From assembly GCF_028368935.1 (NCBI RefSeq), contig NZ_JAQNDK010000001.1, positions 2,294,001-2,358,000 on the forward strand: a stretch of DNA of 64,000 bases, in the 5' to 3' direction. The notes under the pieces are model-generated. The model was not told where the DNA came from, did not search any database, and saw nothing but the letters and a program-made list of their open reading frames with translations. Position 1 is the first letter of the stretch; each line of letters opens with the position of its first letter. A program made the translations under genes and the position numbers. This document shows positions 1 through 64,000 of the stretch, in pieces. The stretch is from Sorangium aterium. Its GTDB lineage: Bacteria; Myxococcota_A; Polyangia; Polyangiales; Polyangiaceae.

Positions 1-118
1 CGCCCTCGGCAGCGATGTCCTCCTCGTTGCCGTCGGCCGGCACCGGCGTCACCACACATCCAAGCGCGAACAGGCACGTACCGAGCAGCGCAGTCACCGG
101 GGTTCCCAAGCTCGACAT
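1..118 (-). CDS. N-terminus of a putative lipoprotein (runs off the window)
   Basis: Reading leftward from an ATG at 118, the frame stays open for 39 codons to the window edge. It encodes a short N-terminus, a hydrophobic stretch and a cysteine in the context ALGC, which fits a signal-peptidase-II lipobox, followed by an acidic segment. A good ribosome binding site (AGGAG) lies 7 bases upstream. The mature domain is outside the window, so no function can be given. Confidence 0.6.
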   Translation of the reverse strand, partial: MSSLGTPVTALLGTCLFALGCVVTPVPADGNEEDIAAEG

Positions 119-218
119 GATTCTCTCCTGAGGCGACGCCGTGCGGCGCGTCCTGACCGGCTACTTCCAGCTTTCGTGCCAGGCGGCCGACCCCCTCCCG
201 CGCGGGAAGCCGACGTGC

Positions 219-262
219 GTTTTTTTGACAAAACATCAACAACATCAAATATTTACAATCTG
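219..262. promoter_or_regulatory. AT-rich promoter-like patch
   Basis: This is a run of about 40 AT-rich bases in an otherwise extremely GC-rich region, between the leftward lipoprotein start (118) and the 3' end of the leftward kinase (314). It contains TTGACA at 225-230 on the plus strand and TTGATG-type hexamers on the minus strand. The only gene starting nearby is the leftward lipoprotein, so a minus-strand promoter is the likeliest role. No start site can be assigned. Confidence 0.3.
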
Positions 263-313
263 GCCCCGGCGCGAGGGCGGGCGCCCGGGGGCGTCGGATG
301 GAGGCTCCGCCCC

Positions 314-3300
314 TCACCCGCTGGTGCCCGGAGCCGCCATCCGATCCAGCTGAGCCGCGAGCCGCGCCAGCCGCGCGCGGAAGCCCGGCGCCTCGTCGAG
401 CTGCGCTGTCGCTTCCTGGAGAGCACAGGCGGCCTCCCGCGGCCGCCCGCCGGCGATCGCCATCTCGGCGCGCATCGAGAGCAGCTCGACGAGCTCGATC
501 GCCAGGAGACCGCCCCGGCACCGCGACAGCACGTCCTCCCACGGATCGGCGCTCGCGGACGGCTCGCGGGCGCGGAGGCCCTGCTCGCAGAGCGCCAGGT
601 GGACCGCGCGGTAGAACGCCCACAGCGAGGGCGCCGAGGGGTCGGGCGGGCAGCTCCGCTCGATCCACGAGAGGTGGCGGCTCGCGTCGTCGTGGCAGCG
701 CCTCGAGACGAGGATGCGCGCAAGGAGCAGGGAGCACTCGGGCGCGGCGTGCTCGAAGAACCGCCGCTCGAGCACGTGCGCGCGGCGGGCCAGCTCCAGC
801 GCCTCGTCCCCGTGGTCGCTGGCGTGGAGCAGCTCCGCCGCGTTCAGCGTGACGTGGCGCTCCAGGACGGGGTTTCCGAGCTCGCGCGCCAGCGCGATGG
901 CGTGGCGCATGTCGGCCATGGCGAGGTCGAGCTCGCGCCGCATTGCCCGCAGCGGGATGCGGCACGTGCAGGCGGCGCAGAGGTGAGGCCAGTCCTCGGC
1001 GGACGACGCCAGGGCGAACGTCTCGTCGAAGCGGGCGTTCGAGAGGTCGAGCTCTCCCAGCCACATCAAGGCGGGCGACAGGAGGAGGAGCGCGACGATC
1101 CTGGTCCCATAATCGCCCTCGGCCTCCGCGCTGGCGGCGCCTCGCGTGAGGAGCTCGACGGCCTCGGCGACCCGGCCACGCCGGAAGCAGGAGCGCCCCT
1201 CGGCGACGAGCACGCGGCCCTCGAGCGCGCGCGCGCCGAGCCGGTTGACGAGCGCGCGCACGCCGAGCCGGTTGACGAGCGCGCGCGCCTCCTCGACGCG
1301 CTCGGCCGAGCGCTCGAACTCGCCCGCCCAGTCGAGCGCGGCCGCCTCCTCGAGCAGCACGTCTGCGAGGGAGGCGTCGTCGCCGAGCTCCACGGCGAGC
1401 GCCCGCGCGGCCGCGAGGTCGTCCGTGGCCTCGCGCGTCCGGTCGACGCGGTAGCGGCTCTTGCCCCGCCCCGCCAGCGCGCGCGCTCGCCGGCGCGCGT
1501 CGTCGGCCGCCGCGAACGAGAGCGCCGCCGTGTAGTGCCGGTCCGCCTCGACGTGGCGGTGCCGCGCGAACGCGAGATCGGCCAGCGTGAGGCACGCGTC
1601 CGCCGCCGCCTCCCGCGCCCCGCACCCGCCGGCGTGCCGCGCGAGCGGCGCCAGGAGCTCCGGGCGAGGCCCCTCCGCCTCCACCCTGGCCGTGAAGTAG
1701 GCGAGCGCGCGCAGGTGGATCTGCGCGCGCTCCGCCGGGTCGAGCAGCTCGACCACCGCGTCCCGGAAGACGGCGCTCTGGAACGAGTACCGCTCGCCCG
1801 CGCCGCGCTCCAGGATCGTTTGCTCGACGAGGGCGCTCAGGCCGTAGCCCGCGTCGATGGGCGTGCCGGCGTCCCCCGCCCGGGCGATCGAGTCGAGGAT
1901 CTGCTCGAGCTCCGAGCGGGCGAACGAGTCGCCGAGCACCGCGCAGAGCCGGACGCACGCCGCGAGCTCCGGCGAGAGCGCGTCGAGCCGCCGCTCCGCG
2001 AGCCATTGCCACGCGGGCGACGGGGGGAGGCTGTCGAGCTCGGCCGTGGCGACGTAGTGGGTGCCGGCGTTCACGCGGCGCTTCACGAGGCCGGCCCGCT
2101 TGAGCGAGCGCACGAGCTCCATGAGGCACGCCGGGTTGTTGCCCGCCCAGCGCGCGAGCCGGCGCAGCGTCTCGGCAGGGGGGTACTCCGCCGGCCGCAG
2201 CAGCTCGGCGGCGAGCGCCATCGCCGCCGCGTCGTCGAGCGGCGCCAGCGCCGCGCGCTCGTGGCGCTGGGTGCGCGCGCCCCAGGCGCGGCGCACCTGC
2301 TCGAAGCGCGGGTGCGCGGCGACGAGCACCCACAGCGCGACGCCGGCGCCGTCGAGCGTTGCGTACTCGAGCGCGTCGACCAGCGCGTCGTCGGCCCAGT
2401 GCGCGTCGTCCACGATCACCGCCACCGGCCCGCGCTGGGCGCGCCGGCGCAGCGCCTCGCCGAGCGCCTGGACCACGCCGTGGTGGAACGAGGCGGGCGC
2501 GCCGCGCGCGGGCAGCGGCGACCAGCCGAGCGCCGCCGCGACCGACGGCCACGTCGCCTCGCCGAGCGCGGCGCCGAGCCGCTCGCGGCAGAACGCGGCG
2601 ACGTCCGGCGGCGCCTCCGCGGGCGCGTCGAGGACACGGCCGAGGAGCCCCGCCGCGTCGCGCGCCGCGTCGCCGAGCAGCGGCTGCGCCGCGCGGAGCG
2701 AGACAACGAGCGCCCCGGCGTCGCAGCGGAGCGCCGCCGAGGCCGCCTCCGCCGCGAGGCGGCTCTTCCCGAGCCCGGTGTCGCCGATCAGCGTGAACAG
2801 ACCGGGGCACGTGCCGTCGAAGGCCGCGCGCGCGCTCTCCGCGATCGCCGCGAGGACATCGTCGCGGCCGGCGAGCGGGGCCTCGATCTCGACCGACGGC
2901 TCGGCCTCGGCCGAGGCGGGCCGGCTGTCGCCGTCCTCGCGCGCCGGCAGGGCGCGCTCGATCTCGGCGGAGAGGGCGACGCCGGACCACGGCTCCGGCG
3001 GCAGCCAGGTCTCGGGTCGCTCCACGGCGGCGCCGTACGCCGAGACGGCGCCCCGCGCCCTGCGACGGAGGGTGACCGACGCGAGGTGCAGCGCCGCGCG
3101 CGCCCCGTGCTTCCCGGCGAGCTCGCGCGCGGCGGCGAGCGCGGCCTGCGCCGGGTGATCGGTGTCCTTGCCAGAGAAGACCGCCACGTAGCGGCTGCCG
3201 CGCTGCCGCGTGATGAACCCTTTGCGGCCGGTCACGGAGGCAATGACGGGCGACGCCGCGGTGGTCGTGTCCGCGACGAGCAGCACGACCGAGCTCCGCC

Positions 3301-4342
3301 CCCCGGCGATCAGCCTGGCGCCGGTGGAGTCCGCCGGCGGCGCGGCGCGCGCGGGCGGCGCGCCCGGCCCGGCCGGCGCGAACGTGGCGCGCGCCGCGGC
3401 GAGGGCACGCCGCAGCGCGGGCGCGTCCGACGGGCGGCGCTCGCGATCCTTGGCGAGGCACGCCAGCGTGAGCTCCTCGAGCGCCGCGGGCACCGGCGCG
3501 AGCTCGCCCGGACGCTCCGGGCGCAGCGTGAGGTGCGCATGCTCGAGCGAGGCGCCGTCGCCCGCGAAGGGCAGCCGAAGCGTGAGCAGCTCGAAGAGGA
3601 TGACGCCGAACGCGTACACGTCGGCGCGCACGTCGACCGCCTCGCCGCGGAACTGCTCCGGCGCCATGTACTCGGGCGTCCCCAGGACCACGCCGCTGCG
3701 GGTGAGGAGCTCCTCCCGCGCCGCGTCGCCAGGCGTGCGCTCGGAGCGCTTCGTGAGCCCGAAGTCGAGCAGCACGACGCGCTCGTCCGCCGCCCCGGAG
3801 CGGCGCTCGATGAAGAGGTTCTCCGGCTTCAGATCCCTGTGGATCGCGCCCCTGCCGTGGGCGGCCTCGAGCGCGGCGAGCACGGCGTCGGCCCGCGCCG
3901 CGGCCCAGCCCGGATCGGGCGGGGCGGCGAGGGCGGCGAGCTCCGAGGCGAGGGTGCGGCCGAAGAGCCGCTCCATCACGAGGTAGGGGCGACCATCGTC
4001 GAGCCGGCCGCACCTGTGGAACCGCGCCACGTGCGGCGGGCCGATGCGCTCTAGCGCGTCGGCCTCCCGGCGAAAGCGCTCTTCCAGCATCGGCGTGGTG
4101 GACATGCCGACCTTGACGGCGACCGGGGCGCCGTCCTCGTCCGAGACCCCCGCCCACACGATCGCGAAGCCGCCCTGCCCCAGGCGCTCGCCGAGCGAGA
4201 CGCCGGGGACGCGCGGCGGAGCGGGCGCGGAGGGCTCGCCGGGCGGCGGCGTCCATCCGTCGAGGGGGCACGGCGCCATGCCCTCGCGACGCCGGTGACA
4301 CAAAGGACAGCGATGCACTCGGCCTCTCCAACGCAGGCGCAC
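314..4342 (-). CDS. Ser/Thr protein kinase fused to cyclase-like, AAA/NTPase and TPR-like regions
   Basis: A 1342-residue signalling protein, presumably cytoplasmic. Residues 11-29 carry a zinc-ribbon-like CPLC...CPLDG, common at the N-terminus of myxobacterial kinases, which supports the GTG start at 4342. The Hanks-type kinase domain spans about 49-310, with a glycine loop at 55-60, Lys77, HRDLKPEN with Asp170, DFG Asp193, and [10 protein letters not shown] near 221. Residues 345-470 resemble a degenerate class III nucleotidyl cyclase domain. An NTPase follows, with Walker A GDTGLGKS near 520 and Walker B VIVDDAH near 642, then a long alpha-helical, TPR-like C-terminus. Near 1235-1288 a 27-bp direct repeat duplicates nine residues (ALVNRLGxR). 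The gene is divergent from the next kinase with almost no spacer. Substrates are unknown. Confidence 0.9.
1235..1288. repeat. 27-bp tandem duplication inside the kinase gene
   Basis: Two adjacent 27-bp units (1235-1261 and 1262-1288) repeat almost exactly and keep the reading frame. They duplicate a nine-residue stretch of the helical C-terminal region of the kinase-ATPase. This is a recent in-frame slippage or unequal-crossover product. Confidence 0.6.
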
Positions 4343-4392
4343 AGGCGCGCGCGCGAGCGCGCACTACGCCTATGCTATCGTCGCGGGCCAGC

Positions 4393-5898
4393 ATGGCACA
4401 CGTCGATGACGACACCATCCCCAGCGCGCCGCGCGGGGTGGTGAGCCCCACCGACGAGACGGTCACCCTCTCGGCCGGGGAGGAATCCATCGCGGGTGGC
4501 CGGTGCAGCGCCGAGGTGCCCTCGCGCGCCGGAGACTATGTGCTCCAGAGCGTCCTCGGCGAGGGCGGCTTCGGCGTCGTCTACCGCGGCGAGCACGCGG
4601 CGCGCGGCACGAAGGCGGCGATCAAGGTCCTGCACGCCGAGCTCGCGCTGCACCCCGACGTGTGCCTCCGCTTCGAGCGCGAGGTCGTCGTGATGCAGCG
4701 GGTGCGGCACCCGAACGTGGTCGACGTGCTCGACGTCGGCAGGCTGGAGGACGGCCGCCCCTACTTCGTCATGGAGCTGCTCGACGGCGTCAGCCTGGAG
4801 GCGCACCTCGAGGCCCGCGGCCGGCTCCCGCTGGAGGAGGTGCTCGCCCTCCTCGAGCCGCTCTGCAGCGCGCTCGACGCGGCCCACGCGCAGGCGATCG
4901 TGCACCGCGACGTGAAGCCGTCCAACGTCTTCCTGTGCTCGGGCGACATGCAGAGACGCGGCCCCCGCGTGGTGCTGCTCGATTTCGGCGTGGCGAAGCT
5001 GCTCGACGCGCCCGGTCCCGCGCTGACCACGTCGCGGCACGTCCTGGGCTCGCCCTCCAGCATGTCGCCCGAGCAGCTCCTGGGCCGCCCTGTCGACGCG
5101 CGGACGGACGTCTACGCGCTCGGCGCGCTGGCGTACGCGATGCTCACGGGAGAGCCGCCGTTCTCCTGCGCGTCGTTCCCGGTGCTGCGCCAGCTCCACC
5201 TCTTCGCGAGCCCGCCCCGCCCGAGCGCGCAGGCGCGCGTGAGCCCGTCGCTCGACGACGTGGTGCTGCGGGCGCTCAGCAAGGCCCCGGCGGAGCGCCA
5301 GCCGTCGGCGGGGCAGCTGCTCGCCGAGCTGCGCGCGGCCGTCGCGGCGCCGCGGGCGGCGGGCGCGACGACCGCGGCGCCCCGGCGATCGGCCATGGGC
5401 ATCCACGTGGAGGTGCAGGCCGACCCGGGCGCGCTCGATGAGCCGACGCCGGACTTGCTCGACGACTTCGAGTCCGTCCTGCCCTTCGCGCTGTCCGAGC
5501 TCACGAAGGCGGGGTTCTCGACCGCGGTCGAGACGGGCACGACCGCGCTGGTCACGGCCGACCGGCCCCTCGACCCGGCGCGCGACGAGGCCGCGCGCCG
5601 CGACGCGCTCGGCGCGGCGCTGTCGCTGAAGCAGCGGCTCGAAGCGCGCTCGGGGCGCGACCGGCGGGTGCACGTCCGGCTCTGCGTGCACGTCGGCGAG
5701 CTCCTGGCGAGCGCGGACGGCACGCTGACGGGCGGCGATTTGCTGGAGCTCTCCGGGTGGGTGCCCGAGGGGGCGGCGGAGGGGCTCTTCGCATCGCCCG
5801 CCCTGCTCGACGGCCTCGGCGTCACCGCGCACCCCGCGTCCGTCTCGCAGGGGTCGAGCGCGCTGCTCCGGGTGCTGGAGCCCTGGCAGCGGGCGTAG
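4393..5898 (+). CDS. Ser/Thr protein kinase with C-terminal degenerate cyclase-like domain
   Basis: A Hanks-type kinase of about 500 residues. Visible motifs are the glycine loop LGEGGFGVV, the AIK lysine, HRDVKPSN, DFG, and a SPEQ-type activation segment, followed by a typical RTDVYALG helix. The C-terminal 180 residues, after an Ala/Arg-rich linker, look like a class III adenylate/guanylate cyclase fold that has lost its catalytic residues; the segment around VHVGELL...GGDLLELSG is the giveaway. An upstream ATG at 4372 is possible. The ATG at 4393 is preferred because a TATGCT-like -10 overlaps 4372 and the spacer to the divergent kinase is only 29 bp with the longer start. No transmembrane segment is evident. 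The cyclase-like assignment is inferred from pattern only. Confidence 0.85.
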   Translation: MAHVDDDTIPSAPRGVVSPTDETVTLSAGEESIAGGRCSAEVPSRAGDYVLQSVLGEGGFGVVYRGEHAARGTKAAIKVLHAELALHPDVCLRFEREVVVMQRVRHPNVVDVLDVGRLEDGRPYFVMELLDGVSLEAHLEARGRLPLEEVLALLEPLCSALDAAHAQAIVHRDVKPSNVFLCSGDMQRRGPRVVLLDFGVAKLLDAPGPALTTSRHVLGSPSSMSPEQLLGRPVDARTDVYALGALAYAMLTGEPPFSCASFPVLRQLHLFASPPRPSAQARVSPSLDDVVLRALSKAPAERQPSAGQLLAELRAAVAAPRAAGATTAAPRRSAMGIHVEVQADPGALDEPTPDLLDDFESVLPFALSELTKAGFSTAVETGTTALVTADRPLDPARDEAARRDALGAALSLKQRLEARSGRDRRVHVRLCVHVGELLASADGTLTGGDLLELSGWVPEGAAEGLFASPALLDGLGVTAHPASVSQGSSALLRVLEPWQRA

Positions 5899-5983
5899 CC
5901 CTCGGCGCCCGCGCCGAGGCGGACTCGACGCGGCGCTCCCCGGCAGGCGGCGGCGCGGGACGCCGCGAAGCGCTGGCGCCCCC

Positions 5984-6005
5984 GGATTAAGGCCGGATTA
6001 AGGCC
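5984..6005 (+). repeat. 11-bp tandem repeat upstream of the RCC1 gene
   Basis: Two exact, adjacent copies of GGATTAAGGCC end 32 bp before the ATG of the RCC1-repeat lipoprotein gene. The pair lies in its presumed promoter or leader. The role is unknown; a tandem regulator site is possible. Confidence 0.5.
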
Positions 6006-6037
6006 CAGCGCGCCGATCGAGCGGCATCCTCGCGATC

Positions 6038-7453
6038 ATGAGCACCTCGTCATTCGCCTTCGTTTCGGTCGCCGCCGCGCTCGCCGTGAGCGCCGCCTCG
6101 TGCGGCACCACGGTCGAGTTCGGGGCCGGCGATCCGCCGGTGGTCGACGGCGGATCGCCGCCCACCGGCGATGGTGGGTCCTCGCCCGTCACCGAGCCCG
6201 GTAATGCCGGCGGGACGGTCACTGAGCCCGAGCCAGCACCCGAGCCGGAGCCAGAACCCGAGCCGGAGCCAGAACCCGAGCCGGAGCCTGAGCCTGCCCC
6301 CAAGCCGTACGGTGGGGCCGACCCGTTTCCCCCGCAAGAAATGCGTCTCGTGGCCGGCGGCGACAACACCTGCGTCGTGGGCATTCACGGTCACGTCGCG
6401 TGCTGGGGCAGCGCCGAGACAGGGCAGCTCGGGCTGGGGGGCTTCGTGGATCACTCGACCCCGACCTGGATCCCCGACCTCGACGGCGTGGTGGAGCTCG
6501 CCATCGGCAGCCTCGCGATGTGCGCGCGGCGGCTGGACGGCACCGTCTGGTGCTGGGGCTCGAATTCCCACGGCCAGCTCGGCGCGCAGACCGCCGACTG
6601 TCCCCGTCTCCGCTTCCCTTGCAGCGCGGTCCCGGTACAGGCGCCGGTCACGGAGGCTGTCAGTCTCGCAGCGGGCCCGCACCACGCCTGCGCCGTGCTG
6701 GCGCCGGACGGGGACGTCCAGTGCTGGGGCGCGGCGCCGAGGGTGACCGACTCTGGCTTCCACGCGCTCTCCGCGGCGGCGGGCTACGCCCATACGTGCG
6801 TCCTGTTCGCGCCCGCGCCCGGGCAGGATCCGGCGAGCGACGTCGTTTGTTATGGCGACAACGGCGTGGGTCAGCTCGGGCTGGGCACGAGCCTGGACGT
6901 CGCGTCCAGGCCGATCACGCGCGACGCCGTGTTCGGCTTCGTGCAGCTCGCCGCGGGCAACGACTTCACCTGCGGCGTCGACAGGGGCCAGCAGCTGTTC
7001 TGCTGGGGCCAGAACCAGTTCGGCGGCCTCGGCTGGGGCGTCGATGGCGAGGATTCCCCCGAGTGGTGCCCGGGGAACGGGCGTTGCGCGACGCAGCCAG
7101 TGCGGGTGGAGATCCCTTATGTGAAGCACGTCGCGGCGTACTACGAGCACGCCTGCGCGGTGGCGCAGCCCGGCGTCGTGTACTGCTGGGGAACCCCGTC
7201 ACGCACGAGCCCGGCGAGCGCCGGGGAGTGCTGGCCGGGGTCTCCAGATTGCGCGCCCATACCGCGGTTGGTCTCCGGCGTGGTGAACGCGGCCTCGGTC
7301 GCCGTCGGCAACGGCCACGCGTGCGCGCTCACCGGCGCGAACGACGTCTACTGCTGGGGCCTCGACACGCACGGCCAGCTCGGCCGCGGCCCGGGTGCGT
7401 CGTTCGAGGCGACTCCAGTGCGCATCCAGATCCCGTGGGAGCCGAGGGACTGA
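6038..7453 (+). CDS. RCC1-repeat lipoprotein
   Basis: A secreted or outer-membrane-anchored protein of 471 residues. The N-terminus has a hydrophobic signal ending at a cysteine (SAASC), consistent with a lipoprotein. Next is a Pro/Glu-rich linker of PE dipeptides (about residues 65-90). At least seven repeats of the RCC1/BLIP-II type follow, each with a CWG or CYG core and often GQLGLG. Such repeats build a seven-bladed beta-propeller used for protein binding. Cys residues recur in every blade, suggesting disulfides outside the cytoplasm. The gene converges with the TetR gene, with 9 bp between the ends. The binding partner is unknown. Confidence 0.9.
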   Translation: MSTSSFAFVSVAAALAVSAASCGTTVEFGAGDPPVVDGGSPPTGDGGSSPVTEPGNAGGTVTEPEPAPEPEPEPEPEPEPEPEPEPAPKPYGGADPFPPQEMRLVAGGDNTCVVGIHGHVACWGSAETGQLGLGGFVDHSTPTWIPDLDGVVELAIGSLAMCARRLDGTVWCWGSNSHGQLGAQTADCPRLRFPCSAVPVQAPVTEAVSLAAGPHHACAVLAPDGDVQCWGAAPRVTDSGFHALSAAAGYAHTCVLFAPAPGQDPASDVVCYGDNGVGQLGLGTSLDVASRPITRDAVFGFVQLAAGNDFTCGVDRGQQLFCWGQNQFGGLGWGVDGEDSPEWCPGNGRCATQPVRVEIPYVKHVAAYYEHACAVAQPGVVYCWGTPSRTSPASAGECWPGSPDCAPIPRLVSGVVNAASVAVGNGHACALTGANDVYCWGLDTHGQLGRGPGASFEATPVRIQIPWEPRD

Positions 7454-7462
7454 TTCCGCGCG

Positions 7463-7978
7463 TCAGAAATCCCGCCAGACCCAGAAGTACGCGCGCTCGG
7501 ACCACCACTGCTCGTCGGTGACGCCTGTCTCCTGCTCGGCCTCGACCGCGTCCACCGAGAGCCTCGCCGCGCCTCGGACGTACCCGTCGACGAGGTGGAC
7601 GGCGGCGAGCACCTCGCGGGCGGTGAGGCCGATCCCGCAGACCGCGCGGAGCTCCGCGTCGTACGCCGCCATCCCGTTCGGCCCCATCACGGGGCGTACC
7701 GGCGTCACGTGCAAGAACCACGGGTGGCGGTGGTAGAGCGCCCAGTCGGCGAGCGCCGCCGCCTCGAGCTTGGCCCGCCATCCCCCGGGGACGCTGTCCA
7801 CGAGCGGCAGCTCCCCCGCCACGGTGTCCAGCATGAGATCCAGGAGCTCGGCCTTGCCCGGCACGTACCTGTACAGCGACATCGTGGTGAACCCGAGCTT
7901 CCCGGCGACCCGCTGCATCGACAGCGCCGAGAGCCCCTCGCCGTCGGCGAGCTCGATCGCGGGCTGCACCCAATGCAC
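7463..7978 (-). CDS. TetR-family transcriptional regulator
   Basis: 171 residues from a GTG at 7978. The N-terminal helix-turn-helix reads AIELADGEGL...SMQRVAGKLGFTTMSLYRYVPGKAELLDLM, the classic TetR DNA-binding domain; the C-terminal ligand domain resembles the TetR_C (tetracycline-repressor) group. The frame stays open upstream of 7978 into a stretch that recurs at 33.4 kb, so the true start may lie further up. The gene probably controls its own divergent promoter, but the target gene seems to have been lost or replaced here: a DUF2380/3280-like gene of different base composition follows. Confidence 0.85.
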   Translation of the reverse strand: MHWVQPAIELADGEGLSALSMQRVAGKLGFTTMSLYRYVPGKAELLDLMLDTVAGELPLVDSVPGGWRAKLEAAALADWALYHRHPWFLHVTPVRPVMGPNGMAAYDAELRAVCGIGLTAREVLAAVHLVDGYVRGAARLSVDAVEAEQETGVTDEQWWSERAYFWVWRDF

Positions 7979-8093
7979 GGCGCGCGGGCCCTGCGACGGG
8001 CCGAGCGGGTGTCTAATGCGCGAAAGACGGCTCGCCCGGCGCCGTTCCCGCGGGGCTTGACACGGGCGAGAGTTCTATGGTTTCCTATCAGCC
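7964..8093. repeat. Repeat R3, copy 1 (TetR 5' end and upstream region)
   Basis: About 130 bp covering the first codons and upstream region of the TetR gene. The same sequence recurs at 33406-33532 with roughly ten differences. It contains TTGACA on the plus strand and an AT-richer stretch after it, as expected for a promoter. See the matching copy for its context. Confidence 0.75.
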
Positions 8094-8175
8094 TGGTGAT
8101 GACCATCTCCTACGCTGGGTTCGTGCCCAGAGTAGGGATGGGAAAGCCAAGGTGGGAGTGACAAGTGTGGCGGGA

Positions 8176-8667
8176 TTATTGGCGCTCCAGCAGCTGAGCT
8201 TTGAGCAAGCTCGCCGCGCCTCGACTCCACGAATAGTCGGCACCCATTCGCAGCCCGCTGTCTCCCGTGGCAACGACAGCGCCTGTCCGGGCATCGCGCA
8301 GATGAAATTTGACGACGTACTCGGTGCGACTGATTCGACTTACGACACCGACCAAAGATTGCTCGGCACCCAGCTTCGATGCGATGTCGGCGTCGCAGTC
8401 ATTGCAATCACGCAACGTATGCGTCTTTGCAGCGGGAGCACCCACGTTGCCGACATCGAGCAGTTTGTAGCGACCGGACTGCGCGAGGAGCTGACGGACC
8501 GTGTCTGTGCCTTTCTCCAGCTGCGCGGTGTCGGCTGAAGCAGTCCCTTCAGGCGACGCGCTGAAATCATCGAGCTCGAAATCGAATACAGCGAGTGTGA
8601 TCGGTTGAGGTGCGGCGCCGGCCGCGAACGTTACTAGCAATGCGGCGCTCAGCATCAGCTTAAGCAT
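8176..8667 (-). CDS. Exported DUF2380/DUF3280-like protein
   Basis: 163 residues beginning with a clear signal peptide (MLKLMLSAALLVTFAAGAA), so periplasmic. The mature protein starts LAVFDFELDDFS, a hallmark of the DUF2380/DUF3280 group, which is usually found in proteobacteria next to redox or quinohemoprotein genes; its function is not established. Cys residues in DCNDCDAD may form a disulfide. Codon use is visibly less GC-rich than in the kinases, which suggests transfer. The ATG at 8667 is preceded by AGGAGAC, a good ribosome binding site. Confidence 0.8.
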   Translation of the reverse strand: MLKLMLSAALLVTFAAGAAPQPITLAVFDFELDDFSASPEGTASADTAQLEKGTDTVRQLLAQSGRYKLLDVGNVGAPAAKTHTLRDCNDCDADIASKLGAEQSLVGVVSRISRTEYVVKFHLRDARTGAVVATGDSGLRMGADYSWSRGAASLLKAQLLERQ

Positions 8668-8772
8668 GGATAGTCTCCTGTTCCCTGGTCTCGCCGACTT
8701 CAGTGAAGTCGTGTCACGCGTACCTCGGTCATTTCATGATTTCGACCTAGCGAATTTATGAAATAATGAGTC

Positions 8773-9135
8773 ATGCCTGCCAAGAAAACACCGAACCAGA
8801 TCGACTTCATCGAGTTTCCCGCCCGTGACGTCGCCGCCCTCCAACGCGCCAAAGTGTTCTTTGCCGAGACTTTCGGCTGGTCGTTCGAACATTGGGGCGA
8901 TGACTACGTCGACATCAAAGGCAGCGGTCTGGGCAGCGGGATCAACGCTGATCCGGAGCACCGTCCCAGTAAACCTCTCGTCGTCATCTATGTGCAGGAT
9001 CTGGAAGAAACGCGCCGGAAGGTGACTGCCGCAGGTGGCAAGCTGACACGGGACATCTTTTCGTTTCCAGGCGGGCGGCGATTCCACTTCAAGGACCCGA
9101 GCGGCAACGAAATGGCGGCATGGTCCGACCAGTGA
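8773..9135 (+). CDS. VOC-family (glyoxalase/bleomycin-resistance fold) protein
   Basis: A single-domain protein of 120 residues. The sequence IDFIEFPARDVAALQRAKVFFAETFGW and the closing FKDPSGNEMAAWS are characteristic of one-domain vicinal-oxygen-chelate proteins (about 120 residues is the usual length), which act as dimers. The substrate cannot be predicted. It has an AT-rich promoter region (8735-8770), and the coding sequence is less GC-rich than the neighbours, like the DUF2380/3280 gene beside it. It stops just before a decayed gene on the opposite strand. Confidence 0.85.
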   Translation: MPAKKTPNQIDFIEFPARDVAALQRAKVFFAETFGWSFEHWGDDYVDIKGSGLGSGINADPEHRPSKPLVVIYVQDLEETRRKVTAAGGKLTRDIFSFPGGRRFHFKDPSGNEMAAWSDQ

Positions 9136-9145
9136 GCTTCATTTC

Positions 9146-9535
9146 GCTTGGGTCCAAAGCTGGGAGCCTCGGTCTCGGCTTTGGCTTTGGCTTTGTCCTT
9201 CTTTTTGTCCTTATCTTTGCCCTTCTCCTCCGCGGCGGGGTCGCCAACATCCTTCAGGTTCTCGCGCACGGCGCGCACCGAGATGCTGCCTTCTAGTGAG
9301 CGGGCGAAGGCGCTGATGAATGCGTTGTGCAGCACGCTGACGATAGTCTCCAGGATGCTGCTCTTCGGATTGTCGATCGTGCCAGTGAACGGAATGGGTG
9401 CGGCGACCTGTTCCTTCTCGTCGTTCTCGAGCACGTTCGCTGCGAACTCGACCAGTCCCTCCCAAATGCGTTTGAGCGGATTCTTTTCCGGCTCCTCACT
9501 GCTATGGATATTCACATTACGCAGCACCGGCTTTG
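9146..9535 (-). pseudogene. C-terminal remnant of a DUF748/AsmA-like protein
   Basis: The minus strand encodes a stretch (NPLKRIWEGLVEFAANVLENDEKEQVA...SSILETIVSVLHNAFISAF) that looks like the C-terminus of large DUF748 envelope proteins related to AsmA. It is followed by a lysine-rich tail. The upstream 1000 or so codons are missing: at about 9535 the sequence changes to transposase-linked DNA. The frame has no stop at the expected place and runs on over the VOC gene to 8988. Both features mark it as a truncated relic. Confidence 0.6.
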
Positions 9536-9689
9536 CGTAGCCGCCGCGGTTACCTCGACGAGCGCACGGTCGAGGAGCGTAGCAACGAGACCGTCGTGCC
9601 CTCCGCACTCGATGCGTGTACCCAGCTCGCACTCGCAGGTGGAGCTTTCCTTGCGCGGCCTTTCGAGCACAAGGACAGTCCAGACGCGG

Positions 9690-10392
9690 CTTTCGAGCGC
9701 CGGGAGCGACGCTTCTCCGCGGCGTGCGACGGGTTCGACGTGCATTGCGCGGTGCTCATCGCGGCGGATGACGATCAGGGGCGCGAGAGGCTCGTGCGGT
9801 ACTGCACCCGCCCGGCCTTCGCGCTCGATCGAATCGAGCACCTGTCCGATGGGCGTATAGCGTACTTGATGAAGACACCTCGGCGGGGACGCACTCACCG
9901 CGTCATGAGTCCAATGGAGTTCATGGCCCGGCTCGCGGCTTTGAGTCCTCCGCCCAAGATCCCGCTTGTGAGATACCATGGCGTGTTCGCGCCTCGCTCG
10001 TCGTGGCGCTCTCTCGTGACACCCAAACCACCGGCCCGCGCCGCGAAGTCTGAGCCGTGCGCGGGGCACGCGCCTCTGCCCGCGTCGCCCGCGCCTGCGC
10101 CTGCGCCTGCGCCTGCGCCTGCGCCTGCGCCTGCGCCTGCGCCCGCGCCCGCGTCGCCGTGCGCTCCCCCGGCGCTCTCAGCGAGGTCGCTCGTGCATGC
10201 CGACCCCACGGTGCGAGTTGAGCCGACCCTGATCTCGGTCTTGCACTGGGGGCGACTGCTCGAAGGGGAGTTGTTCGCTACGTCGCGCTACGTCGAGTGG
10301 GCCGTGCTCATGAAGCGCTCGTTCGGGTTCGATGCGCTCCGATACCCGAGATGCGAACGGAGGATGCGCGTGCTTTCCACGATCACCGACTC
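9690..10392 (+). pseudogene. IS91-family transposase fragment (copy 1)
   Basis: This 700-bp stretch is nearly identical in order and frame to the C-terminal half of the transposase at 32.57-33.24 kb, including the motif LVRYHGVFAPRSSWR typical of Y2-type (IS91/IS801) transposases. The N-terminal half with its zinc ribbon and HUH-like motif is absent. At the 3' side homology stops abruptly after CACCGACTCA (about 10392), so both ends are cut. The open frame extends upstream to 9533 through about 150 bp of unrelated, unrecognised sequence, making a chimeric but probably meaningless ORF. Confidence 0.75.
10091..10150 (+). repeat. Hexanucleotide (GCGCCT)n microsatellite
   Basis: Eight perfect GCGCCT units followed by two GCGCCC units, encoding an Ala-Pro run inside the transposase fragment. 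The related copy at about 32.96 kb has only degenerate GCGCCC/GCATCG units here, so the array expanded in this copy. Confidence 0.9.
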
Positions 10393-10596
10393 AATCTGGG
10401 CATCGCCAGGGGCTGAAGCTCGGTCGCCGACGTCGCGCCGTTGCGGCATCACCCAGCCGCGACATCGGGATGACAAAGCGTCACGGCGAGCGCGCTCAGC
10501 CCGACAGGTCGTCATCCCGCGCGCAACACGGACGCATTCAGGCGCGCGCTTCACAAGGGTGCTTGGCTGGCATGGGACATGCCTTCAGGCCTGCCG

Positions 10597-11235
10597 ATGC
10601 GAAACATTCTCTTTGCAGCGATGTTTGCCGTGCTGACCACGGCTTGTGGATCGCGAGAGCCAGCGCCGGCGCGCTCGCCGCAGCCCGCCGATTCGCCTCC
10701 CCGGGTGTTCGTCGACGCGATGCTGATCGACATGCACCCGGACGACGTGGCCCGCCTCGCGGGGAAGAGCTTCGATGAGATCGCTGCGGACGCGGGCGTC
10801 CGCGTGCTGTCAGGAACGCACGTGCTCGCCACCGACGACGTGACCGCCGAGATCGCGATCACGCGGGGCGAGCGCCTTCTCCCCCTGCAGCGCGCGCTCC
10901 CTCCCCAGACCGAGAGCGATCGGGACGAGCACGACTTTCGCTTCGAGGTGCGGCCTCGGCTGGTTGAGCCCGACGCCGTCCACCTCCGCGTCGTCCTGGA
11001 GCTCGATGGTCGACCGACGCACCCCCAGCACGTGTTCAGCAGCAGCGCCATCGTGCGCAACAGGCACTTCGTGCCTTTCCGCACCGACTTTCCTGCTCAC
11101 GGCGAGCGGCTCGTCGTGCTCCTCGTGAGGCCGGAGATCCTCCGCGACCAGGAGGACTGGCGGCGCTTCCTGGAGCGACGGAGATCCCGGCTGCGGGACG
11201 CCGGGCCCTTCCCGCTCCACAACAACCTCGACTAA
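10597..11235 (+). CDS. Small lipoprotein with a secretin-C-terminus-like segment
   Basis: 212 residues from the ATG at 10597; a closer upstream ATG at 10579 adds six residues that spoil the signal sequence. The start MRNILFAAMFAVLTTAC is a lipoprotein signal with lipobox TTAC. The mature part has DAMLIDMHPDD... and later FEVRPRLVEPDAVHLRVVLEL and GERLVVLLVRPEIL, which resemble the beta-strand ending of type II/III secretins, though the protein is far too short to be a secretin. It may be a stand-alone or degenerate derivative. No neighbours share a pathway. Confidence 0.6.
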   Translation: MRNILFAAMFAVLTTACGSREPAPARSPQPADSPPRVFVDAMLIDMHPDDVARLAGKSFDEIAADAGVRVLSGTHVLATDDVTAEIAITRGERLLPLQRALPPQTESDRDEHDFRFEVRPRLVEPDAVHLRVVLELDGRPTHPQHVFSSSAIVRNRHFVPFRTDFPAHGERLVVLLVRPEILRDQEDWRRFLERRRSRLRDAGPFPLHNNLD

Positions 11236-11451
11236 TACCGGCCGACCAGCGTCACGTAGCTGCGGACGACGGGACGGGGGCGCCTGCGACGCGCTCCCAG
11301 CGCTCGCAGCATCCGCTGTGGCCTCCATCCCGCGGCCCCTGGCTGCTAGAAAAACGAGACCGCGCGTAGCGCGCGCACCGCGTTCACAAAGCGAAGCCCG
11401 CGCAAAGCCATTCCGACCTGTCAAGAATTTCCCGCCAACGACCGGCAGTTG

Positions 11452-11537
11452 ACATAACGAATAGGCGTTTGCGGGACTGCGCCTGAGCAGCAGCGGCGGC
11501 GAGGTCCCGGCGCAGTCCCGCAAACGTCGGGTTGGAC
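11452..11537. repeat. Long hairpin with R-box-like ends (attC-like, weaker case)
   Basis: Two perfect 18-base arms (11466-11483 and 11509-11526) enclose a 25-base loop. On the plus strand GTTGGAC (11531-11537) follows, and ACATAAC (11452-11458) precedes; these match or nearly match the GTTRRRY and RYYYAAC boxes of integron attC sites. A second copy lies at 58713-58788 and one arm at 28370-28403. Unlike classic attC sites, the stem has no extrahelical base. A REP-like element or the terminal hairpin of an IS91-type element (the chimeric transposase ends about 270 bp away) are alternatives. Confidence 0.6.
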
Positions 11538-11808
11538 CGGGCCGGTTCGCGGTCGGGCGGGGCGGTCGCGAGGCCTATGGGGATGGATCCTGCCCGAGAA
11601 GGCAGCAGAGGGCGGGCTCGGCGGGGCTCGCACGCGTGGTGCATCCCGCCGCCACGACGTTGGGCGCAGACGTGCCGAGACAGAGCGCGGCGCCGACGGA
11701 GGCCCAGTAGCAGGCACGCCGCCGACATGGACGGCGCAGAAGGCGGATCGATGCCTGACCGCCGCGCAACGGAGGTGGTGTTGTTGCTCCTGCCCAGGCC
11801 AGCGATGC

Positions 11809-12732
11809 TCATGACGTGTCCGGAGGAGCAGCGGAAGAGGCGACGACGCACGACGGCAGCGGGCGGCGAGCCATCGCAGCCTGACCGCAGCGAGGACAGA
11901 TGGACAGGTCGATCCCCGTGAGCGCGGCGAGCAGCGTGCACCAGTCGACCTTGACGATGTGGCGCGGAGAGGGCTCGCGCTCGTGAGAGCTGCCTTTCCG
12001 GTGCTCATCTCCCCCGACAGCGCGCTGCCCTGCGTCTGGCGCCGCCAGGATCCTCGTGCGTGCCACCTCGAGCGTGGTGGTGGCGTGACACGCAGCCATC
12101 AAGCCGAAGTGTCGGATCTTCACGAAGCGATGAGGCAGCACGTGCAGCAGGAAGCGACGCAGAAACTCCTCTGCGGAGAGCGTCACGGTCTTGTCTCCGC
12201 GGGTCCGGAAGCACACGCCGCGCTTATCCATCCACCGCAGCCGGTGATTGGACAGCCCGACACGGTGGGTATAGCGACCGAGGTAGGCAAAGACCTGCTC
12301 GGGCCCAGCGAAGGGCGGCTTGGCGTAGACCACCCAGGGCTTGTGGTAGAGCGCGTCGAGCAGCGCAGCGAAGGCAGCAGGGTTGGCCAGCGCGGCGGCC
12401 CCGCCGGTCACCCCCGCCCGGCCGACGGTATGGCGGCTGGCTACGATGTGATCACGGCGCGCGAGCTGGTCAGCCAAATCGTCCAGCGTCGCGTCGGAGG
12501 ACGTCGCCACGAGCGACCTCAGGTCATCCAGGGCTTGCCCGTCGATCTTGGGTCGCGGCCCGTTCGCGCGAGGGCGCGGCGCAACGCTGCCGGTCGTCCG
12601 GTAGAGCGTGAGATAGGACTGCACGGTTTTCGGTGCGACTTCGAACTGCTCAGCCAGGTCGCGTACCGATCCTTCCCCATTCTCGTACGCCTTGACGATG
12701 CGCTCTCGAAGGTCGAGTCCGCAGGGTCGCAT
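11809..12732 (-). CDS. Chimeric transposase: IS630-type N-terminus joined in frame to IS91/IS801-type C-terminus
   Basis: 307 residues from an ATG at 12732. Residues 1-103 are the helix-turn-helix part of an IS630/Tc1-mariner-like transposase (LDLRERIVKAYENGEGSVRDLAEQF...SYLTLYRTTGS). At about SRHTVGRA it switches to GGAAALANPAAFAALLDALYHKPWVVYAKPPFAGPEQV, the C-terminal part of a Y2-type IS801/IS1294-like transposase, including YLGRYTHRVGLSN and a final CPRCGQ zinc-finger half. The DDE catalytic core of the first family and the HUH/tyrosine region of the second are both missing, so it should be inactive as a transposase. The in-frame join is striking; see findings. Confidence 0.75.
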   Translation of the reverse strand: MRPCGLDLRERIVKAYENGEGSVRDLAEQFEVAPKTVQSYLTLYRTTGSVAPRPRANGPRPKIDGQALDDLRSLVATSSDATLDDLADQLARRDHIVASRHTVGRAGVTGGAAALANPAAFAALLDALYHKPWVVYAKPPFAGPEQVFAYLGRYTHRVGLSNHRLRWMDKRGVCFRTRGDKTVTLSAEEFLRRFLLHVLPHRFVKIRHFGLMAACHATTTLEVARTRILAAPDAGQRAVGGDEHRKGSSHEREPSPRHIVKVDWCTLLAALTGIDLSICPRCGQAAMARRPLPSCVVASSAAPPDTS

Positions 12733-13132
12733 CCTTGCTGCCCTCCCGCTACGAGGATGCAAGCAGCGTGCACCTCGGACCCGCTCTAGGGGCGCGAGCG
12801 GCCAGCTTCGCGCGTTCCCTCGTGCTTACCGATCCCGGCGAGTCTACAACGGGCGCAGCTGTCTCTGCCACGTGAGAGGGGCGCCCGCCGGAGCGGCTCG
12901 AACGCGGACGCCGGTCGGTCGACGCTGGTGCAGAGAGGGATGAGGCAGGGAACGAAGGCGAGCGCTTGGCACGCGCCCGCCACCGCTGGGCGAGATCGGT
13001 CATGGGTCGGCCTCCGGTCGCGTCGAGGTCCGATGATGGGCTCGTGCGGCATTCTCAGCGCCGGACGAGCCCGCTCAAGCCTCGACGCGTGAGCCGACGG
13101 GCCTGCTTCGACCTTTCGCTGACGAGCAGCGT
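12733..13132. other. Gene-free stretch
   Basis: 400 bp between the chimeric transposase start and the 3' end of the DUF1552 gene. I see no convincing gene, hairpin or repeat shared with the rest of the window. Confidence 0.4.
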
Positions 13133-14518
13133 TCAGACCAGCAGCTCCGTGAGCGGTCCCTTGGCGCTGCCATCGCCGAATGTCTGATCGGGAATGCCGA
13201 AGGCATTCAAGATCGAGACGAACAGTCGGATACCGTGCGGCCCTCCGCTCGGCCCCAAGAGCGGTCGCGGAAACTTCATCTGCGTGAACATGTAGTGGCT
13301 GCCGTCCACCTTGAGCTTCCCGCCCGCGCTGCCGGCGAGCAACACCGGCATGTCGTACTTGCGGTGAGTGTTGCCGTCGGAGATCTCGCTGTTGAAGTAA
13401 GCGAGCGTGTTGTCGAGCAGGGTGCGTCCGCCAGCCTCTACAGTCTGATCCAGCCGCTTCAGGAAATTCGCGACGTGGTTGACCTCCCAGCGGCCGATCT
13501 CCTTCAGCTTGGCTTGAAGCTTGGCGTTACCGGCGTGATGCGACGTGTGGTGGTGCGGCGTGGACTCGCCGTTGAACAAGAACGAGAAGTCCTGCATGCT
13601 GTTGCCGCGGCCGAACATGAACGTGATGACGCGCGTGACGTCACACTCGAAGGCCAAGGCCGCCAGCTCCAGCGTGATCGCGACGCGATCCTGATAGGGC
13701 GCGGTCGAGGTGGCAGTCGGCCTGTTCGGCTTGGCGCAGGTCGCGCCGTTTCCGCCGAGGTTCTGGATGCGGGTCTCGAGCTCTCGCACCGAGGTCATGT
13801 ACTGATCCAGCTTCACGCGATCAGTCGGAGACAGCTCGGCCTTCAACGTTTCAGCTTCTCCGAGCACGTGATCCAGCACGCTGGTGCGGACCGCCTGCCG
13901 CCGGGCGGCCTCGGCCGCGCTGGCGTTGGGATCCAACCCGGCGAAGATGCGATCGAAGTTCTGTTGCGGATCGTCCCGGAAGGGCAGAGGCTTGTTGGCG
14001 TCCCAGGAAATGGTCTCGATGAAAGCGATGTTAGGAACCCGGTCACTGCCGTCACCGCGCACCGTGAGCCCCAGCTGCAGCGACGGCAGAGGCCGCCCAC
14101 AGCCGGCCATGGTCTTGGCGATCTTCTGATCGAGGCTGATGCGCGCCGGGTTCTTGTCGTTCTTGTTCACGGGCATCATCGTGAGAAACGACCCGGTCCC
14201 GGAGCCGTGCCCGCCTGGCGGCTCGGCAGGCTCCGCGGTGCGCTGGTAGTCGATGCCGGTAACGACGGCGATCTTGTTCCGAATCGGCTCGAGCGGCGCC
14301 AGGATGTAGGGCATCGCCCAGTCCTTGCCCGCCGCAGACGGCGTGAAGTCCGGCATGTGAATGCCGTTCGGCACGAAGAACGCGATGAAGCGCTGCGGCG
14401 CGGCGCAGCTCTCGGACGCTTCCGCGTGGCGCTCGACGACCGACGGCAAGTACGGAAGTCCGATCACGGCAGCCGCGCTACCCAAGAACCTACGTCGAGA
14501 AATTCGCCTGTTGATCAT
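13133..14518 (-). CDS. Tat-exported DUF1552 protein
   Basis: 461 residues starting at ATG 14518 with the twin-arginine motif ISRRRFLGSAAAVIGLPYL, so exported folded through Tat. The body (APQRFIAFFVPNGIH...GSGTGSFLT...YMTSVRELETRIQ...ELAALAFECDVTRV...TPHHHTSHH) matches the DUF1552 family, related in fold to DUF1501/sulfatase-like proteins. Family members are almost always encoded next to DUF1592-type cytochrome-like proteins, as here: the upstream partner ends 8 bp before this start. The biochemical role of the pair is not established. Base composition is less GC-rich than the kinases. Confidence 0.9.
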   Translation of the reverse strand: MINRRISRRRFLGSAAAVIGLPYLPSVVERHAEASESCAAPQRFIAFFVPNGIHMPDFTPSAAGKDWAMPYILAPLEPIRNKIAVVTGIDYQRTAEPAEPPGGHGSGTGSFLTMMPVNKNDKNPARISLDQKIAKTMAGCGRPLPSLQLGLTVRGDGSDRVPNIAFIETISWDANKPLPFRDDPQQNFDRIFAGLDPNASAAEAARRQAVRTSVLDHVLGEAETLKAELSPTDRVKLDQYMTSVRELETRIQNLGGNGATCAKPNRPTATSTAPYQDRVAITLELAALAFECDVTRVITFMFGRGNSMQDFSFLFNGESTPHHHTSHHAGNAKLQAKLKEIGRWEVNHVANFLKRLDQTVEAGGRTLLDNTLAYFNSEISDGNTHRKYDMPVLLAGSAGGKLKVDGSHYMFTQMKFPRPLLGPSGGPHGIRLFVSILNAFGIPDQTFGDGSAKGPLTELLV

Positions 14519-14526
14519 TGTCTCTC

Positions 14527-16245
14527 TCACTCTCCACGACGGGTTCGGAATGCATCGCTCTTCACCACCGCATTGAGCAGATCGAGAACACCTTGCTGCC
14601 CCGCCGCGCGCGCGCCTTGAACGACGCCCTCCGCGTAGGCGTGACCGCCGGCACTGTGGAAAGATCGGCCCACCGCGTACGTGAGCAGCTGCTGGGCGAA
14701 GCAGCTTTGCAGCCTGGCGTCCTGACTGAGCAGCGCCGCGAGCTCTCGCACCCCGGAAAAGCTGGTTCCCTGAAGCACGCCGCTGGCGTCCTCCGAGTCG
14801 CGATAGCCTCCAATGGCGTCGAAGTCCTCCAGCCCGAGCCCGATCGGATCCATCAAGGCGTGGCAACCGGCGCAGCGCGGCTCCGCGCGATGTGCCTCGA
14901 GCTTCTCCCGCACCGTTTCACCGGCGGCCGGCGCGGCCAACGGATCGATCATCAGGTCCGGCGGCACGGGAGGCGGCGGTGAGCACAACAGCTGTTCGAG
15001 CACCCAAGCGCCACGCTTGGTGGGCGATGTGAAGCCCGGATGGGAGTTTGCCATCAAAAAGCTGGCGTGGCTGAGCAGCCCCACGCGCTCGGTCCCGGCC
15101 AGACTGACGCGCAGGAATTCGGATCCGGAAACCGGCATACCGTAGTGCTGACCCAGGCGCTGGTTCACGAACGTGAAGTCCGCGGTGAGTAGCGTCTCGA
15201 TGGCGGCGTTGCCGTTCAGGAGTTCGCGAAAAAACAGCTCCGTTTCGCGCACGGCCGCGTTGCGCAGTTCCACGTCATAGTCGGGGAAGGTCTTGGGGTC
15301 CGGCTCGACCAGCGCCAGCCGGCGCAAGGTCAGCCACTGACCGACGAAGTTCTCGGTGAGCGCCACCGCCTTGCCGTCCGTCAGCATGCGCTCGACCTCA
15401 GCGGCCAGCTTGGCGGAGTCATCGGCCAGCCCGCCCGCCTCCGCGGCTGCGAACAGGGCGGCGTCGGGCATGCTCGACCACAGAAAGTACGAGAGCCGCG
15501 TCGCGAGCTCATGGTCGCCGAGGGGAGCCGACTCGCCCGGAGGCACGGCCGGCGCCTTCTCCACCATGTAGAGGAAGTGAGGAGAGAGCAGGATCGATCG
15601 CAGAGCTGCCTTGAGCCCTTCGTCGTAGCCGTTGCCGGCGTCACTCACCTTGCGGGCAAGCTGCAGCAGTCCGGAGATCTCGCCTTCGCTCACCGGTCTG
15701 CGGAAAGCGCGCCGCGCGAACGCGGACAAGATCTGCCGCGCACACGTCTCTTCGGAGCCCGCCTGGAGCTGACAGGACAGAACGTCGCGGCGGCGAGCAT
15801 CACCTGCCGGCAACCCGAACAGCTCGTCAATCAGCTCGGTCGCAGCCTGTTCGAGCGACTCGAGGTGCTGCAGTGAGAGGCTCAGACCTTCGCCGACCGT
15901 GTCGAAGCCGTCGACCGTTTCGTCGCTGGGCAGCTTGTCGGCCGGGCGCCGCGACGTGCCGAGCAAGTCCCGCACGGTGTTGTTGTACTCGGCCCTGTTC
16001 AGGCGCCTGAGCACGGTATTGGCCTTGTCCGGCGCCACGCCGGGGGCGCCGGTGCCGGGGTCGCCGGCGCCGTCGCCGGGCGTGTTGACGCCCGGCGTCG
16101 CGCCATCCGGTGAGCCTGCGCCGATTTCGCCTATGCAGGCCATCGGGAGCGCCAGGAGCACCATGCTCCCGAGCAGGCGGCACAGGGACCGGCGCACGCC
16201 GGACCGCTCGCGCGGCGGGGACTCTGGAGTCTCGAAGGTTTGCAT
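14527..16245 (-). CDS. DUF1587/1592/1588/1585 multi-domain lipoprotein
   Basis: 572 residues from ATG 16245; a GTG at 16305 adds 20 residues before the hydrophobic signal and is less likely. The signal ends LALPMAC, a lipobox. In order: a Gly/Pro linker, a DUF1587-like segment (VLRRLNRAEYNNTVRDLLG), DUF1595 (ARQILSAFARRAFRRPV), DUF1592 (ELATRLSYFLWSSMPD), DUF1588 (HASFLMANSHPGFTSPTKRGAWVLEQLLC) and DUF1585 (LLTYAVGRS). A CAGCH motif in between is a potential c-type heme site. This architecture is abundant in Planctomycetes and myxobacteria. It forms a leftward operon with the esterase upstream and DUF1552 downstream. Confidence 0.9.
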   Translation of the reverse strand: MQTFETPESPPRERSGVRRSLCRLLGSMVLLALPMACIGEIGAGSPDGATPGVNTPGDGAGDPGTGAPGVAPDKANTVLRRLNRAEYNNTVRDLLGTSRRPADKLPSDETVDGFDTVGEGLSLSLQHLESLEQAATELIDELFGLPAGDARRRDVLSCQLQAGSEETCARQILSAFARRAFRRPVSEGEISGLLQLARKVSDAGNGYDEGLKAALRSILLSPHFLYMVEKAPAVPPGESAPLGDHELATRLSYFLWSSMPDAALFAAAEAGGLADDSAKLAAEVERMLTDGKAVALTENFVGQWLTLRRLALVEPDPKTFPDYDVELRNAAVRETELFFRELLNGNAAIETLLTADFTFVNQRLGQHYGMPVSGSEFLRVSLAGTERVGLLSHASFLMANSHPGFTSPTKRGAWVLEQLLCSPPPPVPPDLMIDPLAAPAAGETVREKLEAHRAEPRCAGCHALMDPIGLGLEDFDAIGGYRDSEDASGVLQGTSFSGVRELAALLSQDARLQSCFAQQLLTYAVGRSFHSAGGHAYAEGVVQGARAAGQQGVLDLLNAVVKSDAFRTRRGE

Positions 16246-16315
16246 CTTTGCTTCTATTGGGGGTTGGGGTTGGCGAACCTTTTCATCCGGACGTGGCTCG
16301 TTCACGTGGAGACCA

Positions 16316-17599
16316 TTACCTCCTGGTTCGGCGCCGGTCGGACCGGTCCGCGCGCCGCCAGGCGACGGCGCCGAGACTCAGCGCCAGCATCAGCGCGAGC
16401 GGTGCGGCTGCCCCGGGCGAGCGCGCGACCGAACAGCTCGATTCAGACGTGGGAGCGGTGTTGCCGCCGCTCGCTGTCGATCCCGCTGCGGCCGCAGCGC
16501 CGCCCTGACCGCTTGCGCTACCGCCGCTGTCGCTCCCGCCCATGGCGCCGGCGCCGCCCTCGCCGCTCGTGCCGCCGGCGCCGCCCTCGCCGCTCGTGCC
16601 GCCGGCGCCGCCCTCGCCGCCCGTGCCGCCGGCGCCGCCCTCGCCGGGGGGCTCCACGCCGGGCAGGCGCTGCGCGAACATCCAATCGATGAAGCCGGGG
16701 TAGTCGTAACCGCGGTCGTTGATGGAGTGACCGACCCCCTGCATGGCGGTGAACGTGAACGCCGTCGCCCCCACGTCCTCCATGGCGTCGGCCATGGCCT
16801 GTGCGCCTGCGAAGTAGCTGTCGTTGGTGCCGCACATCGACCAGATCGGCATGTCCTTGAGCGCGGCCAGCAGCGTCTTGTTCGGGTCTCCCCGGCAGGA
16901 CTGGGGAGCCGCAGCCGCAAAGACACCCGGTGTTCGCATGATGATATCCCAGGTGCCGTAGCAGCCCATCGAGATGCCGGTCACGTAGAGGCGGCCGGGG
17001 TCGATGTTGAACTCGGCCTGGACCTGCTCGAGGATGCCCCACAACAGAGGCCTCGTCGGGTGCTCGGCCGCGGTCGCCGAGCCATTCACGCCACCTCCGA
17101 AGCCGTACGCCGGGCTGTTGGCGTGCGGAGCCAGCACGAAGTGCGGGTAGCGTTGCTGCGTGTCGAAGCGGCTACCATCCTTGTCTACGGCGCGATGCGT
17201 GAACACGCCGCCGTAATCGTTCCCGGATCCGATCTCGGAGGTGAGCTGAACGCAGTTGTCCCACCCGGTCTCGTTGTTCCGATCCGTGCCCGCGAGCCCG
17301 GCGTGGTGCAGGTAGAGCACCAAGGGGTAGGCTTTGTTCGGATCGTAGTCCTTCGGCACGAACAGCCGATACGGCAGCTGTTGACCGTTCAGCTCGTGCA
17401 CGCGGCCCAGAAAACCTTGGTACGTCTCGGTTCGGGCCGGTGGAGGATTCTGAGGACAACTGTACGCGAAGGCCTCGGAGGTGGCGCAGAGCACGAGCGC
17501 GGACGTGAGCGCGGCGCGAAGCCAGAGCGCGCCACCACTCCCAAGGGTGATACGGCGACGCCACACCGACACATAGGCATTAACTCGAGAGTTCTTCAT
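16316..17599 (-). CDS. Secreted alpha/beta-hydrolase (CE1/PHB-depolymerase-like esterase) with MYXO-CTERM-like tail
   Basis: 427 residues from ATG 17599. A signal peptide ends near SEAFA. The hydrolase domain has LVLYLHHAGLAG (oxyanion region), nucleophile Ser in GISMGCYG, an Asp after MCGTND, and His in GVGHS, resembling feruloyl/acetyl-xylan esterases and PHB depolymerases of the CE1 group. A Gly-Ala linker follows, made of repeated GEGGAGGT units (tandem DNA repeats at about 16548-16640). It ends with Cys, a hydrophobic helix and Arg-rich residues, the MYXO-CTERM pattern for cell-surface sorting. First gene of a probable operon (70 bp before the DUF1592 gene). Repeat R2 lies directly upstream. 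Confidence 0.85.
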   Translation of the reverse strand: MKNSRVNAYVSVWRRRITLGSGGALWLRAALTSALVLCATSEAFAYSCPQNPPPARTETYQGFLGRVHELNGQQLPYRLFVPKDYDPNKAYPLVLYLHHAGLAGTDRNNETGWDNCVQLTSEIGSGNDYGGVFTHRAVDKDGSRFDTQQRYPHFVLAPHANSPAYGFGGGVNGSATAAEHPTRPLLWGILEQVQAEFNIDPGRLYVTGISMGCYGTWDIIMRTPGVFAAAAPQSCRGDPNKTLLAALKDMPIWSMCGTNDSYFAGAQAMADAMEDVGATAFTFTAMQGVGHSINDRGYDYPGFIDWMFAQRLPGVEPPGEGGAGGTGGEGGAGGTSGEGGAGGTSGEGGAGAMGGSDSGGSASGQGGAAAAAGSTASGGNTAPTSESSCSVARSPGAAAPLALMLALSLGAVAWRRADRSDRRRTRR

Positions 17600-17650
17600 C
17601 GATTCATCCGCTGGCGAGGCCCATGAACACGCTTTGTGTTCATGGCGTGT

Positions 17651-17839
17651 GGCTAGGAAATCCAAACGCGATCCGAAACCCAATCTCCTCGTCGTGGCCG
17701 TCCCACCGTACAGCCACGCTGTACGCGTTGGTTGGCATATAAAACCTTACGCGATCCGCATCCCTCCTGGAAAAATGACGCTGTATCAATCACTTATCCA
17801 TGCACCGAGGGGGGTGTCTTCACTCCACAGCCCGCGGGG
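17651..17839. repeat. Repeat R2, copy 1 (promoter/leader-like)
   Basis: The distal part (17701-17839) recurs at 28671-28808. The proximal part (17651 to about 17730) recurs inverted at 33605-33693. Read toward the esterase gene it ends 51 bp before the ATG. It contains a perfect 17-bp inverted repeat GTACAGC-CAC-GCTGTAC (17708-17724) and an AT-rich TATAAAA stretch near 17740, so a promoter with an operator is plausible. The copy at 33.6 kb has the same orientation relative to its downstream MFS gene. Confidence 0.7.
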
Positions 17840-17986
17840 CGGAATCGGTGCCGTGCTCGAACGGCTGACGAAGCTCTCGGTGGGCATGACCGCCCCCCCC
17901 CCGGAACGAAGCAAAAGGATATAGATGGCTCCTGTTGTGAACGCCGACGTGGTCATTGTCCATTTCAAATTGACGCGGCAAGCATT

Positions 17987-18004
17987 CATATGATCGTTCA
18001 CAGT
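17987..18004. promoter_or_regulatory. Weak match to the LacI-type operator of the GH43-CBM6 region
   Basis: This 18-mer matches AATGTGATCGTTCACATT, found twice at 56.5-56.8 kb, at 15 of 18 positions, including the central ATCGTTCACA. It lies about 390 bp upstream of the leftward esterase gene, beyond repeat R2. A shared regulator of polysaccharide genes is possible, but the distance is long. Confidence 0.3.
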
Positions 18005-18815
18005 GGCGCGGGTCAGGATGCCCTCGTGCCGCGGTGCTTCGGGTGCGAATGAACAGAAGAATGGTTGATCGAGACATCAGACTCTCTTTTCCTCGGCCAT
18101 CGGCGCGCGACGCAGCAGGGCGACCGGTAAGCGCATGTCACTCGACGGGCGATAGCGCGCCCGCCGAGCGATCATGAAGTCCCTGTCACCTGGATGTGGA
18201 TGAAGAGGGTACGGGGCCACCGCCAGGCACCGCTCTGCTCTCCCTGTGAGCTGAAGTGCCCGCGATCAATCACACGTTGTCCGAATTTCTCGCGCGGGGA
18301 CCGGAGCTGTCGCTCGGAGCGTAGATTTGTACCCAGGAAGGAAGCCGCGGTGCAGCTCGCGCCGAACGACAGCCCGCTCGATCGGGACCTGAGTGCCCCG
18401 CCGTCAGAGCTCGATGCTGAGGAGCACGCCAGGTCGGAACCGGTAGCCGGGGCGCAGGGCACGCCCGCCAACTTGTGCCGCCTGAGCGGGTGACGCGGAC
18501 TATCGTCGTCAAACCGCCCTCGTGCCGTCGCTGCCGAGATCCATTGAGCGGCGACGAGCCGGATCCGTGTCGTCTGCGACGTGACAAGGCCGCAACACGC
18601 CCGTCTCATCTGACGCGCCAACGCACCGCGCCGGACGGCAGGATGCTCCGCAACCCCCGCTGTCCCGGCAGCGCGGACAGCCGCCGCGCTGGGTGGTCGC
18701 AGCGCGACGTTTCGCTCTGCGCGTATGCGCTTGTCGCATCCATTGCGGGCGGCTATCCCTGAGCGTCGCAGCGGAGCGCGCGGAGCTCGCGAGCCCTAGC
18801 TGCGCGGCGAGGCGC
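18005..18815. other. Gene-free stretch
   Basis: About 800 bp before the MopE-like gene. No frame shows a recognisable domain or good start and codon pattern. I see no repeat shared with the rest of the window. Confidence 0.4.
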
Positions 18816-20114
<1,299 letters not shown>

Positions 20115-20119
20115 GGTCA

Positions 20120-21409
20120 CTACCGCACTGGGCTCTTGCCTCGAGTTTTAACGCGGAAGCGCTCGTCTGGCCAGGGATGCAGAATGCGTACAAGGGGGAT
20201 CCAGCGCTGGGCGAGGCGCTGCATCCGTGCACAGGTGGTGCGGTCACGCTGACTTCGGCGGCGGAGCGCGCGATGCCAGTGACGGGTCACCTGGGTACGG
20301 AACCACTGCAACGATCGACCGTTGGACGGTACGGCGTAATACAAGAAATGTTCTTGCACTACACTTCGCAGCCGCTTCCCCTGCTCGGGGATGAGGTGAT
20401 GTCGGCGCCGCTGCAGCTCGGCCTTGACCTCGTGCAGCTTCTTCCGCATCCGCTCCCGCATGGTTCGCCGTACGATGAGAAACTTCCCCATCCAAGTCTT
20501 TCCGCAAATGTGCGTGAAGCCCAGGAAGTTGAAGCTCTCCGGCTTTCCCTGACCCTTCTCCTGTAGATTGGACGCCGCGTGGCGCCCAAATTCGAGGATG
20601 CGGGTCTTGTCGGGGTGCAACTCCAGCGCGAACTTCCGCAATCTCTCGCGGAGATTTTGCAGGAACCGCTCGGCGTCCGTGCGGTACTGGAATCCAACGA
20701 CGAAGTCGTTCGCAAAACGCGTGATGATGACGCTCCCGCGCGCATACCGGCTCCTCCATTGCTGGACCCACAGGTCGAGGACATAGTGGAGATGGATGTT
20801 CGCCAGCAAGGGTGAAACCGTTGCTCCTTGCGGAGTACCCTCCTCCCCCCTCGTCCACTCCTCACCCTCTATCACTCCTGCGCTCAACCACTTCCGGAGG
20901 AGACGCAGCATCCTCTTGTCCGCGATTCGGTGCTCGAGAAACCTCACCATCCACCCGTGATCGATGGCATCGAAATAGCCATGGATGTCGGAATCAAGGA
21001 ACCAGCTCACCTTGCATCGACGAATCCCGACGGCGAGGGCATCCAGCGCATGGTGCTGGCTGCGCCGCGGCCGAAATCCGTACGAGAAGCCGAGGAAATC
21101 CGCTTCGTAGATGGCATTCAGCACTTCGACGACGGCTCGCTGGACGATCTTCTCCTCCAACGAGGCTATGCCGAGCGGCCGCTGCCCCCCCGTCTGCCTT
21201 CGGAATGTACACTTCCGCGACGGTTTTGCCCGGTACGCCCCACTGTGCAATCGCGCATGCAGCTCCAGGAGGTTGTCCTCTAGGTTGCCCGCGTATTGCT
21301 CCCACGTCACCCCGTCGACTCCGGGTGCCGCATTCCGTTGGTTGGAGGTAGGGGCGCGGTGCAGGTGGGCGCTCTCGAGGACCTCGCCGGCAATGACGTT
21401 CGTTCGCAC
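20120..21409 (-). CDS. Group II intron-type reverse transcriptase/maturase, degenerate
   Basis: 429 residues with clear RT blocks: GQRPLGIASLEEKIVQRAVVEVLNAIYE, FSYGFRPRRS, DSDIHGYFDAIDH, GTPQGATVSPLLANIHLHY, HPDKTRILEFG and a maturase (domain X)-like tail. The catalytic YADD box reads FAND, replacing the first metal-binding Asp with Asn. Near 21200-21240 about ten residues are out of frame between two compensating single-base indels (expected VYIPKADG, found CTFRRQTG). The N-terminus also looks shifted before AAPGVDG. It is probably inactive. The last codons (KSPVR, stop) overlap sequence resembling the 5' strand of intron domain V, whose other strand is cut off at the end of the MopE-like gene. 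Confidence 0.8.
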   Translation of the reverse strand: MRTNVIAGEVLESAHLHRAPTSNQRNAAPGVDGVTWEQYAGNLEDNLLELHARLHSGAYRAKPSRKCTFRRQTGGQRPLGIASLEEKIVQRAVVEVLNAIYEADFLGFSYGFRPRRSQHHALDALAVGIRRCKVSWFLDSDIHGYFDAIDHGWMVRFLEHRIADKRMLRLLRKWLSAGVIEGEEWTRGEEGTPQGATVSPLLANIHLHYVLDLWVQQWRSRYARGSVIITRFANDFVVGFQYRTDAERFLQNLRERLRKFALELHPDKTRILEFGRHAASNLQEKGQGKPESFNFLGFTHICGKTWMGKFLIVRRTMRERMRKKLHEVKAELQRRRHHLIPEQGKRLRSVVQEHFLYYAVPSNGRSLQWFRTQVTRHWHRALRRRSQRDRTTCARMQRLAQRWIPLVRILHPWPDERFRVKTRGKSPVR

Positions 21410-21808
21410 CGCCTCGATGATTGGGGTGTCACGGTCCGAGGTGCATCAAGGACACGGAGCGAGGTCGGGCGAATATCCACTACGGAGAGCGTGCGGAAAC
21501 AGCCAACCATCGTGTTTTTATGCATCATCAAGCTCCCCACTCGGTGTTCCCAATGGGTGGATTGAGGTTCCGCCGCCCGCGTTCTTGACCTTGTCGTTGA
21601 TCCTCCGGGCGATGCATTGGGCACCGTCCACGAAGGCGACGATCGAGCGCTTCCGCGCGCTGCTGCATGAGAGCTCGGTCGAGTGGTGGACGGCGACGGC
21701 GTCTGCGAGCCAGCGTGCGGGGCAGATCCTGCCGCGATGCCATCGACAGGGGGCCGCGGTGTGGGGGGCGGCGTGTGCGCTGGGGATCCGCGGGCGTAAG
21801 ATGGGAAA
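21410..21808. other. Gene-free stretch upstream of RT and giant kinase
   Basis: About 400 bp between two divergently read genes. It could hold the 5' part of the group II intron RNA on the minus strand, but I cannot fold it by eye, and I see no canonical GUGYG 5' end. It otherwise acts as the promoter region for the giant kinase. Confidence 0.3.
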
Positions 21809-24800
21809 ATGGATGATGTTCGGCGCCTCGCCCGCTCAAAGCGATGGCGACGCGCGCCGATTATGGCAGCATGCATCGCACATTCCCGCAGCAGGGCTCC
21901 TGTGGACACCACCATTCCCGTCTGCTCCGATCCAGGGGCTTCGTCCCGTTACGCCATCATCGAGGTCCTCTACGAGGGTTCAGACACCCTTCTTTACCGG
22001 GGTGTGCGCGAAGACGACGGCCTTCCCGTGGTGCTCAAGGTCCTTCGGCGCGACCACGCGAGCCCTCGCGCCCTCGAGCGGCTGCGCCACGAGTACGAGG
22101 TCGCCCGGGCGCTCGAGACCACGGCCATCATCAAGCCCTATGCGCTCGAGACGCTCGGCGGTCAGCCGGCGCTGGTCCTGGAGGATTTCGGCGGCGTGTC
22201 GCTCGATCGGCTCCAGGACTGGCCGATACCTCTACCTCTCGAGCGCTTCTTTCCCGTCGCCGTCCGTTTGGTCGAGGCGCTCAGCGCGCTGCATCGACAC
22301 GGCGTCGTCCACAAGGACATCAAGCCTCAAAACCTGCTCCTCCACCCCGCCACCGGCGAGGTGAAGATCACCGACCTGGGGATTGCGTCCCGGGTACCCC
22401 GCGAGCTCCAGCACCTCGAGCACGTCGGACTCATCGAGGGGACCCTGGCCTACATGGCCCCGGAGCAGACAGGCCGGATGAACCGCTGGATCGACGAGCG
22501 GACCGATCTCTACTCCCTCGGCGTCGTCTTGTACGAGATGCTGACGGGCGCTCTGCCGTTCCGGGCCAGTGATCCTGTTGAGTGGGTCTATTGCCACATC
22601 GCCCAGAAGCCGGTCCCGCCGCACGCGCTCGTCCCGTCGATTCCCCCGCTCCTGTCGGAAGTCGTGCTCAAGCTGCTCTCCAAGGCCGCCGAGGAGCGTT
22701 ACCAGAGCGCGGCCGGCCTGCGGCACGATCTGGACGAGTGCTTCGCAAGGTGGCGGACGAGCGGCGCCATTGCGCCCTTCGCGCTCGGGGCGCGCGACGT
22801 CTCCGACCGGTTCCAGGTGCCGCAGCGGCTGTACGGGCGCGAGCGCGAGGTGGAGGCGCTTCTCGCCGTGTTCGAGCGGGTGGTGGCGCAGGGCCGGCCA
22901 GAGCTGGTGCTGGTGTCGGGCTACTCGGGCATCGGGAAGTCGTCGCTGGTCGCCGAGCTGCACCGGCCGATCGTGAGGCAGCGGGGGTTCTTCCTCGCCG
23001 GCAAGTTCGATCAAACCGCGAGGGACGTCCCCTACCGCGCTTTCCATCAGGCGTTCCGGGCGCTTTTGCAGGAGATCCTCGGCGCGAGCGAGGAGCAGGT
23101 CGAGCGCTGGAGACAGCGCTTCCGGGAGGCCCTTGGCTCGCACGGCAGGCTGCTCGCCGACGTGCTCCCCGAGCTCGGGCTGCTCCTTGGCCCGCAGCCG
23201 CCCGTGCCCGAGCTGCCGCCCGCCGAGGCGCAGAGCCGGCTGCTCGCGACGCTTCAGCGCGTGGTCGCGGCGTGCGCCCAGAAGGAGCACCCCGTGGCGC
23301 TCTTCCTCGACGATCTGCAGTGGGCCGACGCGGCCAGCCTCCAGCTGCTCGAGCAGCTCGCCACCTACACCGGGCCCGCGCACCTGCTGCTGATCGGCGC
23401 GTACCGCGACAACGAGGTCGGCCCCGCGCACCCGCTACGGCTCACGCTGGCCGAGGCGCGGAAGCGCGGCGCCACCGTCTCCGAGCTCGTCCTCGAGCCG
23501 CTCTCCGCGGCCCACGTCACGGCGCTCGTCGCCGAGGCGGTCCACGCGCCGCACGCGCCCACAGAGCAGGTCGGGCCGCTCTCGCAGCTGGTTTACGAGA
23601 AGACCGGCGGAAACCCGTTCTTCGTGCTCCAGTTCCTGATCGCGCTGCACCAGGAGGGGCTCATCGCCTTCGACGCGGAGGAGGCCAGGTGGCGGTGGGA
23701 CATCGCCGCGATCCGCGACAAGGGGTTCACCGACAACGTCGGCGAGCTGATGGCGGGCAAGCTCAAGCGGCTCTCGGGCCCGACGCGGGACGCGCTCAAG
23801 TTCGCTGCGTGCCTCGGCAGCAGCCTGGAGCTCGACACGCTCGCGGTGGTCGCGGGCCGTCCGGCGGCGGAGCTCCGCGACGCGCTCGAGGAGGCCGTGC
23901 GGGAGGGGCTGCTGCTCCGCCGGGGCTCGGCCTATCGATTCCTCCATGACCGGGTACAGCAGGCCGCTTACTCGCTCATCCCGGCGGGACAGCTCGCCGA
24001 GATGCACCTGGGGATCGGGCGGCTGCTCCTCACGGCGCAGCGCGCGGAGGAGCGCGACGAGGCGCTCTTCGATGTCGTCGGCCATCTCAACCGCGGCGCC
24101 GCGCTCCTGCATTCCCAGGCGGAACGGGACGAGGTCGCGGCGCTGAACCTGCGCGCCGGCAGGAAGGCCAAGGCGGCCGCGGCCTTCCAGACCGCCGCCG
24201 CGCTCTTCGCCGCGGGCCTCTCGCTGCTCGCGCTGGGCTCCTGGGAGACGCAGCACGAGCTGACCTTCGAGCTGACCTTCGAGCGCGCGCACGTCGCGTA
24301 CATCACCGGCGGCTTCGACGAGGTCGAGCGGTTCCTGGACGAGCTCATGGAGCGCGCGAGGACCCGGCGCGAGACGGCCGCCGCCGTCGAGCTCGCCGTT
24401 GCCTTCTACCAGACCCGCGGGCAATACGCCCGCGCGGTAGAGATCGGCCTCTCGTGGCTCCGCGCCTGCGACATCGATCTGCCGCTCCACCCCGCCGGCG
24501 CACAGATTGACAGGGAGACCGAGAGCGTCTGGCAGGCCCTGGGCGACCGCGTCATCGAGGACCTGATCCATCTGCCCCCCATGACGGACCCGGAGATCGA
24601 GATCACGATGGGCGTGCTGCAGCGTATGGTCCTCCCAGCGGTCTTCGTGGACCCGGACCTGCACGTCCTCGTCGTCCTGCGCATGGTCAAGCTCAGCCTG
24701 CGCCACGGCAGCGCCGAGAGCTCCGCGTATGCGTACACTGCCTTCGCGAGGGTGATCGGCCCGACGTTCGGGCGATACCAGGAGGCCTATCGGTTCGGCA

Positions 24801-27800
24801 AGCTCGGCCACGACCTGGCGGACAGGAGCGGCCTCCTCACCACGAAATCGGTGGTGTTCAACCTCTTCGGACAGCATGTCGTCTTCTGGACACGCCACTA
24901 CAGAGAGACGTATCCGTACACGCGCGCCGGCTTCAGCGCCGCGGTCGAGTCCGGCGATCTGAACAACGCGTGCTTCAGCTGCCTCTGGGCCGCGGTGTTC
25001 CGGCTGCTCTCTGGCGAGCCGCTGGAGGACGTGCTCCGCGAGGTCGACGAGCGCCTGGGCTTCGTGCGCAGGGCCGGTTACGCGTTCGCGCACATCGCCC
25101 TCCTCTGCGACCACGCCATGATCCAGACGCTGCGCGGGAGACCGGTCCGCTTCTCGATGCTGGACGGGTCCGATCTGGATCCGCCGGCCTTCGAGGCGCA
25201 GCTGGAGGAGGAGGATCTGCAGGGGGCTCGCGCTCTCTATTACAGCTTGAAGGCGCAGGCGCTCTTCGTCCTCGGCTCTCCCAGAGAGGCGTCCGCGGCG
25301 GCGACCCGCGTGATGGTCGAGCACCCCTTCAGGATCGCGCCGTACCCGCTCATCGCCGAGAACTTCTACTATCTCGCGCTCGCGCTCGCGGCCCTCTTCA
25401 ACGAGCCGCACGAGGCGCACGAGGCGGAGCCCTCCCCGCCGCAGGCGCTCCCTGAGCGGCTCCTCGAATGCGAGCGGCAGCTCGGCGAGTGGGCCAGGAG
25501 CGGCCCCGACAACTTCCTCCACAAGCACGCCTTGGTCCGCGCCGAGATCGCCCGGCTCCGGGGGCACGAGCTGGAGGCCATCCGGCTCTACGAGCAGGCC
25601 ATCGCGGCGACGCGGCAGGGCGGCTTCGTCCAGCACGAGGCCATCGCCTGCGAGCTCGCCGCTCGGTTCTACCGCGCGCGCGGCCTCTCCACGTCCGAAG
25701 GCGCCCACCTGCGAGAGGCCCGCGCCGCCTACGTCACGTGGGGCGCCCACGCCAAGGTGGATCAGCTCGATCAGCGCTACCCCCACCTCGCCCCGCGCAA
25801 GCCGATCGCCCCCACCGTCACCTTCGCCGTACGGGCCGAGCAGTTCGACGTCCTGCCGGTGGTCAAGGCCTCGCAGAGCATCTCCGGCGAGCTCAAGATC
25901 CCGCGCCTGCTCGAGACGCTGCTTCGCCTCGTGGTCGAGCACGCGGGCGCCGAGGAAGGCTGTGTCCTCCTGGTCCGGGAAGATCGCCTGTGGGCTGCGG
26001 CGATCGAGACGCCAGGGGGCGCGGTGCGGCTGCTCGATGCGGACGAGGCGCAGTCGGCCGCGCTGCCGCAGTCCGTCCTCAACTACGTTCGCCGGAGCCA
26101 CGAGCGCGTGCTGCTCGACGACGCCGCCGCCCGGCACCCCTTCATGGAGGACGAGTATTTCCGGCGCAAGCGCCCGAGATCGGTGCTGTGCCTCCCGATC
26201 GTGCGCGAGGCCCGGCTGCTCGGCCTGCTCTACCTGGAGAACAACCTCGCCACTGGCACCTTCACCCCCGGGCGGCTCAGCGTCATCGAGCTGCTCGCCT
26301 CGCAGTCGGCCATCTCGCTGGAGAACGCCCTGCTCTATACCGAGCTGGAGCAGGAGAACGCCGAGCGGCGGCGAGCGGAACAGGCGCTCAAGGCCAATCA
26401 GGAGATGCTCCAGGCCATCGTCGACAACTCGGCGGCGGCTATCTACATCAAGGATCGCGACGGCCGACATCTGCTCGCCAACCGGCACGTGGGCACCATT
26501 CTGCGCCTGCCGGGCGAGAAGATCCTCGGAAAGACCAACGCTGATCTCTTCCCTGCTCCGATGGCCGAGGCCATCCAAGACCACGACCGGAAGGTGATCG
26601 AGGCGGGCGCGCCGATGGAGTGGGAGGAGGAGATCCCGCTGGAGGACGGGCCGCACACCTTCCTGTCGGTCAAATTCCCTCTCGGCGAGGGGCCCGCGCC
26701 CCGCGCGATCGGCGGCATCTCCACCGACATCACCGAGCGCAAGCGGACCGAGCAGGCCGTGCGCTTCCTGGCCGAGGCGAGCTGCAAGCTGATGACGCTG
26801 GGCTACGGCGCGACGTTCGAGAGCGTGGCGCAGCTCCCGGTGCCGGAGCTGTCGGATCAGTGCGTCATCGAGGTGCTCCTCGAGGGCAGGACGCCGGGCT
26901 GGACGGTCGCGGCAGGGGTGCCCAGCGAGCAGCTCGACGCGCTGAAGAACGCGCTGCGCGTTCTGGCAGCGGCGTCGCCGGCCGGAGCCGAGGGCGAAGA
27001 GGGCCGCGTCACGCCGCCGCTACAGCAGGTGGGTTCGCTCGACCCGCGGGTCAGGCATCTCTGGGAGCAGCTCGGCGTTCATGCGTTCCTGCGGGTCCCG
27101 CTGGCCGCGCGCGACCGGTACTTCGGCGTCATGACCCTGCTGGCGACGGCGCCCGAGCGCCGTTATGGCCCCGCCGAGCTGCGGCTGGCCGAGGAGCTGG
27201 GGTGCCGCGCGGCGCTCGTGCTCGACAACGCCCGACTGTTCGCCGAGGCCCAGGAGGCGATCCAGCGGCGGGACGAGTTCCTCGTCGTCGCCTCTCACGA
27301 GCTCAAAACCCCGCTGACCTCGCTGCAGATGCAGGTGCAGGCGGTCGAGCGCCTGCTGCGCCGCCGCTCGCTCGCGGAGCTCCCCCCCGAGCGGATCGAG
27401 GCGATGCTCCAGATCCTCGGCCGCCAGACGTCGCGGCTCGGGTGCCTGGTCGACGAGCTGCTCGACGTCACGCGGCTGAACGCCGGGCGGCTGGCGCTCG
27501 CGCGGGCGCCGGTCGATCTGGCGGCGCTGGCGAGCGAGGTCGTCGAGCGGATGCGCCCGCAGCTCGCGGCGTCCCACTGCCGGACGCAGCTCGAGCTGGA
27601 GGAGCCCGTGGTCGGGTGCTGGGATCCGTCTCGCATAGAGCAGGTCATCATCAATCTCCTATCGAACGCGATGAAGTACGGCGCAGGCAGGCCTATCCTC
27701 GTCGGCGCGCGGCGGCAGGCCGATCGCGCGCTGCTCATCATCCGGGATGAAGGGATCGGGATCGGGGCGGCCGATCAGGGCAGGATCTTCGAGCGCTTCG

Positions 27801-27985
27801 AGCGCGCGGTGTCGGTGCGCAACTTCGGCGGCCTCGGCCTCGGGCTCTACATCGCACGCTCGATCGTGGCGTCGCACGGCGGATCCATCCGGGTGGAGAG
27901 CAAGCCGGGGGCCGGCGCGACGTTCGTGGTGGAGCTCCCGCTGAACCCGCCGGAGGCGGAGGAGCGCGGTGTCGCGCCGGCCTAG
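21809..27985 (+). CDS. Ser/Thr kinase / AAA ATPase / GAF / PAS / sensor histidine kinase, 2058 residues
   Basis: Architecture of the trifunctional kinase family. The Ser/Thr kinase spans about 48-320, with Lys77, HKDIKPQN (Asp170), DLG in place of DFG (Asp189), and GTLAYMAPEQTGRMNRWIDERTDLYSLG. The NTPase follows, with Walker A SGYSGIGKSS near 370 and Walker B LFLDDLQWAD near 495. A long helical, TPR-like region runs to about 1330. GAF is at about 1360-1515 (SVLCLPIVREARLLGLLYLEN), PAS at about 1530-1645, and a second GAF-like block at about 1650-1810. HisKA has RRDEFLVVASHELKTPL with the phospho-accepting His near 1829, then HATPase_c (NLLSNAMKYG, DEGIGIG, GGLGLGLYIA). No transmembrane helix is seen. 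The start is uncertain: ATG 21866 and GTG 21902 are alternatives. Confidence 0.92.
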   Translation: MDDVRRLARSKRWRRAPIMAACIAHSRSRAPVDTTIPVCSDPGASSRYAIIEVLYEGSDTLLYRGVREDDGLPVVLKVLRRDHASPRALERLRHEYEVARALETTAIIKPYALETLGGQPALVLEDFGGVSLDRLQDWPIPLPLERFFPVAVRLVEALSALHRHGVVHKDIKPQNLLLHPATGEVKITDLGIASRVPRELQHLEHVGLIEGTLAYMAPEQTGRMNRWIDERTDLYSLGVVLYEMLTGALPFRASDPVEWVYCHIAQKPVPPHALVPSIPPLLSEVVLKLLSKAAEERYQSAAGLRHDLDECFARWRTSGAIAPFALGARDVSDRFQVPQRLYGREREVEALLAVFERVVAQGRPELVLVSGYSGIGKSSLVAELHRPIVRQRGFFLAGKFDQTARDVPYRAFHQAFRALLQEILGASEEQVERWRQRFREALGSHGRLLADVLPELGLLLGPQPPVPELPPAEAQSRLLATLQRVVAACAQKEHPVALFLDDLQWADAASLQLLEQLATYTGPAHLLLIGAYRDNEVGPAHPLRLTLAEARKRGATVSELVLEPLSAAHVTALVAEAVHAPHAPTEQVGPLSQLVYEKTGGNPFFVLQFLIALHQEGLIAFDAEEARWRWDIAAIRDKGFTDNVGELMAGKLKRLSGPTRDALKFAACLGSSLELDTLAVVAGRPAAELRDALEEAVREGLLLRRGSAYRFLHDRVQQAAYSLIPAGQLAEMHLGIGRLLLTAQRAEERDEALFDVVGHLNRGAALLHSQAERDEVAALNLRAGRKAKAAAAFQTAAALFAAGLSLLALGSWETQHELTFELTFERAHVAYITGGFDEVERFLDELMERARTRRETAAAVELAVAFYQTRGQYARAVEIGLSWLRACDIDLPLHPAGAQIDRETESVWQALGDRVIEDLIHLPPMTDPEIEITMGVLQRMVLPAVFVDPDLHVLVVLRMVKLSLRHGSAESSAYAYTAFARVIGPTFGRYQEAYRFGKLGHDLADRSGLLTTKSVVFNLFGQHVVFWTRHYRETYPYTRAGFSAAVESGDLNNACFSCLWAAVFRLLSGEPLEDVLREVDERLGFVRRAGYAFAHIALLCDHAMIQTLRGRPVRFSMLDGSDLDPPAFEAQLEEEDLQGARALYYSLKAQALFVLGSPREASAAATRVMVEHPFRIAPYPLIAENFYYLALALAALFNEPHEAHEAEPSPPQALPERLLECERQLGEWARSGPDNFLHKHALVRAEIARLRGHELEAIRLYEQAIAATRQGGFVQHEAIACELAARFYRARGLSTSEGAHLREARAAYVTWGAHAKVDQLDQRYPHLAPRKPIAPTVTFAVRAEQFDVLPVVKASQSISGELKIPRLLETLLRLVVEHAGAEEGCVLLVREDRLWAAAIETPGGAVRLLDADEAQSAALPQSVLNYVRRSHERVLLDDAAARHPFMEDEYFRRKRPRSVLCLPIVREARLLGLLYLENNLATGTFTPGRLSVIELLASQSAISLENALLYTELEQENAERRRAEQALKANQEMLQAIVDNSAAAIYIKDRDGRHLLANRHVGTILRLPGEKILGKTNADLFPAPMAEAIQDHDRKVIEAGAPMEWEEEIPLEDGPHTFLSVKFPLGEGPAPRAIGGISTDITERKRTEQAVRFLAEASCKLMTLGYGATFESVAQLPVPELSDQCVIEVLLEGRTPGWTVAAGVPSEQLDALKNALRVLAAASPAGAEGEEGRVTPPLQQVGSLDPRVRHLWEQLGVHAFLRVPLAARDRYFGVMTLLATAPERRYGPAELRLAEELGCRAALVLDNARLFAEAQEAIQRRDEFLVVASHELKTPLTSLQMQVQAVERLLRRRSLAELPPERIEAMLQILGRQTSRLGCLVDELLDVTRLNAGRLALARAPVDLAALASEVVERMRPQLAASHCRTQLELEEPVVGCWDPSRIEQVIINLLSNAMKYGAGRPILVGARRQADRALLIIRDEGIGIGAADQGRIFERFERAVSVRNFGGLGLGLYIARSIVASHGGSIRVESKPGAGATFVVELPLNPPEAEERGVAPA

Positions 27986-28214
27986 CCCTACTTTCTACAT
28001 TTGTACGCCCCGGGAGCCGCCGCGCTCGCCCGAGTTCCTCGTGGCCCTGGACACTGCAGCCGTGCTCCTTGACCTCCGCGCCCGCGCCACTGCCGAGGAG
28101 GGTGGCGCCGAGAGCACACTCCCTCCCCGGCGATGCCTGCGGGCACCGGCGAGCTGTAAGACTTCGGCGGCGATTCCCGGCTAGCGGCCGGCTCGACTAT
28201 CGGCGCGAGCTTGC

Positions 28215-28670
28215 TCACCTCTCCGGTGCTGGCGGCAGGCCGAGCAGCCGACCAATCGCCTCGTGAATGACCCGGGCCGCCACCTCATCCCCGAGGGCGA
28301 CGACGCGGCTCAGCGTGCTGCCGAGCGAGGCGACCACGGCGGCCCGAGGCGACGGGTCAGTCGGCGGGAGCTGCTCAGGCGCAGTCCTGCAAACGCCTAT
28401 TCGTTGGGCCCGCGTTGGGACGATGGCTTCCGAGGGGGTGCGATCCGTCGTCACGCTCCCTTGAAATCTCGGGGAAAGCGACCGATCGCAACGGTTCGCC
28501 CCCGCGAGATCGTCCCGCCAGAGAAACCGGTCGATACCGAGCAGTCGCTGGAACAGGTGCGATTTTCGTCGTTTCCGCCTGTTTCGCCGCCGAAGGCGGC
28601 TCCGGTGTGGCCCAACGGGGCGCCCTCCGCCGCCGCGTCGCCCGCGGTGAAGGGCTCGCGGCATCACCGG
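28215..28670. repeat. Repeat R1, copy A (with half hairpin and R box inside)
   Basis: Carries the R1 5' module (28215-28369), then one arm of the 11.46-kb hairpin (28370-28403) ending in GTTGGGC, then the R1 middle module and part of the 3' module up to 28670, where repeat R2 begins. On the minus strand an open frame ends at 28215 with residues AVVASLGSTLSRVVALGDEV and RLLGLP near its C-terminus, conserved in copies B, C and G. Confidence 0.75.
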
Positions 28671-28808
28671 TCCCACCGTACGGCCACGCTGCACGCGCTG
28701 GTTGATATAGAGAACCTTACGCGATCCGCATCCCTCCTGGAAGCGTGACGCTGTATCAGTAACTTATTCATGCATCGAGGGGGCCGCTTTCACTCCACAG
28801 CCTGCGGG
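28671..28808. repeat. Repeat R2, copy 2
   Basis: 138 bp strongly similar to 17701-17839, starting at the same TCCCACCGTA and ending at CACTCCACAG. The inverted repeat is imperfect here (GTACGGC-CAC-GCTGCAC). The proximal part present in the other two copies is replaced by repeat R1. It lies 300 bp upstream of the GH43 lipoprotein gene but points the opposite way relative to that gene. Confidence 0.7.
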
Positions 28809-29109
28809 ACGAGGTGACTTCGGTGCCCGAGGCACCCAAGATCATCGAAGAATACTTGCGCTCCGGGGGAGTACCCCTGTGAAGAGGCTTTCAATACGCG
28901 TTCTTGCGCAGCGGTACCAGCGAGGTGCCTGGTCCCGGCACCTAAACGGCTCGCCGGCACCGGCACGCTCACGTCAGCCGATGTTCGCCAGAGCAGCGCC
29001 TCGAGCCCGAGCAGCCATCCTTGAAACCGGTGACCGGTTTCGAACGCCCGACGCAACTAGTGACTCGTGACGGGATTCTCACGTCGAGCCCGATCGGAGA
29101 CTTGCCGAG

Positions 29110-30822
29110 ATGCTGGAATATTCTGGTTTCAATCAAGCCCTGCGGAGGAAGCTCTCTGGATTGCGACTGCCCGCGGCCGCGCTCGCGCTCCTTGCTCTAG
29201 CCTGTGGCCCCACTCTAGCCTGTGGCTCCGACGGACCGGAGAGCACGGGCTCGCCCGCTGGTGGCACGGGCTCGCCCGCCGATGGCACGGGCTCGCCCGC
29301 CGGTGGCACGGGCTCGCCCGCTGGTGGCACGGGCGCGACCGGGAGCGGCGGGACGAACACCGGCGGTAATTCGGGCTCCGGAGGAGGAGGCACGGTAGGA
29401 GCCGGCGGTACCTCGGCGAGCGGAGGCGCTTCCGGGTCGGGAGGCGGCTCCGGCGGTCTGGGCGGCGCGACCATGTTCAACGATACCTTTTGTAAAGACA
29501 CGTCCGGCACTCCCATCTACTCGCAGGGTGGAGGCGTGCTTCAGGTCGGCGACACGTATTACTGGTACGGGGTGCAGTACCGTGGTGCGCGCTCGTACGT
29601 CGATAATCCGGTCAAGAACGGCGACACGACATTCGAGGGGATCACCACCTACTCCTCGAAGGACCTCGTGAACTGGAAGCACGAAGCTACGGATAAACCC
29701 GCCGACGTGGGGAGTTGGTTCGGGCGGCTGGGCGTCGCGTACAACGAGAACACGCGCAAGTACGTCTTGGTCGCCCAGGCATGGGTCGGTGGTGATGCTA
29801 ATTCGGTGTATTTCGCGACCAGCGACTCCCCGGCGGGTGGTTTCGTCTACGAGCACGTTCAGGCGAACCCGCCCGGGATCGCCAACGGTGGAACCGGCGA
29901 CCAAACCATCTTTCAGGACGACGACGGCCAGGCCTATATGATCAGCTCGAGCCAAAAAGGTCGATCGAATCGCTACATCTCGCCGCTGCGAGCGTCCGAC
30001 TTCCTGCAAGTGGAGCAAGCCATTCCTGTCTATAGGGGCGGCGGCCGCGAGGGGAATTGCATGTTCAAGCACGAGGGGACTTACTATTTCTGCTCCTCGG
30101 ATTTGCACGGCTGGAACACGTCGGCAACGTATTGCGTCTCTGCCACGAACATTCGCGGACCATGGAGCGAAGAGTTCGTCATGAAGAACACCGAGCTGGA
30201 CTACAGCCATGTGACGCAAACCGGCTTCTTCGTCCACGTCTACGGCACGGAGCAGACCACGATCATTTACGCGGGAGATCGCTGGGCGGATTTTGCTGGT
30301 AATGGGATTGGCTTCAACCAGTGGGTGCCGCTCAGCTTCCGGGGAGGAGAGCCGTACTTTCACTCGCTCAGCGCGTGGACGCTGAATGCGACGACGGGGC
30401 GCTGGGCCGTCGCGCTCGAAAACAACTGGGTTCTCAATCCAACGTTCGAGGCGGATCGGATCACGGTCTCGACGCCCGTTGGCTGGTCCGCCAGCAACGG
30501 CTCGAACTCCCAGGACGGACGCACGGGCAGATGGTCCTGGCAGCTGAACGGTACGGCGAGCTTGAGCCAGAGCGTAGCGGACCTGCCGAACGGCACCTAT
30601 ACGCTCGAGGTTTGGGCCAAGAGCAATGGTGCGGGAGCGGAGCTCTACATCCAGAACTACGGCGGCGCCGGCAAGATCGCCCCGATTCCCGAGAGCACGA
30701 GCTGGAGCCGAGTGACGATCAGCGACATCGCCGTCAGCGACGGCCGCGTCGAGTTCGGCGTGACGAGCAGCGGACAGACCGTGAAGGTGGACGACTTCAC
30801 CTTGATCGCGGCCAGCGACTGA
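29110..30822 (+). CDS. GH43-type glycoside hydrolase lipoprotein with C-terminal carbohydrate-binding-like domain
   Basis: 570 residues. The N-terminal signal ends LALLALAC (lipobox), followed by a Gly/Ser/Thr-rich linker with four GGTGSPA-type repeats encoded by 18-bp tandem DNA units (about 29249-29335). The catalytic five-bladed propeller spans about residues 120-440 (FNDTFCKDTSGTPIYSQGGGVLQVGDTYYWYG, TIFQDDDGQAYMI, FKHEGTYYFCSS), as in the GH43 exo-beta-1,3-galactanase/beta-xylosidase-like group. The last 130 residues (NWVLNPTFEADR...GRWSWQLNG...KVDDFTL) form a jelly-roll carbohydrate-binding-like domain. It presumably acts on arabinoxylan or galactan side chains at the cell surface. The exact substrate cannot be read from sequence. 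Confidence 0.85.
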   Translation: MLEYSGFNQALRRKLSGLRLPAAALALLALACGPTLACGSDGPESTGSPAGGTGSPADGTGSPAGGTGSPAGGTGATGSGGTNTGGNSGSGGGGTVGAGGTSASGGASGSGGGSGGLGGATMFNDTFCKDTSGTPIYSQGGGVLQVGDTYYWYGVQYRGARSYVDNPVKNGDTTFEGITTYSSKDLVNWKHEATDKPADVGSWFGRLGVAYNENTRKYVLVAQAWVGGDANSVYFATSDSPAGGFVYEHVQANPPGIANGGTGDQTIFQDDDGQAYMISSSQKGRSNRYISPLRASDFLQVEQAIPVYRGGGREGNCMFKHEGTYYFCSSDLHGWNTSATYCVSATNIRGPWSEEFVMKNTELDYSHVTQTGFFVHVYGTEQTTIIYAGDRWADFAGNGIGFNQWVPLSFRGGEPYFHSLSAWTLNATTGRWAVALENNWVLNPTFEADRITVSTPVGWSASNGSNSQDGRTGRWSWQLNGTASLSQSVADLPNGTYTLEVWAKSNGAGAELYIQNYGGAGKIAPIPESTSWSRVTISDIAVSDGRVEFGVTSSGQTVKVDDFTLIAASD

Positions 30823-31049
30823 GGAACTTCTTTCAATGGGTCGACACCAAGCCATGTGGCCGCCAAGGCACTGCTGCGTTGGTGTCGGAGGAAACCGAAC
30901 ATGGCGAGCTTGGCACAGCACGTGCTCTTATTGGCATGCGGCCACTGCGCGCGGGCGATCTCAGCAGAGCCCGCGGGCGCTGGCGAGCGGCAAGGCTCCC
31001 GCAGCGGAGTCCACGCGAGCGGCGGGCTCGACGTTCGGCCCAGGCATGC

Positions 31050-31632
31050 TCACCCCTCCGGTGCCACCGGCAGCCCGAGCAGCCGACCGATCGCCTCGTG
31101 AACGACCCGGGCCGCCACCGCATCTCCGAGGGCGACGGCGCGGCTCAGGGTGCTGGCGAGCGAGGCGACCACGGCTTCCCGAGGCGACGGCTCGGTCAGG
31201 GCAAGCTCCCCAGGCCCGGCGTTTGACATTTGGGCCCGGGTTGGGCCCATGCCGTCCGAGGGGGTGCGATCCGTCATCACACGCTGCCAAAATCCCGGGG
31301 CAGGCGACGGCTCGCACCGGTTCGCCCCCGCGGAACAGTCCCGCCAGAAACACCGGTGGATGGCGAGCGGTTGCTGGAAACAGTAGCGATTCTCATGGCT
31401 TCCGCCTGTTTCGCCGCCGAGGGCGGCTCTGGTGTGGCCCAACGGGGCGCCCTCCGCCGTCGCGTCGCCCGCGGTGAAGGGCCCGCGGCATCACCGATCG
31501 GGGTCGGCGCCTGGCCTGGCGGCGCAGCGCCGCGGGATTCTCCTTCGCTCGCCGCCCTGTTGTCGGGCCCCTCGATGCGCTGCCGCCTGTTTCGGGATCG
31601 TGCCTGCGTGCCCGCACTCTGCCAGCCCAACG
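31050..31632. repeat. Repeat R1, copy B (most complete)
   Basis: Full-length R1: 5' module (31050-31222), GTTGGGC box (about 31237), middle module to an internal GCCCAACG (about 31437), and 3' module ending in the GCCCAAC (31625-31631) that opens the attC-like hairpin. The minus strand holds a 130-codon frame ending at 31050 with TGA. It includes TDRTPSDGMGPTRAQ and AVVASLASTLSRAVALGDAV, conserved in other copies. No product family is recognised. Confidence 0.8.
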
Positions 31633-31683
31633 TTGAATTGACCTGCGGCGCGAAGCGCCGTCAGGTCCAATTCTGTGTTGGGC
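31625..31683. repeat. attC-like site 1 (integron cassette recombination site candidate)
   Basis: 59 bp bounded by GCCCAAC (31625-31631) and GTTGGGC (31677-31683), exact matches to the RYYYAAC and GTTRRRY boxes. Between them, three stem segments (GAATTG, ACCTG, CGGCGC with their complements) flank a GAA loop, interrupted by two unpaired bases, C and T, both on the right arm. This layout matches attC sites and is shared with the unrelated sequence at 46346-46407. It abuts repeat R1 copy B. Confidence 0.55.
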
Positions 31684-31926
31684 GGTGCCTGGTCGCGCAT
31701 CATGGGATCAGACATCCGAGAGCCGCCTCTTGCCGGGCTGAGAGCCGCCGCTCGCCGCAGCAGCGGTCGTGGTCGCGCCGTACCTCTCCGCCATGGCGCC
31801 GCCAGGTCCCGCCGGCTTTCGTCCCGCTGAATTCCCCGCGGAGCACGAGCGGCCCGTGTTTCGCTTGCAGCCGCCGGGATTCTCACCCAAGCGGAGTCTC
31901 GGCCGCTGTCGGCGCGTCCAAGGACC

Positions 31927-33345
31927 TTGCGGCCAGCGCCGCACGCGTGCGCGCCTCGCGAACCGCATCAGACCGTGTTGTATGGCCTTGTTCAGGAGCA
32001 CCTCGCGACCTACGTCGCGCACGCAGCGCGCACGTACGCGGCCCCGCTCTCGAAGTGCGTTGTCGCCGCCTTCGATGGCTACCTCGCCTGTGGCGATCTC
32101 GCGCGAGGTTTCGTCCGATGTCACTGCGATGGCTGCGGTCACGATGTGCTCGTCGCCTTCTCATGCAAGCTCCGCGGCCCCTGCCCCAGCTGCGCCTCGC
32201 GCCGGATGTGCGATGAGGCGGCGACGCTCGTCTATCGTATCTTGCCCAACGTGCCCGTCAGGCAGTGGGTCATGTCGCTTCCGTTTGAGCTGCGTGCGCT
32301 TGCGGCCAAAAGGTCCGACGTCCTCGCGGCGATGGAGCGCATCTTCGCGGAGGAGATCGCCCGCGTGACCACGCGGCTCGCGAGCATCGCCGGCGCACGG
32401 ACGGGCTCGGTCGGGTTCCCTCAGAGATTCGGCTCGAGCTTGAACGTTCACGTCCATTTTCACACGCTGGCAATCGACGGCGTTTTCGAGAAGACCGCCG
32501 CTGGCAATCGACGGCGTTTTCGAGAAGACCGCCATGGGCGTGCGCTTCCACGATGCGCCGCCGCCTTCAAGAGAGCGACGCTTCTCCGCGGCGTGCGACG
32601 GGTTCGACGTGCATTGCGCGGTGCGCATCGCAGCGGATGACGGCGGTCGACGACCCGCGCGCGAGAGGCTCGTGCGGTACTGCTCCCGCCCGGCCTTCGC
32701 ACTCGCTCGAATCGAGCTCCTGCCCGATGGGCGTATAGCGTACTTGCTGAAGACACCTCGGCGGGGACGCACTCACCGCGTCATGAGTCCAATGGAGTTC
32801 ATGGCCCGGCTCGCGGCTTTGATTCCTCCGCCGAAGATCCCGCTTGTGAGATACCATGGCGTGTTCGCGCCTCGCTCGTCGTGGCGCTCTCTCGTGACAC
32901 CCAAACCTCCGGCCCGCGCCGCGAAGTCTGAGCCGTGCGCGGGGCACGCGCCTCTGCCCGCCGCGCCCGCGCCCGCATCGCCCGCGCCCGCGTCGCCGTG
33001 CGCTCCGCCGGCGCTCTCAGCGAGGTCGCTCGCGCATGCCGAGCCCACGGTGCGAGTCGAGCCGACCCTGATCTCGGTCTTGCACTGGGGGCGGCTGCTC
33101 GAAGGGGAGTTGTTCGCAACGTCGCGCTACGTCGAGTGGGCCGTGCTCATGAAGCGTTCGTTCGGCTTCGATGCGCTCCGCTGCCCGAAATGCGAACGGA
33201 GGATGCGCGTGCTTTCCACGATCACCGACTCAGCGGTGGTGCGCCGCATCCTCGATCATCTGAACTTGCCCTCACAGCCCCGAACGGCAGCACCCGCGCG
33301 CGATCCAACGTGGGAACCGATGGCGTTCGGGTTCGACGCGGCGTA
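31927..33345 (+). pseudogene. IS91-family transposase with a 34-bp duplication frameshift (copy 2)
   Basis: The first frame (31927 to about 32534, TTG start uncertain) has QTVLYGLVQEHLATYV, a zinc ribbon CHCDGCGHDVLVAFSCKLRGP with CPSC, VRQWVMSLPFELR and HVHFHTLAIDGVF, the conserved N-terminal half of IS91/Y2 rolling-circle transposases. The second frame (about 32534-33345) has MSPMEFMARLAALIPPP, VRYHGVFAPRSSW, RCPKCERRM and a final DPTWEP, the C-terminal half. The two are split by a 34-bp tandem duplication (32467-32534); removing one copy restores a single protein of about 460 residues. Related fragments are at 9.69-10.39 and 44.27-44.56 kb. Confidence 0.85.
32467..32534 (+). repeat. 34-bp tandem duplication causing a frameshift
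   Basis: Two adjacent 34-bp units (32467-32500 and 32501-32534) differ only in the last base. Because 34 is not a multiple of three, the duplication shifts the IS91 transposase frame right after HTLAIDGVFEKTA. Confidence 0.9.
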
Positions 33346-33405
33346 GGTGGGCACCCGGCCCGAGCCCGTCATGGCGAACGCACGTCGCGGTCCGTCGAGC
33401 CAGAG

Positions 33406-33532
33406 CTGCACCCAATGCACGGCGCGCGGGCCCTGCGACGGGGCGAGCGGGTGTTTGATGCGCGATAGACGGCTCGCCAGGCGCCGTTCCCGCGGGGCTT
33501 GACACGGGCGAGAGCTCTATCGTTTCCTATCC
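33406..33532. repeat. Repeat R3, copy 2 (orphan TetR 5' end and promoter)
   Basis: About 127 bp matching 7964-8093, i.e. the first codons and upstream region of the TetR gene, but the TetR body is missing: sequence before 33406 is the end of the IS91 transposase and spacer. It lies upstream of the MFS transporter, a typical TetR target class, so a regulator gene may have been lost here by transposition or deletion. Confidence 0.7.
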
Positions 33533-33604
33533 GCTTAGATGGCTGTTCCGCAGGAGTAGCCGCTCCGCGGAGCGGCGACACGGCAACCCACAGCCAAGCG
33601 CATG

Positions 33605-33693
33605 TCAACCATCGCATGCAGCGTGGCTGTACGATTGGACGGCCGCTACGAGAGGAGCTTGACTTTCGGATCGAGTTTGGATTTCCTAGCCTA
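33605..33693. repeat. Repeat R2, copy 3 (partial, inverted)
   Basis: The reverse complement of this stretch matches about 17651-17730. Read toward the MFS gene it has the same order and orientation as copy 1 has toward the esterase gene, and it ends with GGATTTCCTAGCC 22 bp before the MFS start. It keeps most of the inverted repeat (GCAGC-GTG-GCTGTAC). Confidence 0.65.
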
Positions 33694-33714
33694 TCGAGAG
33701 GATTGGAGGAAGGC

Positions 33715-35040
33715 ATGCAGCACGCAGGGGGCGCGGCCCCGGACATCGGCCCCGCGACCCCGGACATCGGCGCCGCGGCCCCAGACATCGGCGCCGCGAC
33801 CCTGAAGCGGGTCACCCGTGGCCTGATGCCGCTCTTCTGCCTCATGTACCTGATCGCGTACATCGACCGGCAGAACGTCTCCTATGCCAAGCTGGAGATG
33901 GTGGGCGCCCTGGGCCTCACCGAAGCCGCATACGGCCTCGGCGCCTCGCTGTTCTTCCTCGGCTACTTCCTGTTCGAGGCGCCGGCCAACCTGATCCTCG
34001 TCCGCGTCGGCGCCGGGGTCTGGTTCAGCCGGATCATGGGCACCTGGGGCCTCGTCACCATCGCGCTGGGGTTCACCCAGAGCCCGGCCATGTTCTTCGT
34101 CCTGCGCTTCCTGCTGGGCGTGACGGAGGCCGGCTTCTTCCCGGGCGTGCTCTACGTCCTGACCCTCTGGTACCCGCATGCGCACCGCGCCCGCATGATC
34201 GGCGCCTTCATGATGGCCAGCGCCCTGGCCAACGCGGTGGGCTCGGTCGTCGGCGGCGCGCTGCTCGATCTCAACGGCCTCCTGGGACTGGCTGGCTGGC
34301 AGTGGGTGTTCGTGGCCACCGGCGCTCCCGCCGTCCTGCTCGCGCCCTACGTCCTCTGGCGCCTGCCGAGCCACCCCGAGCAGGCCCGCTTCCTCACCCC
34401 CGACCAGAAGGCCTGGCTCGCCAGGACCCTCGCCGCGGAGCCCCGCCAACAGGCGGAAGGCTCCCCCTGGCGGGCCTTGCTGGACATACGAGTGATGGCG
34501 CTCGCCGGCCTGTATGTCGGCTTGCCGCTCGGCGCTTACGGCCTCAGCTACTGGCTGCCCACCCTCGTGAAGGGCTTCGGCGCCTCGAACATCCAGAACG
34601 GCTTCATCAACGTCATCCCCTGGGTCTTCGTCGCCTTGGCGCTCTGGTGGGTGCCGCGCCATGCCGCCCGCAACGGCGTCAGCGCCTGGCACATCTCCGG
34701 CCCCATGCTGCTGGGCGCCGTCACCCTGGTGCTGAGCGTGGTCGTGCCGGGCGCAGCGCCCAAGTTCGCCCTGCTGTGCGTCGCCGCCGCCGCCATCTTC
34801 GCCGGCCAGCCGGTGTTCTGGAGCGTGCCCCAGAAGCTCCTCGCGGGCCCGCACGCCGCCGCTGGCATCGCCGCCATCAACTCGGTGGGCAACCTCGGCG
34901 GCTTCGTGGCCCAGAACGTGGTGCCGCGCATCTACGACGCGACCGGCAGCCAGCTCGCCCCCATGCTGTTTCTGGCCGGCTGCCTGCTCATCGCCGGCGT
35001 CAGCATCCGGGTGCTCGTCCCCCGGCTGGCAGGCTGGTAG
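33715..35040 (+). CDS. MFS transporter, anion:cation symporter (ACS)-like
   Basis: 441 residues from ATG 33715, chosen because GGAGGAAGGC precedes it at ideal spacing; the frame is open further upstream but through repeat DNA. An unusual N-terminus holds three near-perfect PDIGxAx repeats encoded by 21-bp tandem units. After that come 12 predicted membrane helices with LMYLIAYIDRQNVSYAKL, FFLGYFLFEAPANL and LRFLLGVTEAGFFPGVLYVLTLWYP, typical of the ACS/phthalate-permease branch (organic-anion uptake; tartrate, phthalate or hydroxyphenylacetate types). The substrate is not deducible. The upstream region is a patchwork of IS91 end, R3 and R2. Confidence 0.9.
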   Translation: MQHAGGAAPDIGPATPDIGAAAPDIGAATLKRVTRGLMPLFCLMYLIAYIDRQNVSYAKLEMVGALGLTEAAYGLGASLFFLGYFLFEAPANLILVRVGAGVWFSRIMGTWGLVTIALGFTQSPAMFFVLRFLLGVTEAGFFPGVLYVLTLWYPHAHRARMIGAFMMASALANAVGSVVGGALLDLNGLLGLAGWQWVFVATGAPAVLLAPYVLWRLPSHPEQARFLTPDQKAWLARTLAAEPRQQAEGSPWRALLDIRVMALAGLYVGLPLGAYGLSYWLPTLVKGFGASNIQNGFINVIPWVFVALALWWVPRHAARNGVSAWHISGPMLLGAVTLVLSVVVPGAAPKFALLCVAAAAIFAGQPVFWSVPQKLLAGPHAAAGIAAINSVGNLGGFVAQNVVPRIYDATGSQLAPMLFLAGCLLIAGVSIRVLVPRLAGW

Positions 35041-35316
35041 GGCGCCGGCGGATCAGGCCTGGCGGCCGCAGGCCGCCGCCAGCATCCGCAACTTCTACCC
35101 AGCGTCCGCAAGGCCAGCGAGCGAATGTCGCGTGGCAGTGCAGTGGGCTCCGTCCGCGTGGCGGAGAGAGCGCTGACCTCGCCCGCGTCGCGCGGACGGT
35201 TCATGACGCAGTGATGGTGGTGCCGTGCGCCTGGGCAGGCCAAGCCGATAACCACGGTCCTGCACCGCAAACTCGCCCGGAAGGAGCCTCGACCAACACG
35301 CGCCCTGCGCGGACGC

Positions 35317-35440
35317 GCGTGGCGAGGTGTCGCCTGGCCCTTTCCCGTTCGCTTCACGCGGTGCAGGACTTCTACGCACACCCGAACTGGGTCGAGCTCG
35401 GCGACGACGTCCTCGTGGACCAGTCGCTCACCGTCACGAG
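35317..35440 (+). pseudogene. Fragment with a phospholipase C/HET-C-like LHAVQDFYAH motif
   Basis: About 40 codons read RLALSRSLHAVQDFYAH followed by PNWVELGDDV, the metal-site helix of the HET-C/phospholipase-like family. No start, no remaining domain and no stop context are present on either side, so it is a relic. The surrounding 35041-36068 interval is otherwise without a recognisable gene. Confidence 0.4.
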
Positions 35441-36068
35441 GAGCTCAACAAAGACAAGAGCACCTTGCCCGGTCGCACGGCGCAGCATCGAGCGGAGAAG
35501 CCGCTCGCGATCCGACAGACACGCCATGAGTGGTGCCGACTCGATCAGCTCGCTCACGATGCGTGGGCGATGCTGGAGCCCCTGTCCGCGCAGGATCCGG
35601 AGCAGAAGGTCTGCCCATCATCGCAAGCGGGCAAGCCGCCGCCCCGCCGGACGTCCCCGTGCTCGTGGCGTCGGAGCTCGCTGGATCGAAGTCCGGGTTC
35701 TCGGGGCTGCACGCGACAGGCAGACACAGCGTGCTCATCAGGAAAAGCTCTTCATGATGAGCATTGTACACCGAGGCACTGCGCCCCTGCAGAGGGAAGT
35801 CCTCGCGTCGCGGTGCGTGGTTGCGCACAGCAGGAAAACGGCGCGATCCGATGCGGTTCGAGCGAAGGACGACCGGGGTTGCCGGCATCCACCCGGTAAC
35901 CGTCGAACGGCGGCGCAGGAGCCAGCCGAGCCTCGAGAATCGCCGATGTCCGCCGTGCGGGGACCGCGAGCGGTGCTATGGTGCGCCGCACCCCGTGGTC
36001 CCCGACATGCTCCGAGCGTGACGGCTCCTCTCGGGGCGCTTCATGTCTTACACAGGGAGATCAGATTC

Positions 36069-36747
36069 ATGCGACAGTCTTATTTTACTCTTGCAAGAGT
36101 GTTGTGTGTCGCGGGGGCGGCCCTGGCCGCCTCGGCCTGTGGAGGCGACGAGGGCGCTTATTCCGATCCGGCTCCTGACATCGAGCGCGCCGGCACGGGA
36201 TCGCTGCTAGCTAGAGGACGCCTTCGACTCCCCGCCGTCCGGCGCGGGCTCGCCGGGTGACGAAGGATCCCCCGGAGGCAACGCGAGCGGGACCTGCCAG
36301 CTGCCCGACGGTCCGCGCTCGTTCGACGAGCTCAAGGGCCCGCCCGGAAGCCTGGCAGCCGATTGCGTTCCCACGTGGACCGGGGAGCAGCTGAGCTCCG
36401 GGTTCGCCGCGATCCGCGACAGCCGGCTGCTCACCGTGCCGGAGCAAGCCGAGTTTCTGCGGCGGATTCCCTGGCTCGCGGCCGACAACGGCTGCGAGGA
36501 GCGGGCCGAGGCAGCGGTCTACTTCTTCCACCAATGGGACTATCCGACGCCCTACTTTGCCAGAGTCAGGGCAAAGCCGCGCAAGCGGCTGGTCTTCCAG
36601 ACAACCAACGAGCCGTCTCGAACCGTGACGTGGTCCCACCACGTCGCGCCCGTGGTCCGGGTCGGTGGACAGCTCATGATCCTGGACGTCGCCATCGATT
36701 TTGGCGATCGAGCATTGCGTAGAATTGCTTGGCAGCGGGACTGGTAG
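36069..36747 (+). pseudogene. Protein-glutaminase-like lipoprotein broken by a 4-bp duplication
   Basis: The ATG at 36069 (GGGAGATC upstream) starts MRQSYFTLARVLCVAGAALAASACGG, a lipoprotein signal. After DIERAGTGSLL the frame shifts at a CTAG duplication (36207-36210 and 36211-36214). Removing four bases gives EDAFDSPPSGAG...CQLPDGPRSFDELKG and then the open frame to 36747. That part has DNGCEERAEAAVYFF, TWSHHVAPVV and LDVAID, matching in order the Cys, His and Asp positions of bacterial protein-glutaminases (protein-glutamine deamidases). The family assignment is by motif only. As sequenced it would yield a 60-residue truncated product. Confidence 0.6.
36207..36214 (+). repeat. CTAG duplication (frameshift point)
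   Basis: CTAGCTAG within the lipoprotein gene. Reading with one CTAG joins the signal-peptide frame to the downstream catalytic frame. Confidence 0.6.
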
Positions 36748-36866
36748 TTGCATCGCCGCACTCAGAACCACGCAACGTCAACGTTGGCGATTCGCAGTGG
36801 CCGGTACCTTCCCATACAAGCCAAAACGCAAGAGTATCGTTCTAGAGAGCGCGCAAGGTTCGCGCT

Positions 36867-37385
36867 TTACGGACCAACCCACAGAGCCATGTAAACGTCG
36901 TCAAGATACTCGTTTGGACCGATCTTCAGCCGCCTCGTCTTACGCCCCTCTTCGACGAACCCGAGTGATCGATAAAGCGCGATCGCGGGCTCGTTCGACG
37001 AGCGCACCTGAAGCTCGACTTTTTCAACGCGCGGGTTTGACCGCGCCCAGCGCAAGAGCGAGTTCATGAGGGCTCTGCCAACGCCTTGGCGTTGATGGCC
37101 TTCGTGAACGGCGATCATCAGCCTGACGACGTGCGACGTCGCGGCAAGTGAGAGCGGTTCCAAGAACGCATGCCCGACGACCGTGCCCGCGTGTTCGGCG
37201 ACGAGATAGATGCCGCCGCAGCGATCGTCGAGCTCGACTATCTTCTTTCGAAGGTCGTCGTCGACGATTTCGTCGGGCATCGAGGCGAGCTTCCCCGGAA
37301 CGCTCGCGATCGCGCGCTCGGCTGCCGCGAGCAGCGGCGCGTCCTCCGGCCGTGCTTCTCGGATCAAAGGCACATCGAACCCCAT
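36867..37385 (-). CDS. GNAT-family N-acetyltransferase
   Basis: 172 residues, ATG at 37385. It has the GNAT fold: an N-terminal VPLIREARPEDAPLLAAAERA, a central beta-strand VVRLMIAVHEGHQRQGVGRALM (motif A with the pyrophosphate-binding Q-x-x-G-x-G/A loop) and motif B NEPAIALYRSLGFVEEGRK, plus a C-terminal DDVYMALWV. This resembles ribosomal-protein or small-amine acetyltransferases (RimI-like branch). The substrate is unknown. The gene stands alone. Confidence 0.88.
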   Translation of the reverse strand: MGFDVPLIREARPEDAPLLAAAERAIASVPGKLASMPDEIVDDDLRKKIVELDDRCGGIYLVAEHAGTVVGHAFLEPLSLAATSHVVRLMIAVHEGHQRQGVGRALMNSLLRWARSNPRVEKVELQVRSSNEPAIALYRSLGFVEEGRKTRRLKIGPNEYLDDVYMALWVGP

Positions 37386-37599
37386 GACGTTCTCTTATCA
37401 CTCGACGGGGCCGGTTGCAGACGCCGTCACGCGGAGAGCTCGTCCGCTCGCAGCACATCGCGAGGTCAGGAGCCCGTCGCTAGAATGCCGAAGCCTTGCA
37501 TGCCGAAGCCATGCCCGTGCGCCAGCAGACACCGCCCGGCGGAGACCGGCGCGCCGCCGTCCCCGGCGCGCCCGGTCGGCTCGCCTGCCTGAGGTCCCC

Positions 37600-37780
37600 G
37601 TGATCCGGGCCGCTCGCCCCGAGGAGGCTGAGCTCCTCGGCGCGCTCGCCCTCCGCTCCAAGGTGCACTGGGGCTACACGCGCGAGTTCATGGAGGCGTG
37701 CCGCGCGGAGCTCTCGATCTCGCCGGCGTACGTGGCGCGGCATCCGACCTTCGTCCTGGTGCGCGGAGACGATCGGCCGC
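37600..37780 (+). pseudogene. N-terminal stump of a second GNAT acetyltransferase
   Basis: From a GTG at 37600 the frame reads VIRAARPEEAELLGALALRSKVHWGYTREFMEACRAEL, a typical start of a GNAT protein acting on its own. After about 60 residues (FVLVRGDD) the similarity ends and repeat R1 copy C begins about 110 bp later. The acetyl-CoA-binding part is missing. Confidence 0.55.
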
Positions 37781-37892
37781 CATCTCCGACAGTGCCGGCC
37801 AAGGCCAAGACAGTTCGGTTTCCGCGGATCTCCGCACCTGTCCTATCCGGGCGCCTCGTCAATGCGGCTTGCTACCGTCGGCGCGACCTTTC

Positions 37893-38125
37893 TCTCCCCT
37901 CCGGTGCTGGCACCAGGCCGAGCAGCCGACCGATCGCCTCGTGAACGATCCGCGCCGCGTCCTCATCCCCAAGGGCGACGGCGCGGTTCAGGGGGCCGGC
38001 GAGCGAGGCAACCACGAGGGCCCGAGGCGACGCGTCGGCCGACGCGAGCTTCCCAGGATCGAGGCTCGCCGGTTGGGCCCGGGTTGGGCCCAACCCCACC
38101 GACGGGCAGCGATCCGTCGTCACGC
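37893..38125. repeat. Repeat R1, copy C (5' module and start of middle module)
   Basis: Shares the 5' module with copies A, B and G and keeps the double box GTTGGGCCCGGGTTGGGCCC before ending about 50 bp into the middle module. On the minus strand the conserved residues (AVALGDEDAARIVHEAIGRL) persist, but the stop is shifted, adding RERSRRR. Truncated genes lie on both sides. Confidence 0.7.
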
Positions 38126-38132
38126 CTCCCGT

Positions 38133-38253
38133 GGGCCCCCGGGTCGAGTACCTCTTCGCCGATTCCATCACGTCGCTGACCCAGGACGAGTCGGGCGTCG
38201 ACGTCACGTTCCTCAAGGCTGCGCCTCGCCGCCTCGAGCTGGTGGTTGGCTTC
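38133..38253 (+). pseudogene. Fragment of an FAD-dependent monooxygenase
   Basis: About 40 codons read RVEYLFADSITSLTQDESGV, then DVTFLKAAPRRLELVVGF. This is the mid-region of PHBH-type FAD-dependent oxidoreductases, where the family continues GADGxxS; that motif is cut off by the HupE gene end. The left end abuts repeat R1 copy C. Confidence 0.5.
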
Positions 38254-38256
38254 CAG

Positions 38257-38889
38257 TCAGATGCCGGCCCCGCGCACCAGAAGGACCATCCCCGTCCCCA
38301 TCACGGCGGCGCCGGCATAGCGCAGCCCCCGCGACAGGGACTCTCGACCGGCGGCGAGCTCGCCGAGGACGAGACCGCACAGATGAAGCACGGTCGTGCT
38401 CAGCAGAAAGCCCATGGCATACAGCGCCGGGCTGACCGCATGAGGCATCTCCAGGCCGTGGGCATGTCCGTGAAAGACACCGAACATCGCCACGCATCCG
38501 GAGAGCAGGAACGGTGAGGAGCCACGGGTCGTGGTGACGATGCCGAGACCGAGCGCCGCGACCGACGCCGCGATGCAAAGCTCGCCCAGGCGCATGGGCC
38601 ATCGCGCCATCCCCAGGAGGCCACCGACCAGCATCGCGGCGACGAACGTGGCGGGGATCCGGAGGAGGTGCTTTCCGCCGAGCTGCGAGCTGACGACACC
38701 GACGCTCACCATCGCGAGCAGGTGGTCCGCGCCGAACACGGGATGGAAGAGGCCCTTCAGAAATCCCGCATCGGCGCCGCCCGGGTGCGCCCAGCTCACG
38801 GAGGGCCACGAGACGAGCATGGCGACGAGCAGGGCGCGCGCGCCGGGACAAGAAGCCCATCCCATCGTGTTTTGGATCGTGGATTTCAT
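38257..38889 (-). CDS. HupE/UreJ-family membrane protein
   Basis: 210 residues, ATG 38889. A signal-like first helix ends SWAHPGG, followed by about six membrane helices. Family hallmarks are HPGGADAGFLKGLFHPVFGADHLLAM (the HPxxGxDHLLAM nickel motif) and a second FGVFHGHAHG. HupE/UreJ proteins are nickel or cobalt permeases or metallochaperones accompanying hydrogenase or urease, but no such enzyme is encoded nearby. The next upstream gene, 16 bp away on the same strand, is a small membrane protein, likely an operon. Confidence 0.85.
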   Translation of the reverse strand: MKSTIQNTMGWASCPGARALLVAMLVSWPSVSWAHPGGADAGFLKGLFHPVFGADHLLAMVSVGVVSSQLGGKHLLRIPATFVAAMLVGGLLGMARWPMRLGELCIAASVAALGLGIVTTTRGSSPFLLSGCVAMFGVFHGHAHGLEMPHAVSPALYAMGFLLSTTVLHLCGLVLGELAAGRESLSRGLRYAGAAVMGTGMVLLVRGAGI

Positions 38890-38905
38890 GAAGCGCCTCT
38901 CCTCG

Positions 38906-39361
38906 TCAGGCGTTCGCCACGCGCGCTGCCGTCGATGCAGGATCGCTGTGGAAGAGCTTGTAGGCGAGCGCCGCGAGCAAGAGCTCGGTACCTGCGATGA
39001 GCACGTTCGGGTAGAGCGGGATGCCAGCGACGACCGGGAGCGGCACGTCGGGTCCCGCGAGCAGGCTGGTCCCCGGGATGAGCCACGTAATGTAGAAGAA
39101 GGGCGTCCAGATGATGACGACGATCCAGGCCGCCACGTTGAACCCGACCTGCGGCTCCATGGACCGCCGCCACACCATCCACAATCCGACGATCGTCACG
39201 CCACACAGGATGAGCAGCATGAGGGCGTCATGAAAGCGCGCATGCTCATGCCATGCAGGGTTGAACAGGTGGGTTTTATTCCAGTCCACGCCGACAGCGA
39301 CGGTGGCGCCGCTCGCCAGAACGAACGTGAGAACGACTCTTCCCAGGGTACTTCGGTTCAT
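38906..39361 (-). CDS. Small integral membrane protein, four predicted helices
   Basis: 151 residues, ATG 39361. Hydrophobic segments occur near 8-26, 44-62, 72-96 and 107-133. A conserved-looking WNKTHLFNPAWHEHARFHDAL has His residues and may bind a metal or face the substrate. I do not recognise the family with confidence; DUF6640-like proteins are a possibility. It probably shares a transcript with the HupE/UreJ-like gene 16 bp downstream. Confidence 0.7.
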   Translation of the reverse strand: MNRSTLGRVVLTFVLASGATVAVGVDWNKTHLFNPAWHEHARFHDALMLLILCGVTIVGLWMVWRRSMEPQVGFNVAAWIVVIIWTPFFYITWLIPGTSLLAGPDVPLPVVAGIPLYPNVLIAGTELLLAALAYKLFHSDPASTAARVANA

Positions 39362-39407
39362 GGTGATAGGCTCCTGACTCTCGTTTGGTTGAAATAGCCC
39401 GATTCCC

Positions 39408-39686
39408 TCATCGGCGCAGCCACCCTGCGTTGAAATTCATAGTAACTTGCTTCTTCGCGGTCTGGATCGCTTCGCGCGGCGATGCGGTGGAGCTGATGAT
39501 GTTCCCGGGGATGAGCACGATCTCGGGAGCGTCGACGCGCCCTGCCGCGCTGGCGTCATTGAGCCGGCGGGCACGATCGATCCGCTGTGACGAGCCACCC
39601 ATTTCCCGCACACCGGTGACTCCGTTGGCTATCAGCATTGCCAGTAGGTGGCGGGCGCGTCGGCCAGGAAGACCATAGCCGCCCAT
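39408..39686 (-). pseudogene. Amidohydrolase fragment
   Basis: Residues RHLLAMLIANGVTGVREMGG, then RIDRARRLNDASAAGRVDAPEIVLIPGN, match a stretch in the middle of metal-dependent amidohydrolases. The metal-binding HxH N-terminus and the C-terminal half are missing, so this is a relic between the membrane protein and the LysR gene. Confidence 0.55.
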
Positions 39687-39707
39687 TCACAAGAATAACA
39701 ATATATT

Positions 39708-39729
39708 GATCCAATCGATCGATTTGATC
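39708..39729. promoter_or_regulatory. 22-bp palindrome before the LysR gene
   Basis: A palindrome of 22 bp centred on CGATCG, matching its reverse complement at 20 of 22 positions, 13 bp before the LysR start codon in an unusually AT-rich patch (39690-39745). A further GATC follows at about 39735. This is a likely autoregulatory operator; its position would block the start when bound. Confidence 0.5.
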
Positions 39730-39742
39730 TGCTGATTGATCC

Positions 39743-40666
39743 ATGGTACGGTCGAATGTCGTGGACCTACGACACCTTCGCTATTTTCTGGCCGTCGCCG
39801 AAGAACGCCATTTTGGCCGCGCCGCGCAGCGACTGCACATCGTTCAGCCGGCGCTGAGCATGCAGATTCGGGCGCTCGAAAGCGAGATCGGCGGCGCGCT
39901 GTTCGTGCGGACGAGTCGGCGCGTGGAGCTGACCGAAGCCGGCGCATTGCTGGTCGTCGAGGCGCAGCGGGCGGTCGCGCAGGCGGAGCGGGCCAAGGCG
40001 ATCGTCCAGCAATCGCTGCGCGGCGACATCGGCAAAGTTCGCATCGGTTACGCGGGCAACGCGATCCTCACTGGCAAGATGACGGACCACCTGCGAGCGT
40101 TCCGCAAAGCCCATCCTGCCGCGGAGATCGAGCTGCGCGAGATGCCACCTTCGAGGCAGGCGGAAGCCGTGTTGACCGGCGAGGTTGACGTCGGCTACTG
40201 CCCGGCGTTCGCTCTCAAGGTAGATCCGCGGTTGAGCGTCCAACCGATCGGCGCTTGGCCGCTGGTGGTCGCGATGGCAGAGGAGCACACGCTCGCGGCG
40301 CACAGGCGCGTGACGCCGAAGATGCTCGCCGGAGAGCCGCTCATCATGTTCCCATCGGAAGAGGCCGGTGGCGACGTGCTGAAGAGATTGATTCTCTTGA
40401 TAGGACGCGAGCCGCGCCGGGTCCACCGCGCCGACACCACCTTGAGCATGCTGTCGTTGGCCGGCGCAGGCCTGGGCGTGGCGCTGGCTCCAAAACCGCT
40501 GATTCAGGTGAAGGTTCCCCGCATCGTCTATCGTCCGTTCGTCGCCCCGAAGAACGTCTTCGCCGAGCTGCACCTGATCGGCCGCGCTGACGAGACCGCC
40601 GGCGCTGTACGCGCCTTCGTGAAGCTAGCATCCGGCTCCTCGGATCGGGCCACCTCACGGTCGTAA
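39743..40666 (+). CDS. LysR-family transcriptional regulator
   Basis: 307 residues, ATG 39743. The N-terminal winged helix-turn-helix is classic (LRHLRYFLAVAEERHFGRAAQRL, then PALSMQIRALE) and the co-inducer domain follows (VRIGYAGNAILTGKMTDHLRAF...GEVDVGYCP...PLIMFPSEEAGG). It is closest in style to the CatR/BenM-like group that controls aromatic degradation. The presumed target is unclear, since the gene to the left is an amidohydrolase fragment. Confidence 0.9.
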   Translation: MVRSNVVDLRHLRYFLAVAEERHFGRAAQRLHIVQPALSMQIRALESEIGGALFVRTSRRVELTEAGALLVVEAQRAVAQAERAKAIVQQSLRGDIGKVRIGYAGNAILTGKMTDHLRAFRKAHPAAEIELREMPPSRQAEAVLTGEVDVGYCPAFALKVDPRLSVQPIGAWPLVVAMAEEHTLAAHRRVTPKMLAGEPLIMFPSEEAGGDVLKRLILLIGREPRRVHRADTTLSMLSLAGAGLGVALAPKPLIQVKVPRIVYRPFVAPKNVFAELHLIGRADETAGAVRAFVKLASGSSDRATSRS

Positions 40667-40849
40667 GCTTCCTTTCGTCGATGTCGTCATGCACGCACAG
40701 AATGGACACCCTCGGCTACCGATGGGCCGACCTCCACGCTGCTGCGGGCTGTCTTCGCAGGCCCCGCCGCGCGAACGCGTCGAGAGGAGGCTCGGGTCGG
40801 TGCAATCGGCATCATGGGTCCAGGCGCCGCTTCGGCTGCCTCATTCCAT

Positions 40850-41125
40850 CCAGGGGGTGCGATCCGTCGTCACGCTCTCCCCAAATCCCCGGGGAAGCGA
40901 CGGATCGCGACGGTTCAGCGCCGCAAAACAGTCCCGCCAGAGAAGCCGGGCGATGACGAGCGGCCACCGGAAACAGTAGATATTTCATCGTTTTCGCCTG
41001 TTGCGCGCAGAGGGCGGCTCCGGTGTGGCCCAACGGGGCGCCCTCCTCCGTCGCGTCGCCTGCGGTGAAGGGCCCGCCGCATCACCGATCGGAGTCGGCG
41101 ACTGGCCTGGCGGCGCAGCACCGCG
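40850..41125. repeat. Repeat R1, copy D (middle module and part of 3' module)
   Basis: Starts at the conserved GGGGGTGCGATCCGTCGTCA and runs through the internal GCCCAACG (about 41030) into the 3' module, ending near 41125 where unrelated sequence begins. Confidence 0.7.
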
Positions 41126-41515
41126 ATCACGGTGCGGGTGAGGCCACGCGCGGCCAGGCCCTCGTCCAGCGCGGACCAGCAGCGGGTCGCCCCGGGCGTG
41201 GCTGCTCTTCTCCTCGTCGCTGGTGGTGGCGAAGAGCAGGCCCCGGGTCGTCAGGAGCACAATCGGCGACCGCCACGTGGGCCCCGAGCCGAGGGCTCCC
41301 AGCCGGTGTCCGCCCGCGCGAGCCCCAGCGCGGCGCGCGCGACGCTGCTCGCGTTGACCCCCGCGAAGCCGAGCACCAGCGGCCAGGCGAGCCACGGCGG
41401 GAGCGGCAACCCCCCGCGGCCACAGCGCGAACAGGCTCCCGCCGAGCATCACGACCCCGAGGCCGAGCGCGACGACCAGCGCCGTCCTGCCGGGCGGAGC
41501 AGAATCGGCATCACC
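41126..41515 (-). other. Decayed membrane-protein-like coding remnant
   Basis: On the minus strand, pieces in different frames read like parts of a small hydrophobic protein (ALGLGVVMLGGSLFALWPRG and WLAWPLVLGFAGVNASSVAR, then ALGLARADTGWEP) separated by frame changes. No family is recognised. The end abuts repeat R1 copy D. Confidence 0.3.
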
Positions 41516-43369
41516 TCAGAATAGACCGCGTCCGAGGACGGTCGCCTCGAAGGAGCCCGTGACCGGCGCTCCCGACTCCGTCGAGGCCTCGTCGAAGTGG
41601 ATCTTGCCGTCGCCGAACAAGCCCGTGAGCACCGGCTCCGACTGCGTGTAATCAAGCGCGAACGCCATGACCGATTGCCAGTCGTACGGGCCCTCTTTTC
41701 CGGCGGCGAAGACTTCCGGGTCCACGAAAAACACGAGGGCGCGCACCGTCCCGTCGGGGAAGCTCCCGACGACCGTCACCTGGGCGCGGCCGCTCGTGAT
41801 GGACTCGACCCCTGGCTCGGAGCCTTCATAGCCCGCCGCGGAGCCGACGGTCCGGGCCGATTGCGGGTCATCCGCAGGGAACGCGGCGTCGAACGTCCCC
41901 GTCCCCGCGGCGAAGGGATCCGGCTCGGTGAGCGACCCCCACGTCGTCGAGAACGTGCCCTTCACGGTCCCGACCGTCGTCAGGCACGCGGTGGCGGGCT
42001 GCGGGAACGTCCACGCGGGGGGCGTCGGCGCGATCTCGGCGGTGATCGTGGCGCGGCGCCCGCTCACGAAGCTCCGTATCGCGTCGGTCGCCCCCCTCAC
42101 GGCCGCCGCGTCCGCGCGCACGTACGGCGCGAGGAGCTCCTCCATCCGGTCGATCTCGAGGAGCAGCGCGTCCTCATTCCAGGCCGTCTCGAGGAGGTCC
42201 ATCATCGCCTCGGCATAGGCAGCGCGGAGCTCCGGGGTCTGGTAGAGCCGGTTCGCGATGGCGCCCTTTGCCGAGACCGACTGCGGCCGCCCTGGCGGGC
42301 CGAGCGGGTCGTCCGCGTCGAATGACATGTCGGGGCCCCACGGCAAGAAGGACATCTTCCCGGACGCCGGGTCGAAATACACGAAGTGGTTGTTCGTGTT
42401 GCCCGCGTAGCCGTCCCACGCGCCGATCAGCGACTCGGTGGCCCAGTACCGCCGGAAGGTCTCGATATCCAGGACCGCGCCGAGCGTCGCGTCGAGCTCG
42501 GCGTCGCTGGCCAGGAGCGCGGCGGAGACCGCGTCGAGCTCGCTCAGGTCGGGGTCGTCCTCGTTGGTCTTCTTTTGGTACGTGGCGGTCCATCCGTCGC
42601 GGAAGTCGCTGACCTGGCCCTCGTAGAGGTCGCCGCTCGCGTCCGTGAAATGGCGCTCGAGGAGGCGCTTCCCGACCGGCTCCACGTGCGCGTAGATGCC
42701 GAGGTCCTGCCCGTTGACGGTCACGTGGGCGAAGTTGCAGCGCGAGGCGGGCAGGCCGGCGTCGCGGAAGACCTTGAACGCGAGGCACGTCTTGATCAGC
42801 GAGGGATCCTGACGGGCGTTGTTGAGGGTCATCCCTTCGAGGCCGGCGTACTCGCGCCCGTCCACGTATTCGTCGAAGCTCACCTTGAGCGACGGCTTCG
42901 ACAGGCTGGCGGAACCGAGGAAGCCCTTCTTGCGGACGGACGACATCTCGAGCGTGGTGCCGTCGACGGTGACGGTCGCGGGGAACTGGGTGTAAGGGCT
43001 CCTCTTGGGGCCCTCCATGCAGCCCTCGCCGATCACCTCCGAGACGTCGCGGGACTGGCGGCGGAGCGTCTCCCAGTCCTCGGGCGCCAGGGTGATTCCC
43101 ACCTCGATGACGTGGTCGGGATCGAACATGGCGTCGCTCGGATCGGGATCGGGTGTGTCGGGGCCGCCGCCGTCGCCGGACGGGCCGCCGCCGCCGGAGG
43201 GGCCGCCGCCGTCGCCGGGGGGGCCACCGCCGGAGGAGGCGTCGGGGGTTTCGCCGGGCGTCTGCGGCGGGTCGGAGCCGCACGCGGACGCGCCGAGGGC
43301 CAGCGCCAACGCCATCACCGAGAGCATGCTGCGTGCACGAACGAGCGTGGTTGTGTGTTTCCGTCCCAT
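41516..43369 (-). CDS. CotH-kinase-family secreted lipoprotein
   Basis: 617 residues from ATG 43369, chosen because MGRKHTTTLVRARSMLSVMALALALGASAC gives a lipoprotein signal; the open frame extends upstream only through repeat DNA. A Gly/Pro/Ser linker follows, then a CotH domain (about residues 75-450: VTVDGTTLEMSSVRKKGFLGS, GLEGMTLNNARQDPSLIK, WDGYAGNTNNHFVYFDP, FLPWGPDMSFD). CotH proteins are atypical protein kinases first described for spore-coat proteins and are common in secreted proteins of soil bacteria. The C-terminal 170 residues form a separate beta-rich region of unknown type. No partner gene is evident. Confidence 0.85.
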   Translation of the reverse strand: MGRKHTTTLVRARSMLSVMALALALGASACGSDPPQTPGETPDASSGGGPPGDGGGPSGGGGPSGDGGGPDTPDPDPSDAMFDPDHVIEVGITLAPEDWETLRRQSRDVSEVIGEGCMEGPKRSPYTQFPATVTVDGTTLEMSSVRKKGFLGSASLSKPSLKVSFDEYVDGREYAGLEGMTLNNARQDPSLIKTCLAFKVFRDAGLPASRCNFAHVTVNGQDLGIYAHVEPVGKRLLERHFTDASGDLYEGQVSDFRDGWTATYQKKTNEDDPDLSELDAVSAALLASDAELDATLGAVLDIETFRRYWATESLIGAWDGYAGNTNNHFVYFDPASGKMSFLPWGPDMSFDADDPLGPPGRPQSVSAKGAIANRLYQTPELRAAYAEAMMDLLETAWNEDALLLEIDRMEELLAPYVRADAAAVRGATDAIRSFVSGRRATITAEIAPTPPAWTFPQPATACLTTVGTVKGTFSTTWGSLTEPDPFAAGTGTFDAAFPADDPQSARTVGSAAGYEGSEPGVESITSGRAQVTVVGSFPDGTVRALVFFVDPEVFAAGKEGPYDWQSVMAFALDYTQSEPVLTGLFGDGKIHFDEASTESGAPVTGSFEATVLGRGLF

Positions 43370-43448
43370 GAGACAAGCGTCTAGCACGTCCGGCCGCCTC
43401 CGCGGGGCCGCCTGACACGCGATCTTGCGCCATGAGCGGCGCTGCGCG

Positions 43449-43737
43449 ATGCATCTCGCGATGCAATGCGTCGAGGTGCTCACCCGTGACGGCATGGCCG
43501 AGATCACGCTGAACCGACCCAAGGTCAACGCCATGAACCAGGCGTTGCTCCGTGAGATGACCGACGTCTTCGGGCGGCTCGCGCAGGACGACGCCGTGAG
43601 CGGCGTTCTCGTCCGCGGCACCGGACAGTACCTGTCCGCGGGGCTCGATTTGCACGAGCTCGCATCGCTCGATCGGGAGAGGCTCTCAAGCTTCCTCGAC
43701 GATTTCGACGCCGCCTTCGGCGCGGCGTTCCGCTTCC
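43449..43737 (+). pseudogene. Enoyl-CoA hydratase/isomerase, N-terminal fragment cut by repeat R1
   Basis: From ATG 43449 the frame reads VEVLTRDGMAEITLNRPKVN, then AMNQALLREMTDVFGRLAQD and GVLVRGTGQYLSAGLDL, the N-terminal crotonase fold with the oxyanion-hole strand. After GAAFRFP the sequence changes into repeat R1 copy E; the frame continues a little into the repeat without meaning. The C-terminal two-thirds do not reappear after the repeat. Confidence 0.7.
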
Positions 43738-44114
43738 CGGAGGGGGTGCGATCCGTCGTCTCGCTCCCCCCAGATCCCCGGGGAAGCGACGGTTCACGAC
43801 GGTTGGCCCCCGCGGAACAGTCCCGCCAGAGAAACCGGTCGATAGCGCGTGGTCGCTGGAAACAGCAGCGATTTTCGTAGTTTCCGCCTGCTTCGCCGCC
43901 GAGGGCGGCTCCGGTGTGGCCCAACGCGGCGCCCTCTTCCGCCGCGTCGCCTGCGGTGAAGGGCCCGCGGCATCACCGATCGGGGTCGACGACTGGCCTG
44001 GCGGCGCAGCGCCGAGGGATTCTCCTTCGCTCGCCGCCCTGTTCCCGGGCCGTTCGATGCGCTGCCGCCTGTTTCGGGATCCTGCATGTGTCCCCGCACT
44101 CTTCCGGCCCAACG
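43738..44114. repeat. Repeat R1, copy E (middle and 3' modules)
   Basis: Begins at GGAGGGGGTGCGATCCGTCG within the enoyl-CoA hydratase stump, has the internal GCCCAACG near 43919, and ends at GCCCAACG (about 44106-44114), the same point where copies B and F end. Unlike those, no matching right half of a hairpin follows. Confidence 0.75.
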
Positions 44115-44269
44115 ACTGGAGCTATGGGGTGTAGAGCGTCAATAAAAGTTGCCGTCGCCTGACAACCGTTTCCGCTACCGGCTCACCCTTCGCCGCGCCG
44201 CTTTCCTTGGCACCGTCGTCGACTCCTCGCTCTGTCACCGCTGGCGCAGAGAGCGATGTGTCGCCAAAG

Positions 44270-44560
44270 ATCACCGAGGGCGTGGAGGTCGACTTCAACA
44301 TCATCATGGTGCACCACTGGGATCGGCTCTTCGGTGGGGCGTTGCTCGCGAAGTCAAGGCGCCTCGCGTGGGCTACACCTCTGCGCCGAACGTTCGAAAT
44401 CGATGAAACTCGGTGCCGAAAGTGCCACGCGCGGATCTGCATCCTCTGTGCGATCACCGAGCGCGCCACGATCACAAAGATCCTCGAGAACCTCGGCATG
44501 CCGGTGGATCCTTCGCCGGTCAAGCGAGGGAGAGACCCTACCTGGAGCGAGGCCCCGCTC
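44270..44560 (+). pseudogene. Diverged IS91-family transposase C-terminal remnant (copy 3)
   Basis: Residues DFNIIMVHHWDRLFGGALLA, a CRKCHARICIL zinc-finger-like piece, a TERATITKILENLGMP segment and RDPTWSE line up with the last 90 residues of the transposase at 32.5-33.3 kb (LISVLHWGRLLEGELFA, CPKCERRMRVL, RDPTWEP). Similarity is much lower than between the other two copies, so this is an older relic. Confidence 0.55.
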
Positions 44561-44641
44561 GGGCGCGGATCAATGGATGACCTCGCCGACGGGCGCTTCC
44601 ATGTCATTTCAAGGACTTGCGTCCCTAATTCCACGGCGGTG

Positions 44642-45436
44642 CTATGGGTCACATGGGGAGACGTGGATCGGAAACGTGAGAGTAGCCACGCCCCCGAGCC
44701 CGTCGCCAACTTCCACCCGCAACAGGTAATCGCCCACGATGCTGGGGGTGAACGTCTGGCATTCCGGCGATTCGGCCGTGCAACCTACGATCGCCGGAGC
44801 GCCCTGCATCAGCGAACCCGGGCCGGGTCCTGACACGACCGAGAACGAGAACGAGAGGGCATCACCGTTCGGATCGACGGCGTTGACCCTGATCTGCGCC
44901 GCCTGGCACAAGGTGATGAATTTGCTCTCGGCGATGAGCAGTCCTGTGATCTGCGGCGGATCATTGAGCACGACGACCGCGTCAAGCCCGCCCATCTCGG
45001 CGCCACTACACTGTGATACGAGGACAACCTCGTTCGTCACGTTCGGCAACACCGTCACTGTGGCCTCGACTCGTCCACATTGCACTGATGGCGTGCCGAA
45101 CGTGGTGACAGGAATGGCGCACAGTCGGTAGTCACCGACTGGCAACACGAATAGTGCGTCTGCGAATGCGTGTGCGCCGGAGCCGGGTGGTTGGAGCGAT
45201 GGTGGAAGGACCTCCGTTTCCAGCGCATTGATGGCCTGCGTGAGCGGATTATCACAAGACTGGGCAAGCGTCGCGATACGAAAATCGATGGCTGCCACAT
45301 CGTGCTGATTCGCCATCGTCAAGGCGGCAGTGACGTTTCCGACGCCCTCCTCCTGGCTCGGTGCTTCCCCGTCGCAACCTGCCAGGGCCACCACACACAA
45401 CAACCAGCAAAGGACGAATGGCGTTTGCTTTTTCAC
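44642..45436 (-). CDS. Lipoprotein with C-terminal Ig/cadherin-like domain
   Basis: 264 residues, ATG 45436. The signal MKKQTPFVLCWLLCVVALAGC has a clean LAGC lipobox. The middle (about 40-150) is a beta-rich region with several Cys. From about 155 the sequence PPQITGLLIAESKFITLCQA...VNAVDPNGDALSFSFSVVSG...VGDYLLRVEVGDGLGG is a PKD/cadherin-like immunoglobulin fold, often used for adhesion or as a spacer. The gene is less GC-rich than the kinases. Function unknown; surface display is inferred from the signal. Confidence 0.8.
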   Translation of the reverse strand: MKKQTPFVLCWLLCVVALAGCDGEAPSQEEGVGNVTAALTMANQHDVAAIDFRIATLAQSCDNPLTQAINALETEVLPPSLQPPGSGAHAFADALFVLPVGDYRLCAIPVTTFGTPSVQCGRVEATVTVLPNVTNEVVLVSQCSGAEMGGLDAVVVLNDPPQITGLLIAESKFITLCQAAQIRVNAVDPNGDALSFSFSVVSGPGPGSLMQGAPAIVGCTAESPECQTFTPSIVGDYLLRVEVGDGLGGVATLTFPIHVSPCDP

Positions 45437-45536
45437 AAAAAGACCTCCTGATCAACGCTCCCAACTTTCCTCGTCGGCCGCGCGCTTCCGGCTGAATCAG
45501 GCCTTGGATTTTTGTTAACCATGCGTGACATTTAAT

Positions 45537-46065
45537 GAATGTCAAGCGTCACGAAGCGGGCCAATGTCAGCCGTGCTCGCGCCGCCCCGGGCGGGGCTCA
45601 AAGCCTGGTACGGCCCAGACGGCATGGCTCGATCCGTGATCGCTTTGACGCTCTCGAGCTGTGACGCGCCGAGCGTGCGGCGGTGGACGTTCCGGGTAGA
45701 TGGTTGGCGGCAGTTTGAGTCAGTGTGCGCGCTCGAGTTCCCGCCGCATCCAACGATATCAACGTGGGCGCGTGGAAGCGCAGAAAGGCGGCCACCCTGG
45801 CGTCTTCCGAGCGTGGGGACCCGCTGGCGGTGCACGATGTCCCAGTGTTGCGCCATCTCAGGGAAATCACGAACCTCTTCGACGACTTGACCAGAATCGT
45901 GGATGGGATGTTCTGTCCACTGCGACGTGGGGTAAGGTTTCCGTTACCGTTACCGTGGCGGCGCAGGTTAGCCCAGGATGGCGCGCTCTTCGGCGCGCTG
46001 ACGCGCCTCTTCGTCGACGGCGTGGAGTGGTTGAACGAAGAGCGCGCTGTGCGCCGAGGCGCGCT
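45537..46065. other. Gene-free stretch before repeat R1 copy F
   Basis: About 530 bp. There are short open frames but nothing I recognise. A CGTTACCGTTACCG run sits near 45940. Confidence 0.3.
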
Positions 46066-46353
46066 CAGAGAAACTGGTCGATAGCGAGTGGTCGCTGGAA
46101 ACAGCAGCGATTTTCGTAGTTTCCGCCTGCTTCGCCGCCGAGGGCGGCTCCGGTGTGGCCCAACGCGGCGCCCTCTTCCGCCGCGTCGCCCGCGGTGAAG
46201 GGCCCGCGGCATCACCGATCGGGGTCGGCGCCTGGCCTGGCGGCGCAGCGCCGAGGGGTTCTCCTTCGCTCGCCGCCCTGTTGCCGGGCCCTTGGATGCG
46301 CTGCCGCCTGTTTCGGGATCGTGCCTGCGTCCCCGCACGCTGCCGGCCCAACG
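46066..46353. repeat. Repeat R1, copy F (end of middle module and 3' module)
   Basis: Begins within the middle module (GAGAAACTGGTCGATAGCGA), nearly identical to copy E from there on, and ends at GCCCAACG (46346-46353), the first box of attC-like site 2. Confidence 0.75.
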
Positions 46354-46407
46354 ACGTGCGGATCTGCCGCCGCGTGAAATGCGACCGGCAGCATCCGCTG
46401 GTTGGGC
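46346..46407. repeat. attC-like site 2
   Basis: 62 bp bounded by GCCCAAC (46346-46352) and GTTGGGC (46401-46407). Inside, GCGGAT pairs with ATCCGC, CTGCCG with CGGCAG, and CGC with GCG, around a GTGAAAT loop. An unpaired C sits on the right arm between the first two stem blocks, the same position as in site 1, and an A/C irregularity follows the second block. The stems share no sequence with site 1; only the boxes and layout match, as expected for integron attC sites. Confidence 0.55.
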
Positions 46408-46532
46408 AGCTTGGATGAGAACAGCGGATCTGCGCCGGTGGCTGGGGATCGCGCCGGCTTGATCGAGATCCAGTCCGCGCCAGCGGACGCGCGGTTCGGC
46501 CCGCGAGCTGGGCGCGATGGGGCTCCTCTGAG

Positions 46533-47090
46533 TCAGCGCGCGCGCCGGTAGTGCATCGCCATCGCGCCGCAGCGGAGCGGCTTGGCCGAGACCAGATCGA
46601 GCCGCCGCGTGGCGGGCAGCCCGCTCTGGTACAGGGTCGGGCCGTGGCCGGCGAGCTTGGGGTGGACGAGGAACTTGTACTCGTCGATGAGATCCAGCCG
46701 ATCCAGCTCGGTCGCGAGCTTGCCGCTGCCGAGGAGCACGCCGGCCGGGGTCGCGTCCTTGAGCTTCTGCACGCCCAGGCGCACATCGCCGGCGATGGGG
46801 TGGCTGTTGGTCCACGGGAAGTCCTTGCGCGTGGACGACACCACGTACTTCGGCTTGGTCTCCAGCTTGGCCGCCCACTCGCGCAGCGCCGGGGGCGCCT
46901 CCTCGTCGCCGCGGGCGACCGCCGGCCAGTAGCTCTCCATCATCTCGTAGGTGACGCGGCCCCACAGCATCGCGCCGCTCTCGTCCATGAGGCGGGTGAA
47001 GAAGGCGTGCGTCTCGTCGTCGACGATCCCCTCCTGGTGGTCGACGCAGCCGTCCAGGGTGACGTTGATGGCGAAGGTCAGCAGTCCCAT
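46533..47090 (-). CDS. RibD-C/dihydrofolate-reductase-like protein
   Basis: 185 residues from ATG 47090; the open frame extends upstream, but this ATG begins the conserved MGLLTFAINVTLDGCVDH strand of the family. Further signatures are MLWGRVTYEMMESYWP, KYVVSSTRKDFPWTNS and GSGKLATELDRLDLIDEYKFLVHPKLAGHGPTLY. Such stand-alone RibD-C proteins are NADPH-dependent reductases of unknown substrate, widespread in soil bacteria. No obvious operon partner. Confidence 0.88.
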   Translation of the reverse strand: MGLLTFAINVTLDGCVDHQEGIVDDETHAFFTRLMDESGAMLWGRVTYEMMESYWPAVARGDEEAPPALREWAAKLETKPKYVVSSTRKDFPWTNSHPIAGDVRLGVQKLKDATPAGVLLGSGKLATELDRLDLIDEYKFLVHPKLAGHGPTLYQSGLPATRRLDLVSAKPLRCGAMAMHYRRAR

Positions 47091-47398
47091 GCGGCGAGTC
47101 TCCCTCGGAACGAGGCATCGGTCAATGTTCCGGTATTGCCATGCGCACCGCGAGGCTCTCGGCTTTGTCGTCTCGCAAGACCCTCGAGTCCGTGGTGTCG
47201 CAAAGCACAGGCCCAATCTGACGTTCTGGCAAGATGTACAGCTGCAGGGATGCCTGAGTCCCCCCTACACCAGGTGAGGCGTTTTCGGTAGCGGCCCAGG
47301 GGACAACTCGGCTCACCTTCGAGGAGACTTGGGTCTCCTGCGTCGCCAAGGTTGGTTTGTCGACCGCCCGATAGCCGCCCGCTGGGCGTGCCATCGGG

Positions 47399-47494
47399 TT
47401 ACGCCGTCACCCGCAGCTCTTCGCGGGTGGCCACCTCGACGTCGAACCCTGCGCCCACCACGCAGACGTCGGCTTCGATATTCGTCGCATTCAT
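47399..47494 (-). pseudogene. 31-codon relic of a flavoprotein N-terminus
   Basis: The ATG at 47494 starts MNATNIEADVCVVGAGF, the dinucleotide-binding strand-turn of amine-oxidase or other FAD enzymes. Right after GAGF the sequence continues DVEVATREELRVTA and stops, so the remaining several hundred residues were removed, possibly by an in-frame deletion that joined the two ends. The rest of 47091-47567 shows no gene. Confidence 0.45.
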
Positions 47495-47567
47495 CGCGCG
47501 AACATACAGGAAGCGCGCAGGTTTGTCCTGGCCCCCCGCCTGCGCGCTCCGAGGATGACGCGCAGGA

Positions 47568-49202
47568 TCAGCCGCCTCCGTGCCCGACCACCACGATGGT
47601 GTTGTTGGTTCCGCTGTCGACGACGTCGGAGGCGTCGAAGACTTTCGCCGTGCAGGACTGCGAGCCAGGGCCCAGCAAGATGGGCTGCCCGCTGAAGTTG
47701 GCGAAGTTGTTCAGCGTCAGCAGGTCGTTCGTGCAGGGCAGCGGCGTGCCCACGAGGATGTTCGGCGCGCCCACGCTGATGCCCAGCGGAGCGCTGCCCG
47801 ACAGCACGTTGTGGGCGGCCACCAGGCCGTTGCCCATCAGGTGCTCGATGAGGCTGCTGCCAAAGCCCGGCGCCGCATCGATATGGTTGAAGCGCACCGA
47901 AGGCTGGAGGTACGAAGGCGCCCCGTCGAGTTCGCTGAGGTCCGCGATGAACAGGGACGATGCGTTGAAGGGCCCTGTCGCCACCGCCTCGATCTCGTTG
48001 TGGGCGAAGCTCACCGTCGAGGGCTCCTTGGGCCAGCGGCTCGTCTCGGTGAGGCTCTGGCCCGCGAGCACGCCCACGGCGTGCCCGTTCGAGTCGAAGA
48101 AGCGGTTGTGCTCCACCGTCAGCGGCGCGTTCGACGGGCTCAGCAGCAGCGTCCCGAAGGCAATCAGAAAGGGATCCGTCGCCACGCCGTGCCCCGAATC
48201 GTCGAAGACGTTGTTCTCGATATCGGCGAACGCCTGTGGGTAGACGTCCTGCGGCGGGGACGGGAAGCGGAAGGCGCTTTGGGCCTCGAAAGCCTCCAGG
48301 CTGGCGGGCGGCGACAGGAACGTCTCCACGGCCACCGAGTGAAGCTGAGTATGCTCGAGAACACAGTTCTTCACCGTCACGAGCCCGTTCACCGGAAGGT
48401 GGTCGAACTCATTCCAGCCACCGTTGGCGGTGTCGGGCTCGACCGGCAACCACTGTTCTCCGCCGATGAACACCAGGCCCTCCATCAGATTGCTGCCCAA
48501 CGTCGGGCTCAGAATCTGGCCGTACACGCCCACGTTTTTGATCGACACGTCGTAATGCTCCACCTTGAAGTCCTTCGTCGGGTCGTAGTTGCCCTTGGAT
48601 CCGGTCACCAGCACGGCCGCCCACACTGGCCTGACCTCGGTGCCGTAGTAAGTCAACGTGGGCCCCTCGCCCTCGACGGTGAACGACAGATTGCGCAGCG
48701 TGAGGTTCGTGCTGGTCAGCTGCCAGGGCGTCTTGCGCGAAGGCGGCTTGTTGAAGACCGCCAGGATCGGCGGAAAGCCCGGTGGGAACAGCCGTTCACG
48801 ATACGCTTCATTCAGCAGGGGGAACACGTACGTGCCGTTCGCGGCGCGGCCGCGCGCCACCAGCACGGTCTCGTTCATGCCGGCGCCACGCACCTCCGCG
48901 TCCAGGCCCTCGGCCGCCAGCGTCTCGCTCACGTGGAACGTGCCGGCGTCCAGCGCGATGCGGCCGCCGCGCGCCACGTTATTCAGCGCCCATTGCAGGT
49001 TCCTCGTGTCGATCGCCATGCGCTTGAAATCGTCTTGCAGCCCCACCGGCGTCACCCGGATGACCCTGCCGTTCCCCACCACCTGCACGTGGTCGGGATC
49101 GGGAAGCACGGGTCGCGGCATGGCATGCGTCGTGGCAGCGGTGAGCAGCACGAAGAGCGCCGCGCCGACGGCCTTGGGGGTACCTTCGTTGACTCTCGCC
49201 AT
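47568..49202 (-). CDS. Secreted right-handed beta-helix protein
   Basis: 544 residues, ATG 49202. The signal peptide ends near TAATTHA. A stretch resembling pectate-lyase-like parallel beta-helix starts follows (DDFKRMAIDTRNLQWALNNVARGGRIALDAGTFHVSETLAAEG). Many rungs come after it with alternating Asn and hydrophobic residues (LTVEHNRFFDSNGHAVGVLAG, VRFNHIDAAPGFGSSLIEHLMGNGLVAAHNV). No catalytic signature of a known lyase or hydrolase family can be seen. It could act on or bind polysaccharide. It stands alone. Confidence 0.8.
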   Translation of the reverse strand: MARVNEGTPKAVGAALFVLLTAATTHAMPRPVLPDPDHVQVVGNGRVIRVTPVGLQDDFKRMAIDTRNLQWALNNVARGGRIALDAGTFHVSETLAAEGLDAEVRGAGMNETVLVARGRAANGTYVFPLLNEAYRERLFPPGFPPILAVFNKPPSRKTPWQLTSTNLTLRNLSFTVEGEGPTLTYYGTEVRPVWAAVLVTGSKGNYDPTKDFKVEHYDVSIKNVGVYGQILSPTLGSNLMEGLVFIGGEQWLPVEPDTANGGWNEFDHLPVNGLVTVKNCVLEHTQLHSVAVETFLSPPASLEAFEAQSAFRFPSPPQDVYPQAFADIENNVFDDSGHGVATDPFLIAFGTLLLSPSNAPLTVEHNRFFDSNGHAVGVLAGQSLTETSRWPKEPSTVSFAHNEIEAVATGPFNASSLFIADLSELDGAPSYLQPSVRFNHIDAAPGFGSSLIEHLMGNGLVAAHNVLSGSAPLGISVGAPNILVGTPLPCTNDLLTLNNFANFSGQPILLGPGSQSCTAKVFDASDVVDSGTNNTIVVVGHGGG

Positions 49203-49694
49203 TCTTCACCTCCGCGGTGCTTTGCCGGATACTCCCGGCTGCGGACGGGCCAAACGATGCCACTCGGCGGCGCCTGCGCCACGCCACCTTCGCCGTACTT
49301 GCGGGTCGTTCGCCTCCTGCTCCGGGTGCATTCGGAGCCTGACGGGACGTCGGGATCGTCAATTTAACGCGAAATGGCTCCGTGGCACGAAAGCTCCATG
49401 TGCTCGGTCACCTTGACAACGGCGGCCGATCGCGCGCCGCGACCTCGACCCGTCGGGCACCTTCGCCAACGCCCCCCGGGGGGCACTCCTCTCGGGGGCC
49501 TAAGCTCTATTTGCGCGCTATCGCAGCCAACAGCTTGCCGACCAAGCCGGATCGCAGCGCGAGGAAGTGTAGCGCGGCAGAGCGAAAGGTGGGACCACGA
49601 GCGTCGTGACGGCTCGGTCCTGAATCGAAAGCGCGTGGTCCGGGCGGCGCCGCGCGCGCTAAGGGGCGCATCGGCGTGCCGTGGGCACACGTGT

Positions 49695-49734
49695 CCGTCC
49701 GGGCGTTGGTCTGGCCGTCCGGGCGTTGGTCTGG
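49695..49734 (+). repeat. 20-bp tandem repeat
   Basis: Two exact, adjacent copies of CCGTCCGGGCGTTGGTCTGG in a gene-free stretch (49203-50043). Confidence 0.85.
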
Positions 49735-49810
49735 CCCGGGAGGCGCGTCGCGAGACGCTATACGGCGTCACCGAGCGCCTTGCGGCGCACAACGGTGCTT
49801 TTCCAGTACG

Positions 49811-49945
49811 GTGGTCCCCGGTTGGGAGAGCGAGCGCGCAGCGTTGCAGGAGGAGATCATCCGGGTGCAGCAGAGCCGGCTAGCGGAGCTGTCCACGCCG
49901 ATGATCCCGATCACCGAGCAGGTGCACGTCGCGAGCTTGTGTCCG
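49811..49945 (+). pseudogene. STAS-domain (RsbR/anti-anti-sigma-like) fragment
   Basis: About 40 codons read ERAALQEEIIRVQQSRLAEL, then STPMIPITEQVHVASL. This is the linker and first strand of RsbR-type STAS proteins, normally followed by a serine- or threonine-containing STAS core that is missing here. Nothing else in 49203-50043 looks coding. Confidence 0.45.
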
Positions 49946-50043
49946 CAAGCGCGCAGGAGCCCGCGCGGCCGCCTCTCCTCACGTCGGCCCGGCGGGGCGC
50001 GCCCCGACTCCCCCTCGCCTCGACTCCCCCTCGCCTCCTCGGG

Positions 50044-50808
50044 TCAGGTGCGCGTGATGGAGAGGCCGCCGTCGACCAGCGCGGCCGTCCCGGTGACGAA
50101 GGAGGCGTCGTCCGAGGCGAAGTAGAGCACGGAGCGGGCCACCTCCTCCGGGGTCGCGACGCGCTTGAGGGCGTGGAGGCTCGTGATGAACGCCTGCGAC
50201 TCCTTCGTGCTGTTCGCCTCGTGGTACATCGCGGTGTCGACGGCGCCCGGTAGGATCGCGTTGACCCGCACGCCTTGCGGCCCGAACTCGGCGGCGAGGG
50301 CCTGCGTCAAGCCGATCAGGCCGGACTTGCTCGCGGCGTACGCGGCGGTGCCCGGGAACGCGACGGTGTAGCCGACGAAGGTCGAGGTGAAGATGACCGA
50401 CCCTCCGCCGTGCTTCAGCATCGCGGGGATCTGGTGCTTGGCGCCGAGGAACGCGCCGGTGAGGTTCACGGCGAGGGTATCGCGAAAGCCTTCCTCGGAG
50501 ACCCCGGTGCTGGGGCCACCCTCGCCCAGGACGCCCGCGTTGTTGAAGGCGATATCGAGCTTGCCGAACTTCTCTGTCGCCCGCGCCACGAGGGCCTTGG
50601 CGTAGTCTTCCGAGCGCACGTCGCCGGCCAGCGCGGCGGCGCGCCCGCCGCTCTTCTCGATCTCGCTCACCAGGCGCGCGAGCTCGCTCTCGCGCCGCGC
50701 CCCGAGGATGACCTTCGCCCCCTCGGCGGCGAAGAGCTTGGCGGTGGCCTCGCCGATACCAGCGCTTGCGCCCGTGATGATAGCCACCTTGTCTTGCAAA
50801 CGTCCCAT
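50044..50808 (-). CDS. Short-chain dehydrogenase/reductase (SDR)
   Basis: 254 residues from ATG 50808 (GAGAGAAGG upstream). Classical SDR: the NAD(P) motif TGASAGIGEA, the NNAG strand, the catalytic Ser and Tyr-x-x-x-Lys (YAASK), and PGAVDT. The basic residues after the second strand (ARRES) suggest NADPH. The final SVLYFASDDASFVTGTAALVDGG is typical of 3-oxoacyl-ACP-reductase-like SDRs. The gene is divergent from a LysR regulator across about 190 bp, so regulation by it is likely. Confidence 0.9.
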   Translation of the reverse strand: MGRLQDKVAIITGASAGIGEATAKLFAAEGAKVILGARRESELARLVSEIEKSGGRAAALAGDVRSEDYAKALVARATEKFGKLDIAFNNAGVLGEGGPSTGVSEEGFRDTLAVNLTGAFLGAKHQIPAMLKHGGGSVIFTSTFVGYTVAFPGTAAYAASKSGLIGLTQALAAEFGPQGVRVNAILPGAVDTAMYHEANSTKESQAFITSLHALKRVATPEEVARSVLYFASDDASFVTGTAALVDGGLSITRT

Positions 50809-51002
50809 GATCCTTCTCTCCTGTCCGGCGCGCGGCGTCCCAGGGGCCGAGTGACAGACGGTCAGCGTTGCTGCTCGAAAGAGGGGAGAGGGCGCCGCCA
50901 TCAGCCAGCGCGTCAGCCCCTCTGACAGGCGAGAGGGTAGAGCGCGGCGCGCGTTCGCAGTAGGCTCCCGTCGGTGGAACTGGATTTCGGAAACGCCGAA
51001 CG

Positions 51003-51935
51003 ATGAAGCTCGAGGGCATCGCGACGTTCGTGGCCGTCGCCGAGGCGCGATCGCTCAGCGAGGCGGCGCGGCGCCTGCGCCTGTCGAAGTCCGTCGTCAG
51101 CGAGCGCCTGGCCGAGCTCGAGAAGAGCGTGGGCGCGAGCCTCATCCACCGCACCACGCGCAAGCTGTCGCTCACGGAAGATGGGGCGGCGTTCCTGGAG
51201 CGGGCGGTCCGGATCGTCCGCGAGGTCGAGGACGCGACCGCCGATCTCGCCGCGCGGCGCGGCACCCTGGCGGGCCCCCTCCGGCTGTCGGCGCCGGTGA
51301 CCTTCGGGCGCATGCACCTCGGCCCGGCGCTCTACCCCTTCCTTTTGCAGCACCCGAGGATCGAGCTGACGCTCGATCTGGATGACCGCCGCGTGGACGC
51401 CGCCGCCGGCCACGACGCGGTGGTGCGGCACGGGCCCATCGTCGACTCGCGCCTCGTGGTCTGGCGCCTTGCGCCGAGCCAGCGCGTCCTCGTCGCTTCG
51501 CCGGATTACCTGGCGCGCCACGGCGCGCCGGCGTCCATCGCCGAGCTGGAGAAGCATCGGGGCATCTTCTACACGAACCGCGGCATCGCCGACTGGCGCT
51601 TCCCGGGGCCGGACGGCGCCGTGCTCGTGCGGGCGCGCGTCGGCCTCCGCGTCAACAACGGCGACATGATGCGGGACGCCGCCGTCGCCGGCCTCGGCGT
51701 CGCTCTACTGCCGATGTTCATCGTGGGCGCGGCGCTCAGGGCTGGTGAGCTGCGCGTCATCGACGTCGGCGCCCAGCCCGAGCCCGAGTTCATCTTCATC
51801 GCGCACACGGAGGGGCGGCGCCCCTCGGCCAAGCTCCGCGCGCTCGCCGACCATCTCGTCACCGCCTTCGGGAAGCCGCCGTACTGGGATGAAGACGTGG
51901 GAGAGAAGAAGGGCTCCTCCGCGAAGCCGAAATGA
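51003..51935 (+). CDS. LysR-family transcriptional regulator
   Basis: 310 residues, ATG 51003. The winged helix-turn-helix MKLEGIATFVAVAEARSLSE...RLRLSKSVVSERLAELEKSV is of the CrgA/DmlR type, followed by a substrate-binding domain (PLRLSAPVTFGRMHLGPALYPFLLQHP). A Lys/Ser-rich tail ends the protein. It is divergently transcribed from the SDR gene at 50.0-50.8 kb, its probable target. Confidence 0.9.
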   Translation: MKLEGIATFVAVAEARSLSEAARRLRLSKSVVSERLAELEKSVGASLIHRTTRKLSLTEDGAAFLERAVRIVREVEDATADLAARRGTLAGPLRLSAPVTFGRMHLGPALYPFLLQHPRIELTLDLDDRRVDAAAGHDAVVRHGPIVDSRLVVWRLAPSQRVLVASPDYLARHGAPASIAELEKHRGIFYTNRGIADWRFPGPDGAVLVRARVGLRVNNGDMMRDAAVAGLGVALLPMFIVGAALRAGELRVIDVGAQPEPEFIFIAHTEGRRPSAKLRALADHLVTAFGKPPYWDEDVGEKKGSSAKPK

Positions 51936-52240
51936 ACCCGGAAGGCTGACGGCTCTTCCGCCCTCCCTTTGCGGCTCGCAACCCACGAAGCGCTCGACGC
52001 CGCGCACCTGCGGGGCCTGCTGCGCGACCCGCTCGTGGATGTTCGTCGACGTGCGGCGCGGCGCCGCGCCGAGCAGCTCGAAGCGCTTGCGAATGACGAC
52101 GACGGGGCGGGGCATATCCCCGGGGGGCGCCCGGACAGGGTACTCTGGGCGCCGCCGGGCTTCGGCTTCACGACCTGCGTGCGCGCCGACGCGAGCGCGG
52201 CCGAGAGGCCGCCGACCGACCGAGACCCAAGGAGACGCCC
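51936..52240. other. Gene-free stretch
   Basis: About 300 bp between the LysR and DUF1993 genes; no recognisable gene. The bases just before 52241 include GGAGACGCCC, the ribosome binding site of the DUF1993 gene. Confidence 0.4.
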
Positions 52241-52792
52241 ATGACCATCGCCCTGCACAGCCTGACGACCGGGACCTTCGTACCCTTCCTGCGCAACCTC
52301 TCCGCCCTGTTCGACAAGGCAGCGGCGCAGGGCCACGACGGTGCTGCGCTCGCCCAGATCCGGCTCGCCCCCGATATGCTGCCGCTCTCGATGCAGGTGC
52401 GCTTCGTCTGCGACCAGGCCCGCTTCGGCGTCGCGCGGCTCGTGGGCGAGGAGCCGCCGGCGGTGGCCGAGGCCGACGCCGACGCCGACCTCGCCGGCTT
52501 CAAGGCCCGGATCGAGCGCACCATCGCCTACGTCGAGTCCGTCGCGGCCGACCGCTACCGGGGCGCGGAGACGCGCACGATCGCCTTTCCGCTGGCGACC
52601 GACCTGGCGGTGGAGTTCACAGGCGAGCAGTTCCTGCGCGACTTTGCGTTCCCCAACTTCTATTTCCACCTGGTCACGACCTACGACATCCTGCGCAACC
52701 AGGGTGTCCAGATCGGCAAAGCCGACTACCTGGCCCACATCGGCTACGCGCTGCGCGGCACCCCGCCTGCCGAGGGAAGCGGACGGCAGTAA
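52241..52792 (+). CDS. DUF1993 protein
   Basis: 183 residues, ATG 52241. Family signatures are LHSLTTGTFVPFLRNLSALFDKAAA, LAPDMLPLSMQVRFVCDQARF and the closing FLRDFAFPNFYFHLVTTYDILRNQGV. DUF1993 proteins have a DinB-like four-helix-bundle fold and are of unknown biochemical function. Confidence 0.88.
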   Translation: MTIALHSLTTGTFVPFLRNLSALFDKAAAQGHDGAALAQIRLAPDMLPLSMQVRFVCDQARFGVARLVGEEPPAVAEADADADLAGFKARIERTIAYVESVAADRYRGAETRTIAFPLATDLAVEFTGEQFLRDFAFPNFYFHLVTTYDILRNQGVQIGKADYLAHIGYALRGTPPAEGSGRQ

Positions 52793-52963
52793 CCATCAAC
52801 GGTCGCCCCTCCGGCGGACGCACGAGGAGGCGCCCCCCTGTGCCACCGGCGCGATACCGAGGGTCGCATCGTCGGCGTCGAGGGCTCGATCGTGGGCCCG
52901 TTGACGCTCAAGATGCCGGCCGCTCCGACCCGACGTAGCCCTCGCCCGGCACCGCCTGACGCG

Positions 52964-53644
52964 TCAGCCAATGTGCGTGTGGAGGAACTCGACCGTGCGC
53001 TGCCACGCGAGCGCGGCGCTCTTCGGCTCGAACTTGGACGAATCGGTCGAGCGCATGAACGCGTGGCCGGCGTCGTAGACGTAGAGATCCATCTCGCCTC
53101 CACCGGAGCGCGCCGCCTTCTGGATCTCTTCGGCTACGGAAGGGTTCGCCCAGTCGTCCACCTTGGCGTAGTGCCCGCAGATAGGCGTCTTCACCCTGGC
53201 GAACTCCTCCGGTGCGATCCGCGGAAGACCGTAGAACGGGACCGCCGCCTCCAGGGCCGGCCGCACGTAACGTGCCGCAGCGAGGGTGAGCGCGCCACCC
53301 AAGCAGAAGCCCGCGACCGCGACCCTCCCGTTGCACCGGGGATGCGAGCGCAGGTAGCCGACCGCGTGGCCGAGCTCACCTACGGCCTTCTGGAAGTCGA
53401 AGGCGCCGATCAGCTTCGCCGCCTCCTCGTCGTTCTCGGCGAGCTTGCCGTGATAGAGGTCGGGGGCGAGCGCGAGGAAGCCCGCCTGCGCGAACTGCTG
53501 GCAGTGCGCTCGCATCACCTCGTTGAGGCCGTGCCACTCGTGGACCACGACGAGCCCCCCGACCTTGCCCGAGCCAGGCGGCTCGGAGAGGGCGCCCTTC
53601 ATCTGCCCCGCGTTCCCCAACGAAAACGCCACCATCGTCGTCAT
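52964..53644 (-). CDS. Dienelactone-hydrolase-family protein
   Basis: 226 residues, ATG 53644. Catalytic Cys114 in GFCLGG, Asp163 or 164 in KVDDW and His194 in DAGHAF form the dienelactone hydrolase triad; HEWHGLNEVMR supplies the oxyanion region. The length fits the family. It lies 32 bp downstream of an SDR gene on the same strand, possibly one transcript. The actual substrate need not be dienelactone. Confidence 0.88.
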   Translation of the reverse strand: MTTMVAFSLGNAGQMKGALSEPPGSGKVGGLVVVHEWHGLNEVMRAHCQQFAQAGFLALAPDLYHGKLAENDEEAAKLIGAFDFQKAVGELGHAVGYLRSHPRCNGRVAVAGFCLGGALTLAAARYVRPALEAAVPFYGLPRIAPEEFARVKTPICGHYAKVDDWANPSVAEEIQKAARSGGGEMDLYVYDAGHAFMRSTDSSKFEPKSAALAWQRTVEFLHTHIG

Positions 53645-53676
53645 GTTGTCCTGCTCCTTTCGTCACTCACTCCTCG

Positions 53677-54405
53677 TCACCAGGGCACGGGGCCGCGCGC
53701 GTCGAAGAACCCGCCGGTCGGGCCGGCGTCGTCGAGGAGCGCGAGCCTCACGGACGCGCGGGCGCCTTCCTCGACGGTCTGCGTGCCGCGGTGGCCATTC
53801 AGGTCGGTCGCGGTGTAACCGGGGTCCGCGGCGTTGACCTTGATGCCCGTCGGGGCGAGCTCCTTCGCGTACTGCACCGTCACCATGTTGAGCGCCGCCT
53901 TGGAGGCGGGGTACGCGATGGCGTTGAACGACGCGTACTCCCACGCTGGGTCGCCGTGGTTCGCGAGCCCGCCGAGCCCGCTCGACACCATGACGATGCG
54001 CGCCGCGGGCGACGCTCGTCGGAGCAGCGGGAGCATCGCATTCGTCACGGCGATGGCAGCGAAGACGTTGACCTCGAACACGTGGCGCACCTCGTCGAGT
54101 CGCGTCGCGCTCGGCGTGGAGCGGCCGAGGAGGATGCCCGCGTTGTTCACGAGGACATCCAGCCGCCCGAGGTCGCGCTCGATCGTGCGATGCGCTTCGG
54201 CGACGCTCGCGGCGTCCGTCACGTCGAGCGCGATGAAGCGCGCGTCGATGCCTTCTCGGCGCAGCGCCGCAGCGGCTCGCGCGCCGCGCTCCTCGTCGCG
54301 TGCTCCGATGAGCACCGTCATGCTCGCGCGGCCGAGCTGGCGGGCGGTCTCGAGGCCGATTCCCTTGTTCGCGCCCGTGACGAGCGCTGTTCGCTGGACG
54401 TTCAT
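53677..54405 (-). CDS. Short-chain dehydrogenase/reductase
   Basis: 242 residues, ATG 54405. It has TGANKGIGLE (cofactor loop), ALDVTD, LVNNAG, a catalytic Ser in VSSGLG and YPASK in place of the usual YxxSK tyrosine motif, then PGYTATDLNGHRGTQTVEEGA. It resembles the carbonyl-reductase-like SDRs of soil bacteria. It is divergent from an AraC regulator (121 bp), which probably controls it, and is followed by the dienelactone hydrolase gene. Confidence 0.9.
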   Translation of the reverse strand: MNVQRTALVTGANKGIGLETARQLGRASMTVLIGARDEERGARAAAALRREGIDARFIALDVTDAASVAEAHRTIERDLGRLDVLVNNAGILLGRSTPSATRLDEVRHVFEVNVFAAIAVTNAMLPLLRRASPAARIVMVSSGLGGLANHGDPAWEYASFNAIAYPASKAALNMVTVQYAKELAPTGIKVNAADPGYTATDLNGHRGTQTVEEGARASVRLALLDDAGPTGGFFDARGPVPW

Positions 54406-54526
54406 GCCCTCCCTCTACGACCGAGCGCCCAGAGGAGATTGGGCGATCTTGGTTCGACGCGCGTCCTCGGGGAGCAGCCCGAGAACGCCCTAGCGCCGAG
54501 AAGGGCCGCGCGGTATCGTCCTCGGC

Positions 54527-55360
54527 GTGGATCTCTCGGCGGCGCAGCGCGGGCGGAGCCAGATCGCATTCTCACGCCCGGCTGCGCTCCCCGGCCTCAC
54601 CGTCGGGCAGTTCCGGAGCGACGGGCCCCTGTTCACCTGCGTGACGGACCGCTACGCCACCGCGCTCCACTTCAGTGGCCGCTCCGAGTGGTCGCTTCGA
54701 GGCGCGCGCTGGTCGAGCGGCCCGGGCACGATCGACGTGAAGGTCCCCGGAGAGGTCTTCGCAGAGCACGCCCGCCAAGGCCAGCGGCGGTTTCAAGTCG
54801 TGATCTTCGACGCGCGCATGGTCGACGAGGCGCGCGCGACGCTGGACTCTCCCGCGTCGCCCCCGACGGAGAACGCGCTCTGCGCGCACGACCCGCGCGC
54901 TGCACCGTTGGCGGCGTTGCATCGCTCGCTGCTTCGCGGCGACGCGACGCCTCTAGAGCTCGCGGGCGTGTCGTCCGAGGCGCTCGCCGCCCTGTGCGAG
55001 CTCACCACCATGCGCCGAGATCCGCCCCGTCCGCGCAGCGCGTGGGCTCGCGCGGTGACGCGCGCGCGCGAGCTCCTCGATGCGCGGTTCACCGAATCGA
55101 TCGCGCTCGACGAGCTCGCCGCCCACGCGCGACTCGACAAGTTCCGCCTCTGTCGTGCCTTCCGCGAGGAGGTCGGGCTTCCCCCGCACGCGTACGTGAC
55201 CTACCGGCGCGTCGGCCTCGCAGGGGCGCTGCTCGCCCGGGGAGTCCCTCAGGCGGAGGTCGCTGCGCGCGTGGGGCTCTACGACCAGAGCCAGCTCCAC
55301 CGGCATTTCAAGCGCATCGCCGGGGTGACGCCGGGGGCGTACGCCCGAGCCGCCCGCTGA
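54527..55360 (+). CDS. AraC-family transcriptional regulator
   Basis: 277 residues from a GTG at 54527. The N-terminal half (about 1-120) is an AraC-type ligand-binding cupin region, and the C-terminal 100 residues hold two helix-turn-helix units (SIALDELAAHARLDKFRLCRAFREEVGLPPHAYVTYRR; GVPQAEVAARVGLYDQSQLHRHFKRIAGVTPGAY). It is divergent from the SDR gene, the likely target. Confidence 0.9.
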   Translation: MDLSAAQRGRSQIAFSRPAALPGLTVGQFRSDGPLFTCVTDRYATALHFSGRSEWSLRGARWSSGPGTIDVKVPGEVFAEHARQGQRRFQVVIFDARMVDEARATLDSPASPPTENALCAHDPRAAPLAALHRSLLRGDATPLELAGVSSEALAALCELTTMRRDPPRPRSAWARAVTRARELLDARFTESIALDELAAHARLDKFRLCRAFREEVGLPPHAYVTYRRVGLAGALLARGVPQAEVAARVGLYDQSQLHRHFKRIAGVTPGAYARAAR

Positions 55361-55389
55361 CTCTTTCTCCTCGACGCGCCGCGCCTCGC

Positions 55390-55572
55390 CTACGCCTGCC
55401 GGATCAGCCTGTCGATCTCCGCCGGGATCCAGCCGGCGGGCGGCTCTCGTCCCGAGACGGCGGAGGCACAGAGCGCTGCCTCGGGCTCGTCGTCCTCCTC
55501 GACGTCGTGCTCGATCTCGAGATGCCCGTGCCGCCGGGGGTAACGGAGCATCCACCCGACGGCGTGCTCCAG
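55390..55572 (-). pseudogene. C-terminal stump of an unrecognised protein, cut by repeat R1
   Basis: About 60 codons on the minus strand (HAVGWMLRYPRRHGHLEIEH, then EEDDEPEAALCASAVSGREPPAGWIPAEI and a TAG stop) have natural codon use and a proper end. The upstream part is replaced by repeat R1 copy G at about 55575. No family is recognised. Confidence 0.4.
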
Positions 55573-55577
55573 GACCT

Positions 55578-55869
55578 GACCGGTGCCACCGGCAGCCCGA
55601 GCAGCCGACCGATCGCCTCGTGAACGATCCGGGCCGCCACCTCATCCCCGAGGGCGACGGCTCGGCTCAGGGTGCCGGCGAGCGACGCAACCACGGCGGC
55701 TTGAGGCGAGGGATCGACCGTCGCGAGTTCTCCGGGCCCAGGGCTCGGCGGTTGGGCCCGGGTTGGGTCCATGCCTTCTGAGGGGGTGCGATCCGTCGCC
55801 ACGCTCTCCCGAAATCCCCGCGGAAGCGACGGATTGCGACGGTTCGCCCCCGCGGAAGAGTCCCGCCAG
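55578..55869. repeat. Repeat R1, copy G (5' module and part of middle module)
   Basis: Shares the R1 5' module with A, B and C, then GTTGGGCCCGGGTTGGGTCC, then the middle module up to GAGTCCCGCCAG. On the minus strand the conserved residues (AVVASLAGTLSRAVALGDEV) are kept, but the frame reads through the usual stop into the adjacent gene stump. Confidence 0.75.
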
Positions 55870-55993
55870 GATTTCAGCGACGATGCGGCGGACGCGGGCG
55901 GGATATCAACAATTTCAATCTGTTCTGTCCGATTCACGGCAGAGCGCGCGCCCTGCGCGAGGAGCGGAGAAGGCGAGAGCGGGGCGCGGCGCC

Positions 55994-56413
55994 TCAGAAG
56001 GCGGCGTCACGGTGCTTCGCCTTGTACTCCGCCTTGTACAGATCATGGCAGGCCTTGCAGCTCGCCTTGGCGCCGTCGATATCGCCCTTCTTGGCCTTCT
56101 CCGCGCCTTCCTTCGAGATGGCGACCCACTTCGACATCCCGGGCGGCGGCTTCGACGCCACATAGTCCAGCGCCGACGCGATCTTCGCGCCGTCGCCGCT
56201 CGTGGTCGCCGACTGCATCACCGTCTTCATCCAGCCCTGCATCGGACAGGCCTTCTGTCCTTTTGCACCGCAGCCGAAATCCTTCCCCTCGGCGACCGAT
56301 GCGGGGACGTCCGCCGCCTCGCCCGCGGCCCACGCTGCGCCCGCAACGCCGCCGACAATGCCAATGCTGGCGCTCATGATCATGGCCCCCATCAGCTTCA
56401 TGCTCATCGACAT
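55994..56413 (-). CDS. Exported small protein with a CKACH heme-c motif
   Basis: 139 residues, ATG 56413 (CCAGGAGACG upstream). The signal peptide has many Met and ends near AAWAAG. The mature protein has two Cys in the N-terminal half (GCGAKGQKACP) and SCKACHDLYKAEYKAKHRD near the C-terminus, a single CxxCH c-type heme site with an overall helical character like small cytochrome c'/c556-type proteins. Its partner is unknown. A LacI-operator-like palindrome lies 55 bp upstream. Confidence 0.8.
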   Translation of the reverse strand: MSMSMKLMGAMIMSASIGIVGGVAGAAWAAGEAADVPASVAEGKDFGCGAKGQKACPMQGWMKTVMQSATTSGDGAKIASALDYVASKPPPGMSKWVAISKEGAEKAKKGDIDGAKASCKACHDLYKAEYKAKHRDAAF

Positions 56414-56467
56414 CTGACGTCTCCTGGTCTGGTGAAAAGCAAGCTCAACCACCCCATCGCAGCACGA

Positions 56468-56485
56468 AATGTGATCGTTCACATT
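56468..56485. promoter_or_regulatory. LacI-type operator-like palindrome, site 1
   Basis: AATGTGATCGTTCACATT: arms AATGTGA and TCACATT around TCGT, with the central CG typical of LacI/GalR-family operators. It sits 55 bp upstream of the heme-motif gene (leftward). An identical copy lies at 56787-56804. Confidence 0.6.
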
Positions 56486-56786
56486 GCCGACGTCAATCCA
56501 AATCGGCCGAGGATGGGGCGAGCTCTTGGCCGGAGCGCGCGCTCGAGTCGACGCGCACAAGAGGCGATACCCAGGGAGCCGGCCGCCTGCGGCCTCGAGC
56601 GCCAGCCGTCCGTTGCCAGGCCGCCGCAGGTCGGCGCAGGTCACCATCGAGCGCATCGGGCCGGCGATCACCGCGGTCCGGCGCTCGCCCCGCCCCGTGA
56701 CGCGGCGCTCCGGATGAGCCCGCCGGCGCGTCCTCCCTTCGGGATCGAGGATCCGCTCGGGCCGGTCGATTGGGTTTGACACAAGG

Positions 56787-56804
56787 AATGTGATCGTTCA
56801 CATT
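56787..56804. promoter_or_regulatory. LacI-type operator-like palindrome, site 2
   Basis: An exact second copy of AATGTGATCGTTCACATT, 144 bp upstream of the GH43-CBM6 gene (rightward) and 319 bp from site 1. Two identical operators at this distance could allow DNA looping and joint control of the two divergent genes. Confidence 0.6.
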
Positions 56805-56948
56805 TCGAAGGGGAATACTTGTTCTTTGCCATGGGTGGGTCGTCCTGCGTGCCTTTGCGCCGGCCATCCTCCCATCTGATGGGCGCCTCCGTCGAGTCAG
56901 CACCAGGGGTGCGGGGCGCCGGTAATTCCGCTCGCGAGAGGATTCAAC

Positions 56949-58649
56949 GTGCGCCTTAACACAACGTGGTACCGAGCAAGAAGAATGACCCTGTCGGCGA
57001 TGGCGCTGGCCACCGCCGCCGCGATTGCGTCCCCCGCTCGGGCGGACAACCCGATCGTGCAGACCTCCTACACGGCCGACCCCGCTCCCATGGTGCACGA
57101 AGGCCGGTTGTACCTCTACACGTCCCACGACGAGGACGTGTCGGTGAACAACTTCTACACCATGAACGACTGGCACTTGTACTCCACCACGGACATGGTC
57201 AACTGGACCGACCACGGCACGCCCGCGGGCTACAAGAGCTTCAGCTGGGGAACCGGCGATGCGTGGGCGGTGCAGGGCGTCGCCAGGAACGGCAAGTTCT
57301 ATCTCTACGTGCCGCTGAACAACGCCACCGGCGCGAAGATCGGCGTGGGCGTATCGGACAACGTGGCAGGCCCGTTCATGGACCCGCTGGGGAAGGCGCT
57401 GGCCCAGAAAGACAGCGGCAACATCGACCCGACGGTGTTCGTCGACGACGACGGACAGGCCTACATGTACTGGGGGAATGGCACCCTCCGGTACGTGAAG
57501 CTGAACTCGGACATGATCACCACCTCGGGAAACATCACCAACGTGGCGTTGAATGGCTTCACCGAGGGGCCGTGGTTCTACAAGCGAGGGTCGCTGTACT
57601 ACATGGTCTACGCCGCCATCGCCGGGAGCGAGAAGATCAGCTACGCGACCAGCAACAGTCCGACCGGGCCCTGGAACATCCGCGGCGACGTCATGGACGC
57701 TGGCCGCACCTTCACCAATCACCCCGGCGTCGTCGACTACAAGGGGCACTCGTACTTTTTCTATCACAACAGCGCATTGCCGGGCGGCGGTGACTTCAAG
57801 CGCTCGGTGTGCGTGGAGGAGTTCAAGTACGGCGCCGACGGCAGCATCCCGAAGCTCACGATGTCCACGAACGGACCGCCCGCCATCGCCACGCTGGATC
57901 CGTTCAAGCAAGTCGAGGCCGAGACCATCGCCTTCTCGTCCGGGCTCAAGACCGAGGTGTGCACCGACACGGGCGCCGGCATGAACGTCACGTCCATCAG
58001 CAACGGCGACTACATCAAGGTGAAGGACGTCGATTTCCTGGACGGCGTGACCTCCTTCGAGGCTCGGGTATCGTCCGCAGCCGGCAACGCGAAGATCGAG
58101 CTCCACCTCGACAGTCAGAACGGCACGCTGCTCGGGACGTGCGACGTCTCGGGCGCGGCGTCCTGGACCACCAAGACCTGTGCGGTCAGCGGGGGCAGCG
58201 GGAAACACGACTTGTTCCTGAAGTTCGTCGGTGGCGGCGGCGACCTCTTCAAGTTCAACTGGTGGCGGTTTACCGGACCCACCATGCCGGGTGACGGGGG
58301 CGACGGAGGCGGCGGAGGCGGCGGAGGCGGCTCGGACCCGGGAGCGGGCGGCAGCGGTGGCAGCGACGGCGCCGGGGGCGCGACGTCGGGCACCGGCGGC
58401 AGCGCCGTCGCCGGGGGCACGACCTCGGGCAGCGGCGGCTCGGTCACCGGAGGCACCAGCGGAACGACCGGCACCGCCGGCTCGGGCAGCAGCGGCAGCG
58501 CCGGATCCTCCGGTGGGAACGACGCGGACGGCGACGACTCGGACGGCTCGTGCGCTTGCCGGACGGGCGCGAGCACCGGGAACGGCGGAAGCGCCGTCGC
58601 TCTCTGGCTGGTCGCTTCGGCGCTCGTTCTCGGGCGTCGGCGCCGGTAG
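56949..58649 (+). CDS. GH43-CBM6 arabinoxylan-degrading enzyme with MYXO-CTERM-like tail
   Basis: 566 residues. A signal peptide ends near SPARA. The GH43 five-bladed propeller (about 38-325) shows the catalytic Asp44 (TADPAPM), Asp159 (NIDPTVF) and Glu205 (TEGPW), as in xylosidases and arabinofuranosidases of the XynD-like branch. A CBM6 domain follows (about 330-450, FKQVEAETIAFSSG...GDYIKVKDVDF). A long Gly/Ser/Thr linker leads to Cys residues, a hydrophobic helix and RRRR, the MYXO-CTERM surface-sorting pattern. It presumably trims arabinoxylan. It is likely regulated through the two palindromes upstream. Confidence 0.9.
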   Translation: MRLNTTWYRARRMTLSAMALATAAAIASPARADNPIVQTSYTADPAPMVHEGRLYLYTSHDEDVSVNNFYTMNDWHLYSTTDMVNWTDHGTPAGYKSFSWGTGDAWAVQGVARNGKFYLYVPLNNATGAKIGVGVSDNVAGPFMDPLGKALAQKDSGNIDPTVFVDDDGQAYMYWGNGTLRYVKLNSDMITTSGNITNVALNGFTEGPWFYKRGSLYYMVYAAIAGSEKISYATSNSPTGPWNIRGDVMDAGRTFTNHPGVVDYKGHSYFFYHNSALPGGGDFKRSVCVEEFKYGADGSIPKLTMSTNGPPAIATLDPFKQVEAETIAFSSGLKTEVCTDTGAGMNVTSISNGDYIKVKDVDFLDGVTSFEARVSSAAGNAKIELHLDSQNGTLLGTCDVSGAASWTTKTCAVSGGSGKHDLFLKFVGGGGDLFKFNWWRFTGPTMPGDGGDGGGGGGGGGSDPGAGGSGGSDGAGGATSGTGGSAVAGGTTSGSGGSVTGGTSGTTGTAGSGSSGSAGSSGGNDADGDDSDGSCACRTGASTGNGGSAVALWLVASALVLGRRRR

Positions 58650-58712
58650 GCGCTCGCGATCCGGTCGCGGATCGCTGCGAACGGCCGGCATCGCTGGCCG
58701 GGTTGGCGAAAT

Positions 58713-58788
58713 CGAATAGGCGTTTGCGGGACTGCGCCTGAGCAGCAGCGGCGGCGAGGTCCCGGCGCACCCCGCAAACACCTGGATC
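58713..58788. repeat. Second copy of the 11.46-kb hairpin
   Basis: The left arm and loop are identical to 11458-11508. The right arm has lost two matches (GGCGCACCCCGCAAAC instead of GGCGCAGTCCCGCAAAC). No GTTRRRY or RYYYAAC box flanks it at the matching positions. It stands between two convergent genes, so a terminator role is possible in addition. Confidence 0.65.
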
Positions 58789-58811
58789 CGCGGGCGCGCC
58801 GGGGGCTCTCG

Positions 58812-60041
58812 TCAGCGCACGAGGGGCTCCGAGGCGCGCTTCAGGCCGGTCAGCGCCCTGTAGCGGGCGGCGATGGCCTCCAGCTCGCCGGGGGCGAAGA
58901 CGTCCTCGATACGGTCGAAGCCGTCGGGCGCGCGCTCATAAGCGATCTGCAAGCATTGCTCCGGACCGTTGCGGCGATTGGACGCGACGATGGCGGCGGT
59001 AGCGGGCAGGCGCTCGGCCTCGTAAGCGGCCAGCGCTTCCACCGGATCCGCATGGGCGGCGAGCGCGCGGACCAGCGCGCGGGCGTCCAGGATGGCCTGG
59101 CTCGCCCCGTTGGAGCCGTTCGGATACATGGGATGGGCGGCGTCGCCCAGCAGCGTCATGCGCCCATGGCTCCAGCGCGGCAGGGGATCGCGGTCGACCA
59201 GCGGAAACTCGTAGATCGCCTCGGCGCCCCGGATCAGGTCGGGCACATCCAGCCAGCCGAAGCGCCAGGCCTCGAACCTGGGCAGGAAGTCGGCGGGGTC
59301 GCCCAGCCGGTTCCAGTCCTCCCGTCGCAGGCTCCTGGTGACCGCGAGATCGGCGGCCCAGTTGATCGTCTGACGGCCGTCCGGCCCCGGTGGGGAGATC
59401 GGATAGGCGACGAACTTCTGGTCCTGATGCCCGGCAATGATCATGCTGGCGCCGGTGAGGAAGGGCGCCGCCCGGGTGGTCGCCCGCCAGAGCATGCGAC
59501 CGCCGTAGATCGGCGGCCCCTCGTCCGGATAGAGGCCGGCGCGCGCCGCCGAGTGGATGCCGTCGGCGCAGATCAGGAGGTCGGCGGAAACCTTCCACGC
59601 CGCGCCCGCGCGATCGTGGAAGAGCGCCACGATGCGGCCCTCGCCCTCGTCGTGGCGCGAGAGGCGCCGATCGCAGAGCACCCGGTCGGGGCCCAGCCGC
59701 TCGACGGCGGCGTCGAACAGCACACTTTGGAGAGCGCCGCGGTGAAGGGACAGCTGCGGCGTGGCATGACCCGCGAAGCGGCCGCGCGGCTCGCCCCAGA
59801 TGCGCTGGCCGAAGCGGTTGAAATAGATAAGCTCGCGGGTCGCTACCCCCTGGGCCAACAGGGCCTCGAAGAGACCCAGCTCGCCCAGCACCTCGACGGC
59901 GTGGGGCAGCAGGTTGATGCCGACCCCGAGCGGCAGGACGGTGGGCGCCGCCTCGAACACCGTCACCTCATGACCCGAGGCGTGCAGCGCCAGAGCCGCG
60001 GCCAGGCCGCCGATCCCGGCGCCCGCGACGATCACTTGCAT
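58812..60041 (-). CDS. FAD-dependent monooxygenase (PHBH-like)
   Basis: 409 residues from ATG 60041, chosen because GGGAGGACC precedes it; an ATG six codons earlier is less well placed. It has the Rossmann GAGIGGLAAALALHASGHEVTVFE, the DG motif CADGIHSAARAGLYP, and GDAAHPMYPNGSNGASQAILDARAL, the three fingerprints of aromatic hydroxylases such as salicylate or kynurenine hydroxylase. The substrate is unknown. The ~300 bp upstream (60042-60348) shows no gene I recognise. Confidence 0.9.
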   Translation of the reverse strand: MQVIVAGAGIGGLAAALALHASGHEVTVFEAAPTVLPLGVGINLLPHAVEVLGELGLFEALLAQGVATRELIYFNRFGQRIWGEPRGRFAGHATPQLSLHRGALQSVLFDAAVERLGPDRVLCDRRLSRHDEGEGRIVALFHDRAGAAWKVSADLLICADGIHSAARAGLYPDEGPPIYGGRMLWRATTRAAPFLTGASMIIAGHQDQKFVAYPISPPGPDGRQTINWAADLAVTRSLRREDWNRLGDPADFLPRFEAWRFGWLDVPDLIRGAEAIYEFPLVDRDPLPRWSHGRMTLLGDAAHPMYPNGSNGASQAILDARALVRALAAHADPVEALAAYEAERLPATAAIVASNRRNGPEQCLQIAYERAPDGFDRIEDVFAPGELEAIAARYRALTGLKRASEPLVR

Positions 60042-60348
60042 AGGTCCTCCCGTAGACATGCGGCTCGACGCCGCCCCTTGTTGAAGCCGCCGCCCTCTCG
60101 ATCGCCGGCACGGCGGCCGCTGAGCGTCGTCATCGCGGCCTCCGAGCATTGCGACGAGCGGTCCACAGGTCCTTATCACGATGACCTCGCCGTCGCTCGA
60201 GGACAGCACGCACCTGGCGTCCAGCACCGTGCTCGATCCGAGGAGCTGGGAATCTTCTCCTCCGGGAAGCACCGATCCCGACAGGCGCTGATCGCGTAGG
60301 AGCACGCGCGCGCAATCGCGAGCGGCGATGGGGAGCGGAGCTGACGGC

Positions 60349-61002
60349 TCAGCGAGGGCGGGCGCGCGCCATCGCCTCCGCGAGCGCGAGGTCGTCGGGC
60401 GTGCCCTGCGCGCGCAGCCCGGCAATGGCGCCGTCGCGATCCTCGGGGCGGCGGTTCTGCGACAGCTTGAGCTTGCCCTCGATCCGCGTGATCTCGATGG
60501 AGAGGCCGACGATCGCGGGGAGCAGCGCGGCTCGCTTCTCCGGCGAGAGCTCCGCGACGCTCCAGGGCTCGGGCCGCCCGCGCTCGTTCACGTCGGAGAG
60601 GCGCGCGAGCAGCGCGAGCAGCGCGTCGTGGTCCTCGATGGCCCGCGGCGCGCCATGCGCGTGGACGACGGCGTAGTTCCAGGTCGGCACGTCGTCGCGC
60701 GAGGCGTACCACCCGGGCGAGATGTACCCGTGCGGCCCGCGAAAGACGGCCAGGACCGGCGTGCTCCCGTCGAGCGCGCGCCGGATCGGGTTGGCCCGCG
60801 CGACGTGCGCGAGCAAGGTGCCATGAGGGCCGCTGTCGCGATCGAGGAGGAAGGGCACGTGCGCAATCATGGGCACGCCGTCCTCCCCGGGCGCGATGAG
60901 CATGCCGAACGGGTTCGCGTCGATGAGATCGTGGAGGTCGGCGAGGTCAGGTGCCTCGTAGACCCGGGGAAGGTAGATGGATCGCGGCGCGCCCGTCGTC
61001 AT
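60349..61002 (-). CDS. PaiB-family FMN-binding protein
   Basis: 217 residues, ATG 61002; a GTG 18 bases upstream is possible. Family marks are MYxP-like RSIYLPRVYEAPDLADLHDLIDANPFGMLI, HVPFLLD, GTLLAHVARANP and SPGWYASRDDVPTWNYAVVHAHG. PaiB was described in Bacillus as a regulator affecting sporulation and protease genes; the fold is a flavin-reductase-like split barrel. The role here is not known. It is divergent from the MerR gene. Confidence 0.88.
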   Translation of the reverse strand: MTTGAPRSIYLPRVYEAPDLADLHDLIDANPFGMLIAPGEDGVPMIAHVPFLLDRDSGPHGTLLAHVARANPIRRALDGSTPVLAVFRGPHGYISPGWYASRDDVPTWNYAVVHAHGAPRAIEDHDALLALLARLSDVNERGRPEPWSVAELSPEKRAALLPAIVGLSIEITRIEGKLKLSQNRRPEDRDGAIAGLRAQGTPDDLALAEAMARARPR

Positions 61003-61219
61003 GACGGCAGGGTGTACCACGGCGCGCGCCGGCAGCCCTTGGCGACCCGACCAGCGCGATCGGGCGACTCGATTGGCTCGACTTTTGAGCCGTTTTTCTG
61101 GATTCAGGGTGTATTATTCTAGTTTTCTGAGAAGATTCTTTGGTTCATGCCCATCATTAGCCAGATTCCAGAGGTGGATCTCTCGTTGGAGCCTCCACCC
61201 ACCTAGAAATCAGAGTCCA

Positions 61220-61253
61220 TTGTCTAGATTCTGTCGACTTTTGTCTGGTTCTT
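61220..61253. promoter_or_regulatory. Direct repeats in the AT-rich MerR upstream region
   Basis: TTGTCTAGATTCT (61220) and TTGTCTGGTTCTT (61241) are repeated 21 bp apart, two helical turns, directly upstream of the MerR start at 61270. The whole 61080-61262 stretch is far more AT-rich than its surroundings. The sites are candidates for autoregulation or for a promoter. Confidence 0.35.
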
Positions 61254-61269
61254 TGGCTAGGATGTCTCG

Positions 61270-61746
61270 ATGCCCCTTGTCCCTGCGCCCCCTGTCGCCC
61301 CGCGCGGCTACAGCGCCGTCGAGCTGGCGCGCGCCGCCGGTGTCAGCACTGGCACGATCAAGCATTGGTTCGCGGAGGGTCTGATGGACAAGCCCGCGTT
61401 CCACGGCCGCCGCACGACGTACGGCCGCGAGCACCTCGTGCGGGCGCTCGCCATCAAGAAGCTGCGCGAGCACAACCTGCTGCTCCCGGAGATCAAGCGG
61501 AAGCTCGCCGAGATCCCGCTCGAGGAGCTGGCGAAAGAGGTGCTGCCGCCGGAGCCAGCGGAGAGCGCGGCGTCCGGCGCGGGGGAGCGCGCGGACGCCG
61601 CGGAGCTCGGCCGGGCGTGGCGGCGCGTGGAGCTGATGCCGGGGCTGGAGCTGCACGTGCGCGCGGACGCCGGCGCGGTGGTGCACCGGATGGCGGTGGA
61701 GATCCGCGAGAAGTACGGGTGTGAACGCGAGGAAGGGCGGCGCTAG
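61270..61746 (+). CDS. MerR-family transcriptional regulator
   Basis: 158 residues, ATG 61270. The winged helix-turn-helix reads YSAVELARAAGVSTGTIKHWFAEGLMDKPAFHGRRTTYGREHLVRALAIKKLREHNLLLPEIKRKL, followed by a glutamate-rich linker and a C-terminal 40 residues. No metal-binding Cys set is seen. It is divergent from the PaiB-like gene. Confidence 0.85.
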   Translation: MPLVPAPPVAPRGYSAVELARAAGVSTGTIKHWFAEGLMDKPAFHGRRTTYGREHLVRALAIKKLREHNLLLPEIKRKLAEIPLEELAKEVLPPEPAESAASGAGERADAAELGRAWRRVELMPGLELHVRADAGAVVHRMAVEIREKYGCEREEGRR

Positions 61747-61768
61747 CTCCGGAAGACCGTCGCTGTCG

Positions 61769-62446
61769 CTAGCCGCTCGCCTTCTGCGCTCCCAACGCCA
61801 TCATCGCGTCCCAGAACATCTTCTCATACGCCTGAAATAGCCTGGTCGTGCGGCGGATCGCGCGGGGCTCCACGCCGCGGTCGAGCCCGTCCTGCACGAT
61901 GGCGACCGCGGTGTCCTCGAACGACGGCAGCGCCGCGAACGCGTCCAGGAAGGCGGTGTGCTCGGGGCCGAAGCCGTACCGGTCGCGGAGCGCCTTCCCC
62001 ATCCTGCCGCAGTTGAACCCCCACGCCGGGAAGTTGATGAGCAGGGCGCACGCGATCTCTGCCGCCGAGGCGTTGGCCGCCGCCCAGGCCATCTGGACGG
62101 CGTACGCGAACCCCTCCGCGGTGACCTCGTACCGATCCAGGTCGTCCTTCGTCATGCCGAGCTTCCGGCCCATGGCGGCGATCCCGTCCGGCGCCACGAG
62201 CTCGCCCTGGAGGACGCCGCTCCAGAAATCGCGCCAGGGCGTGTCCCCGAAGCGCTGGAGCATCATCGCCATCGAGCGCAGGTCGCTGAGCACCACGTGG
62301 TGCTGGTGGCCCGGGAAGGCCCTCAATCCAAGGGCCGTGACCTCTCCCCGTTCGATGGCGTCCGGATAGGGGTGAGCCCTCAGCTGATCGTCGATGCCCC
62401 GGAGCTCTTCGTGAATGTCCTTCACCAGCGCGGCCGCGGTCTTCAT
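61769..62446 (-). CDS. TenA/PqqC-like (heme-oxygenase-fold) protein
   Basis: 225 residues, ATG 62446 (AGGAGGAGAG upstream). It is all-helical, with ALGLRAFPGHQHHVVLSDLRSMAMML, FWSGVLQGELVAPDGIAAM and CGRMGKALRDRYGF. This resembles the TenA/THI-4 and iron-containing redox enzyme families, which share the heme-oxygenase-like fold and act in thiamin salvage or cofactor oxidation. The classic TenA Cys is not clearly placed, so the enzymatic activity is uncertain. Confidence 0.7.
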   Translation of the reverse strand: MKTAAALVKDIHEELRGIDDQLRAHPYPDAIERGEVTALGLRAFPGHQHHVVLSDLRSMAMMLQRFGDTPWRDFWSGVLQGELVAPDGIAAMGRKLGMTKDDLDRYEVTAEGFAYAVQMAWAAANASAAEIACALLINFPAWGFNCGRMGKALRDRYGFGPEHTAFLDAFAALPSFEDTAVAIVQDGLDRGVEPRAIRRTTRLFQAYEKMFWDAMMALGAQKASG

Positions 62447-62516
62447 GGATCTCTCCTCCTGATCGGGCGCCATCCTACTACCGCATCGCCGCCGAGATCC
62501 CACGACCTGCGGGGCG

Positions 62517-63551
62517 CTACCCGCCGGCGCGCTGCCCGCTTGCGCCCCCCGGCGCCGCCGCCGCCCGGTGGGCCCACGCGCACGGCGCTGTCCGCGATGC
62601 TCCGGTCGAGCTGCTGCCTGCCGACCCTTCATCTGCGCGCACCGCGAACGCAGAGATGGTCAGCACGGTCATGATGGCTCCGAAGGTGCCGAGCCCCATG
62701 AAGGCCGCGATGCCGACGTGGAGCGCCACGGTGGCCGCCACCCAGAGCCGCCGGGTGCGCCGCGGCCAGATCATGAGGGGATAGCCGCATTCGATGAGCA
62801 GCACCATCCAGCCGGCGCCCACGGCGAGCCATGGATAGCGGGCAAGCCAGGTGAAGTCGCGCTGGCGATACTCGGGCAGGTTGAGCGTCCGCCAGATGGC
62901 ATCGCCGTTCCACCACTGCTCACCGAGCGCCTTTCCCAGCCCGCTCGCGAGGTAGACGATGCAGAGGTGGATCTGCACCACGCGCAGGGCGAGCCGCGCC
63001 ATGCTCGTGGGCCCGGCGGGCGCGCGGCCGAGCCGTCGATCGAGCGAGAGCGCCGCTCCCGCCGGCATCCACAGGAGATAGAACAGGAAGATGTTGGCGA
63101 ACTGGTCCACGCCGTAATTCGTGCTGTCCGCCGTCATCATCAGCATCAGGTGGGCGAACCAGGCGCCTGCCGCGGCCACCCTCGTGTACCATCCCGCGAG
63201 CAGCGCGCCGAGCGCGAGCACGTAGAGGGCGCCCACGGCGGCGATGATGGGCGCCTCTCCGATTCCGAGCGCGGCGAGGCGGTCTATCAGCCAGCTGAGC
63301 CGGACAGCCCCCGGCCTCCCGAGCGCGTCGAGGAATGGAGTCTGGAGGATGCCCGATCGCCCATAAAGCTCGAAGAGCGCAGGAGCGACCATCGCCGCCT
63401 GGATGAGAAGAACCGAGGCGAGCCCGATCCGGAGGACGGCGAGCGGCGCCGCCGACGCAGGAGCGAAGGCGAAGCGATCGACGGCCGCGCACGCTCGCGC
63501 GATCCCACGCTCGATCGCGGCCCGGGGAGCAGCCGTCGACCGCGCGTTCAC
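62517..63551 (-). CDS. HTTM-domain (vitamin-K-dependent-carboxylase-like) membrane protein
   Basis: 344 residues from a GTG at 63551 that overlaps the stop of the upstream gene (GTGA), indicating translational coupling; an ATG at 63629 would need a longer overlap. Several membrane helices and the motifs PLAVLRIGLASVLLIQA, GWYTRVAAAGAWFAHLMLMM, VVQIHLCIVYLASGLGKALGEQWWNGDAIW and LLIECGYPLMIWPRRTR identify the HTTM family. Members occur with small partner proteins, as here. The biochemical role is unknown. Confidence 0.85.
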   Translation of the reverse strand: MNARSTAAPRAAIERGIARACAAVDRFAFAPASAAPLAVLRIGLASVLLIQAAMVAPALFELYGRSGILQTPFLDALGRPGAVRLSWLIDRLAALGIGEAPIIAAVGALYVLALGALLAGWYTRVAAAGAWFAHLMLMMTADSTNYGVDQFANIFLFYLLWMPAGAALSLDRRLGRAPAGPTSMARLALRVVQIHLCIVYLASGLGKALGEQWWNGDAIWRTLNLPEYRQRDFTWLARYPWLAVGAGWMVLLIECGYPLMIWPRRTRRLWVAATVALHVGIAAFMGLGTFGAIMTVLTISAFAVRADEGSAGSSSTGASRTAPCAWAHRAAAAPGGASGQRAGG

Positions 63552-64000
63552 GGCGCGCTCCCGCCGCTCTGCTGCGCGCGCGCGAGCTTCGCGCGATGAA
63601 CGAATTTCGCTCGATAATTCAGCTTCCATCCCGTGGGCTTGCCGTCGCGGTACTCCGCCATCGTGGGGAGCTCGAACGTGTCGAGTCGTACGACGACGCT
63701 GTCGGCGTCTGGGTGCCTGGCGAGCACCTTGCCGGCCCAGGAAGCCACGAGCGAGCGCCTCACCATCGGATCGTCCTCCAGCGAGAACATCCCGATGATG
63801 TTCCTGACCCGGATATCCGCTTCACGGCTCACCCCCGTCTCCAGGACGTCGGTGGCTTTGCTCCCGTTCGCGCCGTTCACCTGAAAGCTCGCGGAGAGCG
63901 TCGTCCCGACCCCTGGAGCGAAGAACGAGTACCCGCTGTCCGCTCCGGAGAGCAGGCCATAAACCTGCACCGCCCGGCGCGCCCATCCCCCGTCTCCCAC
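63548..64000 (-). CDS. Putative HTTM partner protein (5' end outside the window)
   Basis: The visible 150 residues are soluble in character, with YGLLSGADSGYSFFAPGVGTT near the visible start and DVLETGVSREADIRVRNIIGMFSLEDD and KPTGWKLNYRAKFVHR further on. The stop overlaps the HTTM start codon, so the two are co-translated. I do not recognise the family. HTTM proteins often have such neighbours. Confidence 0.6.
   Translation of the reverse strand: MGDGGWARRAVQVYGLLSGADSGYSFFAPGVGTTLSASFQVNGANGSKATDVLETGVSREADIRVRNIIGMFSLEDDPMVRRSLVASWAGKVLARHPDADSVVVRLDTFELPTMAEYRDGKPTGWKLNYRAKFVHRAKLARAQQSGGSAP

Follow-up and report, generated by a model that had tools for sequence, protein, structure and literature searches.

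A group II intron relic with an interrupted domain V next to a MopE-like gene of Sorangium aterium

Background

Most group II intron copies in bacteria are truncated or inactivated, according to passages of two reviews (PMC4424553; PMC4028801). For introns whose intron-encoded proteins (IEPs) have no endonuclease domain, a set of classes has been proposed, and the sections dealing with them give an FADD box as characteristic of group g2, with M.xa.I1 and Sg.ce.I1 (PMC3552965). A degenerate IEP occurs in O.i.I2, an intron with radC exons; as described in part of PMC4424553, its frame is open but has lost YADD, and a maturase function is presumed.

We analysed a window of 64,000 nucleotides of the S. 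aterium genome, that is, the whole stretch of DNA to which the positions below refer. Positions 20118-21336 of its minus strand are the relic of a truncated group II intron, consisting of the IEP from about residue 24 onwards and 18 nt of domain V (DV). In IEP sequence, in the 5' strand of DV and in a stop codon placed 13 nt into DV, the fragment is like the introns without an endonuclease domain as those sections of PMC3552965 class them. Unlike them, it has no domains I-IV, no 3' strand of DV and no recognisable helix of domain VI (DVI), while it carries FAND as its catalytic box and a scrambled stretch at residues 66-73. Truncated group II intron copies likewise consist of a partial IEP with a partial ribozyme or none, and the fragment does not differ from them in any basic way; here, both ends are missing. 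The open frame without YADD recalls O.i.I2, but the ribozyme of the fragment is gone. Since most bacterial copies are truncated according to the reviews, the fragment is an ordinary one, and taken alone it means little: one more dead piece of a retroelement.

We consider it very probable that a retromobile group II intron has left a dead remnant at the locus, which, with both ends lost, a FAND box and a pair of indels, can neither splice nor move. An intron encoding an IEP with RT and maturase domains would have come in by horizontal spread. Its 5' part, with domains I-IV and the N-terminus of the IEP, would then have been lost, as would the 3' strand of DV and most or all of DVI at the other end. 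The 3' lesion may have brought the tail of a convergent MopE-like gene up against the DV loop, at a point just beyond the stop codon of the IEP. We infer both the order of these events and the mechanism of deletion, for which microhomology or trimming of a loop between inverted repeats could be responsible. Against this explanation stand a frame that is open over 429 codons, a break that spares the stop codon of the IEP, the scores of some relatives in conserved columns, which come close to those of the fragment, and a +1 indel that could be a sequencing error (see below).

Results and discussion

The RT fragment and its 5' border

The ORF as called covers 20120-21409 on the minus strand. Its 429 aa product matches TIGR04416 (group_II_RT_mat) with 317.7 bits over residues 24-385, against a cut-off of 300, and Pfam RVT_1 with 110.4 bits. 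The solved structures closest to it are those of group II RTs (GsI-IIC RT, maturase RTs and LtrA), and tblastn comparison with relatives gave identities of up to 64% over 414 aa. The GC content of the fragment is 0.59-0.61, versus 0.70-0.76 in the MopE-like gene. There are 13 matches to TIGR04416 in the own genome (13.47 Mb). Together with the broken active site and the missing domains described below, the TIGR04416 score bears out the sequence-only reading, in which the ORF was taken for a decayed group II intron RT.

The same reading had remarked that the N-terminus looked shifted, and clear IEP homology indeed starts only at residue 24-25 (around 21336); the N-terminus of the IEP was not found. 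According to TIGR04416 and tblastn, the decayed IEP, with its RT part and maturase domain X, runs from about residue 24 to its natural stop codon (20120..21336, minus strand). Residues 1-23 of the ORF show no convincing RT character. As a native RT N-terminus they are doubtful, with weak and ungapped similarity only.

Upstream of the fragment, positions 21337..21705 separate it from the homologous part of a kinase gene, where the homology of the four best matches starts at 21706-21760. Intron domains I-IV were not detected in this interval. An nhmmer DNA profile, made from the region 5' of the RT core in 23 relatives, had no match at 21337-21900 with E<=10; the same profile does find relatives outside its training, e.g. 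L065 and L061. A Pfam search of four ORFs in 21337-21705 gave no match, and 21420-21705 had no DNA match in the genus among the matches listed. At the border itself, 21333-21376 is 87% identical over 44 nt to a frame at positions 1501-1544 of locus L041 (genome G011), which we take from its reading to encode a TPR protein.

Domain V and the missing ribozyme

The remnant of DV lies at 20118..20135 on the minus strand. Its 18 nt, GAGCCCAGTGCGGTAGTG, comprise the 5' strand with the AGC triad and the loop, and the same letters stand at the same place in relatives with a complete DV. They overlap the C-terminal end of the IEP frame, stop codon included, so the suspicion that the C-terminal codons run into the start of DV proved right. 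No 3' strand that would complete the hairpin was found with Rfam, with RF00029 or with a covariance model of our own.

An Rfam scan of the entire window with gathering scores gave no match, and at E<=10 the region 19500-22500 had only two matches to snoRNA families, far under their gathering scores. RF00029 detected 6 places across the own genome, none of them at the fragment locus. Our own model, R1, was derived from relatives having the IEP C-terminus. In 28 of these 46, a pattern search picked out a whole DV-DVI whose end was recognisable; 14 of the other relatives were without the end pattern and 4 without the DV pattern, several of them being distant rows or contig ends. R1 was built on 22 aligned relatives out of the 28. 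In this alignment DV measures about 34 nt and has a two-nt bulge, DVI has a bulge holding an A, and 14 of the 27 predicted pairs are changed on both sides.

Of 25 loci outside its training, R1 gave 24 a score of 27.6 bits or more. The one miss, L081, is itself cut in DV, and in L090 the match comes from another intron, the second one at this locus. At 19000-23000, with filters off, R1 gave the junction a score of only 5.2 bits (E 1.8); its best match in this region (13.5 bits, with a rough E of 0.03) fell inside the MopE-like gene. In the own genome R1 recognised 2 places, with 50.3 and 39.3 bits, neither at the fragment locus. A covariance search, which had been proposed as a check on the broken ribozyme, has thus been carried out with RF00029 and R1, and neither revealed a complete DV or DVI here. 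R1 saw no DVI helix; ten letters, which could belong to the neighbour, match the native 3' end.

From the sequence alone, the RT had been thought to end inside DV at a neighbour's stop codon. The stop does lie in the loop of DV. However, this position is typical of the lineage, and the break comes 2 nt beyond it. The fragment and 17 of 50 measured rows of relatives have the start of the IEP stop at precisely the same place, 13 nt into DV; 7 more rows have it at +12 or further in, and another 7 were not measurable. With 17 relatives ending in this manner, we rejected the IEP end within DV as a defect. The +13 rows include L079, L051, L053, L054, L068, L082, L100, L101, L152-L155, L157 and L158. 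Their last codons, mostly S-P/R-V-R-stop, are at the same time the 5' strand of DV. The lineage therefore shows a protein frame overlapping the core of a ribozyme: the AGC of DV codes for serine, and the DV loop holds the stop. That the fragment shares this IEP end explains the overlap between codons and DV that is seen in its sequence. On a tree of 52 rows, those nearest to the fragment by path were L068, L151, L067, L100 and L158, and no small clade with strong support contained the fragment. On this tree the +13 label takes 5 changes (14 rows carry it, with unmeasured ones counted as 'other').

The 3' border

Intron letters reach 20118 and are followed by the tail of the MopE-like gene in opposite orientation. 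This convergent neighbour (18693..20114, plus strand) contains Cu-binding_MopE repeats and a choice-of-anchor V domain. The 17-base hairpin that had been noticed across the border, CGGTAGGGTCACTACCG, was located at 20109-20125, an inverted repeat over both stop codons (MopE-like TAG, 20112-20114; IEP TAG, 20120-20122, minus strand). As intron-sense RNA it folds into a stem of 9 bp closed by a loop of 5 nt. None of 200 shuffles folds as well as the 56-nt stretch 20085-20140 (z -2.76), whose energy includes other small stems.

Comparing the 3' end of the MopE-like gene with that of relatives without the intron, as had also been suggested, gave a divided answer. The congeners G002 and G005 have a tail ...GCGGTAG with no intron alongside, and therefore the tail and its TAG are probably the neighbour's own. 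This tail is absent from G004, the closest congener copy (89%), and those of G001, G003 and the paralogue on the own contig 5 differ from it as well. The frame that follows the gene in G001, G002, G003, G005 and the contig-5 paralogue starts with letters like ATGCTCTACCG (ATGATCTACCG in G001); from its reading it is presumably an aldo/keto reductase. The contig-5 paralogue (L114, G000:C5:1213643-1214446) is an 81% identical match to the MopE-like gene, and what lies downstream of it is still the neighbour known from several congeners.

The loss of the pairing strand of DV is thus confirmed, but its replacement by the end of the MopE-like gene is only one of two readings. It is also quite possible, though we would stop short of calling it probable, that the 3' lesion of the same dead fragment is an internal deletion of about 60 nt, from the DV loop to the end of DVI. 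What was kept would then be the final 10-12 nt of the intron (the 3' strand of DVI with the bulged A, CCCTACCGCG...), coinciding with the MopE-like tail, and the hairpin would be the intron's own inverted repeat minus the loop. Read in the direction of the intron, the letters at the junction, CCCTACCGCG, are the 3' end of 15 of the 22 aligned introns, and 4 of the 22 combine this end with GCGGTAG in DV, i.e. they have the same inverted repeat. The missing GCGGTAG in G004 points in this direction, too. In G002 and G005, however, the MopE-like gene has the motif in the same position with no intron beside it, so that the tail needs no intron, and an internal deletion would require two events. It would also be at odds with any MopE-like tail of an empty site that reads ...CGCGGTAGGGTC. 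Because the last bases of the neighbour equal a native intron 3' end, internal deletion and terminal truncation are indistinguishable from the junction; we lean slightly towards a terminal truncation.

Damage to the protein

Codon comparison confirmed that the catalytic box has changed. Codons 232-235 (20708..20719, minus strand) read TTT GCG AAC GAC and encode FAND in place of YADD or FADD, as had been recognised before; by this D to N exchange at ORF residue 234, the IEP is without its first catalytic aspartate. FAND in active introns of relatives would have spoken against the sequence-only reading, but it occurred in none of 73 distinct aligned segments, all from loci fetched for the analysis. 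These carry YADD (58), FADD (11), WADD (2), YADA (1) and YCDD (1).

Two compensating indels had been suspected to scramble about ten residues near 21200-21240. Comparison with the codons of six relatives shows that the pair is present, although it is located at about 21191-21214 and affects eight residues. Residues 66-73 (21191..21214, minus strand), which are enclosed by a -1 and a +1 indel, are out of frame and read KCTFRRQT, versus e.g. RVFIPKAD in relatives; VYIPKADGG is readable in ORF 20994-21305, a different frame of this strand. The +1 indel sits within a run of seven G and could be a sequencing error, in which case the gene would be frameshifted instead.

We examined the conserved columns in a leave-one-out test on 24 rows (the fragment and 23 relatives). 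The fragment breaks 6 of 85 invariant columns (R66K, K71R, D86E, V230T, D234N and G353E, the first two of which belong to the scrambled stretch). Of 148 columns conserved at >=90%, it breaks 16. Among the relatives, 22 of the 23 break 0-5 invariant and 2-13 nearly invariant columns. Only L062, whose row contains stops, is worse than the fragment, with 11 of 96 and 24 of 155 columns broken. The excess in the fragment is moderate because the scores of relatives come close to it, at the 90% level above all those of L074 (13 broken columns) and L064 (12). Under an assumed mutation spectrum, the probability that the frame stays open is 0.22 after 30 neutral substitutions and 0.06 after 60. With the 429-codon frame still open, the decay is therefore probably recent, or else the ORF remains under some constraint.

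One might suppose that the ORF, dead as an RT, has parted from its ribozyme and persists in this host as a trans-acting maturase or RNA-binding protein, the break being no accident. The open frame and the position of the break beyond the stop would fit, and bacterial O.i.I2 offers an example of an IEP that lost YADD and has a presumed maturase function (in the part of PMC4424553 cited above). Yet it seems very unlikely in view of a protein whose N-terminal region is gone, whose residues 66-73 are scrambled and whose conserved columns are broken throughout. Moreover, the other RTs of the genome that exceed the cut-off are distant (one, 41% identical, is listed at E<=1e-60), and apart from the two R1 matches of 50.3 and 39.3 bits no DV of this lineage was found in the genome. 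A non-intron RT (retron, DRT or group-II-like stand-alone RT) can be dismissed almost with certainty, as the NCBIfam matches to Drt2 (49.7 bits), Drt3a (44.3 bits) and retron_St85 (32.8 bits) stay far from the cut-offs of 390, 200 and 235, only TIGR04416 is passed, and the 5' strand of DV is fused to the frame at the place typical of the lineage.

Related loci

A survey of 377 genomes yielded 12 places in 10 genomes. Besides the fragment these are 11 places, 8 of which have a complete DV-DVI (L152, L153, L155, L157, L158, L159, L082 and L100). The remaining 3 are L154, which is cut in DVI, L151, which is cut in DV, and L156, which is without DV-DVI. In L151/L090 and in L081/L160, the DNA that cuts DV presumably carries a transposase-like or integrase-like frame, judging from the reading of the frames. 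With 8 of 11 surveyed places having a complete DV-DVI, we do not infer any special recurrence of breaks in the DV loop.

We could also observe nested group II introns in L161 (G170:C1:10542500-10549500, in the same genome as L158). There, an RT frame is split at about residue 150 by a second intron; the DV-DVI match of the latter ends at position 3156 of L161, one base ahead of the outer RT, which resumes at 3155. In the own genome, group II RTs, some split and some complete, are clustered at C1:3995-4001 kb (L164), C2:2141-2148 kb and C5:540-549 kb. Some of these RTs contain an in-frame TAG, and two DV matches lie about 0.7 kb apart in L164; the clusters are possibly nested introns as well.
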